Source of the DNA: Bacillota bacterium
GTDB lineage: Bacteria > Bacillota > Dethiobacteria > Dethiobacterales > Dethiobacteraceae
Direction: 5' to 3'
Assembly: GCA_012521345.1 (NCBI GenBank)
Contig: JAAYMN010000069.1
Location: 1-63,605 of the forward strand
DNA length: 63,605 nt
A program made the translations under genes and the position numbers. Shown here piece after piece: positions 1 through 63,605 of this stretch (positions within the stretch are counted from its first letter, which is position 1; the number at the start of each line of letters is the position of its first letter). The notes under the pieces are model-generated. The model was not told where the DNA came from and ran no database searches. It saw nothing but the letters and a program-made list of their open reading frames with translations.

Positions 1-125
1 GCCTCCTAGGCAATTCCTCCACCGTTATCGCAAGGCTTAAATTCTGTATGACTGCTGGTTTTTCATGGCCAAAATTGCTGGTTTTTTTGTGACCAAAAAT
101 ACTGTTTTTCAAATGACCATTGACA
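1..125. mobile_element. Right end of a probable IS21-family insertion sequence (partial)
   Basis: Three imperfect direct repeats of about 24 bases lie end to end at 53-75, 76-99 and 100-125. Each has a CTG(G)TTTTT core followed by TGRCCA, and the last finishes in TGACA, the complement of the TGTCA tip typical of IS21-family ends. IS21 elements carry several such transposase-binding repeats at each end. The body of the element would lie to the left, outside the window. A short open frame ending in TAA at 38-40 could be the tail of its last gene, but it is too short to name. The family call is inference from end structure only. Confidence 0.5.
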
Positions 126-297
126 TCCAACCATTATCAAGAAAGCAGGATTAAATCACTTGCCGGAAAACATTCACATTCATAAAAAAGAACTTGAGCA
201 AATGAAAACCGAATTAGCCTTGATAAAAAAAGATATAAATAATTTAGCCGTACCCGTAGCCGCAATAAATATGATTCTAGAAAAATATACGAACTAA
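124..297 (+). pseudogene. Gene fragment cut by the IS end, coiled-coil tail
   Basis: The frame is open from immediately after the IS end (stop TGA at 121-123) to TAA at 295-297 and has no sensible start codon with a ribosome binding site. The 57 codons encode a charged, heptad-like helix (HKKELEQMKTELALIKKD) with lysine and glutamate spacing typical of a coiled coil. AT content is much higher than in the rest of the window. It reads as the 3' remnant of a gene interrupted or deleted by the insertion sequence. A weak hairpin followed by a T-run at about 365-386 could be its terminator. I do not recognise the family. Confidence 0.4.
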
Positions 298-422
298 AAC
301 CGATAATATTACTCGAAAACCAGCTAATGCTCTTGAAACAAGACATAATGAAATATGTTGAATAGCCCTTTTTGGGGTTTTTTTTATTTTAGTTCGGTTT
401 TTGTTCGGTTTTATATAAATGG

Positions 423-452
423 AAAAAAATAACATCGGCATTTATGCCGATG
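423..452 (-). terminator. Terminator of tRNA-Trp
   Basis: Perfect 8-bp stem (433-440 with 445-452, loop TTTA). On the minus strand it is followed by a T-run (A-run at 423-429). It lies 15 bases beyond the tRNA 3' end. Confidence 0.8.
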
Positions 453-466
453 CTTATTGGCTTTGC

Positions 467-542
467 TGGCAGGGGCGACACGACTCGAACGTGCAACCAA
501 CGGTTTTGGAGACCGCTACTCTACCAATTGAGCTACGCCCCT
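467..542 (-). tRNA. tRNA-Trp (anticodon CCA)
   Basis: The minus strand folds as a full 76-nt cloverleaf. The acceptor stem AGGGGCG pairs with CGCCCCT, followed by discriminator G and an encoded CCA. The D-loop has the usual AGCTCAATTGGTAGAG pattern. The anticodon stem GCGGT/ACCGT closes a CTCCAAA loop with anticodon CCA, and the T-loop is GTTCGAGTC. CCA decodes UGG, so this is tRNA-Trp. It is a single-gene unit with its own promoter (557-585) and terminator (423-452). Confidence 0.95.
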
Positions 543-556
543 GTGTTGCATAGTTT

Positions 557-585
557 ATTTTAACGTAAGACGGGGGAAAAGTCAA
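557..585 (-). promoter_or_regulatory. Sigma-A promoter of tRNA-Trp
   Basis: On the minus strand, -35 TTGACT (580-585), a 17-base spacer and -10 TAAAAT (557-562). Transcription would begin about 8 bases before the mature tRNA 5' end. Confidence 0.7.
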
Positions 586-721
586 ACATTTCTCAGTGGT
601 GGAATTTGGTTGTTGACGCCCCTTATTTGCAGCCGGTTTGTGCAGAAAAGTCGTTGCCAAATCATTTTTAACCTTGGCGTTGCCGCAGCACCGGGACAAC
701 GCTGTTACACGGGAAAGCGGC

Positions 722-750
722 TTGAAAAGAGGAGTGCGCTGCGTTAAGAT
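722..750 (+). promoter_or_regulatory. Possible promoter of proC-proB
   Basis: TTGAAA (722-727), exactly 17 bases, then TAAGAT (745-750), 38 bases upstream of the proC start. The match is moderate. No T-box or other riboswitch pattern was seen in the leader. Confidence 0.4.
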
Positions 751-787
751 AAAGAAAATAACTGTTTGCAATGCTGGAGGTTTGTCA

Positions 788-1585
788 ATGTCTGATTGTG
801 TGGGCATTGTAGGCATCGGAGCAATGGGGAATGCCTTGTTAAAAGGACTGCTTGCAGCGCTGCCGCCGGACAGGCTGATGATTGCCGATGCGGTGCCGGA
901 AAAACTGCAGAAGGCACAGGCTGCATACAGGGTGCAGGCGGCGGAAACCGTAAAAATCGCAGCAGCCTGCAATGTAATCTTCCTGGCGGTCAAACCGCAG
1001 GACATGGGGCCGCTGCTTGAGGAAATGGCTCCTGCCATGCGCGGCGGCCAGCTTGTAGTTTCCGTGGCTGCCGGGGTAACAATTGCGGAAATTGCCCGGC
1101 ACCTGCCGGCTCAGACAGGTATAATCCGCATCATGCCCAATACCCCCTGCCTGGTCGGTGAAGGAGTGCTTGCAGTCAGTGCAGGTGAGAATGTTGCAGA
1201 AAACGAATTGCAAAAAGTTGTTTCCTGGCTGGAGAAGCTGGGCATGGTTCGTGTTGTGCCGGAGAAGGCACTGGATGCGATAACAGGTTTGAGCGGGAGC
1301 GGCCCCGCCTATGTCTTCCTCTTTATTGAAGCCTTGGCGGACGGCGGTGTCATGGCAGGTCTGCCGCGGCCTCTGGCGCAGGAGCTGGCTGTCCAGACTG
1401 TCCTTGGTGCGGCAAGGCTTGCCCGGGAAACCGGCACTCATCCTGCCCTGCTGCGGGAGATGGTTACTTCTCCGGGCGGCACGACTGCCAGCGGCCTGTT
1501 TGAACTGGAACAGGGTGCGCTGCGCAGTGTGGTGCAGAAGGCAGTTAAGGCGGCCTGTGCACGCGCGAAGGAGCTGACCGAATAA
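788..1585 (+). CDS. proC: Pyrroline-5-carboxylate reductase
   Basis: Catalyses the last step of proline synthesis, NAD(P)H reduction of 1-pyrroline-5-carboxylate to proline, in the cytoplasm. The 265-aa protein opens with a Rossmann fold (GIVGIGAMGNALLKG at about residues 6-20) and carries the family signature GLSGSGPAYVF near residue 167 and MVTSPGGTT near 224; length is normal for ProC. I chose ATG 788 because GGAGG lies 8 bases upstream. An in-frame start at 638 would add 50 residues with no family resemblance. The stop codon overlaps the proB start by one base (TAATG), so the two genes are translationally coupled. The unusual order puts proC first; proA is not in the window. Confidence 0.95.
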   Translation: MSDCVGIVGIGAMGNALLKGLLAALPPDRLMIADAVPEKLQKAQAAYRVQAAETVKIAAACNVIFLAVKPQDMGPLLEEMAPAMRGGQLVVSVAAGVTIAEIARHLPAQTGIIRIMPNTPCLVGEGVLAVSAGENVAENELQKVVSWLEKLGMVRVVPEKALDAITGLSGSGPAYVFLFIEALADGGVMAGLPRPLAQELAVQTVLGAARLARETGTHPALLREMVTSPGGTTASGLFELEQGALRSVVQKAVKAACARAKELTE

Positions 1586-2712
1586 TGGAAGGCGCACGGG
1601 CAGTTTTACAAAACGCCCAGACCATCGTGGTCAAAGTTGGTTCCAGGACATTGACTCACCGGACAGGCAAAATCAATATCCGCATGATGGAGAAGCTTGT
1701 GCGTGAACTGGCAGACCTGGCAAACCAGGGCAGGCATGTCATCCTGGTCAGTTCAGGTGCCGGCGCGGCAGGCATAGGCAGACTGGGACTTGCCAAAAAG
1801 CCTGAGTCAATGCCGGAAAAGCAGGCCGTGGCTGCTGTCGGGCAGGGCATTTTAATTCAAATGTATGAAAAGCTGTTTGCCGAATATGGCTTGATTGCGG
1901 CACAGGTCCTGCTGACACGGGATGATTTCAGCCATCGCAAGCGTTACTTGAATTCGCGCAATACGCTGCAGGCGCTGTTGCAGTATGGCGTAGTGCCAAT
2001 TATTAATGAAAACGATACCGTGTCCGTCGAGGAAATAGAATTTGGGGACAATGATACCTTGTCCGCCCTGGTAGCCAGCATTGTGGACGCCGACCTGCTG
2101 GTAATCCTTACGGATATCGACGGGCTCTATTCGGCCAACCCCAAAAAGGACCCGAATGCCAAACTGATCCATACCGTGCAACAACTGACACAGGAGATTC
2201 GCAGCTTTGCCGGGCAGACTACGGAAATGCTGGCCACCGGCGGGATGATAACAAAGCTGCTGGCGGCGGAAATTGCGGTTAATTCCGGGATTCCCATGGT
2301 GATTGCCAATGCCGCCAAAAAGGATGTACTGCACAGCATCCTGGCAGGGGAGCAAACCGGGACTTTGTTTTGTGCCCGCAAACACGGCCTTGTCAGCCGC
2401 AAGCGCTGGATTGCCTACGGGCAGACGGAACAGGGCCGGCTGGTTGTTGATGCCGGTGCGCGCAGGGCTTTAATGGAAGAAGGGAAGAGCCTTTTGCCCA
2501 GCGGTATAGTGGCCGTGGACGGCAATTTTCAGCCGGGAGACATGGTGATCATTGAAGATGAAAAAGGGCGGGAACTGGCCCGCGGACTGGTCAACTACAG
2601 CGCCGGGGAGCTGCGGCAAATCCGGGGGATGAGGACGGAGGAGGCGGCTGTTGTTCTGCAGCGTGACTGCCAGGAAGCAGTCCACCGCAACAATATGGTG
2701 GTAACCGGGTAA
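1585..2712 (+). CDS. proB: Glutamate 5-kinase with PUA domain
   Basis: Phosphorylates glutamate to glutamyl-5-phosphate, the committed and normally proline-inhibited step of proline synthesis. The 375-aa protein has an N-terminal amino-acid-kinase domain (about 10-260; VVKVGSRTL near the N-terminus, LVSSGAGAAGIGRLG, NENDTVS, FGDNDTLSA) and a C-terminal PUA domain (about 280-365), which is the standard long bacterial form. It starts within the proC stop codon and has no separate ribosome binding site. The reaction after it (ProA) must be encoded elsewhere. Confidence 0.95.
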   Translation: MEGARAVLQNAQTIVVKVGSRTLTHRTGKINIRMMEKLVRELADLANQGRHVILVSSGAGAAGIGRLGLAKKPESMPEKQAVAAVGQGILIQMYEKLFAEYGLIAAQVLLTRDDFSHRKRYLNSRNTLQALLQYGVVPIINENDTVSVEEIEFGDNDTLSALVASIVDADLLVILTDIDGLYSANPKKDPNAKLIHTVQQLTQEIRSFAGQTTEMLATGGMITKLLAAEIAVNSGIPMVIANAAKKDVLHSILAGEQTGTLFCARKHGLVSRKRWIAYGQTEQGRLVVDAGARRALMEEGKSLLPSGIVAVDGNFQPGDMVIIEDEKGRELARGLVNYSAGELRQIRGMRTEEAAVVLQRDCQEAVHRNNMVVTG

Positions 2713-2744
2713 AAAGCCTTTAACGGGCGGGAAGAGGTGGCAAC

Positions 2745-4184
2745 ATGAAGCTGTCTGCCTTGCTGGCCGGCTATGACGCAGGCAATCGGCAGTATCCTGA
2801 TGTAACAATCACCGGTATTACACATGATTCACGCTTTGTCAAACCGGGCTATCTTTTTGTCTGCCTGGAAGGCATGCGCGTGGACGGGCACCTTTTTGCG
2901 GGACAAGCCGTGGAAAAAGGAGCTGCGGCTGTAGTGGCCACCAAGCCCCTTTACCTGCCTGTGCCGGTGATCATGGTTAAAGACAGTCGCCATGCCCTGT
3001 CTTATTTCTCCGACCGCTTTTTTGCCTCGCCCAGTAAAAAGCTGCATGTGGTTGGGGTGACGGGGACAAACGGCAAAACAACTACCACCCACTTTTTGCA
3101 ATCCATTTACAAGGCGGCGGGTCGCCCGTGCGCCGTTATCGGTACGGTGGGCATTCTCATTGACAAGGATTATCTCCCCGGCGGCCTGACGACACCGGAA
3201 GCATTCGACCTGCACCGCACCTTTGCAACTTTGCGGGACAAGCAGATCGGTGCTGTCGCCATGGAGGTTTCCTCCCACTCGCTGGCCTGGCAGCGTGTGG
3301 AACATGTTGTTTTTGATACTGCCGTTTTTACAAATTTAAGCCACGAGCACCTTGATTTTCATAAGACAATGGAGGAATACTTCAGGGTGAAAGCCCACCT
3401 TTTTCAACTTGTGGCAAAGGCGGACCGCCCGCAGGCCGTAATCAACCTGGATGATCCTTACGGCAGGCGCCTTGCGTCCCTGACGGATTTGCAAGTCCTG
3501 ACATACGGCATGCGGGAGGGGGCGGATGTCCGCGGCTATATCGCCTCGGCCACCGTGAAGTCCACACTGCTGACAGTGCGGTATCAAAAAAAAGAATTTG
3601 AGCTTAACGTGCACCTGCCGGGAGAATTCAATGCCTATAACGCCCTGGCAGCAGCCGCCGCCGCGCTGGCGGAAGGGTTTTCACCCGAGATAATTGAACT
3701 GGGGATTGATGCGGTGGAAGCTGTACCCGGCCGCCTGGAGGCGGTCAACTACCAGCAGGAATACAGCATTTTCATTGATTTTGCCCATACGCCGGACGGC
3801 CTGGAAAAAGTCTTAAAAACATTGAGTGCCATGCCTCACCGCCGGCTCATAACCGTTTTTGGCTGCCCAGGCGACAGGGACAAGGCCAAAAGACCCGTTA
3901 TGGGCAGGATAGCCGAGCTTTACAGTGATCTGGTGGTTGTTACATCGGACAACCCGGCAACAGAGTCGCCGGAAGCTATTATCAGCGATATTCTGCGGGG
4001 TATGGAAACACAACCCGTAGTATTGCCGGACCGTAATGAAGCTGTCCGTTATGCCCTGTCCGCGGCAAAAAAGGGAGACATTGTGCTTCTGGCCGGCAAA
4101 GGCCATGAAAACTACCAGATCATCGGGGACAAGCATGTTCCTTACTCGGACAGGCAGGCCGTGGAAACATTTTTCATCTCCTGA
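2745..4184 (+). CDS. murE: UDP-MurNAc-tripeptide synthetase MurE
   Basis: Cytoplasmic Mur ligase that adds the third, diamino acid residue to UDP-MurNAc-L-Ala-D-Glu. 479 aa with the three Mur domains: N-terminal substrate domain, central ATPase with P-loop GVTGTNGKTTTTHF (about 104-117) and C-terminal ligase domain. The amino-acid selectivity motif reads D402-N-P-A405. Meso-diaminopimelate enzymes normally have DNPR; DNPA is the form of the L-lysine-adding staphylococcal enzyme. The third residue of this organism's peptidoglycan may therefore not be meso-DAP (inference). ATG 2745 follows GAAGAGGTGG. It stands alone here, 32 bases after proB and without murF or mraY, and ends at a strong terminator. 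Confidence 0.93.
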   Translation: MKLSALLAGYDAGNRQYPDVTITGITHDSRFVKPGYLFVCLEGMRVDGHLFAGQAVEKGAAAVVATKPLYLPVPVIMVKDSRHALSYFSDRFFASPSKKLHVVGVTGTNGKTTTTHFLQSIYKAAGRPCAVIGTVGILIDKDYLPGGLTTPEAFDLHRTFATLRDKQIGAVAMEVSSHSLAWQRVEHVVFDTAVFTNLSHEHLDFHKTMEEYFRVKAHLFQLVAKADRPQAVINLDDPYGRRLASLTDLQVLTYGMREGADVRGYIASATVKSTLLTVRYQKKEFELNVHLPGEFNAYNALAAAAAALAEGFSPEIIELGIDAVEAVPGRLEAVNYQQEYSIFIDFAHTPDGLEKVLKTLSAMPHRRLITVFGCPGDRDKAKRPVMGRIAELYSDLVVVTSDNPATESPEAIISDILRGMETQPVVLPDRNEAVRYALSAAKKGDIVLLAGKGHENYQIIGDKHVPYSDRQAVETFFIS

Positions 4185-4189
4185 AAGCA

Positions 4190-4216
4190 AAAAACTGCCG
4201 CTGTGGCAGTTTTTTT
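4190..4216. terminator. Bidirectional terminator after murE
   Basis: Stem AACTGCC/GGCAGTT (4193-4199, 4205-4211) with A-run before and T-run after. It serves murE rightward and the zinc-ribbon gene leftward. Confidence 0.85.
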
Positions 4217-4436
4217 ATGTGGGTATATTGATAAAATAAAATTCCCGGCAAAAGGGGCAAAAGACCTGATGCATGCAGCCGGTAGGGCCGCGCAGTCCGG
4301 AGTTTTCCTCATAGGGAGCGTAAGGCCCGAGCTGATCCTGCAGCGTTCCGCTGTCACACAACAGACCGCCGCAGGCGGGGCAATGCAGGCGCAGCCGGGC
4401 CAAGCCGTTGCAGAGAGGGCAAAGCTGTTCGTCCAC
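4215..4436 (-). CDS. Small zinc-ribbon protein
   Basis: 73 aa with CxxC pairs at C6/C9, C19/C22 (plus C27) and C60/C63 (plus C54), suggesting one or two structural zinc sites. The N-terminal segment (LCPLCNGLARLRLHCPACGG) looks like a classic zinc ribbon. It starts with GTG at 4436 after GGAGG eight bases upstream and lies 51 bases behind the amidohydrolase gene, so the two are probably co-transcribed. Function is unknown; nucleic-acid or protein binding is the usual role of such ribbons. Confidence 0.65.
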   Translation of the reverse strand: MDEQLCPLCNGLARLRLHCPACGGLLCDSGTLQDQLGPYAPYEENSGLRGPTGCMHQVFCPFCREFYFINIPT

Positions 4437-4487
4437 GGCGTGCCTCCGTTCCTTTTTTTTAATTTATTTTCACCGCCTGCAGGGCAG

Positions 4488-5597
4488 CTATGCGGGCAGA
4501 AGCAGCGCAGCCGGGTTTTCCAGAACGGCCGGGTCGGCAAGCGGATTGCCGTCAAGGAGCAGCAGATAAGGCTTTTTGCCGGCCGCCACGGTTCCTGCCT
4601 GCGACAGGTTGCACGCGGTGGCAGCTGTTGAGGTGGCGGCCTGCAGGGCGGCTGCGGCGGACATTCCCGCCTGCTGCAGGAGCACTATTTCCCGCCAAAG
4701 CCCTCGTCCGTGGGCAACACCTGGTGCTCCCGCATCTGTCCCGGCCACAATACGGACGCCAAGAACACTGCCTTCTGCCACCATTTCCAGGTGGCGGGCC
4801 AGGGAACGGCTGATGATGGAATGCATTTGGGGCGTCAACTGCTTTGCCAGGCCGGGGTCCGAAAGCTGCGCATCAACCGGCGCCAGGGTCGGAAGCCAGT
4901 AAGTGCCGCGTGCAGCCATTTCGCGCAATGATTCGAGGGAAAGGAAATAGGCATGTTCAATACTGTCCACGCCTGCTTCTAGGCAGCGCCGCACAGCCTC
5001 GTCGCCGCTAGCATGGGCCATAACGGGCAGACCGTGGCCTTTGGCCTGCCGGACAAGCTGCTTCAGTTCATCCGTCGTGAAAGTGGCGGAACCGACCCGG
5101 CCAAAGCTGGTGAAGCTAAAGATGCCGGAAGCAACAATTTTTACCTGACTTGCGCCCTGTGCCGCTAGCTTGTCAATCAGCGCCAGCGCCTCCCCAAGAT
5201 TTGCCGCGCCCAAGCCCATGGCTGAACCATAGCGTCCTTTTTGATGGATGGCATATCCTGACTGCAGCAATAAAAAAGGTGGATAAGCAGGTAAAAAACC
5301 GTCTTTGTTGCCGGCATCCCTGGCGGCAAAAACACCGGCCTGGAGATATTCCCGGGCACGGCCGGAGGGAGCGGTGCCGTCCGGAAAAGTAAAATGTACA
5401 TGGCCGTCGATGAGAGCGGGCATGAGGAAATAGCGGCTGAAATCCAGAAGTGGCGCTTCCTGCGCCCCAGCCAAAGATGGGGCAATCAGCCCGTCCGCAA
5501 TATAGATCCTGCCGGGGCCGTCCGCGGCGGGGGAAATGCCGTTCCAGAGCTGCCCGTACTTGATAATTGCATTTTTCGGTACAGTAATAAGTTCCAT
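4488..5597 (-). CDS. Amidohydrolase, imidazolonepropionase/prolidase-like
   Basis: Metal-dependent hydrolase of the amidohydrolase superfamily; the substrate cannot be read from sequence. In the 369-aa product the metal ligands are all present: H66-x-H68 in strand 1 (DGHVHF), K153 (candidate carboxylated lysine, QVKIVASG), H195 (MAHASGDE), H215 (SIEHAY) and D288 (AGTDAGAP). This set resembles the imidazolonepropionase-like and Xaa-Pro dipeptidase-like branch. I chose ATG 5597, which has GGGAGG seven bases upstream, over an in-frame start at 5699. No histidine-degradation genes are nearby, so a hutI role is unlikely. Confidence 0.8.
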   Translation of the reverse strand: MELITVPKNAIIKYGQLWNGISPAADGPGRIYIADGLIAPSLAGAQEAPLLDFSRYFLMPALIDGHVHFTFPDGTAPSGRAREYLQAGVFAARDAGNKDGFLPAYPPFLLLQSGYAIHQKGRYGSAMGLGAANLGEALALIDKLAAQGASQVKIVASGIFSFTSFGRVGSATFTTDELKQLVRQAKGHGLPVMAHASGDEAVRRCLEAGVDSIEHAYFLSLESLREMAARGTYWLPTLAPVDAQLSDPGLAKQLTPQMHSIISRSLARHLEMVAEGSVLGVRIVAGTDAGAPGVAHGRGLWREIVLLQQAGMSAAAALQAATSTAATACNLSQAGTVAAGKKPYLLLLDGNPLADPAVLENPAALLLPA

Positions 5598-5616
5598 CTG
5601 TTTGCCTCCCAGTGCA

Positions 5617-5625
5617 ATTATAACA
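5617..5625 (-). promoter_or_regulatory. Extended -10 promoter of the amidohydrolase gene
   Basis: TGTTATAAT on the minus strand (TGn extended -10 plus a perfect TATAAT), with no clear -35. The start codon follows about 20 bases downstream, giving a very short leader. Confidence 0.4.
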
Positions 5626-5772
5626 TTTTGCCGGGGCGGAAGCAGCCAATCAAAAAGAAAACATGCAAATACAGGTGCAGCAAAGCATTGCAGGTGCACC
5701 GGGAACTCGTATTGGGAAAGTGTCCTGCGGCTTGTGACGACATGGCCGGCATGATAAAATTACTATAAGGTG

Positions 5773-5800
5773 AAAAACCCGCTTTGGTGCGGGTTTCTTT
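5773..5800. terminator. Bidirectional terminator
   Basis: Stem AAACCCGC/GCGGGTTT (5775-5782, 5789-5796). It ends the leftward 60-aa gene. Confidence 0.75.
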
Positions 5801-5981
5801 AATAAAGCTGCTTTAAGGCAATTTTACATTTGGCAGCTGTTTCTTCAAGCTCTTTGGCTGCCTGTTCAAAAGAATTTTTGGCCGTGTTGTTGGCAACCTG
5901 TTTGGCGGCTGACCGCAAATCTGCGGCGGAGCTTTCACACTTTTGGATGGAGTCAGCTACCAGCTGACGGTAGTCGGACAT
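5799..5981 (-). CDS. 60-aa helical protein, possibly DUF1657-like, probable forespore gene
   Basis: Short, entirely helical, alanine-rich protein with heptad-like spacing (SSAADLRSAAKQ, EQAAKELEETAAK). Pattern and length resemble DUF1657 proteins, which in other spore formers sit near spoVA-type genes, but this is a visual judgement. ATG 5981 follows GAGGTG at good spacing. A sigma-G-like promoter lies just upstream (6010-6038), so expression in the developing spore is likely. The gene is flanked by a terminator downstream and by the ATP-grasp gene upstream. Confidence 0.7.
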   Translation of the reverse strand: MSDYRQLVADSIQKCESSAADLRSAAKQVANNTAKNSFEQAAKELEETAAKCKIALKQLY

Positions 5982-6009
5982 AAAAACACCTCGCTTCTTT
6001 TTCTGGCAG

Positions 6010-6038
6010 TAGTATTTGCCTTTCAGGCCGGTTTATGC
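6010..6038 (-). promoter_or_regulatory. Sigma-G-like promoter for the 60-aa gene
   Basis: On the minus strand GCATA (6034-6038), 17 bases, AATACTA (6010-6016). The forespore sigma-G consensus is GHATR-N17/18-CATWHTA; only the first -10 base differs. The -35 lies inside the end of the upstream coding region. Confidence 0.5.
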
Positions 6039-7090
6039 TTTTCTGCCGCAAGGGACAAGCCGGCATAATAGTCAATCAGGGGAGGCAGCGCCGGGTCAAA
6101 AGCATCGGCAAAAGTAGCGGCCAGTTTGTTGATTTCCAGGAAACGGGGAATGCCGTCCGGCGGAATGATAAAATCAACGGAAAAAATAACCCGCCCCGAC
6201 AGGAAGGAAAGGCAGCCGGCTAAATCGGCAAAAGCGGCAACCTCGTCGATTGTGCCGGACACGATTTCCGGCCGGCCGATAAACTCGCCCAGCGTCACAA
6301 CTTTTTTTTCAGCAAGCAATTCATGGCGGCAGCGGTGTATAAATCTCTGGCAGTACCTGCCGTAAGGAGCGGGCACTTTCCCCGGCCGGGACAAAAAATG
6401 CATCTTGTGTACCACATGGTCGGCAAAACCGGCATATGGGTCGCAGGTAAAGACAAATTCAGTGCAGATCAACTCATCGCCGTCTGCCAGTTCTGCAAGC
6501 AGGGCGGGCAACATTTCCTGCAAATGTTCCTGGCGCCAGACTGTGTAAGGGGTACCGTCCCTGTTGCGGCCGGCTGCGCCGTATGCCGACTTTACCAGCC
6601 AGACAGGACGGTAAATTGCCGGCAGTTGTGGTATACTGTTTCTGGTATAACTTTGCTGCAGCGGCAAAAAACGCGCTCCGCCAAGCTTCTGCAGGGCTTT
6701 TGCCAGGCTGGTCTTGGCGGCGTAAGCGGAGGGCAGGTAACCAAAAACGGCAAGCTGCCTCTCCTGCCAGGCGGCAAATAAAGGCTCAGGCAGGCTGCAA
6801 AGCTGGGCATCAATAATTTCGGCAGCAATATTTTCGGAAAGCAGGCCGGCCGGGCATAAAAAAACATCGGCGCCCTGACGGCGGTAAATCTCAACCATTC
6901 CGTCCACAGCTTTAGCCTGGCAGCCGAAAAGGTACCAAGCGGGGTAAGCGGAATTCCCGTCCCGGTACCTTTGCTCACGGAAGCGCAGTGTTTCCTGCGG
7001 CGACAAGCAGCGGTTGAATGCGGGAAGACCCAAGGCGGCGGCCAGCATTTCATCCGCAACGGCAATGCACAGTCTGGGCACCATGATCAC
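6023..7090 (-). CDS. ATP-grasp family protein, YheC/YheD-like
   Basis: 355-aa protein with the central and C-terminal signature of an ATP-grasp enzyme: a lysine-containing strand (WLVKSAYGAAGRN, about residues 170-182), an acidic block (DELICTEFVF) and the terminal Mg-binding pattern FSVDFIIPPDGIPRFLEINK. It resembles the YheC/YheD proteins associated with the Bacillus spore coat, though closeness is not certain. The reported start is GTG 7090, which overlaps the stop of the upstream 57-aa gene (GTGA); ATG 7084 is also possible. The two genes form a coupled pair. Substrate unknown. Confidence 0.6.
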   Translation of the reverse strand: MIMVPRLCIAVADEMLAAALGLPAFNRCLSPQETLRFREQRYRDGNSAYPAWYLFGCQAKAVDGMVEIYRRQGADVFLCPAGLLSENIAAEIIDAQLCSLPEPLFAAWQERQLAVFGYLPSAYAAKTSLAKALQKLGGARFLPLQQSYTRNSIPQLPAIYRPVWLVKSAYGAAGRNRDGTPYTVWRQEHLQEMLPALLAELADGDELICTEFVFTCDPYAGFADHVVHKMHFLSRPGKVPAPYGRYCQRFIHRCRHELLAEKKVVTLGEFIGRPEIVSGTIDEVAAFADLAGCLSFLSGRVIFSVDFIIPPDGIPRFLEINKLAATFADAFDPALPPLIDYYAGLSLAAEKHKPA

Positions 7091-7260
7091 CTGTTGTAAT
7101 TTCTGACAAGCATTTCCCAGTACCGGCGGAAGAGGGAGCCATGCTTGTTGGGACCTGCCGGTTCATACGGAGGATTCAATGCTTCCATGGAGGACATTTC
7201 TTCGGCGATTTCCACATCGGGAAGATCTCTGTCTTTCCACGGTTCCGGGACAAAGGCCAT
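7087..7260 (-). CDS. 57-aa hypothetical protein coupled to the ATP-grasp gene
   Basis: Begins MAFVPEPWKDRDLP at ATG 7260, preceded by an excellent ribosome binding site (GAGGAGGTG, about 7 bases upstream). Acidic and proline-rich in its first half (MEALNPPYEPAGPN), basic at the end (LFRRYWEMLVRNYNR). No membrane segment or metal motif. Its stop overlaps the start of the ATP-grasp gene by four bases, which argues for a joint function, possibly as the peptide substrate or partner of that enzyme (speculative). No family recognised. Confidence 0.65.
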   Translation of the reverse strand: MAFVPEPWKDRDLPDVEIAEEMSSMEALNPPYEPAGPNKHGSLFRRYWEMLVRNYNR

Positions 7261-7408
7261 CTGACGGCACCTCCTCGGTGTTTGCTGCTTTTTCACAGTT
7301 TAGTATCTGCAGCAGAGCAAAAATGTTACACATTAAACTTTGCCAGGGATGGCAAAAATAAAAGTTTTTTGCAAAAAAAAAGGTTGAAAAAACTTCGGGA
7401 GGAAAGAG

Positions 7409-8143
7409 ATGCAGATAACTGTTTTAGGCTGTTTTGGGCCGTATCCTCCGGCCGGAGGCTGTTGTTCCGGCTACCTGGTACGGGCGAAAAAAACGGCAGT
7501 CCTTTTGGACTGCGGCAACGGCGTGCTTTCACGGCTGCGTTACTACCTGGAGCCATGGGAACTTGATGCTGTTGTTGTCAGTCACCTGCACAGCGACCAT
7601 ACAGCCGATCTTTTCATTCTGCGCTACGCCTTGCAGTTTGCACGGCAGCGGCAAAAACAGGGAGAAGCGCTGCCCGTGTTTGCCCCGGCCGAGCCAAAGG
7701 AGGAATTTGTCCGCCTTTCCTATAAGGAATACCTGCAGGCCCGGCCCGCCCGGCCTGGGGAATCACTGCAGATAGGTGAACTGGAGTTTTCTTTTGCTCC
7801 AGGCGTGCATGCCGTCCCTGCAAATATAATTACCGTAAAGTCTGGCCAGCAAAAATTTGTTTACTCCGGGGACACTGAATACTGCCCGCAGCTCGCACAA
7901 GCTGCAGCCGGGGCCGATCTCTTGCTTTGCGAAGCCAACTTCTTGCGCAGCGACCTGGAAAACGGCGGGAGAAACCACCTGGCAGCTTTCCAAGCGGCGG
8001 AGATAGCGGGGGCAGCGGGAGTTAAACGGCTGGTTCTGACACACCATCACCCGGAAAGAAAACCGGAAGATGCACTACAGGAAGCAGGCACAGTTTTCTC
8101 CCATGTGGAACTTGCTTATCCGGGCAGCAGTTATGAATTGTAA
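7409..8143 (+). CDS. MBL-fold metallohydrolase, RNase Z-like
   Basis: 244-aa cytoplasmic metallo-beta-lactamase-fold hydrolase with the dinuclear zinc motif H59-L-H61-S-D63-H64, a later FVYSGDTEYCPQL block supplying the bridging aspartate, and the terminal LTHHHPE histidines. Gene order and motifs match the RNase Z/ElaC-like and phosphodiesterase-like branch, but the long exosite arm of true RNase Z is not obvious. ATG 7409 follows GGGAGGAAAGAG. Substrate unassigned. Confidence 0.8.
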   Translation: MQITVLGCFGPYPPAGGCCSGYLVRAKKTAVLLDCGNGVLSRLRYYLEPWELDAVVVSHLHSDHTADLFILRYALQFARQRQKQGEALPVFAPAEPKEEFVRLSYKEYLQARPARPGESLQIGELEFSFAPGVHAVPANIITVKSGQQKFVYSGDTEYCPQLAQAAAGADLLLCEANFLRSDLENGGRNHLAAFQAAEIAGAAGVKRLVLTHHHPERKPEDALQEAGTVFSHVELAYPGSSYEL

Positions 8144-8246
8144 TAATCCGGTAAGGTGCGGCCTGTGAAATTTGCTTATAATTATAGATGGCTGTATAAG
8201 ATAGTGACTAATATGCCGATAATTGTACCGGAAAGGGGAGAAAAAT

Positions 8247-9071
8247 TTGTCAAGCATTATCTGGCTGCTTATCCTGTTTTCACTGTTTTTGCCGTCCCTC
8301 CGGCAGGCACGGCTTGTAATGGCCCGCATACGTTTGCTGCGCAGCCTAGAAGAAAAAAGGGGTTCCCGTGTCATTACCCTGGTGCATCGCCAGGAATCCA
8401 TTTCCTTCCTTGGCATTCCGCTTTCCCGTTATATCAATATTGAAGACTCGGAGCAAATCCTGCGGGCTATTCGCATGACACCGCAGGACATGCCCATTGA
8501 TATCATTCTGCATACCCCGGGAGGACTGGTGCTGGCAGCCGAACAAATCGCTTTTGCCCTGAAAAACCACCCGGCAAAAGTAACAGTTTTTGTCCCCCAT
8601 TATGCCATGTCCGGCGGTACGCTAATAGCATTGGCTGCCGATGAAATTGTTATGGATGCCAATGCGGTGCTTGGTCCGGTAGACCCCCAGGTGGGACAAT
8701 ATCCTGCCGTCTCGGTACTGCGGGCGGTGGCCAAAAAAGACCCCAACAGGGTGGATGATGAAACTTTAATCCTGGCAGATGTGGCGGAAAAAGCCATCAG
8801 GCAGGTTAAGAACACGGTGATTTCCATACTGAAAGAACGTATGGGCAGCGAACGGTCTGAAGAAATTGCCGCCCTGCTGACGGAAGGCCATTGGACTCAT
8901 GATTACCCGCTGACATGTGAAAGGCTGGCGGAAATGGGCCTGCCGGCCTGTGGAGATATGCCGCGGGAAATCTATGCTTTGATGGACAAGTTCCCGCAGC
9001 CGATGCGGACGCGGCCTTCCGTGGAGTTTATCCCCGTGCCGTATGGCGACAGGCGGAATGGAACTTCTTAA
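8247..9071 (+). CDS. Membrane-anchored SDH-type serine protease (ClpP/SppA class)
   Basis: Serine-dehydrogenase-proteinase family (SDH_sah), related to signal peptide peptidase SppA. The 274-aa protein has one N-terminal membrane helix (SSIIWLLILFSLFLP), then a ClpP-fold domain with the oxyanion region DIILHTPGG, the nucleophile S122 in HYAMSGGTLIA and the LGPVDPQ strand typical of the family. It starts with TTG at 8247, which has GGGGAG six bases upstream; a TTG at 8223 lacks this. It probably degrades membrane or misfolded proteins. A strong terminator follows. Confidence 0.8.
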   Translation: MSSIIWLLILFSLFLPSLRQARLVMARIRLLRSLEEKRGSRVITLVHRQESISFLGIPLSRYINIEDSEQILRAIRMTPQDMPIDIILHTPGGLVLAAEQIAFALKNHPAKVTVFVPHYAMSGGTLIALAADEIVMDANAVLGPVDPQVGQYPAVSVLRAVAKKDPNRVDDETLILADVAEKAIRQVKNTVISILKERMGSERSEEIAALLTEGHWTHDYPLTCERLAEMGLPACGDMPREIYALMDKFPQPMRTRPSVEFIPVPYGDRRNGTS

Positions 9072-9107
9072 AAAAAGCTGTCTGCAACAGTTTGCAGACA
9101 GCTTTTT
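9071..9107. terminator. Strong bidirectional terminator
   Basis: Stem of about 16 bp (9072-9087 with 9092-9107) closed by a 4-base loop, with A-run and T-run on either side. It serves the SDH protease gene (+) and thiD (-). Confidence 0.9.
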
Positions 9108-9122
9108 GGTGTATGCCCGGCA

Positions 9123-10397
9123 TTACTTGAAAGTATCGCTGACAGCCAAAGCGAGCAGCTCCAGCAATTTGCGCACAGCATCCTGCGGCGTAACCGCAAA
9201 AAGCAGGAATTGCCCGTCTTGTGACAAAAGCAGCAGGCCGGAAGCATTCTCCGGAGGAACAGTTCCGAAAGCTGCCGGCGTACCACGCGCCGCTTTGGCT
9301 GCCGCTGCAAGACCCGGCAGTTCAGGAAAAGCAAGCAGGGCCTGCAACTGCGGGGACTTTTGCCGTGCGGCAAGCAATGCTTCCGCCATATTTGTTTTCT
9401 CTCCCCACTGGATTGCTTCCGCCTGCGGCCTGTCCCGCTCTTCTGCAACCGTCATGGTCAGAACTGCCACATCCGCGGGGGTGCTGGCTTCATCCCTGCA
9501 ATAAAGGAGAACAAGCTGCTTGTCTGCAGGCAGTATTGTTTTTAAATCGCTGTGCCTGATCAGTTTGGCCGCTGCAGCGAGCTCCCTGGGGATGCGCACA
9601 CTTTCGGCATCATGCCAAAGTCCGGCCATAGGATTGGTGGGGCCGTAGCCCCCGCCCACGGGAAAGCCGTGGGCGATGGCGGCAGTTATGAACTGTTTGG
9701 CCGCTCTGACAGCCGGCAGCGGCTCCAGCCCTCTGGCCAGATAGGCGGTAATGGCGGCGGCGTAGGTACAGCCGCTCCCGTGGGTATGATTGCTGGCAAG
9801 CCTTTTGGCCGGCAGGCGGTGCACCTTTTTCCCGTCAAAGAAAATGTCTATTGTTTCGGGGCCCTGCAGATGACCACCCTTGACCAGCACGTAGCGCGGT
9901 CCCAGTCGGTGGATTTCGTAAGCCGCTTCCGTCATTTCGGCAATGGTTGCCACCGGGTGGCCTATCAGCACGCTTGTTTCAGGCAGGTTGGGAGTAACAA
10001 TCAGCGCCAGCGGCAGCAGTTCTGTTCGCAAGGCATCAACAGCATCCTCCCGCAGCAGCCGGTCACCGCTTTCCGCCACCATGACCGGATCAACCACCAA
10101 TTGAGAAAAATTGCGGGCAGCGAGGACGGATGCCACTGTCCGGATAATCTCTGCATCCTGCAGCATGCCGGTTTTGGCAGCGTCGACCGGTATATCGGAG
10201 AGCACTGCTTCCAGCTGGGCTGCCACAAAAGGGGCAGGAACTGCATGGATCCCGTGCACGCCCAGCGTATTTTGGGCAGTGAGGGCGGTAATGACGCTTG
10301 TTCCGTAAACGCCAAGGGCGGCAAAAGTCTTCAGGTCTGTCTGAATGCCGGCACCGCCGCCAGAATCGGACCCGGCTATTGTCAATGCTTTTCGCAT
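9123..10397 (-). CDS. thiD: HMP-phosphate kinase ThiD with C-terminal ThiN-like extension
   Basis: The N-terminal ~265 residues are a hydroxymethylpyrimidine (phosphate) kinase of thiamine synthesis: TIAGSDSGGGAGIQTDLK at the start, DPVMVAESGDRLL in the middle and GSGCTYAAAITAYLA near 215. The remaining ~155 residues resemble the ThiN domain (thiamine-phosphate synthase or regulator) in layout: STPADVAVLT, an AEALLAARQKSPQLQALL helix and a terminal TPQDAVRKLLELL helix. The conserved ThiN core residues look eroded, so it may be regulatory or inactive. Start ATG 10397 has GGAGGG upstream. I looked for a TPP riboswitch in the leader and found none. No other thi genes are present. Confidence 0.85.
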   Translation of the reverse strand: MRKALTIAGSDSGGGAGIQTDLKTFAALGVYGTSVITALTAQNTLGVHGIHAVPAPFVAAQLEAVLSDIPVDAAKTGMLQDAEIIRTVASVLAARNFSQLVVDPVMVAESGDRLLREDAVDALRTELLPLALIVTPNLPETSVLIGHPVATIAEMTEAAYEIHRLGPRYVLVKGGHLQGPETIDIFFDGKKVHRLPAKRLASNHTHGSGCTYAAAITAYLARGLEPLPAVRAAKQFITAAIAHGFPVGGGYGPTNPMAGLWHDAESVRIPRELAAAAKLIRHSDLKTILPADKQLVLLYCRDEASTPADVAVLTMTVAEERDRPQAEAIQWGEKTNMAEALLAARQKSPQLQALLAFPELPGLAAAAKAARGTPAAFGTVPPENASGLLLLSQDGQFLLFAVTPQDAVRKLLELLALAVSDTFK

Positions 10398-10510
10398 TTT
10401 TCCCTCCAAAGCTGAAATATGAATTGTATTCGGAACGGACGGTTTTTCCTGTCCGTGTTGCCTGTGTCAAGGTTTCGCCGGTTTTTGCGGACCGCAAGGC
10501 GCAAAGAAGA

Positions 10511-10529
10511 GGAACAGCCGGGCTGTTCC
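10511..10529 (-). terminator. Hairpin after rubredoxin, weak terminator
   Basis: Perfect stem GGAACAGCC/GGCTGTTCC at 10511-10529. On the minus strand it is followed by TCTTCTTT, not an ideal T-run. Lies 13 bases after the rubredoxin stop. Confidence 0.45.
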
Positions 10530-10541
10530 ACTTCCTTAGCT

Positions 10542-10703
10542 TTAACTGATTTTCTCAAACATATCCTTTGTTACGCCGCATTCGGGGCAAACCCAGTCGT
10601 CGGGAATGTCTTCAAAGGCTGTGCCTGGTGCGATGCCGCTTTCCGGATCACCTTTTTCCGGGTCATAAACATAACCGCAGACAGTGCATTCCCATTTAGC
10701 CAC
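10542..10703 (-). CDS. Rubredoxin
   Basis: 53-aa iron protein carrying one Fe(SCys)4 centre: C6-x2-C9-G and C39-P-x-C42-G, with the canonical spacing and the usual [14 protein letters not shown] block. It acts as a low-potential electron carrier in the cytoplasm of anaerobes, commonly supplying peroxide or superoxide reductases or flavoproteins. The GTG start at 10703 has AGGAGGGA eight bases upstream. It is monocistronic, with a hairpin after the stop. No obvious redox partner is adjacent. Confidence 0.95.
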
Positions 10704-10861
10704 GTAAAATCCCTCCTGAAAAATGAAATATCTCCAACTATTCCAACTATATCACAGAAGGCAGTAGCAGTCGATAACTATTTTACACCTGGTGTTTTGC
10801 TTTATGTGTCGCTTAACGCATCCGAAATGAAAAAAGGAGGGAAATTGCAAAAGATGTCGAA

Positions 10862-10880
10862 AGCTAAATAGAATTTAGCT
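10862..10880 (+). promoter_or_regulatory. Leader hairpin upstream of the HD-GYP gene
   Basis: Perfect inverted repeat AGCTAAAT-AGA-ATTTAGCT. It overlaps the end of a tiny open frame (10827-10871) that contains its own GGAGGG. It may influence translation of the gene that starts at 10911. No riboswitch class recognised. Confidence 0.35.
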
Positions 10881-10910
10881 CAAACAATATTTTTAGTGCA
10901 GGAGACTCCC

Positions 10911-12017
10911 ATGCGCAGATTGCCACTGTCAGCAGTAAAAGCCGGCATGGTCCTGGCACGCCCCATTTACGGGCCGGACGGCCAGCTGTGGTTAAATGCC
11001 GGTGTTATACTCAAGGAAACATACCTGGAAAGCCTGAAGCATACCAATGTCACACATGTTTATGTGGGAGACCCTTTGCTTTGGGATGTGGTTGTTGATA
11101 AGGTAGTTTCGGATGAAACAAGGGCCATGGCTGTAAAAACTGTCAAGAAAACGCTGCAGGAGATGAAGACAGGCGTTCTGCAGAACGGCCGGTTTATAGA
11201 CAACCGCTTTTTCTTTACTGTGGAAAAGCTGGTCCAGGAAATACTGCACAACAGGGATGTCATCTACAATCTGGATGATATCCGCACTGCCGATGACTAT
11301 ACTTTCTGCCACTCTGTCAATGTCTGCATCCTTGCGCTCATGATTGCCAACGAGCTGAGAATGCCGCGCCGGCAACTGGAAGAACTGGCGGTCGGGGCCC
11401 TGCTGCATGACGTGGGCAAGATTTACGTCAACCAGGCAATTTTAAAAAAAGAAGGCTCCCTTTCCCCGGAGGAATATGAAGAGATCAAGAAACACCCCGT
11501 CTACGGCTATGATATTCTCAGCCAACAAAAAAATATCGCTTTCGACAGTATTAAAGTAGTTGCGCAGCATCATGAGCGCTGCGACGGCTCGGGCTACCCG
11601 CTCCAGCTTTGCGGAGAGGATATTCACGATTACGCCAAACTGGTCATGATTGCAGATGTTTTTGACGCCCTCACCGCAAACAGGCCCTACAGAAAAGCCA
11701 TGCGGCCCGATGAGGCGATTGAGATTATTACCGGCAGCACACACTTGTATGACATGGATATGATCCGGGCCTTTATTTTCCGGGTTGCCGCTTTCCCTGT
11801 GGGGACTGCCGTGCGTTTGAGCAATGATGACATGGGTATTGTTATTAAAACTCATAAAGGAATGCCCTTGCGCCCAGTAGTCCGGGTTTGCAAGCGGGGA
11901 GACGGCACATTCTATCCCCGGCCTTATGACCTGGATCTGACGGAAGCGCTTGACCTGGTGATCAAGGATGTTTTGAGCGATGAAGAAAGGGAACTGGAAA
12001 TGCCCATTTCCATGTAA
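10911..12017 (+). CDS. HD-GYP domain protein, probable c-di-GMP phosphodiesterase
   Basis: 368-aa cytoplasmic protein. The N-terminal ~110 residues are an unassigned domain (VKAGMVLARPIYGPDGQLWLNAGV, common at the front of this family). The HD-GYP domain follows, with H166-D167-VGK, QHHERCDGSG and G228-Y229-P230. Proteins of this type hydrolyse cyclic di-GMP, a regulator of motility and pili, so it could affect the Tad locus further along, although that is only inference. No receiver or membrane segment. ATG 10911 has AGGAG six bases upstream; a GTG at 10896 is less well placed. Ends at a strong terminator. Confidence 0.85.
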   Translation: MRRLPLSAVKAGMVLARPIYGPDGQLWLNAGVILKETYLESLKHTNVTHVYVGDPLLWDVVVDKVVSDETRAMAVKTVKKTLQEMKTGVLQNGRFIDNRFFFTVEKLVQEILHNRDVIYNLDDIRTADDYTFCHSVNVCILALMIANELRMPRRQLEELAVGALLHDVGKIYVNQAILKKEGSLSPEEYEEIKKHPVYGYDILSQQKNIAFDSIKVVAQHHERCDGSGYPLQLCGEDIHDYAKLVMIADVFDALTANRPYRKAMRPDEAIEIITGSTHLYDMDMIRAFIFRVAAFPVGTAVRLSNDDMGIVIKTHKGMPLRPVVRVCKRGDGTFYPRPYDLDLTEALDLVIKDVLSDEERELEMPISM

Positions 12018-12024
12018 AGGTTGC

Positions 12025-12056
12025 GCAAGAAAACCCGGCTGACCGGGTTTTCTTGC
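12025..12056 (+). terminator. Terminator after the HD-GYP gene
   Basis: Stem GCAAGAAAACCCGG/CCGGGTTTTCTTGC with a 4-base loop; the T-rich half lies inside the stem. Confidence 0.75.
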
Positions 12057-12130
12057 CGTATGTATCATTTTTGGCCGTTTGTCAAAACTGCGGATGACAG
12101 ATGTCCCGGACAGTCGGAAGGAGTGAAGGT

Positions 12131-13060
12131 ATGAAGCTTAAAATCAGCAGAGAGGTCATGGCCGCCCTGCGGGAGAAACAGCCCCTTGTCGCCTTGGAAA
12201 CCGCAGTCATCACCCACGGGCTGCCTGCACCGCTGAACCTGGAAACAGGCATGGCCATGGAAGCCGCGGTGCGTGCGGCCGGGGCCGTTCCCTGTACCGT
12301 CGGCGTGCTGCAGGGAGCCGCTATTCTCGGACTTTCTGCAAGGGAAATGGAAGAACTTGTCCGCCAAAAGCCGGTCAAACTGGGGCTCCGGGATTTGCCC
12401 GCAGCCTTGGCATTGGGACAAAGCGGGGGCACAACGGTGGCAGCCACCGCATATCTGGCACGCCGCTTTGGCATAAAAGTTTTTGCTACAGGAGGTATTG
12501 GGGGAGTCCACAGGGGAGCCACCGCCACATTTGACATCTCAGGCGACCTGCAGGTGCTGGCACATACACCCATCACCGTGGTTGCCGCCGGAGCCAAAGC
12601 CATCCTTGATTTAAAGCTGACGTTGGAATACCTGGAAACCATGGGCATACCCCTTTTGGGCTACAGAACATCACATTTTCCTGCTTTTTATGCTCCTGAT
12701 TCGCCTTATCCCCTGCCCGCCCGGGTGGAGACGGCGGCAGAGGCTGCACAGGCGGCATTAATGCGGGATGAGCTGGGGCTTGCTGCCGCGCTGCTTGTTT
12801 GCAACCCCGTCCCCGCTGCCAGCGGGATCCCGTATGTAGAACTGATGGAAGCGGTTGAAACCGTCAGCAGGGAAATCACAGGGCGAAAAGTGGCAGGAAA
12901 AGAAGTAACGCCCGCCATGCTGAAGCGTCTGGCGGAAATTACGGGGGGCAGGACGCTTGCCGCCAATCAAGCGTTGCTTATAGAAAACGCCCGTCTTGCC
13001 GCCGAAATAGCCCTGGAACTATACAAGCAAAAAAGCGAGAGTACAGTCAACGCGAAGTAA
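12131..13060 (+). CDS. psuG: Pseudouridine-5'-phosphate glycosidase
   Basis: Manganese-dependent enzyme that reversibly splits pseudouridine 5'-phosphate into uracil and ribose 5-phosphate (the family formerly called indigoidine synthase A). The 309-aa protein shows the family markers: ALETAVITHGLP near the N-terminus, a GGIGGVHRGA block and the C-terminal ITGGRTLAANQALLIENA segment. ATG 12131 has AAGGAG seven bases upstream; an earlier in-frame start at 12101 adds ten residues without support. The usual partner kinase gene psuK is not adjacent, so pseudouridine phosphate must come from elsewhere. Ends at a strong terminator. Confidence 0.92.
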   Translation: MKLKISREVMAALREKQPLVALETAVITHGLPAPLNLETGMAMEAAVRAAGAVPCTVGVLQGAAILGLSAREMEELVRQKPVKLGLRDLPAALALGQSGGTTVAATAYLARRFGIKVFATGGIGGVHRGATATFDISGDLQVLAHTPITVVAAGAKAILDLKLTLEYLETMGIPLLGYRTSHFPAFYAPDSPYPLPARVETAAEAAQAALMRDELGLAAALLVCNPVPAASGIPYVELMEAVETVSREITGRKVAGKEVTPAMLKRLAEITGGRTLAANQALLIENARLAAEIALELYKQKSESTVNAK

Positions 13061-13076
13061 AATGCGTCACTACCAT

Positions 13077-13112
13077 AAACACCGGCCGGAGAGCTTTTCC
13101 CGGCCGGTGTTT
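13077..13112. terminator. Bidirectional terminator between psuG and the ABC exporter
   Basis: 13-bp stem AAACACCGGCCGG/CCGGCCGGTGTTT with a 10-base loop, symmetric enough to serve both converging genes. Confidence 0.85.
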
Positions 13113-13113
13113 G

Positions 13114-14850
13114 CTATTCCGTTTCCTGAAACTGGATTTTGTGCAGTTCATGGTAAAGACCGCCGGCTTGCAAAAGTTCTTCATGGGTGCCGCGCTCTAC
13201 AATCCGTCCGTCTGCCAGGACAAGAATCTGGTCGGCACGTTTGACGGTGGAAAGGCGGTGGGCGATGACAAAGATGGTGCGGCCGCCGGCAAGGGAGTTG
13301 ATGGCTTGCTGGATTTCGGCCTCCGTTTCCACATCCACGGATGCTGTGGCCTCATCCAGGATGAGAATGGGGGAATTGCGCAGCACTGCCCTGGCGATCG
13401 CCAGGCGTTGTTTTTGGCCGCCGGAAAGTTTGACGCCGCGCTCGCCGATGATGGTCTGGTAGCCTTGCGGCAGCCGGGAGATAAATTCATGGGCCATGGC
13501 GATCCTGGCCGCGTGTTCAATTTCCGCCGGGGAAGCTTTTTTGCTGCCATAGGCGATATTCTCGGCCACGGTGCCGTGAAAAAGGAACACATCCTGGAGA
13601 ACAATGCTGATTTGGTCCCGCAGGGAAGCCAGGGTAAGGTCTTTCAGGTTGTAACCATCCAGGTAGATGGCACCGGCTACCGGATCGTAAAAGCGGGCAA
13701 TCAGGCTGATCAAGGTGGTTTTTCCCACGCCCGTGGGTCCGACAAGGGCAATCATCTGTCCCGGCTCCGCGATAAAGCTGATGTCGCTAAGCACCGGGGT
13801 GCCGTCGACATAATGAAAGGAAACATTATCAAAAATAATCTGACCGCGAGCCCGGCCGATGGAAACAGCGTTGGGCGCATCTTCTATGTCCGGCTCGGTA
13901 TCCAGGATCTCATAAACCCGCTCCGCGCCCGCAACAGCTTGCTGCAGGTCTTCAGTAACGCGCGCCAGGGTGCCGATGGGATGGTAGAAAAGATTAAGAT
14001 AGAGGATAAAGCCGACAATGTCGGAAACCTGCAGGTAGCCGTTCAATGCCAGGTAGCCGCCAAAACCAACAACGATTACTGTTCCCAATGAAGTAAGCAT
14101 TTCCACGGTAGGGTGAAAGATGGCGCTGAGCCGCAGCGCATGCAGCAGGGCAGTGATATGGCGTTTTGCCCTGACCGCCACCCGTTCCTTTTCCCGCTCT
14201 TGCTGATTAAAAACCTGTATTTCTTTCATACCGGAAATATTGTCCTGCAGGACGGCATTTAAATCGGCCAGTGCGCTTTGCGCGTTGCGGAAATAGGGCA
14301 GGATTTTGCGGGTAAATAAAAAGCCGCTGTAGATCAGGAGCGGGATAGGGATAATGGTCAGCAGGGCCAGCAGGGGATGGATAATCACCAAGATGACGGT
14401 GACACCGGCCAGAATCAGAATGTTGGTAATCAAGTCGGGAACGGCATGTGCAATAAGTACCTCAAAAGTAGCCGTGTCGTTTGTAGCCCGGGACATCAGC
14501 TGGCCGGTCTGTTTATCGTGGTAATAGCGCATTGTCAGCTTTTGCAGGTGGTTGTAGACGCGGACGCGCATATCGGCCACCAAGTTCCAGGCAGCCACAT
14601 GGCTCAGGTAGTTGTGAAGAAAAGTAAAGACTGCCCGCAACACATAAATAACGATCAGGAAAAGGGAAATATTGCGAATCTCAGCCATGGCATTTGCCCG
14701 CTTAAGGTCCGTCAGGATGCTGGTCAGGCGCATGACCAGATATGGTGAGGCAAGGTTAAGAGCGGTAATCAAAAGCAGGCTGATTCCAGCCAGGACCAGC
14801 AGCCACCAGTATGGCCGGGCATTTTTGACAAGACGTATTAAATACTTCAT
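13114..14850 (-). CDS. ABC exporter, fused permease-ATPase half-transporter
   Basis: 578-aa protein: six-helix type-I exporter domain (about 1-310, first helix WWLLVLAGISLLLITALNL) followed by a nucleotide-binding domain with Walker A GPTGVGKTTL, signature LSGGQKQRLAIARA, Walker B ILILDEATAS and the H-loop IAHRLSTV. Such half-transporters dimerise and export lipids, peptides or drugs; the substrate cannot be told. I chose ATG 14850 because GGAGG sits just upstream; the open frame runs to 15003 but that part is not protein-like. No partner half-transporter is adjacent, suggesting a homodimer. An efflux or flippase role is likely. Confidence 0.85.
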   Translation of the reverse strand: MKYLIRLVKNARPYWWLLVLAGISLLLITALNLASPYLVMRLTSILTDLKRANAMAEIRNISLFLIVIYVLRAVFTFLHNYLSHVAAWNLVADMRVRVYNHLQKLTMRYYHDKQTGQLMSRATNDTATFEVLIAHAVPDLITNILILAGVTVILVIIHPLLALLTIIPIPLLIYSGFLFTRKILPYFRNAQSALADLNAVLQDNISGMKEIQVFNQQEREKERVAVRAKRHITALLHALRLSAIFHPTVEMLTSLGTVIVVGFGGYLALNGYLQVSDIVGFILYLNLFYHPIGTLARVTEDLQQAVAGAERVYEILDTEPDIEDAPNAVSIGRARGQIIFDNVSFHYVDGTPVLSDISFIAEPGQMIALVGPTGVGKTTLISLIARFYDPVAGAIYLDGYNLKDLTLASLRDQISIVLQDVFLFHGTVAENIAYGSKKASPAEIEHAARIAMAHEFISRLPQGYQTIIGERGVKLSGGQKQRLAIARAVLRNSPILILDEATASVDVETEAEIQQAINSLAGGRTIFVIAHRLSTVKRADQILVLADGRIVERGTHEELLQAGGLYHELHKIQFQETE

Positions 14851-15015
14851 CTTAGCCTCCATAACAGTTTCGTTTTGTCCGAGAAAACCCTGCCCTCTAT
14901 TGTACAATGTTTTGCCTCTATCTTCAACTACCCGACTTTTATAAAGGAAAGACGGCAGCGTAGAGAGGTATGTTACTGCCGCAAGACTCATATGCTTTAA
15001 CAATTATGTTTAGCT

Positions 15016-15045
15016 GCATACGGACCGGCTTGGCGAGGCATACTA
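15016..15045 (+). promoter_or_regulatory. Sigma-G promoter of the spore protein gene
   Basis: GCATA (15016-15020), 18 bases, CATACTA (15039-15045). Every base fits the forespore consensus GHATR-N17/18-CATWHTA. The start codon of the SASP gene lies 47 bases downstream, as expected. Confidence 0.75.
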
Positions 15046-15091
15046 GCGTTATGTTTCTTATTATGAAAGACTTGGCTGTGAGGAGGATAAC

Positions 15092-15292
15092 ATGACCAAA
15101 TACAAAAAAAAGCCGGAGAAGATGAGCCCTCGGGAAAAAGCGCTCGAACGGCTGAAAATGGAAATAGCCGAAGAGCTGGGGCTTGACGGCAAGGTCAGAG
15201 AAAAGGGCTGGGAAAACCTGACCGCCCGGGAAGCAGGGAAAATAGGAGGTATCATGTCCAGGCGCCTGCGGGATGAAAAAACTAAGGCTTAG
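15092..15292 (+). CDS. Small acid-soluble spore protein, alpha/beta type (SspF-like)
   Basis: 66-aa DNA-binding protein that coats and protects spore DNA. The body has the family pattern: an amphipathic first helix (LERLKMEIAEELGL), a central GWENLTAREAGKIGG segment and a basic tail (MSRRLRDEK). A minor germination-protease site would be near EIAEE, but it is not a clean match. The lysine-rich N-terminus is that of the SspF/SspI-like minor type. ATG 15092 has GAGGAGG at ideal distance, and a perfect sigma-G promoter precedes it. This is the clearest proof of a spore-forming host. Confidence 0.9.
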   Translation: MTKYKKKPEKMSPREKALERLKMEIAEELGLDGKVREKGWENLTAREAGKIGGIMSRRLRDEKTKA

Positions 15293-15317
15293 CATGCTTT
15301 CCCGGGCTGCTATTGGC

Positions 15318-15346
15318 TTGTCACCCCTGCTGTGGTGTGGTATAAA
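15318..15346 (+). promoter_or_regulatory. Sigma-A promoter of nfo
   Basis: TTGTCA (15318-15323), 17 bases, TATAAA (15341-15346), 25 bases before the chosen start codon. Confidence 0.6.
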
Positions 15347-15370
15347 AGAGTAAAAACACTGGGGGATGCC

Positions 15371-16228
15371 ATGAGATTAGGTTGCCACTTATCCATCGCC
15401 AAAGGACTGGACAGGGCAGCCCAAGAAGCCACAGCACTGGGTGCCAATACTTTTCAGTTTTTTACCCGCAACCCGCGTGGTGGAAAAGCCAGGACATTTG
15501 GAGAGCAGGAAATTGCCGCCTGGCAGGCTGTCCGCAGGAAATATGACCTTTATCCCGTGGTTGCCCACCTGCCTTATACTGTCAATATGGCCGCACCGGA
15601 TGAGCGGCCTTATGCTTTTGCCAAAATGGTTGTGGCGGAAGATCTGGAGCGCATGGAAGCTATTGGTGCGGAATACCTGGTGGTCCACCCCGGTTCGCAT
15701 GTTTCAGCGGGAAAAGAGGCGGGGATCAGGCGCATTGTAAATTGTCTTGAAGAAACTTTTCTGACTCACGGCGGCGCCTGCAAGCTGCTTCTGGAAGCTA
15801 TGGCCGGGCAGGGAACGGAAATCGGCACACTGGCGGATATAGCTGAAATTATGGACGCCCTGGGCAGGCCTGAACGCCTGGGCATCTGCCTTGACACCTG
15901 CCACCTGACAGGCGCGGGATTTAATTTCCTGCAAAGAGAGGAAATGGAGCGCCTGCTTGCGGAAGTGGACAGGCTGATGGGCATTGACCGCATTGGTGCA
16001 GTGCATCTGAATGATTCCAAATTCCCGCCGGGCAGCAAAAAAGACAGGCACGCGCGTATAGGCGCCGGGTACCTGGGCAGGGAGGGAATGCTGAATTTTA
16101 TTACTCATCCTGCTCTTGCCGGACTGCCGTTCATCCTGGAGACGCCTGTTGACGATTACAGTGAATACGGTGAGGAAATTGCCCTGCTTTTGGAGTGGGT
16201 CGGCGAAAAAGGAAACAATACGGAATAA
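15371..16228 (+). CDS. nfo: Endonuclease IV (AP endonuclease)
   Basis: Cuts DNA at abasic sites and removes blocking 3' groups in base-excision repair; uses three zinc ions in a TIM barrel. The 285-aa product has the typical ligands in order: HLSIAKG, HPGSH, LEAMAGQGTEIG, CLDTCHLTGAGF, HLNDSK with DRHARIGAGYLG, and ILETP at the end. I chose ATG 15371 because the family starts at RLGCHLS and it has GGGGGA upstream; GTG 15332 would add 13 unrelated residues. In spore formers Nfo repairs DNA in outgrowing spores; its position after the SASP gene fits but has its own sigma-A promoter. Confidence 0.93.
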   Translation: MRLGCHLSIAKGLDRAAQEATALGANTFQFFTRNPRGGKARTFGEQEIAAWQAVRRKYDLYPVVAHLPYTVNMAAPDERPYAFAKMVVAEDLERMEAIGAEYLVVHPGSHVSAGKEAGIRRIVNCLEETFLTHGGACKLLLEAMAGQGTEIGTLADIAEIMDALGRPERLGICLDTCHLTGAGFNFLQREEMERLLAEVDRLMGIDRIGAVHLNDSKFPPGSKKDRHARIGAGYLGREGMLNFITHPALAGLPFILETPVDDYSEYGEEIALLLEWVGEKGNNTE

Positions 16229-16253
16229 ACGCTGCCGGGCAGGCAGCGTTTTT
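16227..16253 (+). terminator. Terminator after nfo
   Basis: Stem AAACGCTGCC/GGCAGCGTTT with loop GGGCA and a T-run. Confidence 0.85.
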
Positions 16254-16310
16254 GTCTGCTGCACCGCAGATGGATGCATACTGTACGGCCCGGCGGGGCT
16301 GCGCTGCCGA

Positions 16311-16339
16311 TTGTGTTGCCTTTTGGTAAATGCTATAAT
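16311..16339 (+). promoter_or_regulatory. Extended -10 promoter of the MutS-like gene
   Basis: TTGTGT (16311-16316), 17 bases, TGCTATAAT with a perfect TATAAT (16334-16339). Confidence 0.5.
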
Positions 16340-16412
16340 TGCAGTAAGGTTGTGTGGTTATTGCGGCCGGGGACAAGAGCGTCTGCAAGCGGCAAAAGGA
16401 GGAGGGCTTTTT

Positions 16413-18185
16413 GTGGCTGCAGGGAAAGGCGGAAAAAAGAGCAAAAAATACAGGCAGATAATCGTAGTTTTATCCGTCTTGCTTTGTCTTTACTTTTTCC
16501 TGGTCCTCTACGCCGGGTACTTGTGGGGCAGCCGCTTTTATTTCGGCATGCTGCTTGTTATTTTTTTCCTGCCTGTCTTGTGGCTGCTTGTGGAAAAAAT
16601 GAAACATGCCGGGCTGGTGGAGGAGCTGCAGGCAGCATGGGGCAAGAAAACAGACAGGGTCAGGGACCTGGCAGAGCTGAAAAAATATGCGCGCTTGTTT
16701 CCGGTTGACCCGCAGGCCGAAAGTATCCTGACGGAACAGTCCCAGGACGACCTGCATTTTGACTTTATTTTTACCCTTTTGGACCGGACGCTGACAACGC
16801 CCGGCGCGCAGGTGCTCTATAACATGCTGCAAAGGCCGCTTTTGGCGCCGGAAAAACTTAAGGCCCGCAGCAGGACAATCAGCCTGTTTGACAGCAATCC
16901 CACCTTGCGGCTGCAGCTTTTGCTTGTGCTGAAGCGCCTGTCCCGGCAACACCCTGACACAATTACCGGCCTTTTGTGGGATGATGCCGGAGAAATAAAA
17001 AAGCTTGGCATCATTCCCGGTCTTTTGGCCCTGCTTGCCCTGGCGGCGCTTGTTTCCGTCTTTTTCTTTGGTTTAAAAGGAGCCTTCCTGGGGTTATTGC
17101 CCATGTTTATCATAAATTTTTCCTATGCGGAGAAACAAAAAAGAGAATATTTCCTGCACTTGCCCGCCCTCCGCTATGCAAGCTCGCTTTTGGCGGCGGC
17201 ACAGGAACTGTCAAAAGCCTGCAGAGAACTTTTGCCTGTATACAGTGAAACGCTGGCCGCCAATTTCCGCGCCTGCGGGAGACTATTGTCGCGGCCTGGC
17301 AGGCGGCTATTGAGGGTGCTTGATTCATTTGGGCTGTACGATTACATAAATGTGCTTTTTTTGCTTGATGTGCGTTCCTATGCTGCGGACATGGCGGTTG
17401 TCATGCGCACGAGAAAAAACTTGCAGCAGCTTTATCAAAGTATCGGTGAAATCGATGCCCTGCTTGCCGTTTCTTCCTTTCGTGCCGGAAGCAAAAACTG
17501 GTGCGAGCCGCGCCTTTGGCCGGGAGCAAGCAGCATCTCTGCCGAAGAAATCTATCATCCGCTGCTGGCAAACCCGGTTGCCAATTCCATTGTCCTCCTG
17601 CAGCCGGGAACAATTGTCACAGGTTCCAACATGGCCGGCAAATCAACCTTCCTGCGTACCGTGGCTGTCAACGCAGTCCTGGCGCAGACAATTTATACCT
17701 GCTTCGCGCAAAGCTATGAGGCGGGGTATTTTTCCATTGTGACTTCCATCAATAAAGACGATTACCTGCCCGGGGGAAAAAGTTACTTCCTGGTCGAGGC
17801 GGAGGCAATTCTGGCCATGATCAGGAAAGCGGAAAGCAGCCATGTTGTTTCCCTCTGCATTATTGATGAACTTTTCCGCGGCACCAATTCGGCGGAGAGA
17901 ATACCGGCGGCCATAGAGGTGCTGAAATACTTTGCCGACAAAAACATTCTTTGTGTTATTGCCACCCACGACCTGGAAGTGGCGGAAAGCTGCTCGCAGC
18001 TTTATGCCCTGTATCATTTCAGCGAGCGGGTGGGAGCTCAGGGGCTGGAGTTTGATTACAAGCTGCACAAGGGGATTGCTACTTCAAGAAATGCAATCCG
18101 CGTGCTCGAGTATCTCGGCTACCCGGAAACAATAGTAAAGCAGGCATGGGAAAAGGCAGAAAGGCGACAGCGGCAAAAAAGGTAA
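16413..18185 (+). CDS. Membrane-associated MutS-like ATPase
   Basis: 590-aa member of the MutS/Msh ATPase superfamily that lacks the mismatch-recognition domain. Two hydrophobic segments at the N-terminus (about 15-38 and 42-62) and two more at about 200-235 suggest membrane anchoring. A lever/clamp-like helical middle is followed by the ABC-type ATPase: P-loop GSNMAGKSTFLRT (about 404-416), Walker B SLCIIDELFRGTNS (about 478) and the C-terminal ATHDLEVA histidine. Start GTG 16413 has GGAGGAGGG upstream; the open frame continues back inside nfo but is not used. No Smr nuclease domain, so it is not MutS2. Role unknown. Confidence 0.8.
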   Translation: MAAGKGGKKSKKYRQIIVVLSVLLCLYFFLVLYAGYLWGSRFYFGMLLVIFFLPVLWLLVEKMKHAGLVEELQAAWGKKTDRVRDLAELKKYARLFPVDPQAESILTEQSQDDLHFDFIFTLLDRTLTTPGAQVLYNMLQRPLLAPEKLKARSRTISLFDSNPTLRLQLLLVLKRLSRQHPDTITGLLWDDAGEIKKLGIIPGLLALLALAALVSVFFFGLKGAFLGLLPMFIINFSYAEKQKREYFLHLPALRYASSLLAAAQELSKACRELLPVYSETLAANFRACGRLLSRPGRRLLRVLDSFGLYDYINVLFLLDVRSYAADMAVVMRTRKNLQQLYQSIGEIDALLAVSSFRAGSKNWCEPRLWPGASSISAEEIYHPLLANPVANSIVLLQPGTIVTGSNMAGKSTFLRTVAVNAVLAQTIYTCFAQSYEAGYFSIVTSINKDDYLPGGKSYFLVEAEAILAMIRKAESSHVVSLCIIDELFRGTNSAERIPAAIEVLKYFADKNILCVIATHDLEVAESCSQLYALYHFSERVGAQGLEFDYKLHKGIATSRNAIRVLEYLGYPETIVKQAWEKAERRQRQKR

Positions 18186-18198
18186 AACGATAAAAAGT

Positions 18199-18274
18199 AA
18201 ACCGCCGTTTTGCGTTGCTGCCAAACAGCGGTTTTTCTAAAGCAGAAGACCGGCATTGCTGCCGGTCTTTTTTG
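18199..18274. terminator. Two tandem terminator hairpins between converging genes
   Basis: First: AAACCGC/GCGGTTT (18199-18205, 18228-18234) with T-run, for the MutS-like gene. Second: AAGACCGGCA/TGCCGGTCTT (18246-18255, 18260-18269) followed by T's; it may also act leftward for the acyl-CoA synthetase gene. Confidence 0.7.
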
Positions 18275-18333
18275 AAATCTGTCCTTGTTTGCCGGTTGCT
18301 TGTCCCGCAGAACCCGGTCTGCTATTGCCGGCC

Positions 18334-20448
18334 CTATTTGTTGCCGGCGAGGGTGATTTTGACGTCGAGCGCCACGGCCTTGTCGGGGTAGGCGTTAACA
18401 GGGTTGAGGTCCAGTTCGGCAATCTCGGGGAAGTCCATGCACAACTGAGCGATCCTGGCAATTGCTTCTACGAGGGATGGGATGTCGCAAGGCTCACTGC
18501 CGCGGTAGCCCTTGAGAAGGGTGTAGGCCTTTGTCTCGCTGATCATTTCTTCAATATCTTCCCGTGTCAGGCCGTTGGCCAGGCGGAAGGAAACATCTTT
18601 CAGGAGGTTTACATAGATCCCGCCCATACCAAAAGCAATCATCGGACCAAACTGGACGTCGCGGGTCATGCCGATAAGGGTTTCAGTGCCCTTGGGCATC
18701 ATAACCTGCACTTCAATGCCGTAAATGGGAGTATCCGGCATTAAGCGCGTTACACTTTCCATGATGGCATTGTAGGCATCTTTTACCTCCTGCGCCGAAC
18801 TCAGGCCGACTTTCACGCCGCCCACATCACTTTTATGAATAATATGCGGTGAAGCAACCTTCAGCACCACGGGGTAGCCCATTTTTTCCGCTGCCGCCAC
18901 CGCTTCGTCGGGGCTTTTGGCCAAAACGACCGGGGCCACAGGGATCTTGTAAGCTTCCGCCACCATGGTTGCCTCGTAGCCAAGCAGGGTGACACGGTTG
19001 TCCCGCCGGACTTCTGCGAAGACTTCCTTGACTTTTTCCTTGTCCACGTCGGGCGCCGGTGCGATGGGCTTGTTCTTTTGCAGCTTCGTCCGCAGTGCGT
19101 CGTAAGTGACAAGACCGGAAATAGCCTTCAGGGCAGGTTCGGGGAAAGTGTAGCAGGGGATGCCTGCTTCGGAGAGGATGCGGATGCCTTCAGTCAAAGT
19201 CTCTCCGCCCATGTAGGAGGTAAAGAGAGGCTTTTGCGGGTATTTTTTATGCATATCAACTATCATATTGGCGATTTTGACCGGTTCGGTGACAGCCGTG
19301 GGGGAGAGGAGGACAAGAGCGCTGTCTGTATTGTCGTCCTTCAGGATGGATTCCAGCGCGATAGTATAGCGTTCAGGGGTGGCATCGCCCAGAACGTCTA
19401 CCGGGTTGTAAACACTGGCTTCCACCGGGAGCTGGGAACGCATATACTCAAGCGTTTCCTTGTTAAAACGAGCCATTTTCAATTTATTGCGCTCAACACT
19501 GTCGGTTGCAATGATGCCGGGGCCGCCCGAGTTGGTGACAACGGCAACACGGTTGCCGGCCGGCACGGGCTGGTTGACAAAAGCAACCGCCAGGTCAAAC
19601 AAATCCGACATATTCAAAGCGCGAATAACGCCGCTTTGTTTAAAAGCGGTATCATATGCCAGGTCGCTGCCGGCAAGTGCGCCGGTGTGTGAAGAAGCGG
19701 CACGGGCGCCGTCCTGGGAGGTGCCGGATTTTAGAATGATGATAGGTTTAATCTGGCTGGCCTTACGCACGACTTCCAGGAAGCGCTCCCCGTTGGTGAC
19801 ATCCTCCAGGTAGCAGAGAATAACGCTGGTGTTGGGGTCCTCGGCTGCAGCCTGAATGAAGTCGGTTTCGTTCAAATCTGCTTTGTTGCCCATGGAAACA
19901 AATTGAGAAAAGCCAATGCCGGCACTGAGGCTCCAGTCAAGAATGGCTAGGAGCATTGCCCCGCTTTGCGAAATAAAAGCGATTTTGCCTTTCAAAGGCA
20001 TGCCGCGGGTAAATGAACCGTTGAAGGGTGAATTGGTATCTATTACACCGACAACGTTGGGGCCAACGATCCGCATGTTGTACTCTTTGCAAATTCTGAC
20101 CAGTTCCTGCTCGCGTTCAGCCCCTTCTTTACCGATTTCTTTAAAGCCTGCAGTAATTACAATCAGGAATTTTACTCCCGCCTCGCCGCATTCTTTGGCT
20201 GCTCCAGCCACCAGCGCGGCCGGTACGCTGACGACGGCGACATCAATTGGTTGTCCAACGTCCTTGACAGAACGATAGCAGCGGTAGCCTAAAATTTCTT
20301 CTTCTTTCGGGTTGATTGGATAAATTGCGCCCTGGAAACCGCTGTCTTTTAAGTTAGCCATGACGGAATATCCTATTTTTCCTTTTTTGTTGGATGCCCC
20401 GATCACAGCAACAGATTGTGGTTTAAAGAGTTTTTGTAAGTCACCCAT
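18334..20448 (-). CDS. ADP-forming acyl-CoA synthetase (acetate-CoA ligase type)
   Basis: 704-aa fusion of the alpha and beta subunits of NDP-forming acyl-CoA synthetases. It interconverts an acyl-CoA plus ADP and Pi with the free acid plus ATP, allowing energy conservation in fermentation. Domains: CoA-binding Rossmann (about 8-130, AVIGASNKKGKIG), succinyl-CoA-ligase-like domain with the phosphohistidine site SSHTGALAGSD (about 250), and a C-terminal ATP-grasp (about 480-700, GYPVVLKVASPHIIHKSDVGG). The acyl substrate is not readable. Start ATG 20448 has only AAGGTG well upstream, a weak ribosome binding site. Alone in its transcription unit with a clear promoter. Confidence 0.92.
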   Translation of the reverse strand: MGDLQKLFKPQSVAVIGASNKKGKIGYSVMANLKDSGFQGAIYPINPKEEEILGYRCYRSVKDVGQPIDVAVVSVPAALVAGAAKECGEAGVKFLIVITAGFKEIGKEGAEREQELVRICKEYNMRIVGPNVVGVIDTNSPFNGSFTRGMPLKGKIAFISQSGAMLLAILDWSLSAGIGFSQFVSMGNKADLNETDFIQAAAEDPNTSVILCYLEDVTNGERFLEVVRKASQIKPIIILKSGTSQDGARAASSHTGALAGSDLAYDTAFKQSGVIRALNMSDLFDLAVAFVNQPVPAGNRVAVVTNSGGPGIIATDSVERNKLKMARFNKETLEYMRSQLPVEASVYNPVDVLGDATPERYTIALESILKDDNTDSALVLLSPTAVTEPVKIANMIVDMHKKYPQKPLFTSYMGGETLTEGIRILSEAGIPCYTFPEPALKAISGLVTYDALRTKLQKNKPIAPAPDVDKEKVKEVFAEVRRDNRVTLLGYEATMVAEAYKIPVAPVVLAKSPDEAVAAAEKMGYPVVLKVASPHIIHKSDVGGVKVGLSSAQEVKDAYNAIMESVTRLMPDTPIYGIEVQVMMPKGTETLIGMTRDVQFGPMIAFGMGGIYVNLLKDVSFRLANGLTREDIEEMISETKAYTLLKGYRGSEPCDIPSLVEAIARIAQLCMDFPEIAELDLNPVNAYPDKAVALDVKITLAGNK

Positions 20449-20509
20449 AGTAAATCACACACCTTTTATTAGTTGTGCGGAAAAATAAGTACATTTTTCC
20501 CCAGGCTAT

Positions 20510-20538
20510 ATTGTATCAATTAACGCATTATTAATCAA
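20510..20538 (-). promoter_or_regulatory. Sigma-A promoter of the acyl-CoA synthetase gene
   Basis: Minus strand TTGATT (20533-20538), 17 bases, TACAAT (20510-20515). The rest of 20449-20741 is AT-rich with no gene or recognised structure. Confidence 0.65.
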
Positions 20539-20741
20539 TTGTTCTTTATTAATTGATAAAAATAATAATTATTCATAAAACTGAATAAATTAAGTGAATT
20601 TGCTTGCTTATTCCAGCAGCAGCTTCATGCGGCCAAGGCAAACCGGCAGCAAGCAACTCATGTCGAAAATGCCAGGAGCAGGAAGGAACAGCTTATTTTC
20701 AAGTCGAATGATTTAGAAAAAGATGGATTGGCAACTGGACG

Positions 20742-21905
20742 GTGGCAGGGGTGGATGAAATAAAACGGCTTGACCAGACAATTAAGCAGATGCTGCTGAC
20801 AATAGAAAAGGGACGCAACCAGATCATCAGTATTGCCAGTGATGCCCGCAAGCAGCGGGAAGAACTGATGACTCGCTTGGTGGAGCTGAAGGGAGAGATT
20901 GTCAGCATTATCACCGAGACTGACAGGCTGGAGCGCGACTTTAAGCTGGCACGCCTGCATCTGATGGAAGTTAACAAAAATTTTCAGCTTTACAGCGAGC
21001 GGGAGATCCAGGTGGCGTACGAAGAGGCCCAGCACCTGCAACTGCAGCTGACGGCAATGCGTGAGCGTGAAGAACAACTGCGCAAGCAGCGGGTGCAGCT
21101 GGAAGACATGCTGCGCCATGCTACAGAAACGCTGAGCAGGGCGGAAAAACTGGAAAACCAGGTGAGCCTGGCAATCCAGCTGCTTTCCGGCGATTTGCAC
21201 AACATGACGGCCAGGCTGGATGAACTGCAGACAAAACAGCAATTAAGCCTGCGCATCATTAAAGCACAGGAAGATGAAAGGCAGCGTGTAGCCAGGGAAA
21301 TTCACGACGGCCCTGCCCAGTCCATGGCCAATGTAGTCCTGCGGGCGGAAATCTGTGAAAAACTGATGGACCTGGAGCCGGAGAAGGTCAGGGAAGAGTT
21401 GCGTGATTTAAAAACCATGGTCAGGGAAAGCCTGCAGGAGGTACGTAAAATTATTTTCAACCTGCGGCCCATGGTCCTTGACGATCTTGGTATTGTCCCC
21501 ACGCTGAAGCGTTACCTGGCGGATCTGCAGAAAAGAACCGATATTGTTATGGAGCTGGTAGTGCTTGGCGACGAGGAACAGCGCCTGCCCAGCACGCTCG
21601 AAGTAGCGATTTTCCGCATTGTCCAAGAGGCACTGAACAACACGGTAAAGCATTCCGGCGCCAAGCACTGCGTCATTAAACTGGAGCTTTTGCCCGGACG
21701 GGTAAACATTGCAGTGACAGATGACGGCTGCGGCTTTGATGCGGAACAGGTATTGCATGCCGCCGGCGGGACAAATGACAGTTTCGGCATTTTGGGAATG
21801 CGGGAACGGGTTCAGCTGCTGGCGGGAGAGATAAAGATCAATTCTGCCCCCGGCAAAGGCACGGAAATCAGCATCACCATACCGACCAGAGGTGAGCAAA
21901 GGTGA
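20742..21905 (+). CDS. degS: Cytoplasmic sensor histidine kinase, DegS type
   Basis: 387-aa soluble kinase without membrane or PAS domain. The N-terminal ~170 residues are long coiled coil (sensor part of DegS). The HisKA_3 phosphoacceptor is H188 in REIHDGPAQSMANV, then a HATPase domain (VQEALNNTVKHSGA, DDGCGFD, GILGMRERV). This is the architecture of Bacillus DegS, and its partner follows with a 4-base overlap. The start is taken as GTG 20742; the ribosome binding site is poor and GTG 20751 is an alternative. Position directly before the Tad locus suggests it controls pilus or surface behaviour. Confidence 0.88.
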   Translation: MAGVDEIKRLDQTIKQMLLTIEKGRNQIISIASDARKQREELMTRLVELKGEIVSIITETDRLERDFKLARLHLMEVNKNFQLYSEREIQVAYEEAQHLQLQLTAMREREEQLRKQRVQLEDMLRHATETLSRAEKLENQVSLAIQLLSGDLHNMTARLDELQTKQQLSLRIIKAQEDERQRVAREIHDGPAQSMANVVLRAEICEKLMDLEPEKVREELRDLKTMVRESLQEVRKIIFNLRPMVLDDLGIVPTLKRYLADLQKRTDIVMELVVLGDEEQRLPSTLEVAIFRIVQEALNNTVKHSGAKHCVIKLELLPGRVNIAVTDDGCGFDAEQVLHAAGGTNDSFGILGMRERVQLLAGEIKINSAPGKGTEISITIPTRGEQR

Positions 21906-22555
21906 CCGGTGAAAAAATAAAACTGCTCCTTGTAGACGATCATTCCTTGCTGCGCGACGGTTTGCGCCGGATCTTCTCCCTCCATGAAGACATGGAAGTG
22001 GTGGGGGAAGCAGCGGATGGACAGGCAGCATGTGCACTGGCCAAAGCACACAAGCCGGATGTTGTTCTCATGGATATCAATATGCCCGGCATGAACGGCA
22101 TTGAAGCGACGCGCCAGATTAAAAGAGAAGTGCCTGAAGCAAGCATTATTGCCCTTACCATACATGATGATGAGGAATATATTTATGAATTGGTGAAGGC
22201 GGGCGTTTCCGCTTACATCCTGAAAGATATCGAGACAAATGCGCTGGTGGAAGCAGTGAGGAAAGTTTACCGGGGAGAAAGTGTTTTTACCCCTGCCATT
22301 ACAGCCAAAATGCTTGGGGAATTCCGCCGCCTTGCCGCCAGGCACAGTATGCCGGAAGAGCCGCTGACACGCCGGGAGATTGAGGTTTTAATCCTGATCG
22401 CCAGGGGCAAAAGCAACAAGGAGATCGGGGCAGAACTGTTTATCAGCGAGAAGACAGTGAAAAATCATATTACGAATATCTTCCGCAAGCTGAATGTGCA
22501 TGACAGGACGCAGGCCGCCCTCTACGCTGTGAAAAACAGAATGGTAAAACTGTAA
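21902..22555 (+). CDS. degU: Response regulator, DegU/NarL type
   Basis: 217-aa DNA-binding response regulator. The receiver domain has the acidic pocket (LLVDDHSLLRDG) and phosphoacceptor D58 (VVLMDINMPGMNG); a LuxR-type helix-turn-helix occupies about 145-210 (LTRREIEVLILIARGKSNKEI ... ISEKTVKNHITNIFRKL). Start GTG overlaps the degS stop as GTGA, so kinase and regulator are translationally coupled. The next genes are the Tad pilins, in the same direction but after a terminator, making them likely regulon members (inference). Confidence 0.9.
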   Translation: MTGEKIKLLLVDDHSLLRDGLRRIFSLHEDMEVVGEAADGQAACALAKAHKPDVVLMDINMPGMNGIEATRQIKREVPEASIIALTIHDDEEYIYELVKAGVSAYILKDIETNALVEAVRKVYRGESVFTPAITAKMLGEFRRLAARHSMPEEPLTRREIEVLILIARGKSNKEIGAELFISEKTVKNHITNIFRKLNVHDRTQAALYAVKNRMVKL

Positions 22556-22580
22556 ACGGGACCAAAGCCCCGTTTTTTTT
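22554..22580 (+). terminator. Terminator after degU
   Basis: Stem AAACGGG/CCCGTTT with an eight-base loop and a long T-run. Confidence 0.85.
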
Positions 22581-22646
22581 GTGACCAGGACCGGATGCGC
22601 CTCCGGCTTATTTTTGCTACAGTTAAGCTGCGGAGGTGTGTCACCA

Positions 22647-22817
22647 ATGAAAAAAGAGGCGGCGTTCTTTCTTTCCGAAGCGGGGCAGGCCCTCACTGAA
22701 TACAGCTTTCTATTGGCCTTTGTGGTCATGGCCGTAATCCTTGTCATGCGGTACCTGGGAACGGCGGTGTCGGATCTTTTACAAAAAATACCGGCAGCCT
22801 TCAGCGGCGGCATGTAA
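22647..22817 (+). CDS. Flp-type IVb pilin, minor
   Basis: 56-aa prepilin of the Flp family: short positively charged leader (MKKEAAFFLSEAG), the cleavage/E5 region GQALTEYSFLL and a hydrophobic helix (AFVVMAVILVM). Processing by the prepilin peptidase at 28913-29464 would occur after the glycine before QALTEY. ATG 22647 follows GGAGGTG. Shorter tail and poorer helix packing than the second pilin, so I regard it as minor. It lies 126 bases before the second pilin gene and both are Tad structural subunits. Confidence 0.85.
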   Translation: MKKEAAFFLSEAGQALTEYSFLLAFVVMAVILVMRYLGTAVSDLLQKIPAAFSGGM

Positions 22818-22869
22818 GACGCACTTAAAAATGGGACTATGGTCCTGCAGGAATTGAGACGCTGGTTTG

Positions 22870-22898
22870 TTGTCCCTGCCATGGCAGGGTGCTAAACT
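22870..22898 (+). promoter_or_regulatory. Promoter of the major pilin with internal palindrome
   Basis: TTGTCC (22870-22875), 17 bases, TGCTAAACT with -10 at 22893-22898. The perfect 16-base palindrome CCCTGCCATGGCAGGG covers 22874-22889, between the two promoter boxes, where a repressor would block RNA polymerase. Confidence 0.5.
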
Positions 22899-22943
22899 GA
22901 AAGCGTAATCATTCGGGAGAAAGAAAAGAGGAGGCTATTGTTT

Positions 22944-23126
22944 ATGAAAAATATGCTTGCCAGGTTTTTGACGGAAGAGTCCGGCCAGGGCATGACTGAA
23001 TACGCACTGATTCTTGCCCTTGTTTCTATTGTTGCTATCGGTGCCCTGATCGGGCTGGGAGGAAAAGTGAAGGATATATTTAAAGGCATCACCGATAAAA
23101 TGGGAGAAGTAGGCGAAGGAAGTTAA
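22944..23126 (+). CDS. flp: Flp-type IVb pilin, probable major subunit
   Basis: 60-aa prepilin with leader MKNMLARFLTEESG, the canonical Flp start GQGMTEYALILALV and a hydrophobic helix ending in a short charged tail (DIFKGITDKMGEVG). After cleavage the mature pilin would have about 46 residues, typical for Flp. ATG 22944 has GGAGG nine bases upstream. It has its own promoter and is followed by a strong terminator, an arrangement that yields more pilin mRNA than mRNA for the assembly machine downstream. Confidence 0.9.
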   Translation: MKNMLARFLTEESGQGMTEYALILALVSIVAIGALIGLGGKVKDIFKGITDKMGEVGEGS

Positions 23127-23153
23127 AAACGGATAAACATCCCCCAGGGTCGG

Positions 23154-23179
23154 CCCTGCCCGCAAGGGCGGGGTTTTTT
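23154..23179 (+). terminator. Terminator (likely attenuator) after the pilin
   Basis: Stem CCCTGCCC/GGGCGGGG with a GCAA tetraloop and T6. No clear new promoter was seen before cpaB, so partial read-through probably feeds the machine genes. Confidence 0.8.
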
Positions 23180-23233
23180 CATCCCTGACCAGGCTTTGTT
23201 TTTCCCAAGCAGATGCAGTGAAGGGGATTGGGT

Positions 23234-23938
23234 ATGAAAGGGAACAAACTATTTTTTTTGGCACTGCTTTTGGCCTTTGCCGCCGCCGGCGCAGCCTATG
23301 TCTATCTTAATGAGCTGGAAGCGCAGAGCAAGGCGGCGGTCAGGCTGGTATCCGTGTATGTGCCTGCAGTGGAGATACCTGCCCGCACCAAGCTGAACCT
23401 GTCTCTTTTGGAAAAAGTGGAAATACCGGAGGCGGCTCTGCACAGCGACGCTGTAACCACGGAAGAAGAGCTGCAGGGAGCCTATGCAAGGGAGCGCCTG
23501 CTGCCCGGCGAACAGATCCTGGCGTCACGTCTTGTTTATACACAAAATACGGGCAGCCTGGCATACAGGGTCAGTCCGGGACACAGGGCACTGACTGTCC
23601 CGGTTAACAGTGTTTCCGGCGTGGCCGGCTTTATTTTGCCGGGCGATTATGTGGACTGCATCGTGACTATTGATCCGCCGGAGACGGCGGAAGGTGTGAC
23701 TGTGGAGACAATTACACGCGTTGTGGCGGAAAATATTCGCGTACTTGCGGCAGGACAGCATGTATCTCAGGATGACAAGCAGCAGCTGACCGTGGAAACA
23801 ATCACGCTTGATGCCCCAGCGGAAAGTGTTTCCGCCATTATATTGGCTTTGGAGAGGGGCAGCCTGCGGCTGGTGCTGCGGCCGGCAACAGACACAGCGG
23901 CACGGCCGGTGCAGCCATTCCGTCTCAGCCAGTTTTAG
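23234..23938 (+). CDS. cpaB: Flp pilus assembly protein CpaB (SAF domain)
   Basis: 234-aa membrane-anchored protein: N-terminal transmembrane helix (FFLALLLAFAAAGAAYVYL), then a SAF/CpaB domain (VEIPARTKLNLSLLEKVEIPEAAL) and a second conserved block (ALTVPVNSVSGVAGFILPGDYVDCIV). In diderms CpaB works with the secretin; here no secretin gene follows, so in this monoderm it must act at the cytoplasmic membrane or wall. ATG 23234 has AAGGGG seven bases upstream. Confidence 0.88.
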   Translation: MKGNKLFFLALLLAFAAAGAAYVYLNELEAQSKAAVRLVSVYVPAVEIPARTKLNLSLLEKVEIPEAALHSDAVTTEEELQGAYARERLLPGEQILASRLVYTQNTGSLAYRVSPGHRALTVPVNSVSGVAGFILPGDYVDCIVTIDPPETAEGVTVETITRVVAENIRVLAAGQHVSQDDKQQLTVETITLDAPAESVSAIILALERGSLRLVLRPATDTAARPVQPFRLSQF

Positions 23939-23971
23939 CCCGGAAGTGATGTTATAACAGGGGGGAAGCGC

Positions 23972-25249
23972 GTGGAGAAAATTAAAGTCCTTGTCGTCGA
24001 TGACGTGCCGCAGACAAGAAAAGACATTATCCGCCTGTTATACTTCGAGGAAGACATGCAGGTTGTGGGGGAAGCAGGCGACGGGAAGGAAGCATTGCAG
24101 AAGATTGCGGAACTGGCACCCGATGTTGTCCTGATGGATATCAATATGCCGGTGATGGACGGCATTACCGCTGCGGAAAAAGTTTCCCTGCTTTATCCCC
24201 GCACCGCGGTAATTATTGTTTCCATCCAAGGGGAGACGGAATACCTGAAAAAAGCCATGGTGGCGGGGGCGCGCGATTACCTGGTCAAGCCCCTCTCCAG
24301 TGAGGAAATGGCGATAACCATCCGGTCTGTCCACCGGCAGAAAATGCTGCAGAACAGCAGGGAAAAGCAGGACCTTTTTACGGAAGACCTGTCTTTTGCC
24401 GGCGTAAAAAACGGCGGTCAGGCTCCGGGAGACGGCGGCACCAAAGTGCAGGAAGCAAAGCAACCGGGACAAATCCTGGTGATTTTCTCCGGCAAAGGCG
24501 GCGTGGGCAAAACTACTGTGGCCACCAACCTGGCTGTAGTACTGGCCCAGCAGGAAAAGAAAAAAGTGGCCCTGCTTGATTTCGACCTGCAATTTGGCGA
24601 TATTTCCGTCCTGCTGAATCTAAACGACGGCGGCAATATCAGTGAACTTGTGCGGCAGGCGGATCCTATCACGCCGGAGGCGCTTGACGGTTATCTGATC
24701 CGCCACATCACGGGCATTGACATTTTGCCGGCGCCGCTCTTTCCCCAGGACGCCGAATATGTTTCTCCGGCGCACACGGAGATAATCCTTTCGCTTTTGC
24801 GGCAGTCCTACGACTACCTTGTGGTGGATACACCGTCAGTATTTAATGATATCACCTTGCAGGCACTGGAAGCTGCAGACCAGATCCTGCTTTTGGTAAC
24901 ACGGGATATTGCCGCCATTAAAAATGCCAAAACCACCCTCAATATCCTGGAAAGCCTTGATCTGCGGGAAAAAGTCCGGATCGTCCTTAACCGCAGCGAT
25001 CAGGATCTGGGAGTGGATATTCCCGACCTGGAAAAAGGGCTGGAGATTACCGTGGCACACCAGATTGTCAGTGATGAAAAGGCGGTAATCTCTGCCATTA
25101 ATAAAGGAATCCCTGTTGTCATCAGCCAGGCTTCCGCAGAAATTGCCAGGTCGTTTCGCCGTCTGGGGGAGCGGACGGTCAACGGCCGGCGGCTCACCCT
25201 GGCCGACAAACAGGGGAAAAGCCTGATTACAAGGATTTTCAGCTTATAA
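23972..25249 (+). CDS. tadZ: TadZ/CpaE: receiver domain fused to MinD/ParA ATPase
   Basis: 425-aa localisation factor for Tad pilus assembly. Residues ~4-120 are a receiver domain with an apparently intact active site: VVDDVPQ acidic pair, phosphoacceptor D56 (VVLMDINMPVMDG), VSIQG and K-P in YLVKPL. A linker of ~40 residues precedes a MinD-like ATPase (FSGKGGVGKTTVATNLA, about 168-184; LLDFDLQFGDISVLL). In many CpaE proteins the receiver is degenerate; here it looks able to accept a phosphate. GTG 23972 follows GGGGGAAG. Confidence 0.9.
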   Translation: MEKIKVLVVDDVPQTRKDIIRLLYFEEDMQVVGEAGDGKEALQKIAELAPDVVLMDINMPVMDGITAAEKVSLLYPRTAVIIVSIQGETEYLKKAMVAGARDYLVKPLSSEEMAITIRSVHRQKMLQNSREKQDLFTEDLSFAGVKNGGQAPGDGGTKVQEAKQPGQILVIFSGKGGVGKTTVATNLAVVLAQQEKKKVALLDFDLQFGDISVLLNLNDGGNISELVRQADPITPEALDGYLIRHITGIDILPAPLFPQDAEYVSPAHTEIILSLLRQSYDYLVVDTPSVFNDITLQALEAADQILLLVTRDIAAIKNAKTTLNILESLDLREKVRIVLNRSDQDLGVDIPDLEKGLEITVAHQIVSDEKAVISAINKGIPVVISQASAEIARSFRRLGERTVNGRRLTLADKQGKSLITRIFSL

Positions 25250-25267
25250 AGGAGGCCGTCACAGGCA

Positions 25268-26635
25268 ATGTCCCTGCTGGAACGTTTGGAGCGCGTCAAA
25301 CGACAGGAAAACCCGGGAAGTAAACCCGTTCTGGCCGCCGTGGAAAAAAAGCCTGAACCGGCGGCAAAAAATGACCCATATTCCAAGCTGAAAATAAAAA
25401 TACACCAGCAAATGATTGAAAAACTCGGCTCCCAGACGGAGGGGGAGTCGGAAGAACCGCTGCAGGTCCGCCTGGAAAAAATGGTGGCAGAGGCTATTGA
25501 CCGCGAGGTTAGCTTTATTCCCAAAGGGGAAAAGCAACACATTATCGCAGAGATTGTCGACGAAGCCGTCGGTTTCGGCCCCATACACCCCCTGCTGAAA
25601 GATGATACTGTCACGGAAATAATGGTAAACGGGCCGCGTCAAGTCTATATTGAGCGCAATGGGAAACTGGAGCTAACGGATGTCACATTCCGCGATGACG
25701 AACATGTGATGCACATTATTGAAAAAATTGTAGCACCCATTGGACGCCGCATTGACGAAAGCTCGCCCATGGTTGATGCAAGGCTGCCGGACGGTTCCCG
25801 GGTTAATGCGGTGATCCCTCCCATTTCGCTGGTGGGGCCCGCCATTACTATCCGCAAGTTTTCCAGGGAGCCATATACCATCGACGACCTGCTTAATTTT
25901 GAAACCTTGAACCTGGAGATGGCCGCCTTCCTAGAGGCTGCAGTCAAGGCGCGGCTTAACATTGTAGTTTCCGGAGGCACCGGTTCCGGTAAAACAACCA
26001 CTCTGAATGTCCTGTCATCCTTTATCCCACACCACGAGCGCATTGTCACCATTGAAGATGCAGCCGAGCTACAGCTGTGCCAGGAGCATGTCGTGTCGCT
26101 GGAGACAAGGCCCAGCAATACGGAAGGAAAAGGCGCGGTAACAATCCGCGACCTGGTGCGCAATGCCTTGCGGATGCGCCCGGACAGGATTGTGGTGGGC
26201 GAGGTGCGCAGCGGCGAAGCCCTCGATATGCTGCAGGCCATGAACACGGGCCATGACGGCTCACTGACCACCGGGCACGCCAATTCTCCGCGGGATATGC
26301 TTTCTCGCCTGGAAACCATGGTGCTGATGGCCGGAATGGATCTGCCTGTCCGCGCCATCCGTGAGCAGATTGCTTCCGCCGTTGATTTGATTATTCACCA
26401 GAGCCGCCTGCGCGACGGCAGCCGCAAAATTACCCATATAACTGAAGTACAGGGGATGGAAGGAGACGTAATCGTTCTGCAGGACCTTTTTGTGTTCGAA
26501 CAGACAGGAATCAGCGAGGATGGCAGGTGCAAGGGCTTTTTCCGTTCTACCGGCATTCGCCCCAAGTTTGTGCATAAACTTGAAGCTGCCGGCATCAACC
26601 TGCCTGCAGTTATGTTTACTTCCACACACTTCTGA
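25268..26635 (+). CDS. tadA: Tad pilus motor ATPase TadA/CpaF
   Basis: 455-aa hexameric secretion ATPase that drives pilus assembly. N-terminal helical part (about 1-130), then the type II/IV secretion core: ITEIMVNGPRQVYIERNGK, Walker A GGTGSGKTTTLN (about 237-248), the Asp box IVTIEDAAELQL and the His-containing TGHDGSLTTGHANSPRDML. Strong TadA signature. Start ATG 25268, 18 bases after tadZ. GGAGG is 12 bases away, a little long. Confidence 0.93.
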   Translation: MSLLERLERVKRQENPGSKPVLAAVEKKPEPAAKNDPYSKLKIKIHQQMIEKLGSQTEGESEEPLQVRLEKMVAEAIDREVSFIPKGEKQHIIAEIVDEAVGFGPIHPLLKDDTVTEIMVNGPRQVYIERNGKLELTDVTFRDDEHVMHIIEKIVAPIGRRIDESSPMVDARLPDGSRVNAVIPPISLVGPAITIRKFSREPYTIDDLLNFETLNLEMAAFLEAAVKARLNIVVSGGTGSGKTTTLNVLSSFIPHHERIVTIEDAAELQLCQEHVVSLETRPSNTEGKGAVTIRDLVRNALRMRPDRIVVGEVRSGEALDMLQAMNTGHDGSLTTGHANSPRDMLSRLETMVLMAGMDLPVRAIREQIASAVDLIIHQSRLRDGSRKITHITEVQGMEGDVIVLQDLFVFEQTGISEDGRCKGFFRSTGIRPKFVHKLEAAGINLPAVMFTSTHF

Positions 26636-26649
26636 CGGGAGGGGAAAGC

Positions 26650-27612
26650 ATGCCGCAGCTGCAGATTGCTTTTCTGGTCTTTCTTGCCGTTTTCCTGGCG
26701 GGGATTTCTTTTACCCGGCGGGCGGCGGCAGAAAAAAATGAAATTGCGGCCCGCATCCGCAAATACACCGCCACTTACGAAAGCCGGGAAGAAAGGCCGG
26801 ATAGCAAAAGGAAAAGAACGCTTTTGGCTGTCCTGGCAGCCGTTTGCGGGCTTTTTGTCCCCAAAAAGCTCCTGGCCGGCGTGGAAGCGGAACTGGTACA
26901 GGCGGACCTGCCGCTCAAAGCCGAAGAAATGATAGGACTGACTTTGGTTTTGTCTTTGGGGCCGGCACTGTTGGCAGTCGCGCTGCTGCAAAACCTGCCC
27001 CTTGCCGTGGTGCTGGCCGCCGGTGGGGCAATTCTCCCTCTCCTCTATCTGAAAAGAGCAAAAGCGCGCCGCCTGCAGCAATTTAACAACCAACTGGGCG
27101 ACGCTCTTATGATTATGGCCAATTCGCTGCGGGCCGGCTTTTCTTTTCTGCAGGCACTGGATACCTTGAGCCGTGAAATGACACCGCCCATTTCCCGTGA
27201 ATTCAGCCGGGCGCTGCGGGAAATGCGCCTGGGATGCCCCACGGAGGAAGCATTGCGCAATATGGCGGAGCGGGTCAAAAGCGATGATTTGGACCTGATT
27301 GTCACAGCCGTGATCATCCAGCGCCAAGTGGGAGGAAACCTGGCGGAGGTTTTGGACAATATAGCTTACACCATTGGCGAACGTGTCAGAATCAAGGGAG
27401 AAATCAAGACACTTACCGCCCAGGGAAGAATATCGGGTACCATTATTGCCCTGCTGCCTGTTTTTCTGGCAGCGGTACTGTCAGTACTCAATCCCGCTTA
27501 CCTTTCCGTCCTGTTTAGGCACCCGCTGGGGCTGCTTCTTGTCGGCGGGGCTGTCCTTTCCGAACTGATCGGCATCATGGCCATACGCAAAATCATCAAT
27601 GTTGAAATGTAG
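26650..27612 (+). CDS. tadB: Tad inner-membrane platform protein TadB
   Basis: 320-aa membrane protein with a type II secretion F-domain (LGDALMIMANSLRAGFSFLQAL near 155-175; LREMRLGCPTEEALRNMAERV). Hydrophobic segments at the N-terminus (about 4-22), mid-protein (two helices about 95-130) and C-terminus (two helices about 265-310). Paired with TadC as the platform that transfers motor force to pilin. ATG 26650 follows GGGAGGGG. Confidence 0.9.
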   Translation: MPQLQIAFLVFLAVFLAGISFTRRAAAEKNEIAARIRKYTATYESREERPDSKRKRTLLAVLAAVCGLFVPKKLLAGVEAELVQADLPLKAEEMIGLTLVLSLGPALLAVALLQNLPLAVVLAAGGAILPLLYLKRAKARRLQQFNNQLGDALMIMANSLRAGFSFLQALDTLSREMTPPISREFSRALREMRLGCPTEEALRNMAERVKSDDLDLIVTAVIIQRQVGGNLAEVLDNIAYTIGERVRIKGEIKTLTAQGRISGTIIALLPVFLAAVLSVLNPAYLSVLFRHPLGLLLVGGAVLSELIGIMAIRKIINVEM

Positions 27613-27623
27613 GAGGCGGAAAG

Positions 27624-28544
27624 ATGCAAATTGCCGTTTGCAGCCTTGTTTTTCTCACCGTGTACACCCTGGGAGCGGCTGTACGTGCCCGGCGCACACC
27701 TGCCAAGGTCGACCTGCAGGGCAGGCTGAAAAACATTCTTGACTATGATGAACCTGTAGATACCCGCCAGGCAGAATTAAGCAGGCCATTGTCCGAGCGC
27801 CTTCTGCGGCCGTTATTGGGTTTTGTTTCCAGCCTAGCGGTCCGCCTGCTGCCGGCTGAAATACTGCAGAAGCTGGAGCAGAAGGTCAAACAGGCCGGCG
27901 AAACACAAGGTCTGCGGGCGGTCGATTATTTGGGGCTGAAAATAATACTGGCGGCAGCCGTGCCGTTTTTGCTGCATCTTCTCTCCTCCGGGCCGTGGGA
28001 CACCAAAAAGATTATGCTCGCGGCAGCCGGAGCAGCCATTGGCTGGCTGCTGCCGAATGTGCATCTTGACAGCAAGATCCGTCAGCGCTGTGAAGAAATT
28101 GAGAAAACTTTTCCGGATATCATGGATTTGCTTTCCGTCAGCGTGGAAGCGGGCCTCGGCTTTGACGGTGCCATGGCCAAAGTGGTAGAAAAGGCAAAGG
28201 GTCCCGTAGCTTTGGAATTCCGCCGTGTCCTGCATGAAATAAAAATGGGCAAATCGCGGCGGGAAGCACTCAGGGACTTGGGTGAACGCTGCAGCGTGGA
28301 CGATGTCAAAGTTTTTGCCTCCACCATTATTCAGGCCGAACAGCTGGGTCTCAATATCGGCAATGCTTTGAAAAACCAGGCGGAGCAAATGCGCCGCCGG
28401 CGCAGGCAGCGGGTGGAGGAAAAGGCAATGAAAGTACCGGTAAAAATGTTAATCCCCCTGGTAATCTTTATTTTTCCCACCATTTTTATCGTTCTCCTGG
28501 GGCCCGCCCTGATCCAGATTTTAGAAAATTTTGTGGGGATTTGA
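27624..28544 (+). CDS. tadC: Tad inner-membrane platform protein TadC
   Basis: 306-aa partner of TadB with the same F-domain (FPDIMDLLSVSVEAGLGFDGAM; LHEIKMGKSRREALRDLGERC) and flanking hydrophobic helices. The end (VPVKMLIPLVIFIFPTIFIVLLGPALIQI) is the typical TadC C-terminus. ATG 27624 follows AGGAGGCGG, 11 bases after tadB. Confidence 0.9.
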   Translation: MQIAVCSLVFLTVYTLGAAVRARRTPAKVDLQGRLKNILDYDEPVDTRQAELSRPLSERLLRPLLGFVSSLAVRLLPAEILQKLEQKVKQAGETQGLRAVDYLGLKIILAAAVPFLLHLLSSGPWDTKKIMLAAAGAAIGWLLPNVHLDSKIRQRCEEIEKTFPDIMDLLSVSVEAGLGFDGAMAKVVEKAKGPVALEFRRVLHEIKMGKSRREALRDLGERCSVDDVKVFASTIIQAEQLGLNIGNALKNQAEQMRRRRRQRVEEKAMKVPVKMLIPLVIFIFPTIFIVLLGPALIQILENFVGI

Positions 28545-28547
28545 AGA

Positions 28548-28919
28548 ATGTTTGCTAGAAGTGGAAAAGAGGTTGTTTTTACCGGCAGGGCCAAGGCGGC
28601 ATTTACTTTCTGGCAGCGGTTCAAAGGCCTGATGTTGAAAAAAACTTTTCCGGAAGATTATGACGTCCTTGCCCTGGCGCCGTGCAAGGCAATACATACA
28701 TTTTTTATGCGTTTTACCATTGACGTGGTTTTCCTGAACAAGAACAAGGAAATTGTTGCGCTTTATCCGTCCCTTGCGCCATGGCGCGTGACCCCCCTGT
28801 GCCGGGAGGCGGAAACGGCCCTGGAATTTGCGGACGGCACAATCGCCAATTACCGCCTTGCCTGCGGTGATTTGCTGCAGTGGCAGGCAGAAGAGGAGGA
28901 AGGAGGAAAGAAATGCTGA
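28548..28919 (+). CDS. DUF192 family protein
   Basis: 123-aa protein with the DUF192 signature: FWQRFKGLMLKKTFPEDY at the start, APCKAIHTFFMRFTIDVVFLNKNKEIV in the centre and WRVTP ... ALEFADGTIANYRLACGDLL at the end. Normal DUF192 proteins are small periplasmic or cytoplasmic beta-barrels of unknown role. It lacks a signal peptide, begins 4 bases after tadC and overlaps the prepilin peptidase gene by 7 bases, so it is embedded in the pilus operon. Ribosome binding site weak. Confidence 0.85.
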   Translation: MFARSGKEVVFTGRAKAAFTFWQRFKGLMLKKTFPEDYDVLALAPCKAIHTFFMRFTIDVVFLNKNKEIVALYPSLAPWRVTPLCREAETALEFADGTIANYRLACGDLLQWQAEEEEGGKKC

Positions 28920-29464
28920 ACGTCCTGCTTTTTGCTTTTGTCCTTGTTTGCCTGTATACGGACCTGAAGACCAGGAAGATTTACAATAAAGCTGTCCTGG
29001 CCGGCTTTCTGGCGGCCTGGCTGTTTCACCTTGCCACGCAGGGGGTCTTGGCGGGCACTAAATTTGCTTTTTCCGGTTTTCTTACCGGTGCGGCACTGCT
29101 TTTTGTGCCGTATCTTTTGGGCGGGATGGGAGCCGGCGACGTAAAAATGCTGGGGGTGATCGGCGCTTTTGTCGGCAGCGAACAGGTGGTGCAGGTTATG
29201 CTGGCGGCCGCCCTGGCTGGAGGTGTCATCGCGCTGGCAACCATGCTGAAAGAAGGGGAATGCGGCAGGCGGCTGAAAAATCTGTTTTTATCCCTGTACT
29301 GTTTCTTTTTTACGCGCAGAAAGGAGCATCTGGAAGGGCTGGAGCAAAAGAAGCGGCCCGGAAAGACGCTGCCTTACGGTGTTGTCCTGGCAATCGGGGT
29401 GGTTATAATCTATCTTTTAAATTCTTTCAATTATACTTTTCCCGGTTTTTCCGCTCTGCCGTAA
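28913..29464 (+). CDS. tadV: Prepilin peptidase (TadV/CpaA, A24 family)
   Basis: 183-aa polytopic membrane aspartic protease that removes leaders from the Flp prepilins. The two catalytic aspartates are D17 (YTDLKTRKI) and D76 in the G-x-GD motif (GMGAGDVKML). No N-methylation domain, as expected for the TadV subfamily. ATG 28913 follows AGGAGGAAAG inside the end of the DUF192 gene (7-base overlap). Last gene of the Tad locus and followed by a bidirectional terminator. Genes for pseudopilins TadE/F/G are not here. Confidence 0.9.
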   Translation: MLNVLLFAFVLVCLYTDLKTRKIYNKAVLAGFLAAWLFHLATQGVLAGTKFAFSGFLTGAALLFVPYLLGGMGAGDVKMLGVIGAFVGSEQVVQVMLAAALAGGVIALATMLKEGECGRRLKNLFLSLYCFFFTRRKEHLEGLEQKKRPGKTLPYGVVLAIGVVIIYLLNSFNYTFPGFSALP

Positions 29465-29466
29465 AA

Positions 29467-29501
29467 AAAAAACGGCCTGCACCCGGTGGTCAGGTCGTTT
29501 T
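29467..29501. terminator. Bidirectional terminator between tadV and ychF
   Basis: Stem ACGGCCTG/CAGGTCGT (one G-T pair) with A-run before and T-run after. Confidence 0.75.
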
Positions 29502-29519
29502 ATTTGTTGCTGGAATTAA

Positions 29520-30572
29520 TCAGACGTTAAAGCGGAAAGTAATAATGTCCCCGTCCTGGACGGGATAGTCTTTGCCCTCCAGGCGGAGCTTGCCTTGCTC
29601 GCGGGCAGCTTTCAGGGAGCTCCCAAGCTCCACAAATTCCGAGAAGTTTATTACTTCCGCCCGGATAAAACCGCGTTCCATGTCCGAGTGAATTTTCCCT
29701 GCCGCTTTTTTGGCAGGTGTATTATTTTTGATTGTCCACGCCCGCACCTCATCTTTGCCAACGGTGAAAAAGGAAATCAGGTCAAGGAGCCTGTAGGCGG
29801 CGGCGGCCAGGCGGGCGATGCCGGACTCTTTCAGGCCGTAGGCGGCCATGAATTCCTGTTGTTCTTCCGGTGCCATCCGGCTGATTTCCTGTTCCAGGGT
29901 GCCGCAGAAGGTGAGCAGGGGATAGCCGGCTTCCCGGCAAAGTTTTGTTATTTCTTCCCGCCCGGGATAGCTTCCTTCCTGAAGCTGCGCTTCGTCCACG
30001 TTGACGGCCACCAGGACAGGGCGCAGGGAGAGAAAAGCGTAATTCCGCAGGACCGGCAGTTCATCCTCCTGCCAGCTTTCGCCGGCCAGCGGCTTCATGG
30101 CTTCCAGCAGTTCGCGGCACTTCTCCAGGAGGCGCGTTTCTTCCGGCGTGCGCTTTTTATCCTTGTTGCGGCTTAAATGCTTCTCCAACTGCACAAGGTC
30201 GGTCAGAATCATCTCTTCAAGAAAAGCGGAAAAAGCGGCGGCCGGCGTAGCTGGTTCTGCCGGCCAGGGAACGGAGGGATCCTGGTGTGCGCGGACGACT
30301 ACAGCCAGTGCATCCAGCGTTTTCAGGCGGCTTATCAGTTCGCCGCTCATTTCGCCGCCTGCTCCGAGAGCGGGGAAATCGGCAAATTCCACGGTGGCAA
30401 AAGTAGTCTTTTGGGGACGAAAAACTGCCGACAGGGTTTCCAGGCGTTTATCGGGTATTTTTGCCGCTCCCTGCGGGATGCCGCCTTTGCCGGTGGCGGC
30501 GGTTGCACCTGTGAGCAGCCGGAACAAAGTGGACTTGCCGGACATGGCCGGGCCAATAATACCGATTTTCAT
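29520..30572 (-). CDS. YchF/Obg-related GTPase with TGS domain
   Basis: 350-aa P-loop NTPase of the YchF/OLA1 type. P-loop GPAMSGKSTLFRLLTG (about 7-22; the usual YchF form is GLPNVGKST), a helical central domain (about 130-200) and a terminal TGS domain (EVRAWTIKNNTPAKKAAGKIHSDMERGF ... GDIITFRFNV). Family members bind ribosomes and often prefer ATP. The divergent P-loop and shortened N-terminal domain suggest a clade-specific paralogue rather than housekeeping YchF. ATG 30572 has GAGGTG upstream. Confidence 0.8.
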   Translation of the reverse strand: MKIGIIGPAMSGKSTLFRLLTGATAATGKGGIPQGAAKIPDKRLETLSAVFRPQKTTFATVEFADFPALGAGGEMSGELISRLKTLDALAVVVRAHQDPSVPWPAEPATPAAAFSAFLEEMILTDLVQLEKHLSRNKDKKRTPEETRLLEKCRELLEAMKPLAGESWQEDELPVLRNYAFLSLRPVLVAVNVDEAQLQEGSYPGREEITKLCREAGYPLLTFCGTLEQEISRMAPEEQQEFMAAYGLKESGIARLAAAAYRLLDLISFFTVGKDEVRAWTIKNNTPAKKAAGKIHSDMERGFIRAEVINFSEFVELGSSLKAAREQGKLRLEGKDYPVQDGDIITFRFNV

Positions 30573-30728
30573 GGGCTTGTTTCACCTCACTTACCAATCA
30601 TAGCGCAGTATTTTGCCGGCTGTCAATAAAGCAGCCGCCCGCGCTGCGTCGCGTCCGTTTCTTCTTTGCAAAGCGGAAAACAGCTCCCGCTTTCTGCACA
30701 CCGGAAAAACAAGCGGGAACACTCCGGA

Positions 30729-30757
30729 AAAAAACGGCAGGCAATCCTGCCGTTTTT
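30729..30757. terminator. Terminator after the leuB-like gene
   Basis: 12-bp stem AAAAACGGCAGG/CCTGCCGTTTTT with CAAT loop; works leftward. Confidence 0.85.
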
Positions 30758-30764
30758 AGTATTT

Positions 30765-31814
30765 TTAGATGGATTCCGCCACCATGTCGCCGACCTGGGA
30801 AGTGGTGTAGCCCATCTGACCCGCCGCCATGCTTTTTAAGCGTGTGCAAATCTGCATGACGGCTTTTTCTATCCGCGCGGCGGCTTTTTTCTCGCCCAGT
30901 ATATCAAGCATCATGGCGGCGGCACCGATAGCTGCCATGGGGTTGACTGCATTTTGTCCGGTATATTTCGGTGCGGAGCCGCCGATGGGTTCAAACATGG
31001 AAACCCCGTCAGGGTTGATATTGCCGCCGGCCGCAATACCCATGCCGCCCTGAATGATGGCGCCCAGATCGGTAATGATGTCGCCGAACATGTTTTCCGT
31101 CACAATCACATCAAACCATTCCGGGTTTTTCACCATCCACATGACGGTGGCGTCAACATGGGCATAGTCACGGGTAATATCAGGATATTCGGCGGCGCCC
31201 AGTTCATGAAAAACACGCTCCCATAAATCGAAGACATATGTAAGAACATTGGTTTTGCCGCAGAGAGTAACTTTTTTCTTTTTATTGCGCGCCCTGGCAT
31301 ACTCAAAAGCATAGCGCAGGCAGCGCTCAACGCCCATGCGGGTGCAGATGGATTCCTGCACGGCTATTTCATGGGGCGTCCCTTTACGCAGGATGCCGCC
31401 GGCCCCGGCGTACTGTCCTTCTGTATTTTCCCTTACGACCACGAAGTCAATATCTTCGGGCCCTTTGTCTTTCAGCGGCGTTTCCACGCCCGGATAGAGC
31501 TTGACGGGCCGCAGGTTGATGTATAAATCCAGTTCAAAACGCAGGCGCAACAGCAGCCCTTTTTCCAAAATGCCGGGTTTTACATCGGGGTGGCCAATGG
31601 CCCCCAGGTATATGGCGTCAAACTGGCGCAGTTCCGCCAATACGCTGTCCGGAAGCACTTCGCCTGTCCGCAGGTAGCGCTCCCCGCCCAGATCATAGTG
31701 GGTATAGTCAATTTTAAATCCTTCAGCAGCGCTGACAGCATCAAGAACCTTAAGTCCCTCCCGGATAACTTCCGGGCCTGTCCCGTCGCCAGGGATAACG
31801 GCAATGTTATACAT
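30765..31814 (-). CDS. leuB: 3-isopropylmalate dehydrogenase-type decarboxylating dehydrogenase
   Basis: 349-aa NAD-dependent beta-hydroxyacid dehydrogenase. Markers: [12 protein letters not shown] at the start, substrate loop [30 protein letters not shown], catalytic lysine KTNVLT and the aspartates of [11 protein letters not shown]; the adenine region [10 protein letters not shown] follows. The pattern is that of the actinobacterial-type LeuB, making it the third step of leucine synthesis, but a tartrate or isocitrate-like substrate cannot be excluded because no leuA, leuC or leuD is adjacent. ATG 31814 follows AAGGAGG. Confidence 0.8.
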
Positions 31815-31949
31815 GCTGAACCTCCTTGTAACTGTGCTGGAAAGTATGTTAATTATTTTACATTATCCTTCCGGAAAAGGGAAGGACCCGGGAAAGGATT
31901 TGAGACTTCGTGACGCGAAATCTTTCTTGCTGAAGAGGGAGGAAGGCTA

Positions 31950-34900
31950 ATGGCGCTTCGCTTTATCCTGGGCCGGGCGGGCAGCGGCAAAACTGCCCTT
32001 TGCCTGGCGGAAATCGCCCGGCTCTGCCGGGAGGAGCCGCTGGGGGCACCGCTTATTTTTCTGGTACCGGAACAGGCCACTTTTGAAACGGAGAAAGAAC
32101 TGGCCCTACTCTGCGGCGGCGGGACCTTCCGGGCGGAAATCCTGTCTTTTCGCCGCATGGCCTGGCGCCTGCGGGCGATGGGGAGGGACCTGCCGCACAT
32201 CAGCGAAACTGGCAGGCACCTGGTTCTGCGGCGCCTGCTGCAGGAAAAGCATGGTGACTTTACCGTCTTTGGCAGGGTTGCCAGGCAGCCGCGCTTTTGC
32301 GAGCAACTGGCAAAGCAGCTTAGGGAATTTAAATATTACAAAGTAGAGCCGGAAACCCTGCAACGGCTTGCGGCGGCGCCCGCATGCCCGCCGCAGCTGC
32401 AGGGCAAGCTGGCAGATCTGGCAGCAGTTTTTTCTGCCTACAAGGAATTTATTGCCGGAAAATTCAGCGACCCGGAAGATGCGCTGGATGAACTGGCCGA
32501 AGCCATATCCGGCGGCGCCTTGCCTTTTGGTACACGCGTCTGGGTTGACGGGTTTGCCGGCTTTACGCCGCAGGAATATGCTGTGCTGGGTGCGATGCTT
32601 TCGGCAGCGGCAGAGGTCAATATCGCCCTTTGCCTGGATCCGGCACAGCTGAGACCTCCACGTGAAGATGATTTGTTCCAGCCCACCATGGATACATATC
32701 ACCGCCTGCTGCGGCTGGCGGCAAAACTTGATGTCGCCGTCCTGTCGCCGCAAAAGCTGCCTGTGGCGGGTGCACACACGCGTTTTGCCGACTCACGGCC
32801 GCTGGCACACTTGGAAAAGCATTTTGCCGCGCTGCCGCCCGTTGTCTGGACGGGCGCAGCGGAAGAAATAAGGCTGGTAACTACGACAAACCCCCGGGCT
32901 GAAGTGGAAGCCGTGGCCTGCGATATTGTCAGGCTGACGCGTGAAAAAGGGTGGCGCTACCGTGATATGGCCGTCATTCTGCGGAATTTTGACAGCTACC
33001 ATGACCTAGTGGCCGCCGTCTTTACCGATTTTGACATACCCTTTTATGTGGATGAAAGGCGGCCGGCGGTGCACCATCCGCTTATTGAATTTTTGCGTTC
33101 CGCACTGGAGGCCGTGTCCGGCAATTTCCCGCCTGCTGCAGTCTTCAGACTGCTGAAAACAGATTTTTTGCCGCTCTCGCGGGAAGCGGCCGACAGTGTG
33201 GAAAACTACGCCAGGGCGCACGGGATCAGGGGCAAATACTGGTTTGACGAACAGGCGTGGAACTTGGACAAATACCTGACGTGGGAAGAAGGAGCGGAAG
33301 CAAAGGATGATACGGCAAAAGCGGCGGAAAAAATCGGGGAAAGCATGCGCATCCTGCGTGACACGCTCGCACCTTTTGCCGCCGCCTGCACCGGAGGGGG
33401 GAAGCAGCCTGCAGCCGCTTACTGCCTTGCCCTCTGGCAGTTAATGGAGCGGGTTGATATCGGCGGGAGCCTGCAGCGCTGGGTCCGGGAGGCGGAAGCG
33501 GCCGGTTTCCACCAGCAGGCGCTGGAGCACAGGCAGATCTATAACGGTGTGGTCGACTTGCTGGAACAGGCCTATACCATTCTGGGAGACCAGGCAATGA
33601 CCTTTGCCGATTTTGTCCAGGTCGTGCTTGCCGGGTTGGAAAATCTAAAGCCCGGTCTGTTGCCTGCCACCACCGACAGGGTTATGATCGGCAGCGTGGA
33701 ACGTTCACGGCAGCCGCGGCTGCGGGCGGCGTATGTGCTTGGCTTAAATGAAGGCGAATTTCCCGCCCGCCAGCAGGAAGAAGGCCTTTTTGCCGATCAT
33801 GAGCGTGAACTGCTGGGAGACATTGGCGTGGAACTGGCTCTGGGCAGAAAGCAGCGCCAGTACCAGGAGCAATACCTGGCCTATATTGCCCTGACCCGCA
33901 GCTCACAGTACCTGTGGCTCAGCTGCCCGCTGGCCGATGAAGAAGGGAAGGCAAAGCGGCCCTCGCCGGTTTTCAGGCACGTGCGGGAGATGTTTCCCCG
34001 GAACCGGGTGCTTTTTGTCGGCAACAATACAGACGACACCTCCCTTGCCCTTGCCAGGCCGCAGCAGGCTGCCGGGGGACTTTTGCTGGCCGCGGGCCAG
34101 GCTGTCCGCGGCGGCAAGCTGCCGCCTTTCTGGGCGGCAGTATATGAGGAAGCACGCAGGCACGAGGAAACGGCAACTCTGATGGCAAAACTCTGGCCGG
34201 CCCTGACCTGGCGGAATGCGGTGCAGCCTCTCTCCCCGGCTGCGGCGGCGGCCTTGTTCGGCCGAACCTTAAGAACCAGCGTTTCCCGCCTGGAAGAATT
34301 CGCTTCCTGTCCCTTTGCCCATTTTGCCCGCTACGGCTTGCAACTGCAGGAAAGGGAGGAAGCGAACTTCGATGCCGGCCGCATGGGAGTCTTTTATCAC
34401 ACTGCTCTGAAGCTTTTGGTGGCGGAAATGCTGGCGGAAGGGGCGGAGTGGGCCAGTCTCTCCACAGATGAGGTTTGTTCCCGCATGGAAAGGGTTGTGG
34501 CGTCTCTTTTACCGCAGCTGCAGCAGGAAGTGGTCATTTCAGAGGCACGCCTTAAGTTTCTGGGCAAAAGACTGCAGGAAACGCTGACGGAAGCCGCCGC
34601 TGTCCTGACAGTGCATGCCCGGCGGAGTGCTTTCCGTCCCGTTGCCGTAGAACTGGCTTTCGGACGGGATGCCATTCCTCCCTGGTCATTGGAGGCTCAG
34701 GGAAGAAAAGTCCTTTTGTACGGGCAGATCGACAGGATTGACATGGCCGAAGCGGAGGACAAAAAGTATGTCCGGGTGCTTGACTATAAAAGCAGCCCCA
34801 CGCGTCTTTTGCTTTCCGACCTGTACCACGGTCTGTCGCTGCAGCTTCTGGCCTATCTGGCCGCCCTGCTGGATGTGAAAGAAATTTTGCCGGGAGACGC

Positions 34901-35384
34901 CGTCTATCCCGCGGGGGCATTCTATTTTGGCATCTCCCGTCCCTTTGCACGCACCGACAACCCGCCGCCTGACGGGCAAAAAGAGGCCGTCAGGCTGGAG
35001 GGGCTGCTTGTCGCTGAAAAAGAGGTCTTTGACTTGCTGGGCGGGGAAGAATTGGTTCCGGCGGCACTGAACAAAGACGGTACCTTCAGCAAATATTCCC
35101 GGGTGGTAACAGAGGTGGAAATGCGGCAGCTGCTTGCTTTTGCCAAAAGGAAAATCTTGGCGCTGGCCGGACGCATCCAAAACGGAGACATCGGCATTGC
35201 GCCGTACAAAAAAAAGGACGGGCGGCATGCCTGCAGTTTCTGTCCCTATGGTGCGCTCTGCTGCTTTGAGCTGTCTTTGCCCGGGAATTACTACAGGATG
35301 CTGCCCTCCTATTCTCAGGCAGAAGTTTTGGCGGCGATTTCCGCAGGGGAAGGGAGGGAATCCCTTGACAACCAAGTGGACTGA
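31950..35384 (+). CDS. addB: ATP-dependent nuclease subunit AddB
   Basis: 1144-aa subunit of the AddAB helicase-nuclease that processes double-strand breaks for recombination. The N-terminus keeps a P-loop (GRAGSGKTALCLAE), the middle is a degenerate helicase, and the C-terminus is a RecB-type nuclease (RVLDYKSSPTRL). The iron-sulfur cluster cysteines are present: one in FASCPFAHFARYG and three in HACSFCPYGALC (CxxC-x5-C). Full normal length. ATG 31950 follows GAGGGAGGAAGG. AddA overlaps its end by 20 bases. Confidence 0.95.
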   Translation: MALRFILGRAGSGKTALCLAEIARLCREEPLGAPLIFLVPEQATFETEKELALLCGGGTFRAEILSFRRMAWRLRAMGRDLPHISETGRHLVLRRLLQEKHGDFTVFGRVARQPRFCEQLAKQLREFKYYKVEPETLQRLAAAPACPPQLQGKLADLAAVFSAYKEFIAGKFSDPEDALDELAEAISGGALPFGTRVWVDGFAGFTPQEYAVLGAMLSAAAEVNIALCLDPAQLRPPREDDLFQPTMDTYHRLLRLAAKLDVAVLSPQKLPVAGAHTRFADSRPLAHLEKHFAALPPVVWTGAAEEIRLVTTTNPRAEVEAVACDIVRLTREKGWRYRDMAVILRNFDSYHDLVAAVFTDFDIPFYVDERRPAVHHPLIEFLRSALEAVSGNFPPAAVFRLLKTDFLPLSREAADSVENYARAHGIRGKYWFDEQAWNLDKYLTWEEGAEAKDDTAKAAEKIGESMRILRDTLAPFAAACTGGGKQPAAAYCLALWQLMERVDIGGSLQRWVREAEAAGFHQQALEHRQIYNGVVDLLEQAYTILGDQAMTFADFVQVVLAGLENLKPGLLPATTDRVMIGSVERSRQPRLRAAYVLGLNEGEFPARQQEEGLFADHERELLGDIGVELALGRKQRQYQEQYLAYIALTRSSQYLWLSCPLADEEGKAKRPSPVFRHVREMFPRNRVLFVGNNTDDTSLALARPQQAAGGLLLAAGQAVRGGKLPPFWAAVYEEARRHEETATLMAKLWPALTWRNAVQPLSPAAAAALFGRTLRTSVSRLEEFASCPFAHFARYGLQLQEREEANFDAGRMGVFYHTALKLLVAEMLAEGAEWASLSTDEVCSRMERVVASLLPQLQQEVVISEARLKFLGKRLQETLTEAAAVLTVHARRSAFRPVAVELAFGRDAIPPWSLEAQGRKVLLYGQIDRIDMAEAEDKKYVRVLDYKSSPTRLLLSDLYHGLSLQLLAYLAALLDVKEILPGDAVYPAGAFYFGISRPFARTDNPPPDGQKEAVRLEGLLVAEKEVFDLLGGEELVPAALNKDGTFSKYSRVVTEVEMRQLLAFAKRKILALAGRIQNGDIGIAPYKKKDGRHACSFCPYGALCCFELSLPGNYYRMLPSYSQAEVLAAISAGEGRESLDNQVD

Positions 35385-38300
35385 AGCACAGCTTGCAGCC
35401 ATTGCGGCAAAAGGCAACAATGTGCTGGTGGCAGCAGCGGCAGGTGCCGGCAAGACGGCGGTGCTGGTTGAGCGGGTCATCCGCCTGCTCTGTGACCAAG
35501 AGCACCCTGTGGATATTGACAGGCTGCTGGTTGTCACTTTTACCGAAGCCGCTGCGTCGGAAATGCGCGACCGGATTGCCGCCGCCCTGGAAAAAGCTGC
35601 CGTGGAAACCGGACGGAATAATCTGGCACGCCAGCTTCCCCTGCTCGGCAGTGCCGCCATTTCCACCTTGCATTCCTTTTGTCTGAGTGTCATCAGGCGT
35701 TATTTCTACCTCCTAGACATTGACCCGGCCTTCCGTGTGGCCGCCGAGACGGAAACGGCGCTCTTGAAAAATGATGCCGCCGCCATGGTGCTGGAGACGG
35801 CTTTCAGCGGCGGCGATGAGGATATATTTGCCTTGCTTGCGGACTATGACGGCAGCATAGAAGAAAAGGTTCAGAAAGATATCATAAAACTCTACGACTT
35901 CGTTTGGAGCAACCCAAGGCCACGGCAGTGGCTCAGGCAGGCTGTCAGCATGTATGAAGAAGTCTCCGCCGCCGCTGACGAAAAAAGGCTCAGGCCGTGG
36001 CTTGAACCTCTCAGAAGCGAACTTGGCCTCCTTTTGGCGGAAGCGGCGGCATGCCTGCAGGAAGCAATGACATGTGCCCTAAAGCCGGGAGGACCGCAGC
36101 CCTACCTGCCGCTGCTGGCGGCTGAAACAGAAGCGCTGCAAAAGCTTATGCAGTTCATTCACCGTCCCTGGGAAGAACTGCGGGCAGCCTGGCTGGGGTT
36201 TGCCTTTGACAGCCTGCCGCCTGCAAGGGGGGCGGCAAAAGAAATTAAAGATGAGGTCCAGGCCTTGCGGAAGCGGGCAAAAGGCCTTGTTGGCGACGCC
36301 AAAGAAAAATATTTCAGGCGTTCCATGCAAGAGTTCGCGGAAGAAATCCGCCTGCTTGCACCGAAAGTGCGGGCATTGGCAACGCTGGTGCAAGAGTTTG
36401 CCGAAGCCTACCTGGCGCTGAAAAAGCAGGCGGGCGTGCTGGATTTTACCGACCTGGAGCATTATGCCCTGCAAATCCTTTCCCGGGACACAGATGCCGC
36501 GGGCGAACTCCTGCCCTCTGCTGCCGCCCTGGAACTGCGCCGCCAATATGAGCATGTTCTGGTGGACGAGTACCAGGATATCAACCCGGTGCAGGAGGCC
36601 ATCCTGCAGCTCGTTTCCCGACAGGGAGAGGAGAGGCCCAATCTCTTCATGGTGGGAGATGTCAAGCAGAGCATTTACCGCTTCCGCCTGGGCGAACCCG
36701 GCATTTTTCTGGCCAAATATCACGCTTACGGGGAGGCGGAGGGCGGCATGCGCATTCTTTTGCGCCATAATTTCCGCTGCCGCCCCTGTGTGGTGGATGC
36801 GGTCAATTATCTTTTCTCCAGGCTGATGACCAAAGAAGCGCTGGAAATTGACTATGACGAAAATGCCGCGCTTATTGGCGGCGCCCGCTACCCGGAATGC
36901 GGAAAGCCCACAGCGGCCGCGGAGCCGGTGGAAATAATACTTTTGGACACGGGAACAGAAGAGGCGGCTCCTTCTCCTGATGATAGCAAAGAAGGTGAGC
37001 CGGGTTTCAGCGATTACACAGCCTTTGAACGCGAATGCCTGGTTGTGGCGGAAAAGATCAGGGAACTGGCGGCGCCGGAAAGCTTTTATGTTTATGACAA
37101 GGAACTGGAAGAATACCGGCCGCTGCAATATGCCGACATTGTTATTCTTTTGCGCTCGACAACGGGCCGGGCGGACCGGATGGCGGACATTTTGGCCGCA
37201 CACGGAATCCCGGCCTATACGGAACTGGAAACAGGCTACTTTGCGGCGGTGGAAATAAAAATCATGCTGGCCTTGCTGGCGGTGATTGACAACCCGCAGC
37301 AGGACATCCCGCTGGCAGCCGTTTTGCGCTCGCCTTTTGTGGGGCTTGCCGTGGAAGAATTGGCCCTCATACGCCAGTTCGGCGGGCATGACGGCAGCTT
37401 TTGGCAGGCTGTTAAGGCTGCTGCGGCGGCAGAGCTTTCAGGTGTCTCGGTCAAGCTTGCCGCTTTTCTGAACGACCTTGACAGATGGCGGACGCTGGCC
37501 AGGAGGATGAGGCTGTCCGAGTTTATTGCCACAGTCTACCGGGAAAGCCGCTTCGCCGACTTTGTCGCCGGGCTGCCTGGCGGTGAGCGGCGCAAGGCCA
37601 ACCTGCGCGCCCTCTTTTCCAGGGCAAGGCAATTTGACCGCTTCAGCCGGCAGGGGCTCTCCCGTTTCCTGGACTTTGTCGAACAGCTGCGCTTGGCGGG
37701 AGAAGACCTGGGCAGCGCCCGGGCACTGGGCGAAAAGGAAAACGTTGTCCGCATCATGAGCATTCACAAGGCAAAAGGCCTGGAATTCCCTGTTGTCTTT
37801 CTCTGCGATACAGGCAGGCAGTTTAATTTCCAAGACCAGCGCGCCTCACTGCTTTTGCACCGCAGCCTGGGACTGGCGCCCCTTGTCGTGGACCGGAAAG
37901 GGCGAACGCGCTATCCGTCGCTGCCATATCATGCCCTGCGCCTGAAGGGAGAAGCGGAAACGAGGGCGGAGGAGCTGCGCCTGCTGTATGTCGCCCTGAC
38001 AAGGGCACGGGAGAAGCTTTTTGTTATCGGCAGCAGCGGCAACCTTGCCCGGAAGCTGCCTGCCTGGCGGCAGGCGGGCACAGGCGGCGGCCCGCTGCCG
38101 GCATATCTCCTCCGGCAGGCAAAATGCTTTCTTGACTGGCTCGGTCCTGCGCTGGCAGCTTTTCTCCCGTTGGAGCCGACAGCAGAAGAAGCAAAACGGG
38201 AAGCAACATTTTCCGTCAGCGTGCTGCCGTCGCCGACACCTGACGCCGCTGCCGGGGAAGAGGAAAAGCAGGAAGAAGCCGTAAAACAGGCCCTGCTTTC

Positions 38301-39024
38301 CCTGGAGCCTCTGCCGGTGGAAACGGACAGCGCCCTGCGTGAAACGGTACGCAACTGCCTTGCATATACTTATGAGGCATCCCATGCAGTGCCGGCCAAG
38401 CTTTCGGTAACAGAACTGAAGCGACGCTTGGACACGGCCGAAGACGGCGAGTCCAGACTTTTTCCCGCCGACACCTGGCGGCGTCCCCGCTTTCTGGCCC
38501 AGGCGTCCGGCCCCGGCGCCGCGGAGCTGGGAACGCTCTACCATACTGCCCTGCAATACCTGGATTTAAATCTGCCGCTGGATGAGGCGGGGATAAAAGA
38601 ACAACTGGAGAATCTGGCCGCGCAGGGCAAGCTGGATGACGCCTTCCTGCCCTGGCTGGAGCCGGCAAAGATTGCCGCTTTTTTCCGCAGCGAACCGGGA
38701 GCAATACTTCTCAAGCACAGGGAAAAGGCCATGCGGGAATGGCCTTTTACCCTGGCACTGCCGGCGCGTGAACTGCTTCCCGGGGCGGATGATACAATTA
38801 TTGTACAGGGGATAATTGATCTTCTCATACCTGTCCGGGATGGTTTTGTCCTTGTTGACTACAAGACGGACAGGCTGCCGGAAGGCGGAATACAGGAACT
38901 GGCAGCACGGTATGCCACCCAGTTTAAGTATTACATCCGGGCGGTGGAAACAATCCTCAGGCAACCCGTGGCCGCCGCCTACCTGTATGCCATCACGGCT
39001 GCGTGCGGCATCAGGCTTGTCTAG
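35365..39024 (+). CDS. addA: ATP-dependent helicase/nuclease subunit AddA
   Basis: 1219-aa UvrD-family helicase plus C-terminal nuclease. Motif I AAAGAGKTAVLVERVI (about 20-35), motif II VLVDEYQDINPVQEA, motif III region GDVKQSIYRFR, motif VI LLYVALTRAREKLFVIG, and the nuclease active site QGIIDLL ... VLVDYKTDRL. The TTG at 35365 has GGGAGGG just upstream and gives the normal AddA N-terminus (TKWTEAQLAAI). It overlaps addB by 20 bases; an open frame back to 35134 is not used. Confidence 0.95.
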   Translation: MTTKWTEAQLAAIAAKGNNVLVAAAAGAGKTAVLVERVIRLLCDQEHPVDIDRLLVVTFTEAAASEMRDRIAAALEKAAVETGRNNLARQLPLLGSAAISTLHSFCLSVIRRYFYLLDIDPAFRVAAETETALLKNDAAAMVLETAFSGGDEDIFALLADYDGSIEEKVQKDIIKLYDFVWSNPRPRQWLRQAVSMYEEVSAAADEKRLRPWLEPLRSELGLLLAEAAACLQEAMTCALKPGGPQPYLPLLAAETEALQKLMQFIHRPWEELRAAWLGFAFDSLPPARGAAKEIKDEVQALRKRAKGLVGDAKEKYFRRSMQEFAEEIRLLAPKVRALATLVQEFAEAYLALKKQAGVLDFTDLEHYALQILSRDTDAAGELLPSAAALELRRQYEHVLVDEYQDINPVQEAILQLVSRQGEERPNLFMVGDVKQSIYRFRLGEPGIFLAKYHAYGEAEGGMRILLRHNFRCRPCVVDAVNYLFSRLMTKEALEIDYDENAALIGGARYPECGKPTAAAEPVEIILLDTGTEEAAPSPDDSKEGEPGFSDYTAFERECLVVAEKIRELAAPESFYVYDKELEEYRPLQYADIVILLRSTTGRADRMADILAAHGIPAYTELETGYFAAVEIKIMLALLAVIDNPQQDIPLAAVLRSPFVGLAVEELALIRQFGGHDGSFWQAVKAAAAAELSGVSVKLAAFLNDLDRWRTLARRMRLSEFIATVYRESRFADFVAGLPGGERRKANLRALFSRARQFDRFSRQGLSRFLDFVEQLRLAGEDLGSARALGEKENVVRIMSIHKAKGLEFPVVFLCDTGRQFNFQDQRASLLLHRSLGLAPLVVDRKGRTRYPSLPYHALRLKGEAETRAEELRLLYVALTRAREKLFVIGSSGNLARKLPAWRQAGTGGGPLPAYLLRQAKCFLDWLGPALAAFLPLEPTAEEAKREATFSVSVLPSPTPDAAAGEEEKQEEAVKQALLSLEPLPVETDSALRETVRNCLAYTYEASHAVPAKLSVTELKRRLDTAEDGESRLFPADTWRRPRFLAQASGPGAAELGTLYHTALQYLDLNLPLDEAGIKEQLENLAAQGKLDDAFLPWLEPAKIAAFFRSEPGAILLKHREKAMREWPFTLALPARELLPGADDTIIVQGIIDLLIPVRDGFVLVDYKTDRLPEGGIQELAARYATQFKYYIRAVETILRQPVAAAYLYAITAACGIRLV

Positions 39025-39058
39025 GGAAGAGGTTGTTAGCAATGCCATGACGCCTCCG

Positions 39059-39087
39059 TTGACAGGGACCACCCGGACAGATATAAT
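39059..39087 (+). promoter_or_regulatory. Consensus sigma-A promoter of the cobT leader
   Basis: TTGACA (39059-39064), exactly 17 bases, TATAAT (39082-39087). Perfect match on both boxes. Confidence 0.85.
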
Positions 39088-39109
39088 AAAAAAAACTGCA
39101 AAAATAGTT

Positions 39110-39264
39110 TTATGGTGCCGCCCTGCGGGCGGAGAATAGGGAACCGGGTGAAAGTCCCGGGCGGACCCGCCACTGTAAACGGGAAGGAGCCGTCAGTGCC
39201 ACTGTCCGGAGACGGATGGGAAGGAGACGGGGACAATGATCCGTGAGCCAGGAGACCTGCCATA
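39110..39264 (+). ncRNA. Cobalamin (B12) riboswitch
   Basis: Carries the aptamer landmarks in order: GGTGCCGCCCTGCGGGCGGAGAA, GGGAACCGGGTGAAAGTCCCGG, CGGACCCGCCACTGTAA and, near the end, the B12-box GAGCCAGGAGACCTGCC. Positioned between a consensus promoter and a strong terminator, in front of cobT. Binding of adenosylcobalamin would favour termination. Confidence 0.93.
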
Positions 39265-39288
39265 AAACAAAAAGCTGTGGATGATGGC

Positions 39289-39324
39289 AAAGTCCTCGAG
39301 CATCTATGCTTGGGGACTTTTTTT
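39289..39324 (+). terminator. Expression-platform terminator of the B12 riboswitch
   Basis: About 15 continuous pairs (39289-39303 with 39306-39320, two or three G-T wobbles), a 2-base closing loop and T-run. This is the regulated attenuator for cobT. Confidence 0.85.
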
Positions 39325-39355
39325 CAGCAAAGATTAACTGAAGGAGGATGACAAA

Positions 39356-40414
39356 ATGGAAAAACTGCAGAAAATTCTTGAGCAAATTACCCTGACTGAC
39401 AAGCAGGTGGAAGCGGAAGCGCAGAAACACCTTGACAACCTGACCAAACCGCCGGGCAGCCTGGGCGTCCTGGAGACTATCGCCCGGAGAATCGCCGGCA
39501 TGACGGGAAAGGTCAAGCCGGAGCTGCCCAAGAAAACGGCCATTCTCATGGCCGGTGACCATGGCGTGGTGGCGGAAGGCGTTTCGGCCTACCCGCAGGA
39601 AGTAACGCCGCAAATGGTGCTTAATTTCCTTTCCGGCGGCGCCGCCATGAACGTGCTGGCGCGCCATGCCGGTGCCGAACTGATTATTGTTGACGTGGGC
39701 GTGGCGGCTGATTTGCCGGAGCATCCCCTGCTACGCAGGCGGAAGGTTGCCTACGGAACGGCCAATATGGCGCAGGGGCCGGCAATGACGCGCGAACAGG
39801 CAATTGCCGCCCTGGAAGTTGGCATAGATATAGCAGAAGAGTGTATTGGCAACGGTACCGGCCTTTTGGGAACCGGGGAAATGGGAATCGGCAATACCAC
39901 GCCCAGTGCAGCCATTACAGCATTTTACGGGCAGCTTCCGGCGGCCGCGGTCTGCGGCCGCGGCACCGGCGCGAATGATGCCAGGCTGCAGCAGAAAATC
40001 AAGGTTGTGGAGCAGGCCATAGCCGTCAACAAGCCTCAAGCAGATGATGCACTTGACGTTCTGGCAAAACTGGGGGGGCTGGAAATCGCGGGCATGGCGG
40101 GTGTAATGCTGGCAGCGGCAGCACACAAGGTGCCGGTGATGATTGACGGCTTTATTTCGGGCGCAGCCGCTTTAATCGCCGCACATCTGCAGCCGCTGGC
40201 GAAAGAATATATGCTGGCATCCCACCTGTCGGAAGAGCCCGGCCATGCCATTCTCCTCGAAATGCTGGGATTGACTCCCTTTTTGCGCATGAATATGCGC
40301 CTTGGTGAAGGAACAGGTGCAGCCCTTGGCATGAACATGGTCGATGCCGCTCTGAAAATTGTGCATGAAATGGCTACATTTGCCTCGGCCGGAGTATCCG
40401 GGGCGCTGGAATAA
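39356..40414 (+). CDS. cobT: Nicotinate-nucleotide:dimethylbenzimidazole phosphoribosyltransferase
   Basis: 352-aa enzyme that activates the lower-ligand base (dimethylbenzimidazole or another base) for corrinoid assembly. Family blocks: LDNLTKPPGSLGVLE at the start, ILMAGDHGVVAEGVSAYPQEVT, GTGANDARL and the catalytic glutamate in LGEGTGAALGM near the end. ATG 39356 follows AAGGAGGATGAC. It is the only gene behind the B12 riboswitch; cobS, cobU and cobC are absent, as in salvage-type arrangements. Fits a B12-dependent anaerobe that uses corrinoid methyltransferases. Confidence 0.95.
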   Translation: MEKLQKILEQITLTDKQVEAEAQKHLDNLTKPPGSLGVLETIARRIAGMTGKVKPELPKKTAILMAGDHGVVAEGVSAYPQEVTPQMVLNFLSGGAAMNVLARHAGAELIIVDVGVAADLPEHPLLRRRKVAYGTANMAQGPAMTREQAIAALEVGIDIAEECIGNGTGLLGTGEMGIGNTTPSAAITAFYGQLPAAAVCGRGTGANDARLQQKIKVVEQAIAVNKPQADDALDVLAKLGGLEIAGMAGVMLAAAAHKVPVMIDGFISGAAALIAAHLQPLAKEYMLASHLSEEPGHAILLEMLGLTPFLRMNMRLGEGTGAALGMNMVDAALKIVHEMATFASAGVSGALE

Positions 40415-40427
40415 AGCAAACCGGCAA

Positions 40428-40472
40428 ACGGCATGCTAGACGTAAAAGCCCTGTCCGGCATGCCGTATTTTT
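40428..40472 (+). terminator. Terminator after cobT
   Basis: Stem ACGGCATGC/GCATGCCGT with a 21-base loop, followed by ATTTTT. Confidence 0.65.
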
Positions 40473-40597
40473 GCCCTGCCTTTTATCTCTGACAAAACTC
40501 TGAGAAAATGCTGCAGCCGGCAGGAACAGGCGGGAGGGAACAAGAAATAAGCAAACTGTAATTTTCTGCTGAAAGCGACGGCAAGGAGGTCAATAGT

Positions 40598-41275
40598 ATG
40601 ATACCGCTTCGGGATTCGCCGCGGACACGCCGCTTCCCCCTGGTCAATACGGCTATTATCATCCTGAACATATATATATTCCTCCGCCAGCTTCTCCTGA
40701 CGGACAGAGAGCTTTTTACCTTTGTATATACGTACGGACTGATCCCGGAGCGGTTTGTCAGCGCGCTTTGGGCAGGGGCTTTTCCGGCCGCCTTTCTGCC
40801 ACTTTTTACCCATCAGTTTTTACATGGCAGCTGGCTGCATATCGGCAGCAACATGCTTTATTTATGGGTATTTGGCGATAATGTTGAAGACCGCCTGGGA
40901 CACTTGCGCTACCTGGTTTTTTACCTGCTGATCGGGCTTTTGGCCGGCCTGGCGCAGATCACCTTCAGCCCGCAAAGCACCGTCCCCATTATTGGCGCCA
41001 GCGGGGCCGTGGCAGGTATCTTAGGCGCCTATGCGGTCATCTGCCCGCGCGCGCGGGTCCTGGCGCTGGTGCCGCTGTTTCTGTTCCTGACAGTTACTGA
41101 AGTGCCGGCCATGCTTTTTCTGGGACTCTGGTTTGTACTGCAGCTTTTTTCCGGGCTGACCAGCATTGGTATAGATATGTCTGTAGCCTGGTGGGCGCAT
41201 ATCGGCGGTTTTTTGGCTGGCGCGCTTTTAGTCCGCACCTTCAGCCGGGGCCGGAGCCGGGCAGGGTGTTCCTGA
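40598..41275 (+). CDS. Rhomboid-family intramembrane serine protease
   Basis: 225-aa membrane protein with six to seven hydrophobic segments. The catalytic dyad is present: serine in GASGAVAGILG and histidine in AHIGGFLAG; loop 1 contains HGSWLHIGSNMLYLWVFGDNVED, a rhomboid hallmark. Cleaves within membranes; substrates unknown. ATG 40598 follows AAGGAGG eight bases upstream. Monocistronic, converging with the DUF456 gene. Confidence 0.9.
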   Translation: MIPLRDSPRTRRFPLVNTAIIILNIYIFLRQLLLTDRELFTFVYTYGLIPERFVSALWAGAFPAAFLPLFTHQFLHGSWLHIGSNMLYLWVFGDNVEDRLGHLRYLVFYLLIGLLAGLAQITFSPQSTVPIIGASGAVAGILGAYAVICPRARVLALVPLFLFLTVTEVPAMLFLGLWFVLQLFSGLTSIGIDMSVAWWAHIGGFLAGALLVRTFSRGRSRAGCS

Positions 41276-41305
41276 ATTTTCCCGAGTAATGTGCTTCTTG
41301 CGGCT

Positions 41306-41336
41306 AAAAAACAAAACCCCGGAACTTGTCGGGATC
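41306..41336 (-). terminator. Weak terminator after the DUF456 gene
   Basis: Short CCCG/CGGG stem (41318-41321, 41330-41333) with an A-run on the plus strand at 41306-41316, i.e. a T-run leftward. Confidence 0.4.
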
Positions 41337-41341
41337 GTCCG

Positions 41342-41821
41342 TCAGATAGCTGTGAAAAAGTACACAATCATCATGATTTCCACAAACAGCTTTAACAAAG
41401 TGCCTCCGACCAGGCCTAAAAGAGTGCCGAAACCGGCACGAACCGCCTGGTCGGTTGTTTTTTTCCCGAAAATTATTTCCGCTGCAACTGCTCCCAGAAA
41501 AGGGCCTGCCAGCAGGCCAAAGGGACCAAAAAAGATCACGCCTGCCAGCGTGCCAAGTGCGGCCCCCCAGGCTGCCGCTTTCCCTCCGCCGAAGCGTTTT
41601 GTCCCGGCTGCCGCAGCCAGGAAATCAATGATAAAAACAAGCAGCAGCGCCAGGCCCTGCAGCAGGAAAAAGGTGGCGTCAAGGGAGGCAAATCTGGTCA
41701 GCAGACCGTAGACAAGCATGCCGGCGTAAATAAGTATGGCGCCCGGTAAAACAGGCAGGAATGTACCGGCCAAGCCAAGCAGAAAGCAAACAACCGCAAG
41801 CAACAGGGCGAATCCCGCCAT
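41342..41821 (-). CDS. DUF456 membrane protein
   Basis: 159-aa protein with four hydrophobic segments and glycine-rich repeats characteristic of DUF456: GLAGTFLPVLPGAILIYAG, a central FFGPFGLLAGPFLGAVAAEI and a terminal GTLLKLFVEIMMIVYFF. Often annotated as a small integral membrane protein of unknown function. ATG 41821 follows GGAGGGA on the minus strand. Monocistronic. Confidence 0.85.
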   Translation of the reverse strand: MAGFALLLAVVCFLLGLAGTFLPVLPGAILIYAGMLVYGLLTRFASLDATFFLLQGLALLLVFIIDFLAAAAGTKRFGGGKAAAWGAALGTLAGVIFFGPFGLLAGPFLGAVAAEIIFGKKTTDQAVRAGFGTLLGLVGGTLLKLFVEIMMIVYFFTAI

Positions 41822-41948
41822 AATACAATTCCCTCCGGCTTTTTTTATATTGTATGTTATAAATGCGTTTCCTGCCCGCGCAGTATATTACGGTGCAGCA
41901 AACTACAAAATAAACAAGAGTCGAAAAAAAGAAGACGGGGTGAACTAA

Positions 41949-43649
41949 ATGCTGAACCAACACGGGAAATTGCCGCAGGTTGCTTATTTTTGCATGGAAT
42001 ACGGTTTGAGCGCGAAATTGCCTATTTATGCCGGCGGCCTCGGCATTCTGGCCGGTGATTTCCTGAAAGCGGCGGCTGATCTGAACCTGCCTCTGGTAGG
42101 CATTGGCATTCTCTGGCGCCGCGATTATACCGAGCAGTATATTGGCGAAAACGGTTGGCCATATGATACATACCCCGCTTACGATTACGACTTTGTCAAG
42201 GATACGGGCATTACGGTAAAAGTTGAAGTGAAGGGGAAGGAAGTTGCCTGCCGGGTGCGCCTGGTCGATGAATACGGCAATGCACCGCTTTATTTGCTGG
42301 ATACAAACATTCCCGGCAGTGAAGACGGCTGGATTACGGAAAAATTGTACGGCGGGGGAACAGAAGAGCGCATTGCCCAGGAAATAGTGCTTGGTATCGG
42401 CGGTGTCCGCCTGCTGCGGGCACTGAATATTGACGTGGATGTTTATCATTTCAATGAGGGGCATGCCGTGCTGGCCGGGATTGAACTGATCAGGGAAAAA
42501 ATGGCCGCAGGCATGTCCTTTGAAGCCGCATGGCAAGCCACCCGCCGGCAGGTGGTCTTTACCACCCATACACCGGTGGAGGCGGGCAATGAAAAGTATG
42601 ATCACGGCAAGTTACAGGAAATGGGTGCCTACAACGGTCTGAGCTATGAAGAAATGGTTCGCCTGGGCGGCGACCCTTTTAATATGACGGAAGCGGCCCT
42701 GCGCCTGTGTTCCATAGCCAATGCGGTGTCCAACATGCATGGGCATACGGCACGGGCCATGTGGCGGCATGTTACCGGGACAGGCCCCATCATTTCCATC
42801 ACAAACGGCGTGCATGTTCCCACCTGGCAATCACAGGAGATCTACCGCGCTTTTCTCACCGGCGGCGACCTTGTGAAACCGCATTTGAAGGCAAAACAGA
42901 AACTGATCGCTTATGCACGGCAGCATACGGATGCCAATCTTAACATTGATTCACTGCTTGTCGGTTTTGCCAGAAGAGCGGCAGGCTATAAACGCGGCGA
43001 CCTGATCTTCCGCAATGCCGAAGTTATTGACCCGCTTTTGCGGGAAGGAAAACTCCAGCTTGTTTTTTCCGGCAAAGCGCATCCCAATGACCATGAAGGA
43101 AAACGCATTATCCGCGACCTGGTCATGATGGACAGGAAATACAAAGACGCGGTTGTTTTTCTGGAAAATTACAATATGGAAATTGCCAAGCTGCTGGTTC
43201 AGGGGTGTGACGTCTGGCTCAACAACCCCCTGCGTCCGCTGGAAGCCTCCGGCACATCCGGCATGAAAGCCGCCATGAACGGCGTACTCAATTTGAGCGT
43301 TGTGGACGGCTGGGTGGGTGAAGGGCCGCAGCATGGCATTTCAGGCTGGCTGCTGGATGTCCATCACAGCGACCTGGACCCGCAGGTACAAAATATGCAT
43401 GATTTGCAAGCCCTGTATAAAGTCCTTTTTGCCGAAGTAATACCAACCTATTATTATGACAAGGACCGCTGGCAGGAAATGATGCGTGCCAGCATTGATA
43501 TGTCTCACTTCAGGTTCTCTGCCACACGCATGGTCAGGGAATACTATGAAATGATGTACCGGCGGGCAATGGATGAGCAGGATGCGGTAACGGCCCCCTG
43601 GGCGGTACCTTACCGCTCCCGCGGTGAACAGCACCCGTTCAGCTGCTGA
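41949..43649 (+). CDS. glgP: Alpha-glucan phosphorylase, short type (GT35)
   Basis: 566-aa glycogen/maltodextrin phosphorylase that releases glucose 1-phosphate from alpha-1,4-glucans. It belongs to the shorter, distant branch (classic GlgP has ~800 residues). N-terminal VAYFCMEYGLSAKLPIYAGGLGILAGD is diagnostic, as are HFNEGHAVLAGIE and VFTTHTPVEAGNE. The PLP lysine lies in EASGTSGMKAAMNG. ATG 41949 has GGGGTG upstream. No other glycogen genes are adjacent. The end is not followed by a clear terminator. Confidence 0.9.
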   Translation: MLNQHGKLPQVAYFCMEYGLSAKLPIYAGGLGILAGDFLKAAADLNLPLVGIGILWRRDYTEQYIGENGWPYDTYPAYDYDFVKDTGITVKVEVKGKEVACRVRLVDEYGNAPLYLLDTNIPGSEDGWITEKLYGGGTEERIAQEIVLGIGGVRLLRALNIDVDVYHFNEGHAVLAGIELIREKMAAGMSFEAAWQATRRQVVFTTHTPVEAGNEKYDHGKLQEMGAYNGLSYEEMVRLGGDPFNMTEAALRLCSIANAVSNMHGHTARAMWRHVTGTGPIISITNGVHVPTWQSQEIYRAFLTGGDLVKPHLKAKQKLIAYARQHTDANLNIDSLLVGFARRAAGYKRGDLIFRNAEVIDPLLREGKLQLVFSGKAHPNDHEGKRIIRDLVMMDRKYKDAVVFLENYNMEIAKLLVQGCDVWLNNPLRPLEASGTSGMKAAMNGVLNLSVVDGWVGEGPQHGISGWLLDVHHSDLDPQVQNMHDLQALYKVLFAEVIPTYYYDKDRWQEMMRASIDMSHFRFSATRMVREYYEMMYRRAMDEQDAVTAPWAVPYRSRGEQHPFSC

Positions 43650-43765
43650 GTGTGTGATACTTTGACAATACTTTTTGGCTGGATAACAGGAAATTTCTTG
43701 ACATAAAGGCATAAAAAACAAAAAACGAGTAATACTATAAAGAGAACGAAGATAAAGGTGAGAGA

Positions 43766-44401
43766 ATGGACAACGAAATCTACCATGACAGCAGACCAAG
43801 CGAAGCAGAACTTGTTTTTCATTCTACCACAAGCAAAAAAATTTTAAGCGGTGTCCGCGGCCGGGCATCCCGCACCGGGCGTACCGGGCCGGTAAGAACG
43901 CCGGTGGACTTTTTACGCGGCAAGGCAAAAAAAGAATATATGCAAAACAGTGAGGTGAGAGTTTATAATATGTACGAAAATCAGGTGTTGCCGTATGAAG
44001 AGTTTAAAGAGTTGCCAATTGAGAAACAGGTTGTGTTGATGACCAAATGGCGTGAAGAGATTGGTACCAACAATATTATCCGGGACATGAAAGTATCGCG
44101 CAAAAAATTTTACAGTGAAATTTTAAAAAACCTGGGTATTGAAACAAAACCGCGGGGCAGGCGCACAAAAAATAGCGCTGCGGAACCCCAAAACGAGAAC
44201 AAGGTGCCTGACAAGACGAACACCGAGACCGCCGTTGAACTGCTGCCGGTAAAAGAGATGACGCTGCCGAGCTTTTCCCTTGCTATCGGCGGCATATTTG
44301 ACGGACACAGTGCGGCCAACCGCCTGGCCAGGCTGTCAAGGATGCTGGATGCAGAGGCAAAGTATGAGCTGAAAGTTGAAGTGCGGGAATTGAACTGTTA
44401 A
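43766..44401 (+). CDS. Unknown protein, HTH-like central segment
   Basis: 211 aa, no recognised family. Residues ~1-60 are polar and basic (GVRGRASRTGRTGPVRTPVDF). Residues ~75-125 look like a helix-turn-helix: PYEEFKELPIEKQVVLMTKWR, a turn, then VSRKKFYSEILKNLGI. This resembles small phage-type DNA-binding proteins. The C-terminal third is a linker and a possible dimerisation part (FSLAIGGIFDGHSAANRLARLSRML). AT-rich relative to its neighbours. ATG 43766 has GGTGAG close by; ATG 43972 is a weaker alternative. Probably a DNA-binding regulator; possible transferred gene. Confidence 0.6.
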   Translation: MDNEIYHDSRPSEAELVFHSTTSKKILSGVRGRASRTGRTGPVRTPVDFLRGKAKKEYMQNSEVRVYNMYENQVLPYEEFKELPIEKQVVLMTKWREEIGTNNIIRDMKVSRKKFYSEILKNLGIETKPRGRRTKNSAAEPQNENKVPDKTNTETAVELLPVKEMTLPSFSLAIGGIFDGHSAANRLARLSRMLDAEAKYELKVEVRELNC

Positions 44402-44412
44402 TGCTAAAGGAT

Positions 44413-44455
44413 AGCAAAAGGTGCAGGCAGTTGCCTGCGCCTTTTGCTTCTTTAG
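44413..44455. terminator. Long terminator hairpin between converging genes
   Basis: About 16 bp stem (44413-44428 with 44433-44448) containing one G-T pair; followed rightward by TCTTTA. Confidence 0.75.
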
Positions 44456-45258
44456 ACTTTGGTAATATTGCGCCCGTAAAAAATCTCCAGCATTTCTTTT
44501 TTCAAACGCTGTTTGATACGGCGCCTTTCCCCGGGCGACAGGTCTTTTTTGGAAATACCAAAAAGATAATTGTCCAAGTCGAACTCTTTTATCATCATTT
44601 TAGTGTGAAAGATATTCTCCTGATAAACATTTACATCAATAGCCTGGTATTTTTCCTTTGTTTTGCCGGGGATGTAGTTTTGAATGGAATTGATTTTGTG
44701 GTCGATAAAATATTTTTTCCCGCTGACATCACGGGTAAAACCGCGGACACGGTAATCAATGGTCATGATATCGGATTCAAAGCTGTGAATCAGGTAATTC
44801 AGCGCTTTCAGCGGCGAAATATGCCCGCAGGTGGAAACATCTATGTCGGCACGGAAGGTGCTGATACCGTCGTCCGGGTGGCTCTCCGGGTAGGTGTGAA
44901 CAGTAATGTGGCTTTTGTCAAGATGGGCGAGGATTGTCTCGGGCAGGGGGCCTGGTGATTCATGCTCGCCGTTTTCGGCATATTCCGGCCCTTCGGCGAT
45001 GAGAATGGCAACGCTTGCACCCTGAGGATAGTAGTCCTGCTTGGCAATGTTTAAAATGTTGGCGCCAATGATTTTGGCCACATTGGTCAGAATCGCTGTC
45101 AGCCTGTCCGCATTGTATTGCTCGTCGATATATTCAATATAACCCTGTCTGTCTGCCGGTGTTTTGGCATAACAAATATCATACATGTTGAAGCTTAAAG
45201 ATTTTGTCAGGTTGTTGAAACCATAAAGCTTCAGTTTTTTAAATGCCTTTATTTCCAT
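44452..45258 (-). CDS. speD: S-adenosylmethionine decarboxylase proenzyme, E. coli type
   Basis: 268-aa pyruvoyl enzyme that makes decarboxylated SAM for spermidine or related aminopropyl transfer. Closely follows the E. coli SpeD pattern: [45 protein letters not shown], the self-cleavage/pyruvoyl site before S116 in [40 protein letters not shown] and the [14 protein letters not shown] block. ATG 45258 has GGGA seven bases upstream; GTG 45264 is the alternative. The partner speE is absent. This large class is unusual compared with the ~125-aa type of Bacillus. Confidence 0.93.
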
Positions 45259-45464
45259 GCTCACATCCCAGCTTTTTTAATTATTTGGCATGAACAGATC
45301 CCTGTTTGAATACGTTTTGCCCCAACCGGTGCCCTGCACGCTGTTTTGTCTAATACTAACTATAGCAGAAGAGAAAGAGAAAAAAAAGAAAAAGGTCAAC
45401 TGCTGATAAAAATGGACCGGCGGGGAATAGTAAAATTACTGCTTGCTTTCCGGAGGCAAATGAC

Positions 45465-45914
45465 ATGGAGAAGGCAGAAATAATAAAAAAACTGAACTGG
45501 TTTTACCTGCTTGAAATCAACCAAGTCCATCTTTACAGAATGCAGAGCCGCCAGGTCGATGACTTTTACCTGCAGAAAACACTTGAACGGGTGGCGGAAA
45601 TAGAGCAGGGGCACGTAGAAAACATACGTGCCAAGATTGTTGAACTGGGAGGTATTCCCGGCATGTTCGGCGAAATTGCCGGCCCTTTTTCCGGATCTGT
45701 TGCCGGACTGGCCACCGGTGCCGCCGGAACCGTGGCGCTGCTGAAGGCAAATATCCAGCTGGAAGAAAAAGCGATGAAAGATTACAGGGATTTTATACTG
45801 CAAGCGGGAAAAGACAGCGATCTTTTCAACCTTTTGTGGAGCAATCTGATTGATGAAGATCTGCATACGGCATGGTTCAGCAACAAGGTGCAGGAACTGG
45901 AAAAAAGGCAGTAG
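45465..45914 (+). CDS. Ferritin-like four-helix protein
   Basis: 149-aa protein with carboxylate and histidine motifs of a di-iron ferritin-like fold: an acidic residue in YLLEINQVHLYR (helix 1), EIEQGHVENIR (E-x-x-H, helix 2), IQLEEKAMKDYRDF (helix 3) and IDEDLHTAWF (helix 4). It resembles Coq7/bacterioferritin-like small proteins. The central linker is unusually glycine-rich (GEIAGPFSGSVAGLATGAAGT), which may insert into a membrane. ATG 45465 follows CCGGAGG. Likely oxidative-stress or oxygen-reactive role. Confidence 0.65.
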   Translation: MEKAEIIKKLNWFYLLEINQVHLYRMQSRQVDDFYLQKTLERVAEIEQGHVENIRAKIVELGGIPGMFGEIAGPFSGSVAGLATGAAGTVALLKANIQLEEKAMKDYRDFILQAGKDSDLFNLLWSNLIDEDLHTAWFSNKVQELEKRQ

Positions 45915-45938
45915 AAAACCGCCCATGGCGGTTTTAAA
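45915..45938. terminator. Bidirectional terminator
   Basis: Stem AAAACCGCC/GGCGGTTTT (45915-45923, 45927-45935) with loop CAT. Serves the ferritin-like gene (+) and overlaps the end of the subtilase gene (-). Confidence 0.75.
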
Positions 45939-47232
45939 TTTGGTCCAGATATTGCAGTGCCCGGGCGGCATTGATCATGCCCCCGCCCTGATCATTTTCC
46001 TTGTATCCGGCAAGCGGAGTGGCAGTGTCACGCAGCAGCTCCTTGACCTGCTGCGGCGTGAGCGCATTTTTTTTCTGCAAAAGCAATGCCGCCACACCTG
46101 CACATAAAGGCGTGGCCATGGAAGTTCCGGAGAGCTTGAAATAGTCTTTGCCAACACGGAAATTTTTTTGGTTTTTATCCAAGAAGGAGGCCGGGGAACG
46201 CAGGGAGGTAATATCCACACCGGGTGCCACCACATCGGGTTTAACTACTCCTCCAGGTGCAGGGCCGCGGCTGGAAAAAGCGGCGATCCCGGCTTCGTTT
46301 TTACCCGTATTTTCTGCTGCAGCACCTACCGTCAGAAGACAGGGGTGGATGCCCGGAGAATTAATGGTGCCGGGTTCAGGACCGCTGTTGCCTGCAGCTG
46401 CACAGACCAGGATACCTGCTTCCCAAGCCTTTTCCGCCGCCAGGCACACCGGGTCGTCATCATAAGGAAGCTGTGCCGCTGTGCCCAGCGAAAGGTTGAT
46501 AATCCTAATCCGGTACCGCTCTTTATACTGCAGGCACCACTGGATCCCCTCTATTACCGTGGAAAGAGAGCCCGAACCTGTTTTATTCAGCACTTTAATG
46601 CCGACAATGTTGGCTTCAGGTGCCGGCGCCCTGTAAAGTCCGCCCGAAGCCAAGCCGTTGCCTGCTGCACAGCCTGCCACATGCGTGCCGTGGCCGTTGT
46701 CATCATACGGCTTTTTCCTGTTATTGACGGGATCCCAAAAAGCTATGATCCTGTCCTGCAAGTCCGGGTGATTGTAAACCCCCGTATCAAGGACGGCAAT
46801 CGTAACGCCTTTGCCCGTGGCATCAAGCTGCCACCAGTCATTTCCTCCCAGAACGGCAGGGGTTGCCGTATCCAGCACGGCATGGACTTCTTCATCAAAC
46901 CAGATCCGGACCACATTTTTGTTTTCCGCCAAAGCGCGCAAGAGATGCATGTTGGCCTTGGTGGAGAAAGCAGAGAGCAGGGGGAGGTTCCGGCGGATTT
47001 TGCAGCCGGCAACATTTCTCACTTCCCGGGCGGTGAAGGTGGTTAAAGCCCTGGGATCCAGGCGGACAATAACCGGAAAAGTGCGCCAGCGGTGCATGAT
47101 GCCTAAATACAGCTTATTGATAAAGCGGGGTGCATGGCGTACGGGTCGGTAACTGGCCAGAATGCGCTTGCGCAGCGACGGTGACAGTTTGTGGCTGTTT
47201 TCCCGGACCCATTGCGCGTCAGAAAGCGGCAA
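45934..47232 (-). CDS. Subtilisin-family serine protease (S8), no signal peptide
   Basis: 432-aa subtilase with the complete triad D149 (VLDTGVYNHPDL), H181 (NGHGTHVAG) and S371 (LSGTSMATP), plus the oxyanion asparagine region AAAGNSGPEPG. A pro-domain-like N-terminus (about 1-110) lacks a signal peptide, so it is probably an intracellular or unusually exported protease of the AprX type. It starts with TTG 47232, with GGAGGG seven bases upstream. Single gene; role could be protein turnover during sporulation (inference). Confidence 0.88.
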   Translation of the reverse strand: MPLSDAQWVRENSHKLSPSLRKRILASYRPVRHAPRFINKLYLGIMHRWRTFPVIVRLDPRALTTFTAREVRNVAGCKIRRNLPLLSAFSTKANMHLLRALAENKNVVRIWFDEEVHAVLDTATPAVLGGNDWWQLDATGKGVTIAVLDTGVYNHPDLQDRIIAFWDPVNNRKKPYDDNGHGTHVAGCAAGNGLASGGLYRAPAPEANIVGIKVLNKTGSGSLSTVIEGIQWCLQYKERYRIRIINLSLGTAAQLPYDDDPVCLAAEKAWEAGILVCAAAGNSGPEPGTINSPGIHPCLLTVGAAAENTGKNEAGIAAFSSRGPAPGGVVKPDVVAPGVDITSLRSPASFLDKNQKNFRVGKDYFKLSGTSMATPLCAGVAALLLQKKNALTPQQVKELLRDTATPLAGYKENDQGGGMINAARALQYLDQI

Positions 47233-47496
47233 AGCAATCCCTCCAGTGTTTTGTTACCTCAGCATATGAAGGAGGGAGGCAATCTGCGCCGGCCGGACAG
47301 GAAAAAGCACAGGGAAAAAAATGCAACAAAAAAAGAGAGCAGGCAGGAAAATACCTGTTCTGAAGCGAATAATACTAAATGTGAATTCGGTAACTTGTCT
47401 TACAGGTTGCCCGCTTTATTATATCATCAGGCTCCGGCATAATAAATGCAGATGCATAAAAACTAACGGTTTCAGAAATAAAAGGAGGAGAGTTCC

Positions 47497-47766
47497 TTGA
47501 AAATGGCTCAAATTGAGACATTTTACAATGTTGTACAGACCGGCAGCATCTCCCAGGCCGCCCGCAAGGGACACCTTACACAACCGGCTGTCAGCATGCA
47601 GGTGCGGGATCTGGAGGAGCAGCTGAAAATCAGGCTTCTGGAAAGAAGCAACAGGGGTGTTAAACCTACACCGGCCGGTCTTGTTGTCTACAAGTATTGC
47701 AAGAAAATTCTGCACTTAAAAAACGACATGAAGCAGGAACTGGACAAATTGCAGATGCAAATGTAA
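47497..47766 (+). CDS. Stand-alone LysR-type helix-turn-helix protein
   Basis: 89-aa protein that is only the DNA-binding domain of a LysR regulator: MAQIETFYNVVQTGSISQAARKG, LTQPAVSMQVRDLEEQLKIRLLERSNRG and a short dimerisation helix. The effector-binding domain is missing and I found no remnant downstream (47767-48051), so this may be a real one-domain regulator rather than a pseudogene. ModE, the Mo/W regulator, has a LysR-like HTH. Here it directly precedes an AOR gene. Start is TTG 47497 (GGAGGAG upstream); ATG 47503 also possible. Confidence 0.75.
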   Translation: MKMAQIETFYNVVQTGSISQAARKGHLTQPAVSMQVRDLEEQLKIRLLERSNRGVKPTPAGLVVYKYCKKILHLKNDMKQELDKLQMQM

Positions 47767-47808
47767 GTAAACTGAAAAAACCTGCAACATCAAACGTAAT
47801 TTCTTTAG

Positions 47809-47830
47809 AAGAGCCTTTACAGGCTTTTTT
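47809..47830 (+). terminator. Terminator after the HTH gene
   Basis: Stem AGCCT/AGGCT (47812-47816, 47821-47825) with TTAC loop and T-run. Short stem. The rest of 47831-48051 shows no gene. Confidence 0.6.
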
Positions 47831-48051
47831 ATTTGTCTTTAAAAGCTTTATACGGCCCGCAGGGGAGAAGAATTGTGTACGGACCAAGAAGGCAACAGGA
47901 ACTGCAGAAAGCATTGTCAACGGAGCAGGTGCTCTGTTTTTTTTAACGTTTTGGCAGGGGTCCGCAGCCAACTAATGCTTTGAAGGAAAGGGGCAAGTTG
48001 CGTCGAATCAGTTTGACTGACAACTGTTTTACAATCAGAGGGGGAGTGCTT

Positions 48052-49905
48052 ATGCATGGTTATGCCGGGAAAATGCTGTTTGTTGATCTGACTCATGGCA
48101 TCTTGACGGAAAAGCCTTTGCCCGAAAAACTGGCGCGTCTTTTCCTTGGCGGCTACGGTATTGGTGCCAGAATCCTGTATGATATGATGCCACCCGGTGC
48201 CGACCCGCTGGGACCGGAAAGTGTGCTCGGGTTTGTCACCGGACCCTGTACGGGCACAAAGGCTTTTTTTGGCTCCCGCTACACACTGGTGCACAAATCC
48301 CCTGTCACCGGTGGTTGGAACGACGCCAACTCAGGTGGATATTTCGGCCCGGAAATAAAAAAGGCCGGATATGATGCCGTTTTTGTTTCCGGCATGGCGG
48401 CAAAACCCGTCTACCTTCTGATTCGGGACGGCAGGGCGGAAATAAGGGATGCCTCCCACCTCTGGGGCAAAGATACTAAAGAGACCTGGAGATTGCTTCA
48501 GGAGGAACTAAAGCAACCAAAACTGCGTGTCGTGGCCATTGGTCCTGCCGGAGAGAAAATGTCCCTTCTTTCCTGTCCCATCAATGACGGCCACAGGGCA
48601 CCGGGCCGCGGCGGCGGCGGTGCAGTGATGGGAGCAAAAATGCTTAAAGCAGTCGCTGTTTACGGCACAGGCGAAATTACCGTGGCCGATCCGCAGAAAG
48701 TAACGGAAATAAACAAAAAGATTGCCGCAAACCTGAAAAAGAACCCCGGTGCCCATGCTTTCGGACAGATGGGTACAGGCGGCGGAACGGGCGCGTCTGC
48801 CCTAAGCGGCGATACGCCGGTGAAAAACTGGGCTGGCGTAGGTATCCGTGATATCGGTCCGGAAAAAGCAGAACTGCTTGGTTCAGCCAATCTGGACAAA
48901 TATAAATTAAAAAAATACGCCTGCTACAACTGCCCGTTGGGTTGCGGTGCCGAATATAAAGTTACCGACGGACGCTGGCCCCTTGAGCAGACGGAGCGTC
49001 CGGAATATGAAACAGCCGGCGCGTTCGGTGCCTTGCTGCTGAATACGGAAGAAGATGTTGTGCTTAAATGCAATGACATTTGCAACCGCTATGGGCTGGA
49101 TACAATATCTACGGGCGGAACGATCGCCTGGGCCATGGAGTGCTATGAAAACGGTGTGCTGACACGGGAGGAGCTGGACGGCATTGACCTGACCTGGGGC
49201 AACGGCGAGGCTATTGCTGCCCTGACGCAAAAAATTGCAGACCAGGAAGGCTGCGGGGCCGTTCTTGCTCATGGTTCCGCCTATGCAGCCCAAAAATGGG
49301 GCAAAGGCAGCGAATACCTGCAAGTTGCCAGCGGTATTGAACTGCCCATGCATGATCCCAGGCTGGGACCAGGCCTTGCCCGCACCTACCAATATGACCC
49401 TACACCCGGCAGGCACGTTAAAGGCGGAATTGGCCTGCCGCAGGTGTTCGGCGCTTTTCCCGACAAGTATGATTTCAGCAACACCGGGGAAATGGATGTA
49501 GCGGCCACAGCAGCCCAGGAAGTCGAGAATTGTGCCGGCCTCTGCACTTTTATGATCCAGTCCGGAATTCCGGATGCCAAGGAACAGTATTTGGCAGCTG
49601 TTACGGGATGGACTTTTACCAGGGAAGACAGCTACGAAACCGGCCTGCGCATCCTGAACATGCGCCATGCCTTTAACCTGCGGGAGGGTTTGAAGCCTGC
49701 CGACTTCACCCTTTCCCCCCGTGCGGCCGGCAAGCCTCCGCTGGCAGAAGGCCCCCTTGCAGGCGTGGAAATTGATACGGAGCAACTGGCCAAAAACTTT
49801 TTCCTGAAAGTCGAATGGGATCTGGCGACCGGCAAACCGTCCCCGGAGTCGCTGCAGCGCCTGGGCGGGCTTGATGATGTAATTAAAGACCTTTACAGTG
49901 TTTAA
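48052..49905 (+). CDS. aor: Aldehyde:ferredoxin oxidoreductase (tungsten-type)
   Basis: 617-aa tungsten-pyranopterin enzyme that oxidises aldehydes to acids with ferredoxin, or reduces acids in reverse. Starts MHGYAGKMLFVDLTHG (AOR N-terminal domain). The [4Fe-4S] cysteines C291, C294, C298 (CYNCPLGC) and C494 (in ENCAGLC) match the spacing of the Pyrococcus furiosus enzyme. Pterin-binding blocks GSRYTLVHKSPVTGGW and GSGVMGAKM-like GGGGAVMGAKML are present. ATG 48052 has GGGGGAG upstream; an earlier start at 47980 is unlikely. Heads the cluster that includes MoaD. Confidence 0.93.
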   Translation: MHGYAGKMLFVDLTHGILTEKPLPEKLARLFLGGYGIGARILYDMMPPGADPLGPESVLGFVTGPCTGTKAFFGSRYTLVHKSPVTGGWNDANSGGYFGPEIKKAGYDAVFVSGMAAKPVYLLIRDGRAEIRDASHLWGKDTKETWRLLQEELKQPKLRVVAIGPAGEKMSLLSCPINDGHRAPGRGGGGAVMGAKMLKAVAVYGTGEITVADPQKVTEINKKIAANLKKNPGAHAFGQMGTGGGTGASALSGDTPVKNWAGVGIRDIGPEKAELLGSANLDKYKLKKYACYNCPLGCGAEYKVTDGRWPLEQTERPEYETAGAFGALLLNTEEDVVLKCNDICNRYGLDTISTGGTIAWAMECYENGVLTREELDGIDLTWGNGEAIAALTQKIADQEGCGAVLAHGSAYAAQKWGKGSEYLQVASGIELPMHDPRLGPGLARTYQYDPTPGRHVKGGIGLPQVFGAFPDKYDFSNTGEMDVAATAAQEVENCAGLCTFMIQSGIPDAKEQYLAAVTGWTFTREDSYETGLRILNMRHAFNLREGLKPADFTLSPRAAGKPPLAEGPLAGVEIDTEQLAKNFFLKVEWDLATGKPSPESLQRLGGLDDVIKDLYSV

Positions 49906-49914
49906 AACAGGGAC

Positions 49915-49944
49915 AGCTGCCGGCTGTGCGGACCGGCAGCTTTT
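49915..49944 (+). terminator. Hairpin between aor and moaD, possible attenuator
   Basis: Stem AGCTGCCGG/CCGGCAGCT (49915-49923, 49933-49941) followed by a short TTT run. Partial termination here would lower moaD and later genes relative to aor. Confidence 0.5.
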
Positions 49945-49983
49945 CCCGGCCGCCCGCCGGCGGCGAGAAAGGGGTACGGCAGA

Positions 49984-50232
49984 GTGAAAGTAACACTCAA
50001 AGCTTTTGGCCTTGCTTCTTTTTATCTGCGCGAAAAGCTGGAGAGCATTGAACTGCCCGCAGGAGCGACAATTGCCGACTTGCTGGAAGCAGTAACAATA
50101 AAAGACACGGACAGGGATCTGTCCTTGTTGTCGGCTGCCAAATTCTTTGTTAACGGGAAAAGTGCCGGCCGGGATACCGTTTTGCATGACGGGGATGAGA
50201 TTATTTTCCTTTTGCATCTGGCCGGCGGGTAG
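49984..50232 (+). CDS. moaD: MoaD/ThiS-like sulfur carrier protein
   Basis: 82-aa ubiquitin-fold sulfur carrier ending in Gly-Gly (HLAGG). Usual features: an internal VNGKSAGRDTVLHDGDEIIFL block before the terminal GG. The C-terminal thiocarboxylate would donate sulfur to molybdopterin precursors. Placement straight after aor suggests a dedicated carrier for the tungsten pterin, though ThiS-like activity is possible. GTG 49984, weak ribosome binding site AAAGGGG. Confidence 0.85.
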   Translation: MKVTLKAFGLASFYLREKLESIELPAGATIADLLEAVTIKDTDRDLSLLSAAKFFVNGKSAGRDTVLHDGDEIIFLLHLAGG

Positions 50233-50256
50233 ACGCAAGCAAAACGGGAGGAACAC

Positions 50257-51435
50257 ATGGACTACGATTTTGATGCCGTGATTGACCGGAACAAGACCAA
50301 CAGTATCAAATGGGAATTTATGCATCTTTTTGTACCGGAGGCACCCGCGGGCACGCTGCCGCTTTGGGTTGCGGACATGGATTTCCCATGTGCGGAACCT
50401 ATACTTGCTGCACTGCATGACAGGGTTGATAAAAAAATCTTCGGCTACAGTTCACCTGAAACGGGAGAGTATTACAGGGCAGTCTGTTCCTGGTACCAGC
50501 ACCGCTTCAACTGGTATGTCAATTCAGATGATATTGTTTTCAGCCCAGGCGTGGTGCCGGCCCTCGGCTACCTGCTGGAAATTTTGACTGAACCGGGGGA
50601 TGGTGTTATTATCCAGCCTCCTGTGTACCATCCTTTCAGCGGCAAAATAACCGCCTACGGCAGGACAATAGTCAACAATCCGCTGCTTTACCGTGACGGC
50701 TGCTACAGTATCGATTTTGCCGACCTGGCCCAAAAAGCGCGTGACCTAAGGAATAAAGTGCTGCTCTTTTGCAGCCCCCATAATCCCGTGGGCCGCGTCT
50801 GGCGCAGGGAGGAACTGCTGCAGCTTGGCGAAATCTGCCTAGAAAACGGGCTTTACATCATTTCGGATGAAATACATTATGATTTGGTGCGCCGGGGAAT
50901 AACCCACACACCGCTGGCTACTCTTTTCCCGGAGGCAAAACACCGTATTATCACAGCCACCGCCCCCAGCAAGACTTTTAATCTTGCCGGACTGCAGCTT
51001 TCCCATATTATCATTCATGACCGGGAACTGCGGTCGCGCTGGCTGCGCTATGTGCGAGATATTATCAGCTACAGCGGTCCGAATCCCCTTTCGCTGGCAG
51101 CCGTCCAGGCTGCCTACACTTACGGTGAGGAATGGCTGGAAGCGGTGCTAGCTTATCTTGATGACAACGTTGCACATCTGCGTAACTTTCTCGGACGTTA
51201 CCTGCCGGACGTCATCCTGCCGCCGCCTGAAGGCACCTATCTGGCATGGCTTGATTTTCGCGCCTACAACCTGCCGCAGGAAGAATTGTTTGCCAGAATG
51301 GTTAAGGCCGGGGTCCTTTTGGAAAACGGCGTCAAATACGGCAAAGAAGGGGAAGGTTTCCTGCGCCTGAATTTTGCCTGTCCCCGCATTATCCTGGCCC
51401 AGGCTGTGGAGAGAATGGCTGGCGCCCTGGCCTAA
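50257..51435 (+). CDS. PLP-dependent aminotransferase/cystathionine beta-lyase, MalY/PatB type
   Basis: 392-aa fold-type I PLP enzyme. The MalY/PatB signature is clear: DRNKTNSIKWE at the start, LPLWVADMDFP, FGYSSPE, FSPGVVPALGYLLEI, FCSPHNPVGRVW, ISDEIHYDLV and the PLP lysine in PSKTFNLAGLQ. Members act as cystathionine beta-lyases or C-S lyases and could release sulfide or mobilise sulfur for the nearby MoaD-like carrier (inference). ATG 50257 follows GGGAGG. Confidence 0.88.
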   Translation: MDYDFDAVIDRNKTNSIKWEFMHLFVPEAPAGTLPLWVADMDFPCAEPILAALHDRVDKKIFGYSSPETGEYYRAVCSWYQHRFNWYVNSDDIVFSPGVVPALGYLLEILTEPGDGVIIQPPVYHPFSGKITAYGRTIVNNPLLYRDGCYSIDFADLAQKARDLRNKVLLFCSPHNPVGRVWRREELLQLGEICLENGLYIISDEIHYDLVRRGITHTPLATLFPEAKHRIITATAPSKTFNLAGLQLSHIIIHDRELRSRWLRYVRDIISYSGPNPLSLAAVQAAYTYGEEWLEAVLAYLDDNVAHLRNFLGRYLPDVILPPPEGTYLAWLDFRAYNLPQEELFARMVKAGVLLENGVKYGKEGEGFLRLNFACPRIILAQAVERMAGALA

Positions 51436-51454
51436 AAGAAGAAGGAGAACCGGT

Positions 51455-52222
51455 ATGACAAATGTGACAATGGTTTATTTCAGCCCGAACGGCACAACTC
51501 GCCGCACCCTGCAATACCTGGCAGCAGGAATCTCCCGCGACTGCAGGCAGCTTGACTTGACACCTTTTGCCGGGCGCTGGGGGAAATACTATTTTGGGCC
51601 GCAGGAACTGGTGCTTCTGGGGCTGCCGGTCTATCGCGGCCTGCTTCCCGCCATCAGTGAAGAGTATTTTCGCTGCCTGCAGGCGGAGCAGACACCCGCC
51701 ATACTTGTCGCTACTTACGGCAACCGGGCTTATGGCAATGCACTGCTGGAACTGAAAGAAAAGGCAGAACGCTGCGGTTTTTCCTGCCTGGCGGCAGTTG
51801 CCGCCGTGGGGGAGCATGCCGTATCCCGTGAATTTGCCGGCGGCAGGCCGGATGCTGCGGACAGGGAAATACTTTTTTATTTCGGCCGCCGGATCCTAGA
51901 CAAATACCTGCAGCAGGGCAGAGGGACTTTGCCGGCAGTACCCGGCAACCGCCCTTACGAACAAGGCGACCTGAGCAGGACACCTCTCATCACAGACGGG
52001 AACTGCAATAACTGCGGAACTTGTGCGGCAGGCTGTCCTGTTGCCGCCATCAATCCTGCCGACTGCCGGGAAACTGACACACGCCGCTGTATCGGCTGCA
52101 TGCGTTGTGTTCACAACTGCCGGAGGCAGGCACGTTTTCTGGAAAAGAGCCATTATGACCGGATTGTTGCCATGCTGCGCAAAACTGCCGCTATCCGCAG
52201 GGAACCGGAATTGTTTTTATAA
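51455..52222 (+). CDS. Flavodoxin-like/2[4Fe-4S] ferredoxin fusion (EFR1 family)
   Basis: 255-aa electron-transfer protein. The N-terminal half is flavodoxin-like with the FMN phosphate loop VYFSPNGTTRRTL (about 7-19) and LGLPVYRGLLP; the C-terminal part is a bacterial ferredoxin with two CxxCxxC clusters: CNNCGTCAAGCP and CIGCMRCVHNCRR. The 4Fe-4S pair could take electrons from or give them to AOR. ATG 51455 follows AAGGAG, 19 bases after the MalY-like gene. Confidence 0.88.
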   Translation: MTNVTMVYFSPNGTTRRTLQYLAAGISRDCRQLDLTPFAGRWGKYYFGPQELVLLGLPVYRGLLPAISEEYFRCLQAEQTPAILVATYGNRAYGNALLELKEKAERCGFSCLAAVAAVGEHAVSREFAGGRPDAADREILFYFGRRILDKYLQQGRGTLPAVPGNRPYEQGDLSRTPLITDGNCNNCGTCAAGCPVAAINPADCRETDTRRCIGCMRCVHNCRRQARFLEKSHYDRIVAMLRKTAAIRREPELFL

Positions 52223-52265
52223 ATAAAATAGCCTGACAGGCATGTAATCAGGCAAAAAATCTGTT

Positions 52266-52302
52266 AAGGAGGTGAGGCTAAGCCGTTTGGCTTAGCGGGA
52301 AA
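52266..52302 (+). promoter_or_regulatory. Hairpin-separated ribosome binding site
   Basis: AAGGAGGTGA (52266-52275) is a 10-base perfect complement of the usual 16S 3' end. It is followed by a perfect 8-bp hairpin (52277-52284 with 52289-52296, loop GTTT) and GGGAAA before ATG 52303. If the hairpin folds, the ribosome binding site is brought to about 10 bases from the start codon. Confidence 0.6.
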
Positions 52303-53040
52303 ATGAGAATTGCACAAGGCGTGGAAATGCTGGAGATTCCGTCGGAATTGCTTGGGCCGGGGGCTAAAATGAACCTGACGCTGCTTTATGACGAGCAGGA
52401 AGCAATTCTGGTGGATGCCGGCCTGGCCGGCTGTGAAAGGACGATCATTGCCGCCATGGAAGCGGCGGGCGTTCCTTTTGACCGGCTGAATAAAATAATT
52501 ATCACCCACCATGATTTTGACCATGTAAGCGGCTTGCCCGGCTTGCTGAAACTTGCCGGCAGAAAAATCGAGATTATGGCGCACAGCGAGGAAATTCCAT
52601 ACCTTGAAGGAACAAAGGATTTAACGGAAAAAGTCAGGAAAGCGAATGCGAACCTGCCGGCGGAACAGCTTGAAGCCCAGCTAAAGAATTACCGCAGGCG
52701 GGAGAGAATTGCTGTTGACTCGGCACTGGCAGACGGCCAGGAGCTGCCCTCTTGCGGCGGGATTGTTGCCGTGCATACGCCCGGCCATACCCCGGGCCAT
52801 TTGTGCCTCTACCTGAAAAAAGCAAAGACAGTGGTGGCCGGAGATGCAACTGTGGCCGACGGCGGCAAGCTCTTTGGACCGGCCCCCATCTTTACGGTGG
52901 ATATGCCTCAGGCATTTGCATCGTTGCAAAAACTTGCCGCGCTCAAACCGGAAAAGATTATCTGTTATCATGGTGGCCTGGTAAGCGAACGGGCGGCGGA
53001 ACAGTTGCAAGCCATAAAAGAAGCGGCAGGCGGTAAGTAA
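52303..53040 (+). CDS. MBL-fold hydrolase
   Basis: 245-aa metallo-beta-lactamase-fold protein. Metal motif THHDFDHVSG (about 68), a following VHTPGHTPGHLC glycine-histidine block, and VVAGDATVADGG providing the bridging aspartate. The terminal ICYHGG gives the last histidine. Glyoxalase II-like or lactonase-like hydrolysis is plausible; substrate unknown. Its translation start has the unusual hairpin described at 52266-52302. Converges with the lipid kinase gene. Confidence 0.8.
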   Translation: MRIAQGVEMLEIPSELLGPGAKMNLTLLYDEQEAILVDAGLAGCERTIIAAMEAAGVPFDRLNKIIITHHDFDHVSGLPGLLKLAGRKIEIMAHSEEIPYLEGTKDLTEKVRKANANLPAEQLEAQLKNYRRRERIAVDSALADGQELPSCGGIVAVHTPGHTPGHLCLYLKKAKTVVAGDATVADGGKLFGPAPIFTVDMPQAFASLQKLAALKPEKIICYHGGLVSERAAEQLQAIKEAAGGK

Positions 53041-53062
53041 ATCGCAGCCGCTGCCGCAGGCT

Positions 53063-53944
53063 TTATGGCTTGACGGACGTAAGAACAGTCAACTTTTTGT
53101 GGCAGATTTGCACACGCCAAGGGAGGGAGGCGCCTTTCTCACCGTCAAGATCGGTGGGAATGTCTCCATCCCCGGAAATTGCAAAAGTGGCTCCCTGCAA
53201 ATAAAGCAGATTCGGGTCATCCAGGTGTCTGCCTGACAGGACTTTGAAGGCAAGCTGAAAAAAATCCGGCAGTGAACAGCGTTTAAAGACCAACAGGTCG
53301 AGCAGGCCGTCTGTGGTGGAGGCATGCGGCGCCAGGTCCTTAAAACTGCCGACAGTACGGCCGTTCACAATTAAAAACAGAAAAATCTCTCCATTGTAAA
53401 CAGTTTTCCCGTCCACAGCAATTTCAACTGGGAATGTCCTGAAGGCCGGCAGGTCTGCCAGCCCCTGCAGGTAATAGGCAAACCGGCCCAGATTGTTTTT
53501 CAGGCGCTGGTCAACCTTATAGCCGATATCTGTCAGCAGCCCTCCGGTTGCTGCATTTATAAAATACCGGTTTCCTGCCAGCCCTAGATCAAGCGTCAGC
53601 CGCTGAAGCAAATCCAGTTTGGGCAGTACCGCTTCCAAGGAGGGAAGGCCCAAATTGTAGGCAAAATCGTTGCTTGTTCCCGCCGGAAGCACAACAAGCG
53701 GCGGGGGAGAGGGACGGCGGGCAAGGACATTAACTACTTGATGAACTGTCCCGTCGCCGCCTGCAGCCACCACATAATCAATTCCCTCCGCAAGCAGTGA
53801 AAACAGCAGTTTTTCCTGCAGGGGCGTCCGCAGTGGCATGGCAATGATTTGTTTTTTCTGCAGAAAGTGCAGTGCTTCATCAAGATACTGTGCCATTTTG
53901 CCGGTCCCGGCAACAGGGTTGTAGACTAAAACTGCTTTGCGCAT
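53063..53944 (-). CDS. Diacylglycerol kinase-family lipid kinase (YegS/BmrU type)
   Basis: 293-aa soluble kinase with the DAGK catalytic signature: VYNPVAGTGK near the N-terminus, AAGGDGTVHQVVNVL, and VLPAGTSNDFAYNLG. The FINAATGGLLTDIG segment follows. Probably phosphorylates diacylglycerol or a related lipid for phospholipid recycling at the membrane. ATG 53944 follows GGAGG. Pairs with the downstream DUF3810 gene, which is transcribed first in the same direction. Confidence 0.85.
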   Translation of the reverse strand: MRKAVLVYNPVAGTGKMAQYLDEALHFLQKKQIIAMPLRTPLQEKLLFSLLAEGIDYVVAAGGDGTVHQVVNVLARRPSPPPLVVLPAGTSNDFAYNLGLPSLEAVLPKLDLLQRLTLDLGLAGNRYFINAATGGLLTDIGYKVDQRLKNNLGRFAYYLQGLADLPAFRTFPVEIAVDGKTVYNGEIFLFLIVNGRTVGSFKDLAPHASTTDGLLDLLVFKRCSLPDFFQLAFKVLSGRHLDDPNLLYLQGATFAISGDGDIPTDLDGEKGASLPWRVQICHKKLTVLTSVKP

Positions 53945-53986
53945 CCGGCTACCTCCTTCCAGGACAAACCAGGTATCTTTTTGCCT

Positions 53987-55084
53987 TTATTCCTGTCTTT
54001 GCCTGAATTCGGCAAGCAAAAGGCTGACCATGCGGTTGTAGCTTAAAACCCCGTCGGCCTGGCGATTCGCTTTCAGGTAGCTGTTATTTATTTCACGGGA
54101 AATATCCTCCACCGGGCCTTCATACTGCCGCCAGAAAGCCGACCAGTCCGCCAGGTCCCGCAAAACACCTTCTCCGTACAACGAAGTAAGCAGTATGCTT
54201 CGCTGGGGGTCGGCGCGTCTCACGGCACCTGTGGCATGAATTACGGCAAGCAGTATCCCTGAGTATTGAAAATCTGGATCGGGATGCAGCTTGCAGGCAA
54301 GGTAAGCCAGATAGTTGGCTTCATCTTCCCTGGCAAAGCCGCGCTGATGGGCCATTTCATGGCAGACTGCGGCAGGCAGCATGTAATCGGGAATGGTGTT
54401 ATTAACATTGGCTTCTCCGGTAAAGGGGAAATAAATGCCTGTTATGCCGGCATAAGAAAGCAATTCGGAAAACAGCACTTTCTTGGCTTTTCCGTAATGC
54501 CCGCCCAGTTGCGGGAACAGTTCGGCAGCCCTGTCGAAGCCGACGGCGGCTGACGTAAAGACATTTTCGCGGCCGCCTGAAAGAAGCATAACACCGCCGC
54601 TGTTTTCGGCCACCTGGAGGCGGAGACTGTTTGCCCTTGCCAATAAGTGCCGGCAAAGAGCTTCAAGCTCGGCGGCGGTTGCCGGCCGGGTGTCAAGCCC
54701 CAGGGCGGCAGAAAGCGGCTCCCGGTAGTAATTAAGTCCCCACAGGAGGTTGAAAACAAGATAAAGCAGACCGGCGGCAAATAACAAAGCAATAAAGTAG
54801 TTTGCCAGCCTTTTCCAGAGCCTGTTTTTTTCTTTCACAAGCAAACGAACTGCCAGGAAAAAAATGATAATCGCCGCCAATAAGGCGCCGCTCACCAGGA
54901 CTTCCGCCAGGGAAAAAGGGAAGCAGCCCGTCGCCGTGCTCAAAAGCCGGCCAATATGCGGATAAATGCTGCGGGAATATATTTTTTCCACCACCGCCGG
55001 TGCACGGCCGGCCAGGTTGGTCAAAAGCAGTCCTGCCGGCAGCAGGAGCAGGGCGGGGATGCTTCTTTTGTCCATAACCTCCAC
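53987..55084 (-). CDS. DUF3810 membrane protein with HEMAHQ metalloprotease motif
   Basis: 365-aa protein with three N-terminal membrane segments (about 8-25, 60-80, 95-118) followed by a soluble domain carrying AVCHEMAHQRGF, a zinc-protease HExxH motif, and EDEANYLAYLAC, which contributes another ligand. This is DUF3810, a putative membrane metalloprotease. Start taken as GTG 55084; ATG 55075 is the alternative because GGAGG sits too close to it. Followed 42 bases later by the lipid-kinase gene. Confidence 0.8.
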   Translation of the reverse strand: MEVMDKRSIPALLLLPAGLLLTNLAGRAPAVVEKIYSRSIYPHIGRLLSTATGCFPFSLAEVLVSGALLAAIIIFFLAVRLLVKEKNRLWKRLANYFIALLFAAGLLYLVFNLLWGLNYYREPLSAALGLDTRPATAAELEALCRHLLARANSLRLQVAENSGGVMLLSGGRENVFTSAAVGFDRAAELFPQLGGHYGKAKKVLFSELLSYAGITGIYFPFTGEANVNNTIPDYMLPAAVCHEMAHQRGFAREDEANYLAYLACKLHPDPDFQYSGILLAVIHATGAVRRADPQRSILLTSLYGEGVLRDLADWSAFWRQYEGPVEDISREINNSYLKANRQADGVLSYNRMVSLLLAEFRQRQE

Positions 55085-55394
55085 GGCGCCTTTCCGAGAA
55101 GATGAAACTGCATCTTTTGCCTTATAAGCTATATTTTCAACTCACTTTTCAGGGTACATCAGTGCCTGGTTACTGTCAATATCAGCCCCGAAGCGATATT
55201 AATATTTGCCACCTGAAATCTCCGGACGGTGTCGTCCTGCAACTGTTCCGGTTCGGTTCCACCTGCCTGACGACTCGCCGGTATGGAACAAGCCCGGCTT
55301 CTATCATACCTGCCCGAAGGCGAAAAGCGCCCCTGACACATTGTAAAATAGCCGCAGACGGGGTGGAGTCCTGACGCCTGCCGCTGCAATCTGA
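55085..55394. other. Intergenic region with no recognised gene
   Basis: Separates the divergent DUF3810 and carboxypeptidase genes. A 90-codon open frame (55102-55374) has no ribosome binding site and low-complexity content. Some inverted repeats (GGTTCCA/TGGAAC around 55257-55287) could fold, but no riboswitch class was recognised. Confidence 0.5.
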
Positions 55395-55400
55395 TATAAT
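55395..55400 (+). promoter_or_regulatory. Extended -10 promoter of the D,D-carboxypeptidase gene
   Basis: TGATATAAT with perfect TATAAT at 55395-55400 and the TGn extension; the -35 (CTGACG, 55371-55376) is weak. Confidence 0.5.
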
Positions 55401-55444
55401 ACAAAGGGGAAACCGGCCTTTACGGGTGCAATGGAGTTATTTGT

Positions 55445-56740
55445 ATGACGAAACTAATTATCCACAACTGCATGCTGGTTTTGTTTTTTTCGGTTGCTGC
55501 ATTTTTCCTCTTCCCTACAGCAGCAGCAGCGACGGACACCCCACCTGTCATTACCTCTGAAGCATGCATTCTGCTTGACGCCCGGACCGGGCAGATTCTT
55601 TATGAAAAAAATATGCACCAGAAACATTATCCCGCTTCCCTGACCAAGATTCTGACAGCACTTCTGGCGCTGGAAGAGGGCAGACTGACTGACAAGATTG
55701 TCATGAGCGAAGAAGCGGTATTCTCCGTTGACTATAATTCATCACATATTGCTCTGGATGTGGGGGAAGAAATCACACTGGAACAGGCTCTCAATGCCAT
55801 GGCTGTTGCTTCCGCCAATGATGCGGCCAACGGGATTGCCGAATACCTGGCAGGCGACCTGGAGAGTTTCGGCCCGCTGATGACGGAAAGGGCAGCGGCG
55901 CTGGGTGCAAAGCAAAGCAATTTTGTCAATGCGCACGGGCTGCCGGATGCAAACCACTTTTCCACTGCCTATGATCTGGCCGTCATTATGATGCAGGCTA
56001 TAAAAAACAGTGATTTCAGGGAGATTTTCAGCAAAAGGCGCTATGAAATGCCGCCGACAAACTGCCAGTCGGAAATTCGCTATTTAAATAATACCAATCC
56101 CTTGCTGAACGGCAGATTTAATTATGAGGGCGTTATTGCCAGTAAAAACGGCTGGACAAAAGATGCGCAATACACACTGGCAACCGCTGCCCGGAAAAAC
56201 GACAGGGAACTGATTGTGGTCGCCCTGCACAACCAGGACCAGGAAGACATTTGTGCCGATACAATCAAGCTGCTGGATTACGGTTTTAATGCCTTTCGCG
56301 AAGTAACTGTAAGCAGCAAGCTTGATGCCGATCTGCTTGACAGTTATCCTGAACTGGATCCGGAGAAAATAACTGCGGAGGGTCCGGACACTTACAGCTT
56401 CCTGTTGCACAACCGCCTGGGAAAAGACGATGTCAACATTTCGCTTTCTTTCCTGCAAGCCCAGGCACACCGGCCGGCCAGGCTGCTGGTTGCCTACAGC
56501 CTGCCGGACAATCCCTTTATGTATGAAAAAATCGGGGAAGTCCGCTACACCGTGGCTGAAAATCCTGTACAAGCAGGAGAAGAAAGGTCTGCTTCCGCCT
56601 CTTGGCCGCGTGTTTTACGCAATATTCTTCTCGGTTTAATTGCTTTTGTTGCCCTCTGCCGCTTCAGGGTTTTCATACGGAAGAGGCGCCGCCGCAGGCA
56701 TGTTCTCAGGCGGCGGATTTACCGTTACAGGGGATACTGA
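55445..56740 (+). CDS. D-alanyl-D-alanine carboxypeptidase (DacF/PBP5 type)
   Basis: 431-aa class-A low-molecular-weight penicillin-binding protein. Signal peptide (about 1-28, LVLFFSVAAFFLFPTAAAA). The three catalytic motifs are present: S-x-x-K in ASLTKILTALL, S-x-N in ASANDAAN and K-N-G in ASKNGWTKDAQ. A PBP5-like C-terminal domain follows. A transmembrane helix at about 395-415 and a very basic cytoplasmic tail (FIRKRRRRRH) anchor it. Removes the terminal D-Ala of stem peptides. It is unusually C-terminally anchored by a true helix. ATG 55445 with GGAG upstream. Confidence 0.9.
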   Translation: MTKLIIHNCMLVLFFSVAAFFLFPTAAAATDTPPVITSEACILLDARTGQILYEKNMHQKHYPASLTKILTALLALEEGRLTDKIVMSEEAVFSVDYNSSHIALDVGEEITLEQALNAMAVASANDAANGIAEYLAGDLESFGPLMTERAAALGAKQSNFVNAHGLPDANHFSTAYDLAVIMMQAIKNSDFREIFSKRRYEMPPTNCQSEIRYLNNTNPLLNGRFNYEGVIASKNGWTKDAQYTLATAARKNDRELIVVALHNQDQEDICADTIKLLDYGFNAFREVTVSSKLDADLLDSYPELDPEKITAEGPDTYSFLLHNRLGKDDVNISLSFLQAQAHRPARLLVAYSLPDNPFMYEKIGEVRYTVAENPVQAGEERSASASWPRVLRNILLGLIAFVALCRFRVFIRKRRRRRHVLRRRIYRYRGY

Positions 56741-56823
56741 AGACTATCTTTACCGTTATCATAATAAAAATAGCAGCATTGAATACTGTTAAAACTTACC
56801 TGCGGACAAGCGGGAAATAAAAG

Positions 56824-56861
56824 AAAAGCGCCCGGCAAAACTACAGCCAAGGTGCTTTTTG
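56824..56861 (-). terminator. Terminator after the GPH transporter gene
   Basis: On the minus strand AAAGC-CC-GGC pairs with GCC-GG-GCTTT with mismatches, followed by TTTTCTTTT. Imperfect. Confidence 0.45.
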
Positions 56862-56870
56862 TTTTCGATA

Positions 56871-58223
56871 TTAAGTCTGGTTGTTCAGGAACTTTTCTTT
56901 ACGTTTGCGGATAATGCTTACTTTATGTTCCGTCAAAGGATAAAAGCGGATAAGAACAAGGGCCAGAACGGCGAATACCGCAGGCAGCAGCGTAGACAAT
57001 GCCCCCATGGCGGCAGCTAGTTCATGGGTGGTTTCGGTGTTCGGAACATAGCCGACCAAAGAAAGACTGTAGCCGGCAACCCCACCGGCCAGGGCCATTG
57101 ATATTTTAATGGGCAGGGAGCCTAGGGACATAATGATGCCTCTGGCATTGGCTTTTGTTTTCCATTCCGTATATTCCGCCACATCAGCCAAAAAGGCGGC
57201 AGACAGCGTCATGACAATGCTGTGGCCGACAGCAGCTATGGCATGCAGAACTATAAACAGCGTAGGATTGCTGTAGAAAAACCAAGCGATCACTAAAAAG
57301 AGAAGATTAATTCCCATGCCTATATTCCAGGTAGTTACCTTTGATGTCCTGCGGACAATATACTGTCCCACTGCCGTCCCCAACATGGTAGCCACGCTTC
57401 TGGACGTTAGGAAAGCTGTAAAATAGACCGGCTTTATTGCCACATATTTAAAGTAATAAACGGACAAATTCATTACAATCAGGCTGGCTGACCAGCGGCA
57501 AACTTCCGCAACTATTAAGATGGCAAGCGGTTTGTTCTTTAAAATTTGTCCCGCCATCTCCCGCAGGCCGGCTCGCTTGCCCGTCTGCCCGGCGTTTTTG
57601 GCGTCAAAAGGCATGGAGACCGCAGCTGCCAGCCAGTAGCCCGCCAGCTGCAGCAGCGAAAAGATTAATACTGTCAGGAAAAGCCCGCGGCCTTCATCAT
57701 TCCCGCCAAGCGCTGCTATCATTGGTACCGCGACAAAACCGAAAATCAAGCTCCCGGCAGACATGGCCTGTGCTCTCCGGGCAGAAAGGAGCACACGGTC
57801 TTCATCCGAATAGGCAATGACCGGCATTAATGCATAATGGGCAGCTTCCGTCAGGTTAATGGACATATGTGCCAGTATATACATGGCCCCCAAAAAAATA
57901 ATGGTCGCGGTATGTCCGAAATTTGGATTGGTAAACATGAGCGTTACAAAAAGAGTGCTGATAGGGGGCGCAAGCCATAGCCAGCCGCTGTAGCGGCCCC
58001 AGGGGAAATGTATTTTTTCCACTATGCCGCCCGCCACAGGAACAGCAAAAGTGTCTATCACCCTAGATGCCAGTACCAGTGTACCAACTGTAGCTGCACT
58101 AATTTTCAGAATATCTGTCAGAAAATAAGCGTAATAGGTACCAACAAAATTCATCATAAGGAAAAAGCCGATCGGCCCCAGAGAAAAAATATTGACAATG
58201 CTGGATTTCAGTTTCTGCGACAA
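56871..58223 (-). CDS. GPH-family sodium/solute symporter (MFS)
   Basis: 450-aa transporter with about 12 hydrophobic segments of the glycoside-pentoside-hexuronide type: SLGPIGFFLMMNFVGTYYAYFLTDIL at the start, GRYSGWLWLAPP in the loop and ANARGIIMSLGSLPIKISMALAGG near the end. Such symporters move sugars or other organic solutes. The in-frame TTG 58223 has GGAGG eight bases upstream; an ATG at 58238 lies inside that site. Sits next to the URO-D methyltransferase gene with its own promoter, so the substrate may be a methylated compound (inference). Confidence 0.82.
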   Translation of the reverse strand: MSQKLKSSIVNIFSLGPIGFFLMMNFVGTYYAYFLTDILKISAATVGTLVLASRVIDTFAVPVAGGIVEKIHFPWGRYSGWLWLAPPISTLFVTLMFTNPNFGHTATIIFLGAMYILAHMSINLTEAAHYALMPVIAYSDEDRVLLSARRAQAMSAGSLIFGFVAVPMIAALGGNDEGRGLFLTVLIFSLLQLAGYWLAAAVSMPFDAKNAGQTGKRAGLREMAGQILKNKPLAILIVAEVCRWSASLIVMNLSVYYFKYVAIKPVYFTAFLTSRSVATMLGTAVGQYIVRRTSKVTTWNIGMGINLLFLVIAWFFYSNPTLFIVLHAIAAVGHSIVMTLSAAFLADVAEYTEWKTKANARGIIMSLGSLPIKISMALAGGVAGYSLSLVGYVPNTETTHELAAAMGALSTLLPAVFAVLALVLIRFYPLTEHKVSIIRKRKEKFLNNQT

Positions 58224-58278
58224 GACAATAACCTCCATATTAGGCAACGTAATGCTTTGAGAATACTATAATATTATT

Positions 58279-58308
58279 ATCTTACCGTGAGACAAGCCTG
58301 CCTGTCAA
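58279..58308 (-). promoter_or_regulatory. Sigma-A promoter of the transporter gene
   Basis: Minus strand TTGACA (58303-58308), 18 bases, TAAGAT (58279-58284). Confidence 0.65.
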
Positions 58309-58359
58309 TTATTGCACTGACCTAATCTGACCTGCCGGGCAGGCAGCCGGCAGGGTGCA

Positions 58360-58396
58360 AAAAAAAAGCAGCCCGCCTGAACGGGCTGTTTTTTTT
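58360..58396. terminator. Bidirectional terminator after the URO-D gene
   Basis: Stem CAGCCCG/CGGGCTG (58369-58375, 58382-58388) with A-run and T-run of 8 or more. Confidence 0.85.
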
Positions 58397-59756
58397 ACAT
58401 GATATTGACAACAGGCCTGGTGTATTTTTCATATGCCGCCCGCATCAGCGGTTCCACTCTTTCATCGACGGGCGGATATTCCTTTTTAAATTCATCAAAG
58501 CTTGGCATATATTTCGATTTAAATTCAGGATAAAGGTGCGAGAACTTCCGGATGGAATCTTCTTTTTTAGCTGTAGTGACCGGTTCGCCGGCATTGTCAT
58601 ATTTGCCGTTTTCCGCCACGTATTCCAGCACGGCAATATAGTTTTCCGGTTTAATATCATTGATATTTAGTGCCCATTTATCCATGATAAAGATGAAGTT
58701 GCCTCCGGGAGCCAGGATATCAATGAGTTCTTTCGCTTTGTCAATACATTCTTGCTTGCCGGCCCGGCCAAGCAGCGTCATGGGATAGAAGCCGCCCAGG
58801 ACCATTTTCTTGCCCAGCTTGTCTTTAAATTTCTGCGGGTCGCCATATTCCATCCATAATTGCGTGCCCTGGGGCAGGTCCTGGAGATAATCCAGGAAGC
58901 GCGTCCAGTCGCCCTCCAGGAATATTTGCATGGCCTGGCCTTGTTCGGCGGCAATATGGCAAATTTTATGGAAAGTAGGCCAGTAGAATTTCTCAAAATC
59001 CTTAGTGTTCAGGAAAGCCGCCATATGTGTCATAATCATGTTGCAGCCCAGGTGGCTCTTTACCATGGGACGCCCCATCCAGATCATGTAGGGCATAACC
59101 GCTTCCAGGGCAGCCAGCAGCTTTTCCGGACGCCGGCGCATGTCAAGCGGGATTTTGGAGAAACCGCGATAAAAATCGGCAATGAAATCAAAGGGTGCCA
59201 TCTGCATGCACACGGAACCGTCAGGACGCCTGAAAAGACCGTAGCGTTCGGCTATGGTTGCCTCAGCGACAGCAAAGGCATGGTTTGAATCCATGACAGC
59301 CAGGAGGTACTTGGCAAAGTTTAAGGCACGGTGGACTTCACCTTTGGCATAACCTGGATACATGCGCGGGTAGCACTTTTCCAAAATGAATTCATGGGGA
59401 TTTTTAATAAATTCATCATATTCGTCTTCATGCATAAAACTGCGTTCCGGGTGCTGCACAAAGCCTGTTGCTCCCATTTGCATAATCCGGGATTGCTGAA
59501 ACATAAGAGCGGCGGCATTATGGGCAAAACCGCCTGCCGGCATGTCGCCGCGGCAGACTTCCCTGGCTTTTTCATAAATCTCAAGCAAGACATCGGCGGT
59601 GTAGTTGTACTGGGTGGCCATTAAGTCCTTGCCTGCATACTGAATCATGTATTCAGTAGTAAGGCAGTCCCAGATGGGAATTCGCTCCGGAATGATGCCG
59701 GAGTAGACGTCGGAAAACAGCTTGGTGCGGTAAGCCTTTAGTTCCTGTGCATTCAC
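58395..59756 (-). CDS. URO-D-domain protein, corrinoid-type methyltransferase family
   Basis: 453-aa member of the uroporphyrinogen decarboxylase superfamily. True HemE is ~345 aa, and the HemE N-terminal RRQAGRY motif is absent, so this is a methyltransferase-like branch (MtaA/CmuA group). A VKSHLGCNMIMTHMAA segment and DYLQDLPQGTQLWMEYGDPQKFKDKLG are visible. Such proteins move methyl groups between corrinoid proteins and coenzymes or tetrahydrofolate. Start GTG 59756 follows GAGGTG. Own promoter; methyl substrate unknown. No corrinoid protein is adjacent. Confidence 0.8.
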   Translation of the reverse strand: MNAQELKAYRTKLFSDVYSGIIPERIPIWDCLTTEYMIQYAGKDLMATQYNYTADVLLEIYEKAREVCRGDMPAGGFAHNAAALMFQQSRIMQMGATGFVQHPERSFMHEDEYDEFIKNPHEFILEKCYPRMYPGYAKGEVHRALNFAKYLLAVMDSNHAFAVAEATIAERYGLFRRPDGSVCMQMAPFDFIADFYRGFSKIPLDMRRRPEKLLAALEAVMPYMIWMGRPMVKSHLGCNMIMTHMAAFLNTKDFEKFYWPTFHKICHIAAEQGQAMQIFLEGDWTRFLDYLQDLPQGTQLWMEYGDPQKFKDKLGKKMVLGGFYPMTLLGRAGKQECIDKAKELIDILAPGGNFIFIMDKWALNINDIKPENYIAVLEYVAENGKYDNAGEPVTTAKKEDSIRKFSHLYPEFKSKYMPSFDEFKKEYPPVDERVEPLMRAAYEKYTRPVVNIM

Positions 59757-59826
59757 TTTTTTCACCTCTTTTATTATTTTCTGCAGCCAGGAAAGCGGCT
59801 GCCGGCTGCCGGTCGTGGTTAAAAAA

Positions 59827-59856
59827 AGTATATATGAACAGAAAAATGCAGGTCAA
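59827..59856 (-). promoter_or_regulatory. Sigma-A promoter of the URO-D gene
   Basis: Minus strand TTGACC (59851-59856), 18 bases, TATACT (59827-59832). Confidence 0.6.
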
Positions 59857-60000
59857 GCCTATTCAGAATTTTAGCAAAATAACTGTCCGGTCTGGCAAGT
59901 ACTAACAGATAGAAAGGATTTCCGTCCTTTGCAGGGAATACTATCCCTAAAAGACAAGAGGCGGATGCCTGCCCGGCAAGACACCGGTGAGGAGAAAGGT

Positions 60001-61677
60001 ATGAGCATTAATCTGTTTTTATCTGATCTGACAGCCCAAGCTGCAAGTGCTTATACACTGGTTGCCCGCTGGCTTTTTCCCTTGCTTGCCCTGGTTATCC
60101 TGGTGCGCTGCCTTGTCCCGCTCATCCAGGAACGTTCCGCAAACACCGTATGGGGATACCTTGTACTGGCCAACGGCACGTCTATTCCGGTCAGAAACTG
60201 GGAGAATCTGATCGGACGCGGCAAATATGCAGATATTGTTGTTAATTTCCCCGTGGTTTCCCGCAGCCACGCCGTCCTCACTTTTAGGAACGGCATCTGG
60301 ACGATAGCCGACCTGGGTTCCAAGGGGGGCATAACGGTCAACGGTGTAAAAGTGGACAAGGCGCAAGAAATCCAGTTTGGGGATGTTATCTCCCTGGCCG
60401 GCATTGAGATGGCTCTTGTTCCACAGTTACAGAATGAAGCGTCAAAATTTACGGATGTGGCGGGAGGAAGCAGCGATACGGAAGGAGAGAAGAATTCTGC
60501 GTTAAACAGTGCAGTTACCCTTCTGCTTTTGTTTTTGTTTCAGGTGCTTGCCCTTGTCCAGCTTTTTGCTTCGCGCGACGGCATAACACTTGCCGCGCTG
60601 CCTGTATTCGGCATCTATTTCCTTGTTGAATTGCTTCATTACCTTTTAATGCGCAGACTGCAAAGCGGGAATATTGAGCTGGAACTGCTCGCTTATTTTC
60701 TCTGCGGCCTTAACCTGGCGCTGGTGGCTTCAGCCGCACCTTCCGACCTTAAAAAGCAGCTGGCAGCAATCCTGCTCGGGATCGCCGCCTATACTGTCAT
60801 TACCTGGTTTTGCCGTGATCTTGGCCGGGCAAGGCGGCTCAAATATCTGGCGCTGGGCGGAGGGGTGCTTTTACTGATATTGAACCTTGCTTTCGGGGAA
60901 AAAATTTACGGGGCAAGAAACTGGATCAACCTCGGCTTTATAACCTTCCAGCCGCTGGAGTTTGTCAAAATTTCCTTTGTGCTGGCCGGCACCGCAACTT
61001 TGGACCGCCTGCTCACAACCAGGAACATGACGGCCTTTATCGCTTTCGCCGGAGCCTGCATGATCACCCTGGCGCTTATCCGTGATTTTGGCACAGCGGT
61101 AGTTTTCTTCGGCGCTTTTTTAGTAATTGCCTTTATGTACTCCGGCGATTTGCGGACACTTTTCCTGGTAACTGCCGGCGCCGCTTTTGCCGGGATCGCC
61201 GTTGTTACCTTTATGCCATATATCGCCATGCGTTTTGCCGCCTGGGGCAAAGTCTGGCAGTATGCCGACAGCACAGGCTTCCAGCAGACCAGAACAATGA
61301 TTGCAGCAGCCAGCGGCGGCCTCTTTGGCGTTGGAGGCGGAAACGGCTACCTGAAAAATATTGCCGCGGCCGATACAGATCTTGTTTTCGGCATGCTTTG
61401 TGAAGAGTGGGGCTTGCTTGTCGCTTTGTGCGTCTTGCTGGTGATAATCTTTTTTGTCTTTTATGCGGTCCTGTTGACTAAAAACAGCCGTTCTGCCTTT
61501 TATGCCATTGCAGCCTGCGGGGCGGCAACAATCTTTTTGCTGCAAACGGCATTGAATGTACTTGGTTCAGTTGATGTCCTTCCTCTGACGGGGTTAACAA
61601 TACCGTTCATTTCCAATGGCGGTTCTTCCATGGTTGCCTCATGGGGACTGCTGGCCTTAATCAGATCCGCAGCCTGA
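60001..61677 (+). CDS. FHA-SEDS fusion (RodA/FtsW-type glycosyltransferase)
   Basis: 558-aa membrane protein. One N-terminal helix (about 17-40), a cytoplasmic FHA domain at about 68-125 with its phosphothreonine-binding residues (IGRGKYADIVV, SRSHAVL, VNGVKV), and then a SEDS peptidoglycan polymerase of about ten helices. SEDS markers: GARNWINLGFITFQPLEFVK, LIRDFGTAVVFFG, GVGGGNGYLKNIAAADTDLVF and LTIPFISNGGSS. FHA on a SEDS protein suggests control by a Ser/Thr kinase such as PrkC. ATG 60001 follows GGTGAGGAG. A transpeptidase gene follows after 27 bases. Confidence 0.9.
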   Translation: MSINLFLSDLTAQAASAYTLVARWLFPLLALVILVRCLVPLIQERSANTVWGYLVLANGTSIPVRNWENLIGRGKYADIVVNFPVVSRSHAVLTFRNGIWTIADLGSKGGITVNGVKVDKAQEIQFGDVISLAGIEMALVPQLQNEASKFTDVAGGSSDTEGEKNSALNSAVTLLLLFLFQVLALVQLFASRDGITLAALPVFGIYFLVELLHYLLMRRLQSGNIELELLAYFLCGLNLALVASAAPSDLKKQLAAILLGIAAYTVITWFCRDLGRARRLKYLALGGGVLLLILNLAFGEKIYGARNWINLGFITFQPLEFVKISFVLAGTATLDRLLTTRNMTAFIAFAGACMITLALIRDFGTAVVFFGAFLVIAFMYSGDLRTLFLVTAGAAFAGIAVVTFMPYIAMRFAAWGKVWQYADSTGFQQTRTMIAAASGGLFGVGGGNGYLKNIAAADTDLVFGMLCEEWGLLVALCVLLVIIFFVFYAVLLTKNSRSAFYAIAACGAATIFLLQTALNVLGSVDVLPLTGLTIPFISNGGSSMVASWGLLALIRSAA

Positions 61678-61704
61678 ACCTGCGGCAGAAAAGCGGTGAG
61701 AAGA

Positions 61705-63063
61705 ATGAAACTGCTTGCCATCAGGACGCTTGTCTTAATTGCGCTGGCCCTGCTTTTTCTGGCAGGTTTTACAGTGTTTGTGGGCCGCTACTTGCACAGC
61801 GCCGCAGTGTGGGCGCAGCACCCGTCCAACCGACACCTATACCAGAGCGGCAGGCTTAAAGAAACAGGCACTATTTATGACCGCCGCGGGGAAATATTGC
61901 TGGAAACAAAAGACGGCGTTCTCACATTTCACTCCGAGCAGAGCGTACGCACGGCTGTCATGCATGTAACAGGCGACCGGGGAGGCAACGTGGCGACAGG
62001 CATGCTAAAAGTCATGTGGGAGCGTCTCACCGGCTGGAACCTACTGAACGGGGCATACCGCTACCGGGACAAATTGTCTGCCGCCAATGATCTTACCCTC
62101 ACGCTGGATGCCAGGTTAAGCGCGCTGGCTTACAAAGAACTGAAAGGCCGGAAGGGAGCGGTGGGCGTCTATAATTACAAGACGGGAGAGATTATTTGCA
62201 TGACCAGTTCCCCGTCCTTTGATCCGCAAAATCCTCCCGACATCGAAGCCGATCCTGAACGCTACGAGGGAGTCTACCTGAACCGCCTGCTGTCGGCTGC
62301 TTATACCCCCGGTTCAATTTTTAAAGTGGTGACTGCGGCGGCTGCCCTGGAGACCATTCCGGACATTGAGGAAAGGCATTATCAATGTTCCGGCAAGATA
62401 CAAATCGGGGCGGATACTGTCACCTGCCTTGTCCCCCACGGAGATGTGACGTTGAGAGACGCCCTGGCGCATTCCTGCAATGTTGCTTTCGCCCAAATTG
62501 CCGGGGAAGTTGGCGCCGATGCCCTGCAACATTATGCGGAACTGGCCGGATTTAACAACAGGCTCACTTTTGACGGCATCAAAACAGCCGCCGGCAAGGT
62601 GGATGTAAAACACGCGGCACCGGTAGAGCTGGCCTGGGCGGGTATCGGCCAGCATACAAACACGGCCAACCCGCTTGCTTATATGGTTTTCATGGGGGCA
62701 ATCGCCAACGGCGGCCTGAGTGTGGCCCCGGAAATAATCGCCCGGGAAAATATGCTTCCCGCTATGACAAAAGCGGAAAAAAGAATCCTGCCGACAGAAA
62801 CGGCGGAAAAACTTAAGGAAATGCTGCGCAACAACACCTTGGCAGTTTATGGCGAAAGTCGTTTCAGCGGACTTGAGCTGTGCGCAAAATCGGGAACTGC
62901 CGAAGTAGGGAAGGGGAAGGAGCCGCACGCCTGGTTTGCCGGTTTTCTCGACAGGGAAGACTTTCCCTATGCCTTTGTTGTGATTATTGAAAACGGCGGC
63001 ACAGGCAGCAGGACCGCGGCGGCAGTAGCAGCCGGCGTCCTGCATGCCGCGGTTGCCAGGTAG
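61705..63063 (+). CDS. Penicillin-binding transpeptidase (PBP2/PbpA type)
   Basis: 452-aa class-B PBP: N-terminal anchor (about 5-25), a short pedestal and a transpeptidase domain with S-x-x-K in TPGSIFKVVTAA, S-x-N in AHSCNVAFAQ and K-S-G-T in LCAKSGTAEVG. It is smaller than classic PBP2 or PBP3, resembling the actinobacterial PbpA. Together with the preceding SEDS gene it forms a polymerase/cross-linker pair. ATG 61705 after GGTGAGAAG; GTG 61696 also possible. Confidence 0.9.
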   Translation: MKLLAIRTLVLIALALLFLAGFTVFVGRYLHSAAVWAQHPSNRHLYQSGRLKETGTIYDRRGEILLETKDGVLTFHSEQSVRTAVMHVTGDRGGNVATGMLKVMWERLTGWNLLNGAYRYRDKLSAANDLTLTLDARLSALAYKELKGRKGAVGVYNYKTGEIICMTSSPSFDPQNPPDIEADPERYEGVYLNRLLSAAYTPGSIFKVVTAAAALETIPDIEERHYQCSGKIQIGADTVTCLVPHGDVTLRDALAHSCNVAFAQIAGEVGADALQHYAELAGFNNRLTFDGIKTAAGKVDVKHAAPVELAWAGIGQHTNTANPLAYMVFMGAIANGGLSVAPEIIARENMLPAMTKAEKRILPTETAEKLKEMLRNNTLAVYGESRFSGLELCAKSGTAEVGKGKEPHAWFAGFLDREDFPYAFVVIIENGGTGSRTAAAVAAGVLHAAVAR

Positions 63064-63064
63064 A

Positions 63065-63605
63065 TTAGTGAATTCTCACGGGCAGCCCGTATGAGGCAAG
63101 CTGCTTGCAGCGCGCCTCCATCAGGGCGTCTGCAGGAGGTTCGGCCACAAAAATTTTTTCTTTTCTCAGCAGTCTTTCATACTTGGAAAGCCCCATGGTA
63201 TGGTAAGGAAGCAGCTGCACCATCTCGATGGAATCTTTTATCTCGCACAAAAAAGCTGCATATTGCCTGAAATGCGCTTCCGACTTATTAAAAAGAGGAA
63301 TAACGGGAATCCGTATCCATAGTCTGCCGCCCACCGCGGCTATTTTTTTGGCATTTTCCAGGATCAGTTCATTGGGAACACCGATTACTTGCTTGTGCAA
63401 GGCACTGTCCATGCATTTCAGATCATAAAGGAAAAGGTCCGTATACGGTAAGATGGACGCAATGACTTCCCATTTGACAAAACCGGTTGTATCCACGGCC
63501 GTATGAATACCATGCTCTTTGCAGCTCTTGAGGAGTCCCAGGGTAAACTCGGGTTGGCAGAGGCATTCTCCGCCGGAGATGGTTACCCCGCCGTTAGATT
63601 CATCA
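63065..63605 (-). CDS. Glycyl-radical enzyme activase, partial (5' end outside window)
   Basis: The 180 visible residues are the C-terminal part of a radical-SAM activating enzyme of the pyruvate formate-lyase type; the frame is open to the window edge. The SAM-binding region GGVTISGGECLCQPEF is present; the usual form is SGGEPLxQPEF, and here the Pro is Cys with a second Cys following. Also DTTGFV and YDLKCMDSALHKQVIG. It abstracts hydrogen to form the glycyl radical of a partner enzyme, which must lie beyond the window. Converges with the PBP gene. Confidence 0.88.
   Translation of the reverse strand, partial: DESNGGVTISGGECLCQPEFTLGLLKSCKEHGIHTAVDTTGFVKWEVIASILPYTDLFLYDLKCMDSALHKQVIGVPNELILENAKKIAAVGGRLWIRIPVIPLFNKSEAHFRQYAAFLCEIKDSIEMVQLLPYHTMGLSKYERLLRKEKIFVAEPPADALMEARCKQLASYGLPVRIH

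Follow-up and report, generated by a model that had tools for sequence, protein, structure and literature searches.

A conserved FHA-SEDS fusion adjoined by a class B penicillin-binding protein in Bacillota genomes

Introduction

Pairs of SEDS proteins and class B penicillin-binding proteins (PBPs) polymerise and crosslink peptidoglycan. The RodA-PBP2 synthase (PDB 6pl5) is such a pair, with a PBP2 of 598 aa and devoid of an FHA domain. In Mycobacterium tuberculosis, the fhaA-fhaB-pstP-rodA-pbpA-pknA-pknB locus holds RodA and PbpA together with FHA proteins, a phosphatase and kinases. To our knowledge, there is no settled view of how FHA proteins encoded in the fha-rodA-pbpA-pknB cluster influence wall synthesis. 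Excerpts of PMC6554272 describe this cluster as conserved in Actinobacteria, and the linkage of pknB and fhaA as conserved in a subset of Firmicutes. Coupling of FHA domains to wall synthesis has a precedent, since mycobacterial PbpA interacts with FhaA (an excerpt of PMC8093794, citing others) and phosphorylated CwlM binds FhaA (an excerpt of PMC6736417). Concerning the domain itself, Gly, Arg, Ser, His and Asn are given as the most conserved FHA residues in the consulted section of PMC4238996, while Arg, Ser and Asn are named for phosphothreonine recognition in that of PMC10470591.

The present work concerns a stretch of 63,605 nucleotides (the window), contig JAAYMN010000069.1 of the Bacillota bacterium assembly GCA_012521345.1, in which an FHA domain and a SEDS polymerase are encoded as one protein. 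The unfused cluster of Firmicutes has been published; for its fused form, a literature search restricted to open-licence PMC papers found no paper on an FHA-RodA/FtsW fusion. Architectures combining FHA and FTSW are visible in domain databases.

Results

The fused protein and its PBP

The window carries a single ORF in which a hydrophobic N-terminal segment is followed by an FHA domain and then by a polytopic SEDS (RodA/FtsW) region, as read from hydropathy and Pfam (Table 1). Both domains pass their Pfam cut-offs, FHA (PF00498, aa 70-132) with 59.4 bits against 20.7 and FTSW_RODA_SPOVE (PF01098, aa 249-556) with 182.1 bits against 26.4, and a PBP ORF starts on the same strand 18 nt past the SEDS stop. 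The earlier note had described an FHA domain fused to a SEDS polymerase and coupled to a small PBP, which is confirmed; its contrast between this fusion and the fha, rodA and pbpA genes of Actinobacteria also holds, the latter being separate according to the excerpts of PMC6554272.

Table 1. Coordinates of features in the window.
Feature	Position	Strand	Basis or remark
FHA-SEDS fusion ORF, FhaB-RodA-like, 558 aa	60001..61677	+	ATG at 60001, stop ending at 61677
Shine-Dalgarno-like AGGAGAAAGG ahead of ATG 60001	59990..59999	+	read in sequence
Hydrophobic segment near the N-terminus (aa 24-42), likely a single membrane helix	60070..60126	+	hydropathy peak 2.46
FHA domain, aa 70-132; R73, S87, R88, H90 kept, hallmark Asn replaced by G109	60208..60396	+	
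Linker, aa 143-168; variable in sequence and length	60427..60504	+	alignment; relaxed dN/dS
SEDS polymerase core, PF01098 match	60745..61674	+	Pfam profile; PDB FtsW/RodA matches
Codon for D460, which aligns to the catalytic Asp of SEDS proteins (TD(F/L) motif)	61378..61380	+	invariant in 26/26
PbpA-type transpeptidase (class B PBP) of 455 aa; motifs SxxK, SCN, KSGT	61696..63063	+	
URO-D-family protein and GPH-type symporter, divergent to the fusion	56871..59765	-	
566-aa protein, carbohydrate phosphorylase match over part of the profile (424-579 of 713)	41949..43649	+	

The PDB sequence matches of the SEDS part are FtsW and RodA, and its scores lie below the NCBIfam equivalog cut-offs of both ftsW (191 vs 337.5) and rodA_shape (164.8 vs 336.7). 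D460 aligns to the HTD motif of PDB FtsW, and this Asp is invariant in all members of the window's own fusion family (hereafter fusion I; 26 members, i.e., 25 fetched loci and the window). We take its position to be that of the catalytic Asp of SEDS proteins, in the large extracellular loop. For the FHA part, the best equivalog model is FhaB Rv0019c (NF049868), under its cut-off (39.8 vs 125 bits), and the nearest PDB sequences are M. tuberculosis TB39.8/FhaA, with other FHA domains also matched. An AlphaFold model (mean pLDDT 52), which was built from a shallow alignment of 10 sequences and used for a rough helix count only, has about 12 long helices after the FHA domain, roughly agreeing with hydropathy; no FHA-SEDS contact is discernible in this model, which is too poor for it. 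By the predicted topology, the FHA domain would sit on the cytoplasmic side of the same chain as SEDS.

The neighbouring protein matches Transpeptidase (PF00905) with 154.8 bits, and its motifs PGSIFK, SCN and KSGT are intact. Across fusion I, SxxK and SCN are found in 26 of 26 PBPs and KS/TGT in 24, the two exceptions (L069, L072) being short PBP ORFs that run to the end of their stretch. Top PDB matches are 4mnr, 4ra7, 4jbf, 4n1x and Penicillin-binding protein A (3un7, 3lo7), with SpoVD and RodA-type PBP2 ranking behind proteins of PbpA size. Given the activity of SEDS-class B PBP pairs in general and the intact catalytic residues, the FHA-SEDS/PBP pair should polymerise and crosslink peptidoglycan. 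As to the surroundings, genes similar to the divergent URO-D and symporter genes recur next to the fusion in a few relatives only.

The host genome

The assembly (2.06 Mb in 130 contigs, 97% complete) holds one FHA domain, three SEDS genes and two Ser/Thr kinases. Of the other two SEDS genes, named by eye, one is an FtsW within a mur cluster and one a RodA whose surroundings include minD and an M23-type gene; the fusion is a third SEDS in addition to these two. The earlier note had suggested looking for a PrkC-type kinase, and one is present: a PASTA-bearing PrkC, with a PP2C phosphatase (PrpC) and rlmN ahead of it. This rlmN-prpC-prkC locus is without fha, rodA and pbpA genes and lies on a contig (C10) different from that of the fusion (C93). 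The second Ser/Thr kinase ORF (L003, 1441-2988) continues, by eye, into an ATPase-like region, and lies downstream of an ORF with S-layer-like repeats, also read by eye.

Distribution and gene order

The fusion is present as a single ORF in 17 of the 59 relatives searched, the window's own genome counted. A sample of 398 genomes from across the phylum contains it in 14, at 40-100% identity. Four genomes, the window's own (G000) and G009, G015 and G021, are common to both samples, leaving 27 fusion genomes that span 11 family codes; at least seven loci with the fusion come from named public metagenome-assembled genomes (MAGs). Its occurrence is patchy, and it is accessory, because only 7 of the 19 genomes of the window's own family carry it.

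Gene order was compared in 120 fetched loci, which are the best-scoring rows of the relative and phylum searches and not a random sample, and which were classed with profiles built from the window and seeds of its own genome. The largest class (50 loci) is the full cluster of FHA, PP2C, rodA, pbpA and PASTA kinase, followed by a split fha-rodA-pbpA arrangement without kinase (26), fusion I (25), a second fusion with fhaA upstream and a kinase downstream (9), loci without any FHA found (8, among them L174, cut by a contig end) and loci with a kinase and no PP2C (2). In 48 of the 50 full-cluster loci a second, FhaA-like FHA is present, and the PBP directly follows SEDS or is fused to it in all 120 loci except L165 and L169. 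All 64 kinase ORFs found beside synthases in these loci carry PASTA.

At the 25 fetched loci of fusion I, neither a kinase nor a phosphatase gene was found. The PBP adjoins the fusion in 26 of 26 cases and no other neighbour cluster recurs in more than five of them; therefore, the fused pair is a stable two-gene unit, located away from the kinase locus. Of the 50 full-cluster loci, 48 carry rlmN, which is missing from the loci of both fusions. The parts of the fused pair match those of a kinase-phosphatase-FHA-RodA-PbpA cluster that elsewhere is single.

Comparison with the M. tuberculosis locus reveals FHA, RodA and PbpA parts in the same order, with the FHA domain of the window nearest TB39.8 (FhaA) in the PDB and its PBP near PbpA. 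Unlike in that locus, the window's FhaB and RodA are one polypeptide, the FHA Asn is lost, and FhaA, the phosphatase and the kinase are absent. The Firmicutes rlmN-prpC-prkC locus, with its FHA genes, PP2C, rodA, pbpA and PASTA kinase, has homologous SEDS, PBP and FHA; there, however, the genes are separate and the kinase is adjacent (50 loci), whereas in the window's genome kinase and synthase are on different contigs. The SEDS and class B PBP of the window also resemble RodA-PBP2, which differs in the features mentioned in the Introduction. The second fusion clade (family code f32; L117, L121, L133, L145, L152, L163, L166, L168 and L170) shares with fusion I the FHA fused to SEDS and the PBP next to it, but keeps the upstream fhaA and the downstream PASTA kinase, with no PP2C between.

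Other joined ORFs were also met among the fetched loci. L098 (G240) holds a single ORF of 812 aa joining PP2C to SEDS, while in L115 (G343) and L177 (G203) SEDS is joined to the PBP, in ORFs of 912 and 837 aa, respectively; neighbouring genes of the rodA/pbpA cluster thus seem to have been joined in various ways.

One or two fusion events

In a SEDS tree of 86 rows, for which every second full-cluster and split locus was skipped, fusion I forms one clade with a support of 100, and the second fusion is placed inside the full-cluster group. Two trees of SEDS and PBP together, on subsets of 60 and 58 rows, likewise separate the two fused groups from each other. From these, 13 loci were left out (the duplicate L007 and long-branch, otherwise fused or truncated rows), as was the class without FHA, and the large classes were halved; the 58-row set consists of the other half of three halved classes together with the same second-fusion rows as the 60-row set. 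The trees are most simply read as showing two fusion events, one event not being rejected by AU tests of a single fused clade (p = 0.136 for SEDS with 86 rows, p = 0.016 for SEDS and PBP with 60 rows, and p = 0.47 with 58 rows). The fusion may, in other words, have arisen twice from the same gene cluster.

The FHA pocket and selection on it

In the alignment, G72, R73, S87, R88 and H90 are invariant in all 26 fusion-I members. The position of the hallmark Asn, for which the window's G109 was aligned to the N of NGT in 3po8, holds Gly in 16 members including the window, Asn in five (L068, L069, L072, L073 and L084) and another residue in the remaining five. The residue preceding it is Lys in 25 of 26, and the Thr of the NGT motif is retained in just two. 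Asn is kept in all 26 split fhaB, in 98% of the 50 full-cluster fhaB and in 97% of the 48 full-cluster fhaA sequences, and the Thr is mostly kept in split fhaB as well; the second fusion clade has Asn and a canonical NGT loop with Thr in 9 of 9. Specific to the fusion-I family is an invariant W67-E68 ahead of the GR motif.

Because the phosphate ligands are invariant while Asn and Thr are mostly replaced, the fusion-I domain thus appears to have kept the phosphate side of the pocket and to have remodelled the peptide-gripping loop. The phosphothreonine-reading domain of the earlier note therefore stands in part: the phosphate ligands are kept, but the hallmark Asn is lost in the window. This loss is the main caution against a plain phosphothreonine reader, and with Gly at the Asn position in the window, and Asn in just five of the 26 members, the predicted ligand binding may be altered.

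Nei-Gojobori dN/dS is 0.05-0.27 for FHA (8 pairs), 0.05-0.13 for SEDS (7 computable pairs) and 0.25-1.06 for the linker of 19-26 codons (7 computable pairs). FHA is clearly under purifying selection, somewhat weaker than that on SEDS in most pairs. An intramolecular phosphosite in the linker was also considered and rejected, as no conserved Thr was found among the 14 of 26 members inspected.

Kinases, FHA number and sporulation

PASTA domains are present in 68 of 69 genomes, 27 with and 42 without the fusion. Co-occurrence with a PASTA kinase consequently does not discriminate and was dropped as evidence. With PASTA domains near-universal regardless of the fusion, no kinase found near the 25 fetched fusion-I loci and the PASTA kinase of the window's genome on another contig, the direct link between a Ser/Thr kinase and wall synthesis put forward earlier stays a proposal. 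Exactly one FHA, that of the fusion, is found in 24 of the 27 fusion genomes, the others having more (G419 and G389 two each, G021 eleven), while 37 of the 42 genomes without the fusion have none. The genome with eleven FHA domains (locus L064) is a single contig.

Spo0A_C was detected in 25 of the 27 genomes with the fusion (in G434 and G316 by a partial or weak match) and in 27 of the 42 others (Fisher p = 0.0095, uncorrected for kinship). The suggested role in spore control thus has a weak association in its favour. Upstream of the fusion, the alignment of three congeneric genomes contains conserved blocks, in which no sporulation-specific promoter or sigma factor was assigned by eye.

Discussion

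We consider it probable, with reservations, that the protein is an FhaB-RodA fusion in which a predicted recognition of phosphothreonine acts in cis on RodA/PbpA. According to this proposal, the SEDS-class B PBP wall synthase would consist of a RodA-type glycosyltransferase and a PbpA-type transpeptidase, with the polymerase carrying its own FhaB, namely a membrane helix and a cytoplasmic FHA fused ahead of RodA. The FHA domain would bind either the PASTA kinase, PrkC, or a partner that PrkC has phosphorylated on threonine. Such binding could recruit or allosterically switch the attached polymerase and the PBP complexed with it, and the PrpC phosphatase would reverse the switch. In favour of this reading are the gene order of the unfused parts, the constant adjacency of a PBP resembling PbpA, FhaB as the best equivalog model, purifying selection on the FHA domain, its invariant phosphate ligands and its being the sole FHA in 24 of 27 fusion genomes. 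Against it stand the replaced Asn, the lack of kinase and phosphatase genes at the fetched fusion-I loci, PASTA domains that do not follow the fusion, the patchy occurrence of the latter, the linker without a conserved Thr in the members inspected and a model too poor to reveal an FHA-SEDS contact. We infer the phospho-dependence, the identity of kinase and ligand, the complex with the PBP and the direction in which regulation works. Most likely, the PASTA kinase or one of its substrates would act through phospho-dependent recruitment or switching in cis. A further-reaching version can be held only tentatively: in these lineages a single protein would remain for the FHA-type readout of Ser/Thr phosphorylation, built permanently into one wall polymerase, with the pocket remodelled (Asn to Gly, with the conserved Lys) to recognise one dedicated ligand. 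Kinase signal and glycan polymerisation would thereby be coupled in cis, and the fusion itself may have arisen twice.

Several other explanations could account for the observed structure. That two genes were joined through a stop missed in assembly or annotation might be suspected from related clades, in which both genes are adjacent with a stop between them; yet the same stop-free frame recurs in both genome samples, which have only four genomes in common, and in separately assembled named MAGs, so that an artefact is already refuted and deserves practically no credence. A rather unlikely alternative, less so than an artefact by far, is that the FHA domain, its Asn lost, no longer reads phosphothreonine in the usual manner. 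It would instead serve as a fixed module for structure or protein-protein contact, such as an anchor for the PBP, the cytoskeleton or a carboxylate/phosphoserine ligand, the fusion being a constitutive assembly aid. The replacement of Asn in 21 of 26 members and the near-complete loss of the NGT Thr speak for it, as do the retention of both residues throughout the second fusion and mostly in split fhaB, and the family-specific W67-E68. The invariant R73, S87, R88 and H90, together with the nearly invariant Lys, look instead like an anion pocket that was kept and remodelled.

It is also conceivable, though we would not count on it, that the pair is a sporulation-specific synthase of the spore cortex or the engulfment wall, tied by its FHA domain to a forespore or mother-cell signal. 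This possibility is compatible with the FhaB-RodA reading, and it would suit both the Spo0A_C association and a genome that already has a separate FtsW and RodA. The association is, however, confounded by kinship, two genomes (G028, G047, both incomplete assemblies) carry the fusion without Spo0A_C, and the upstream region offered no sporulation-specific promoter to the eye.

For the FHA proteins of the wider cluster, a natural and conserved FhaB-RodA fusion suggests that the target of FhaB is RodA itself or something held beside RodA. The fusion could thereby serve as a one-protein system in which the action of FhaB is probed by mutation of the pocket.
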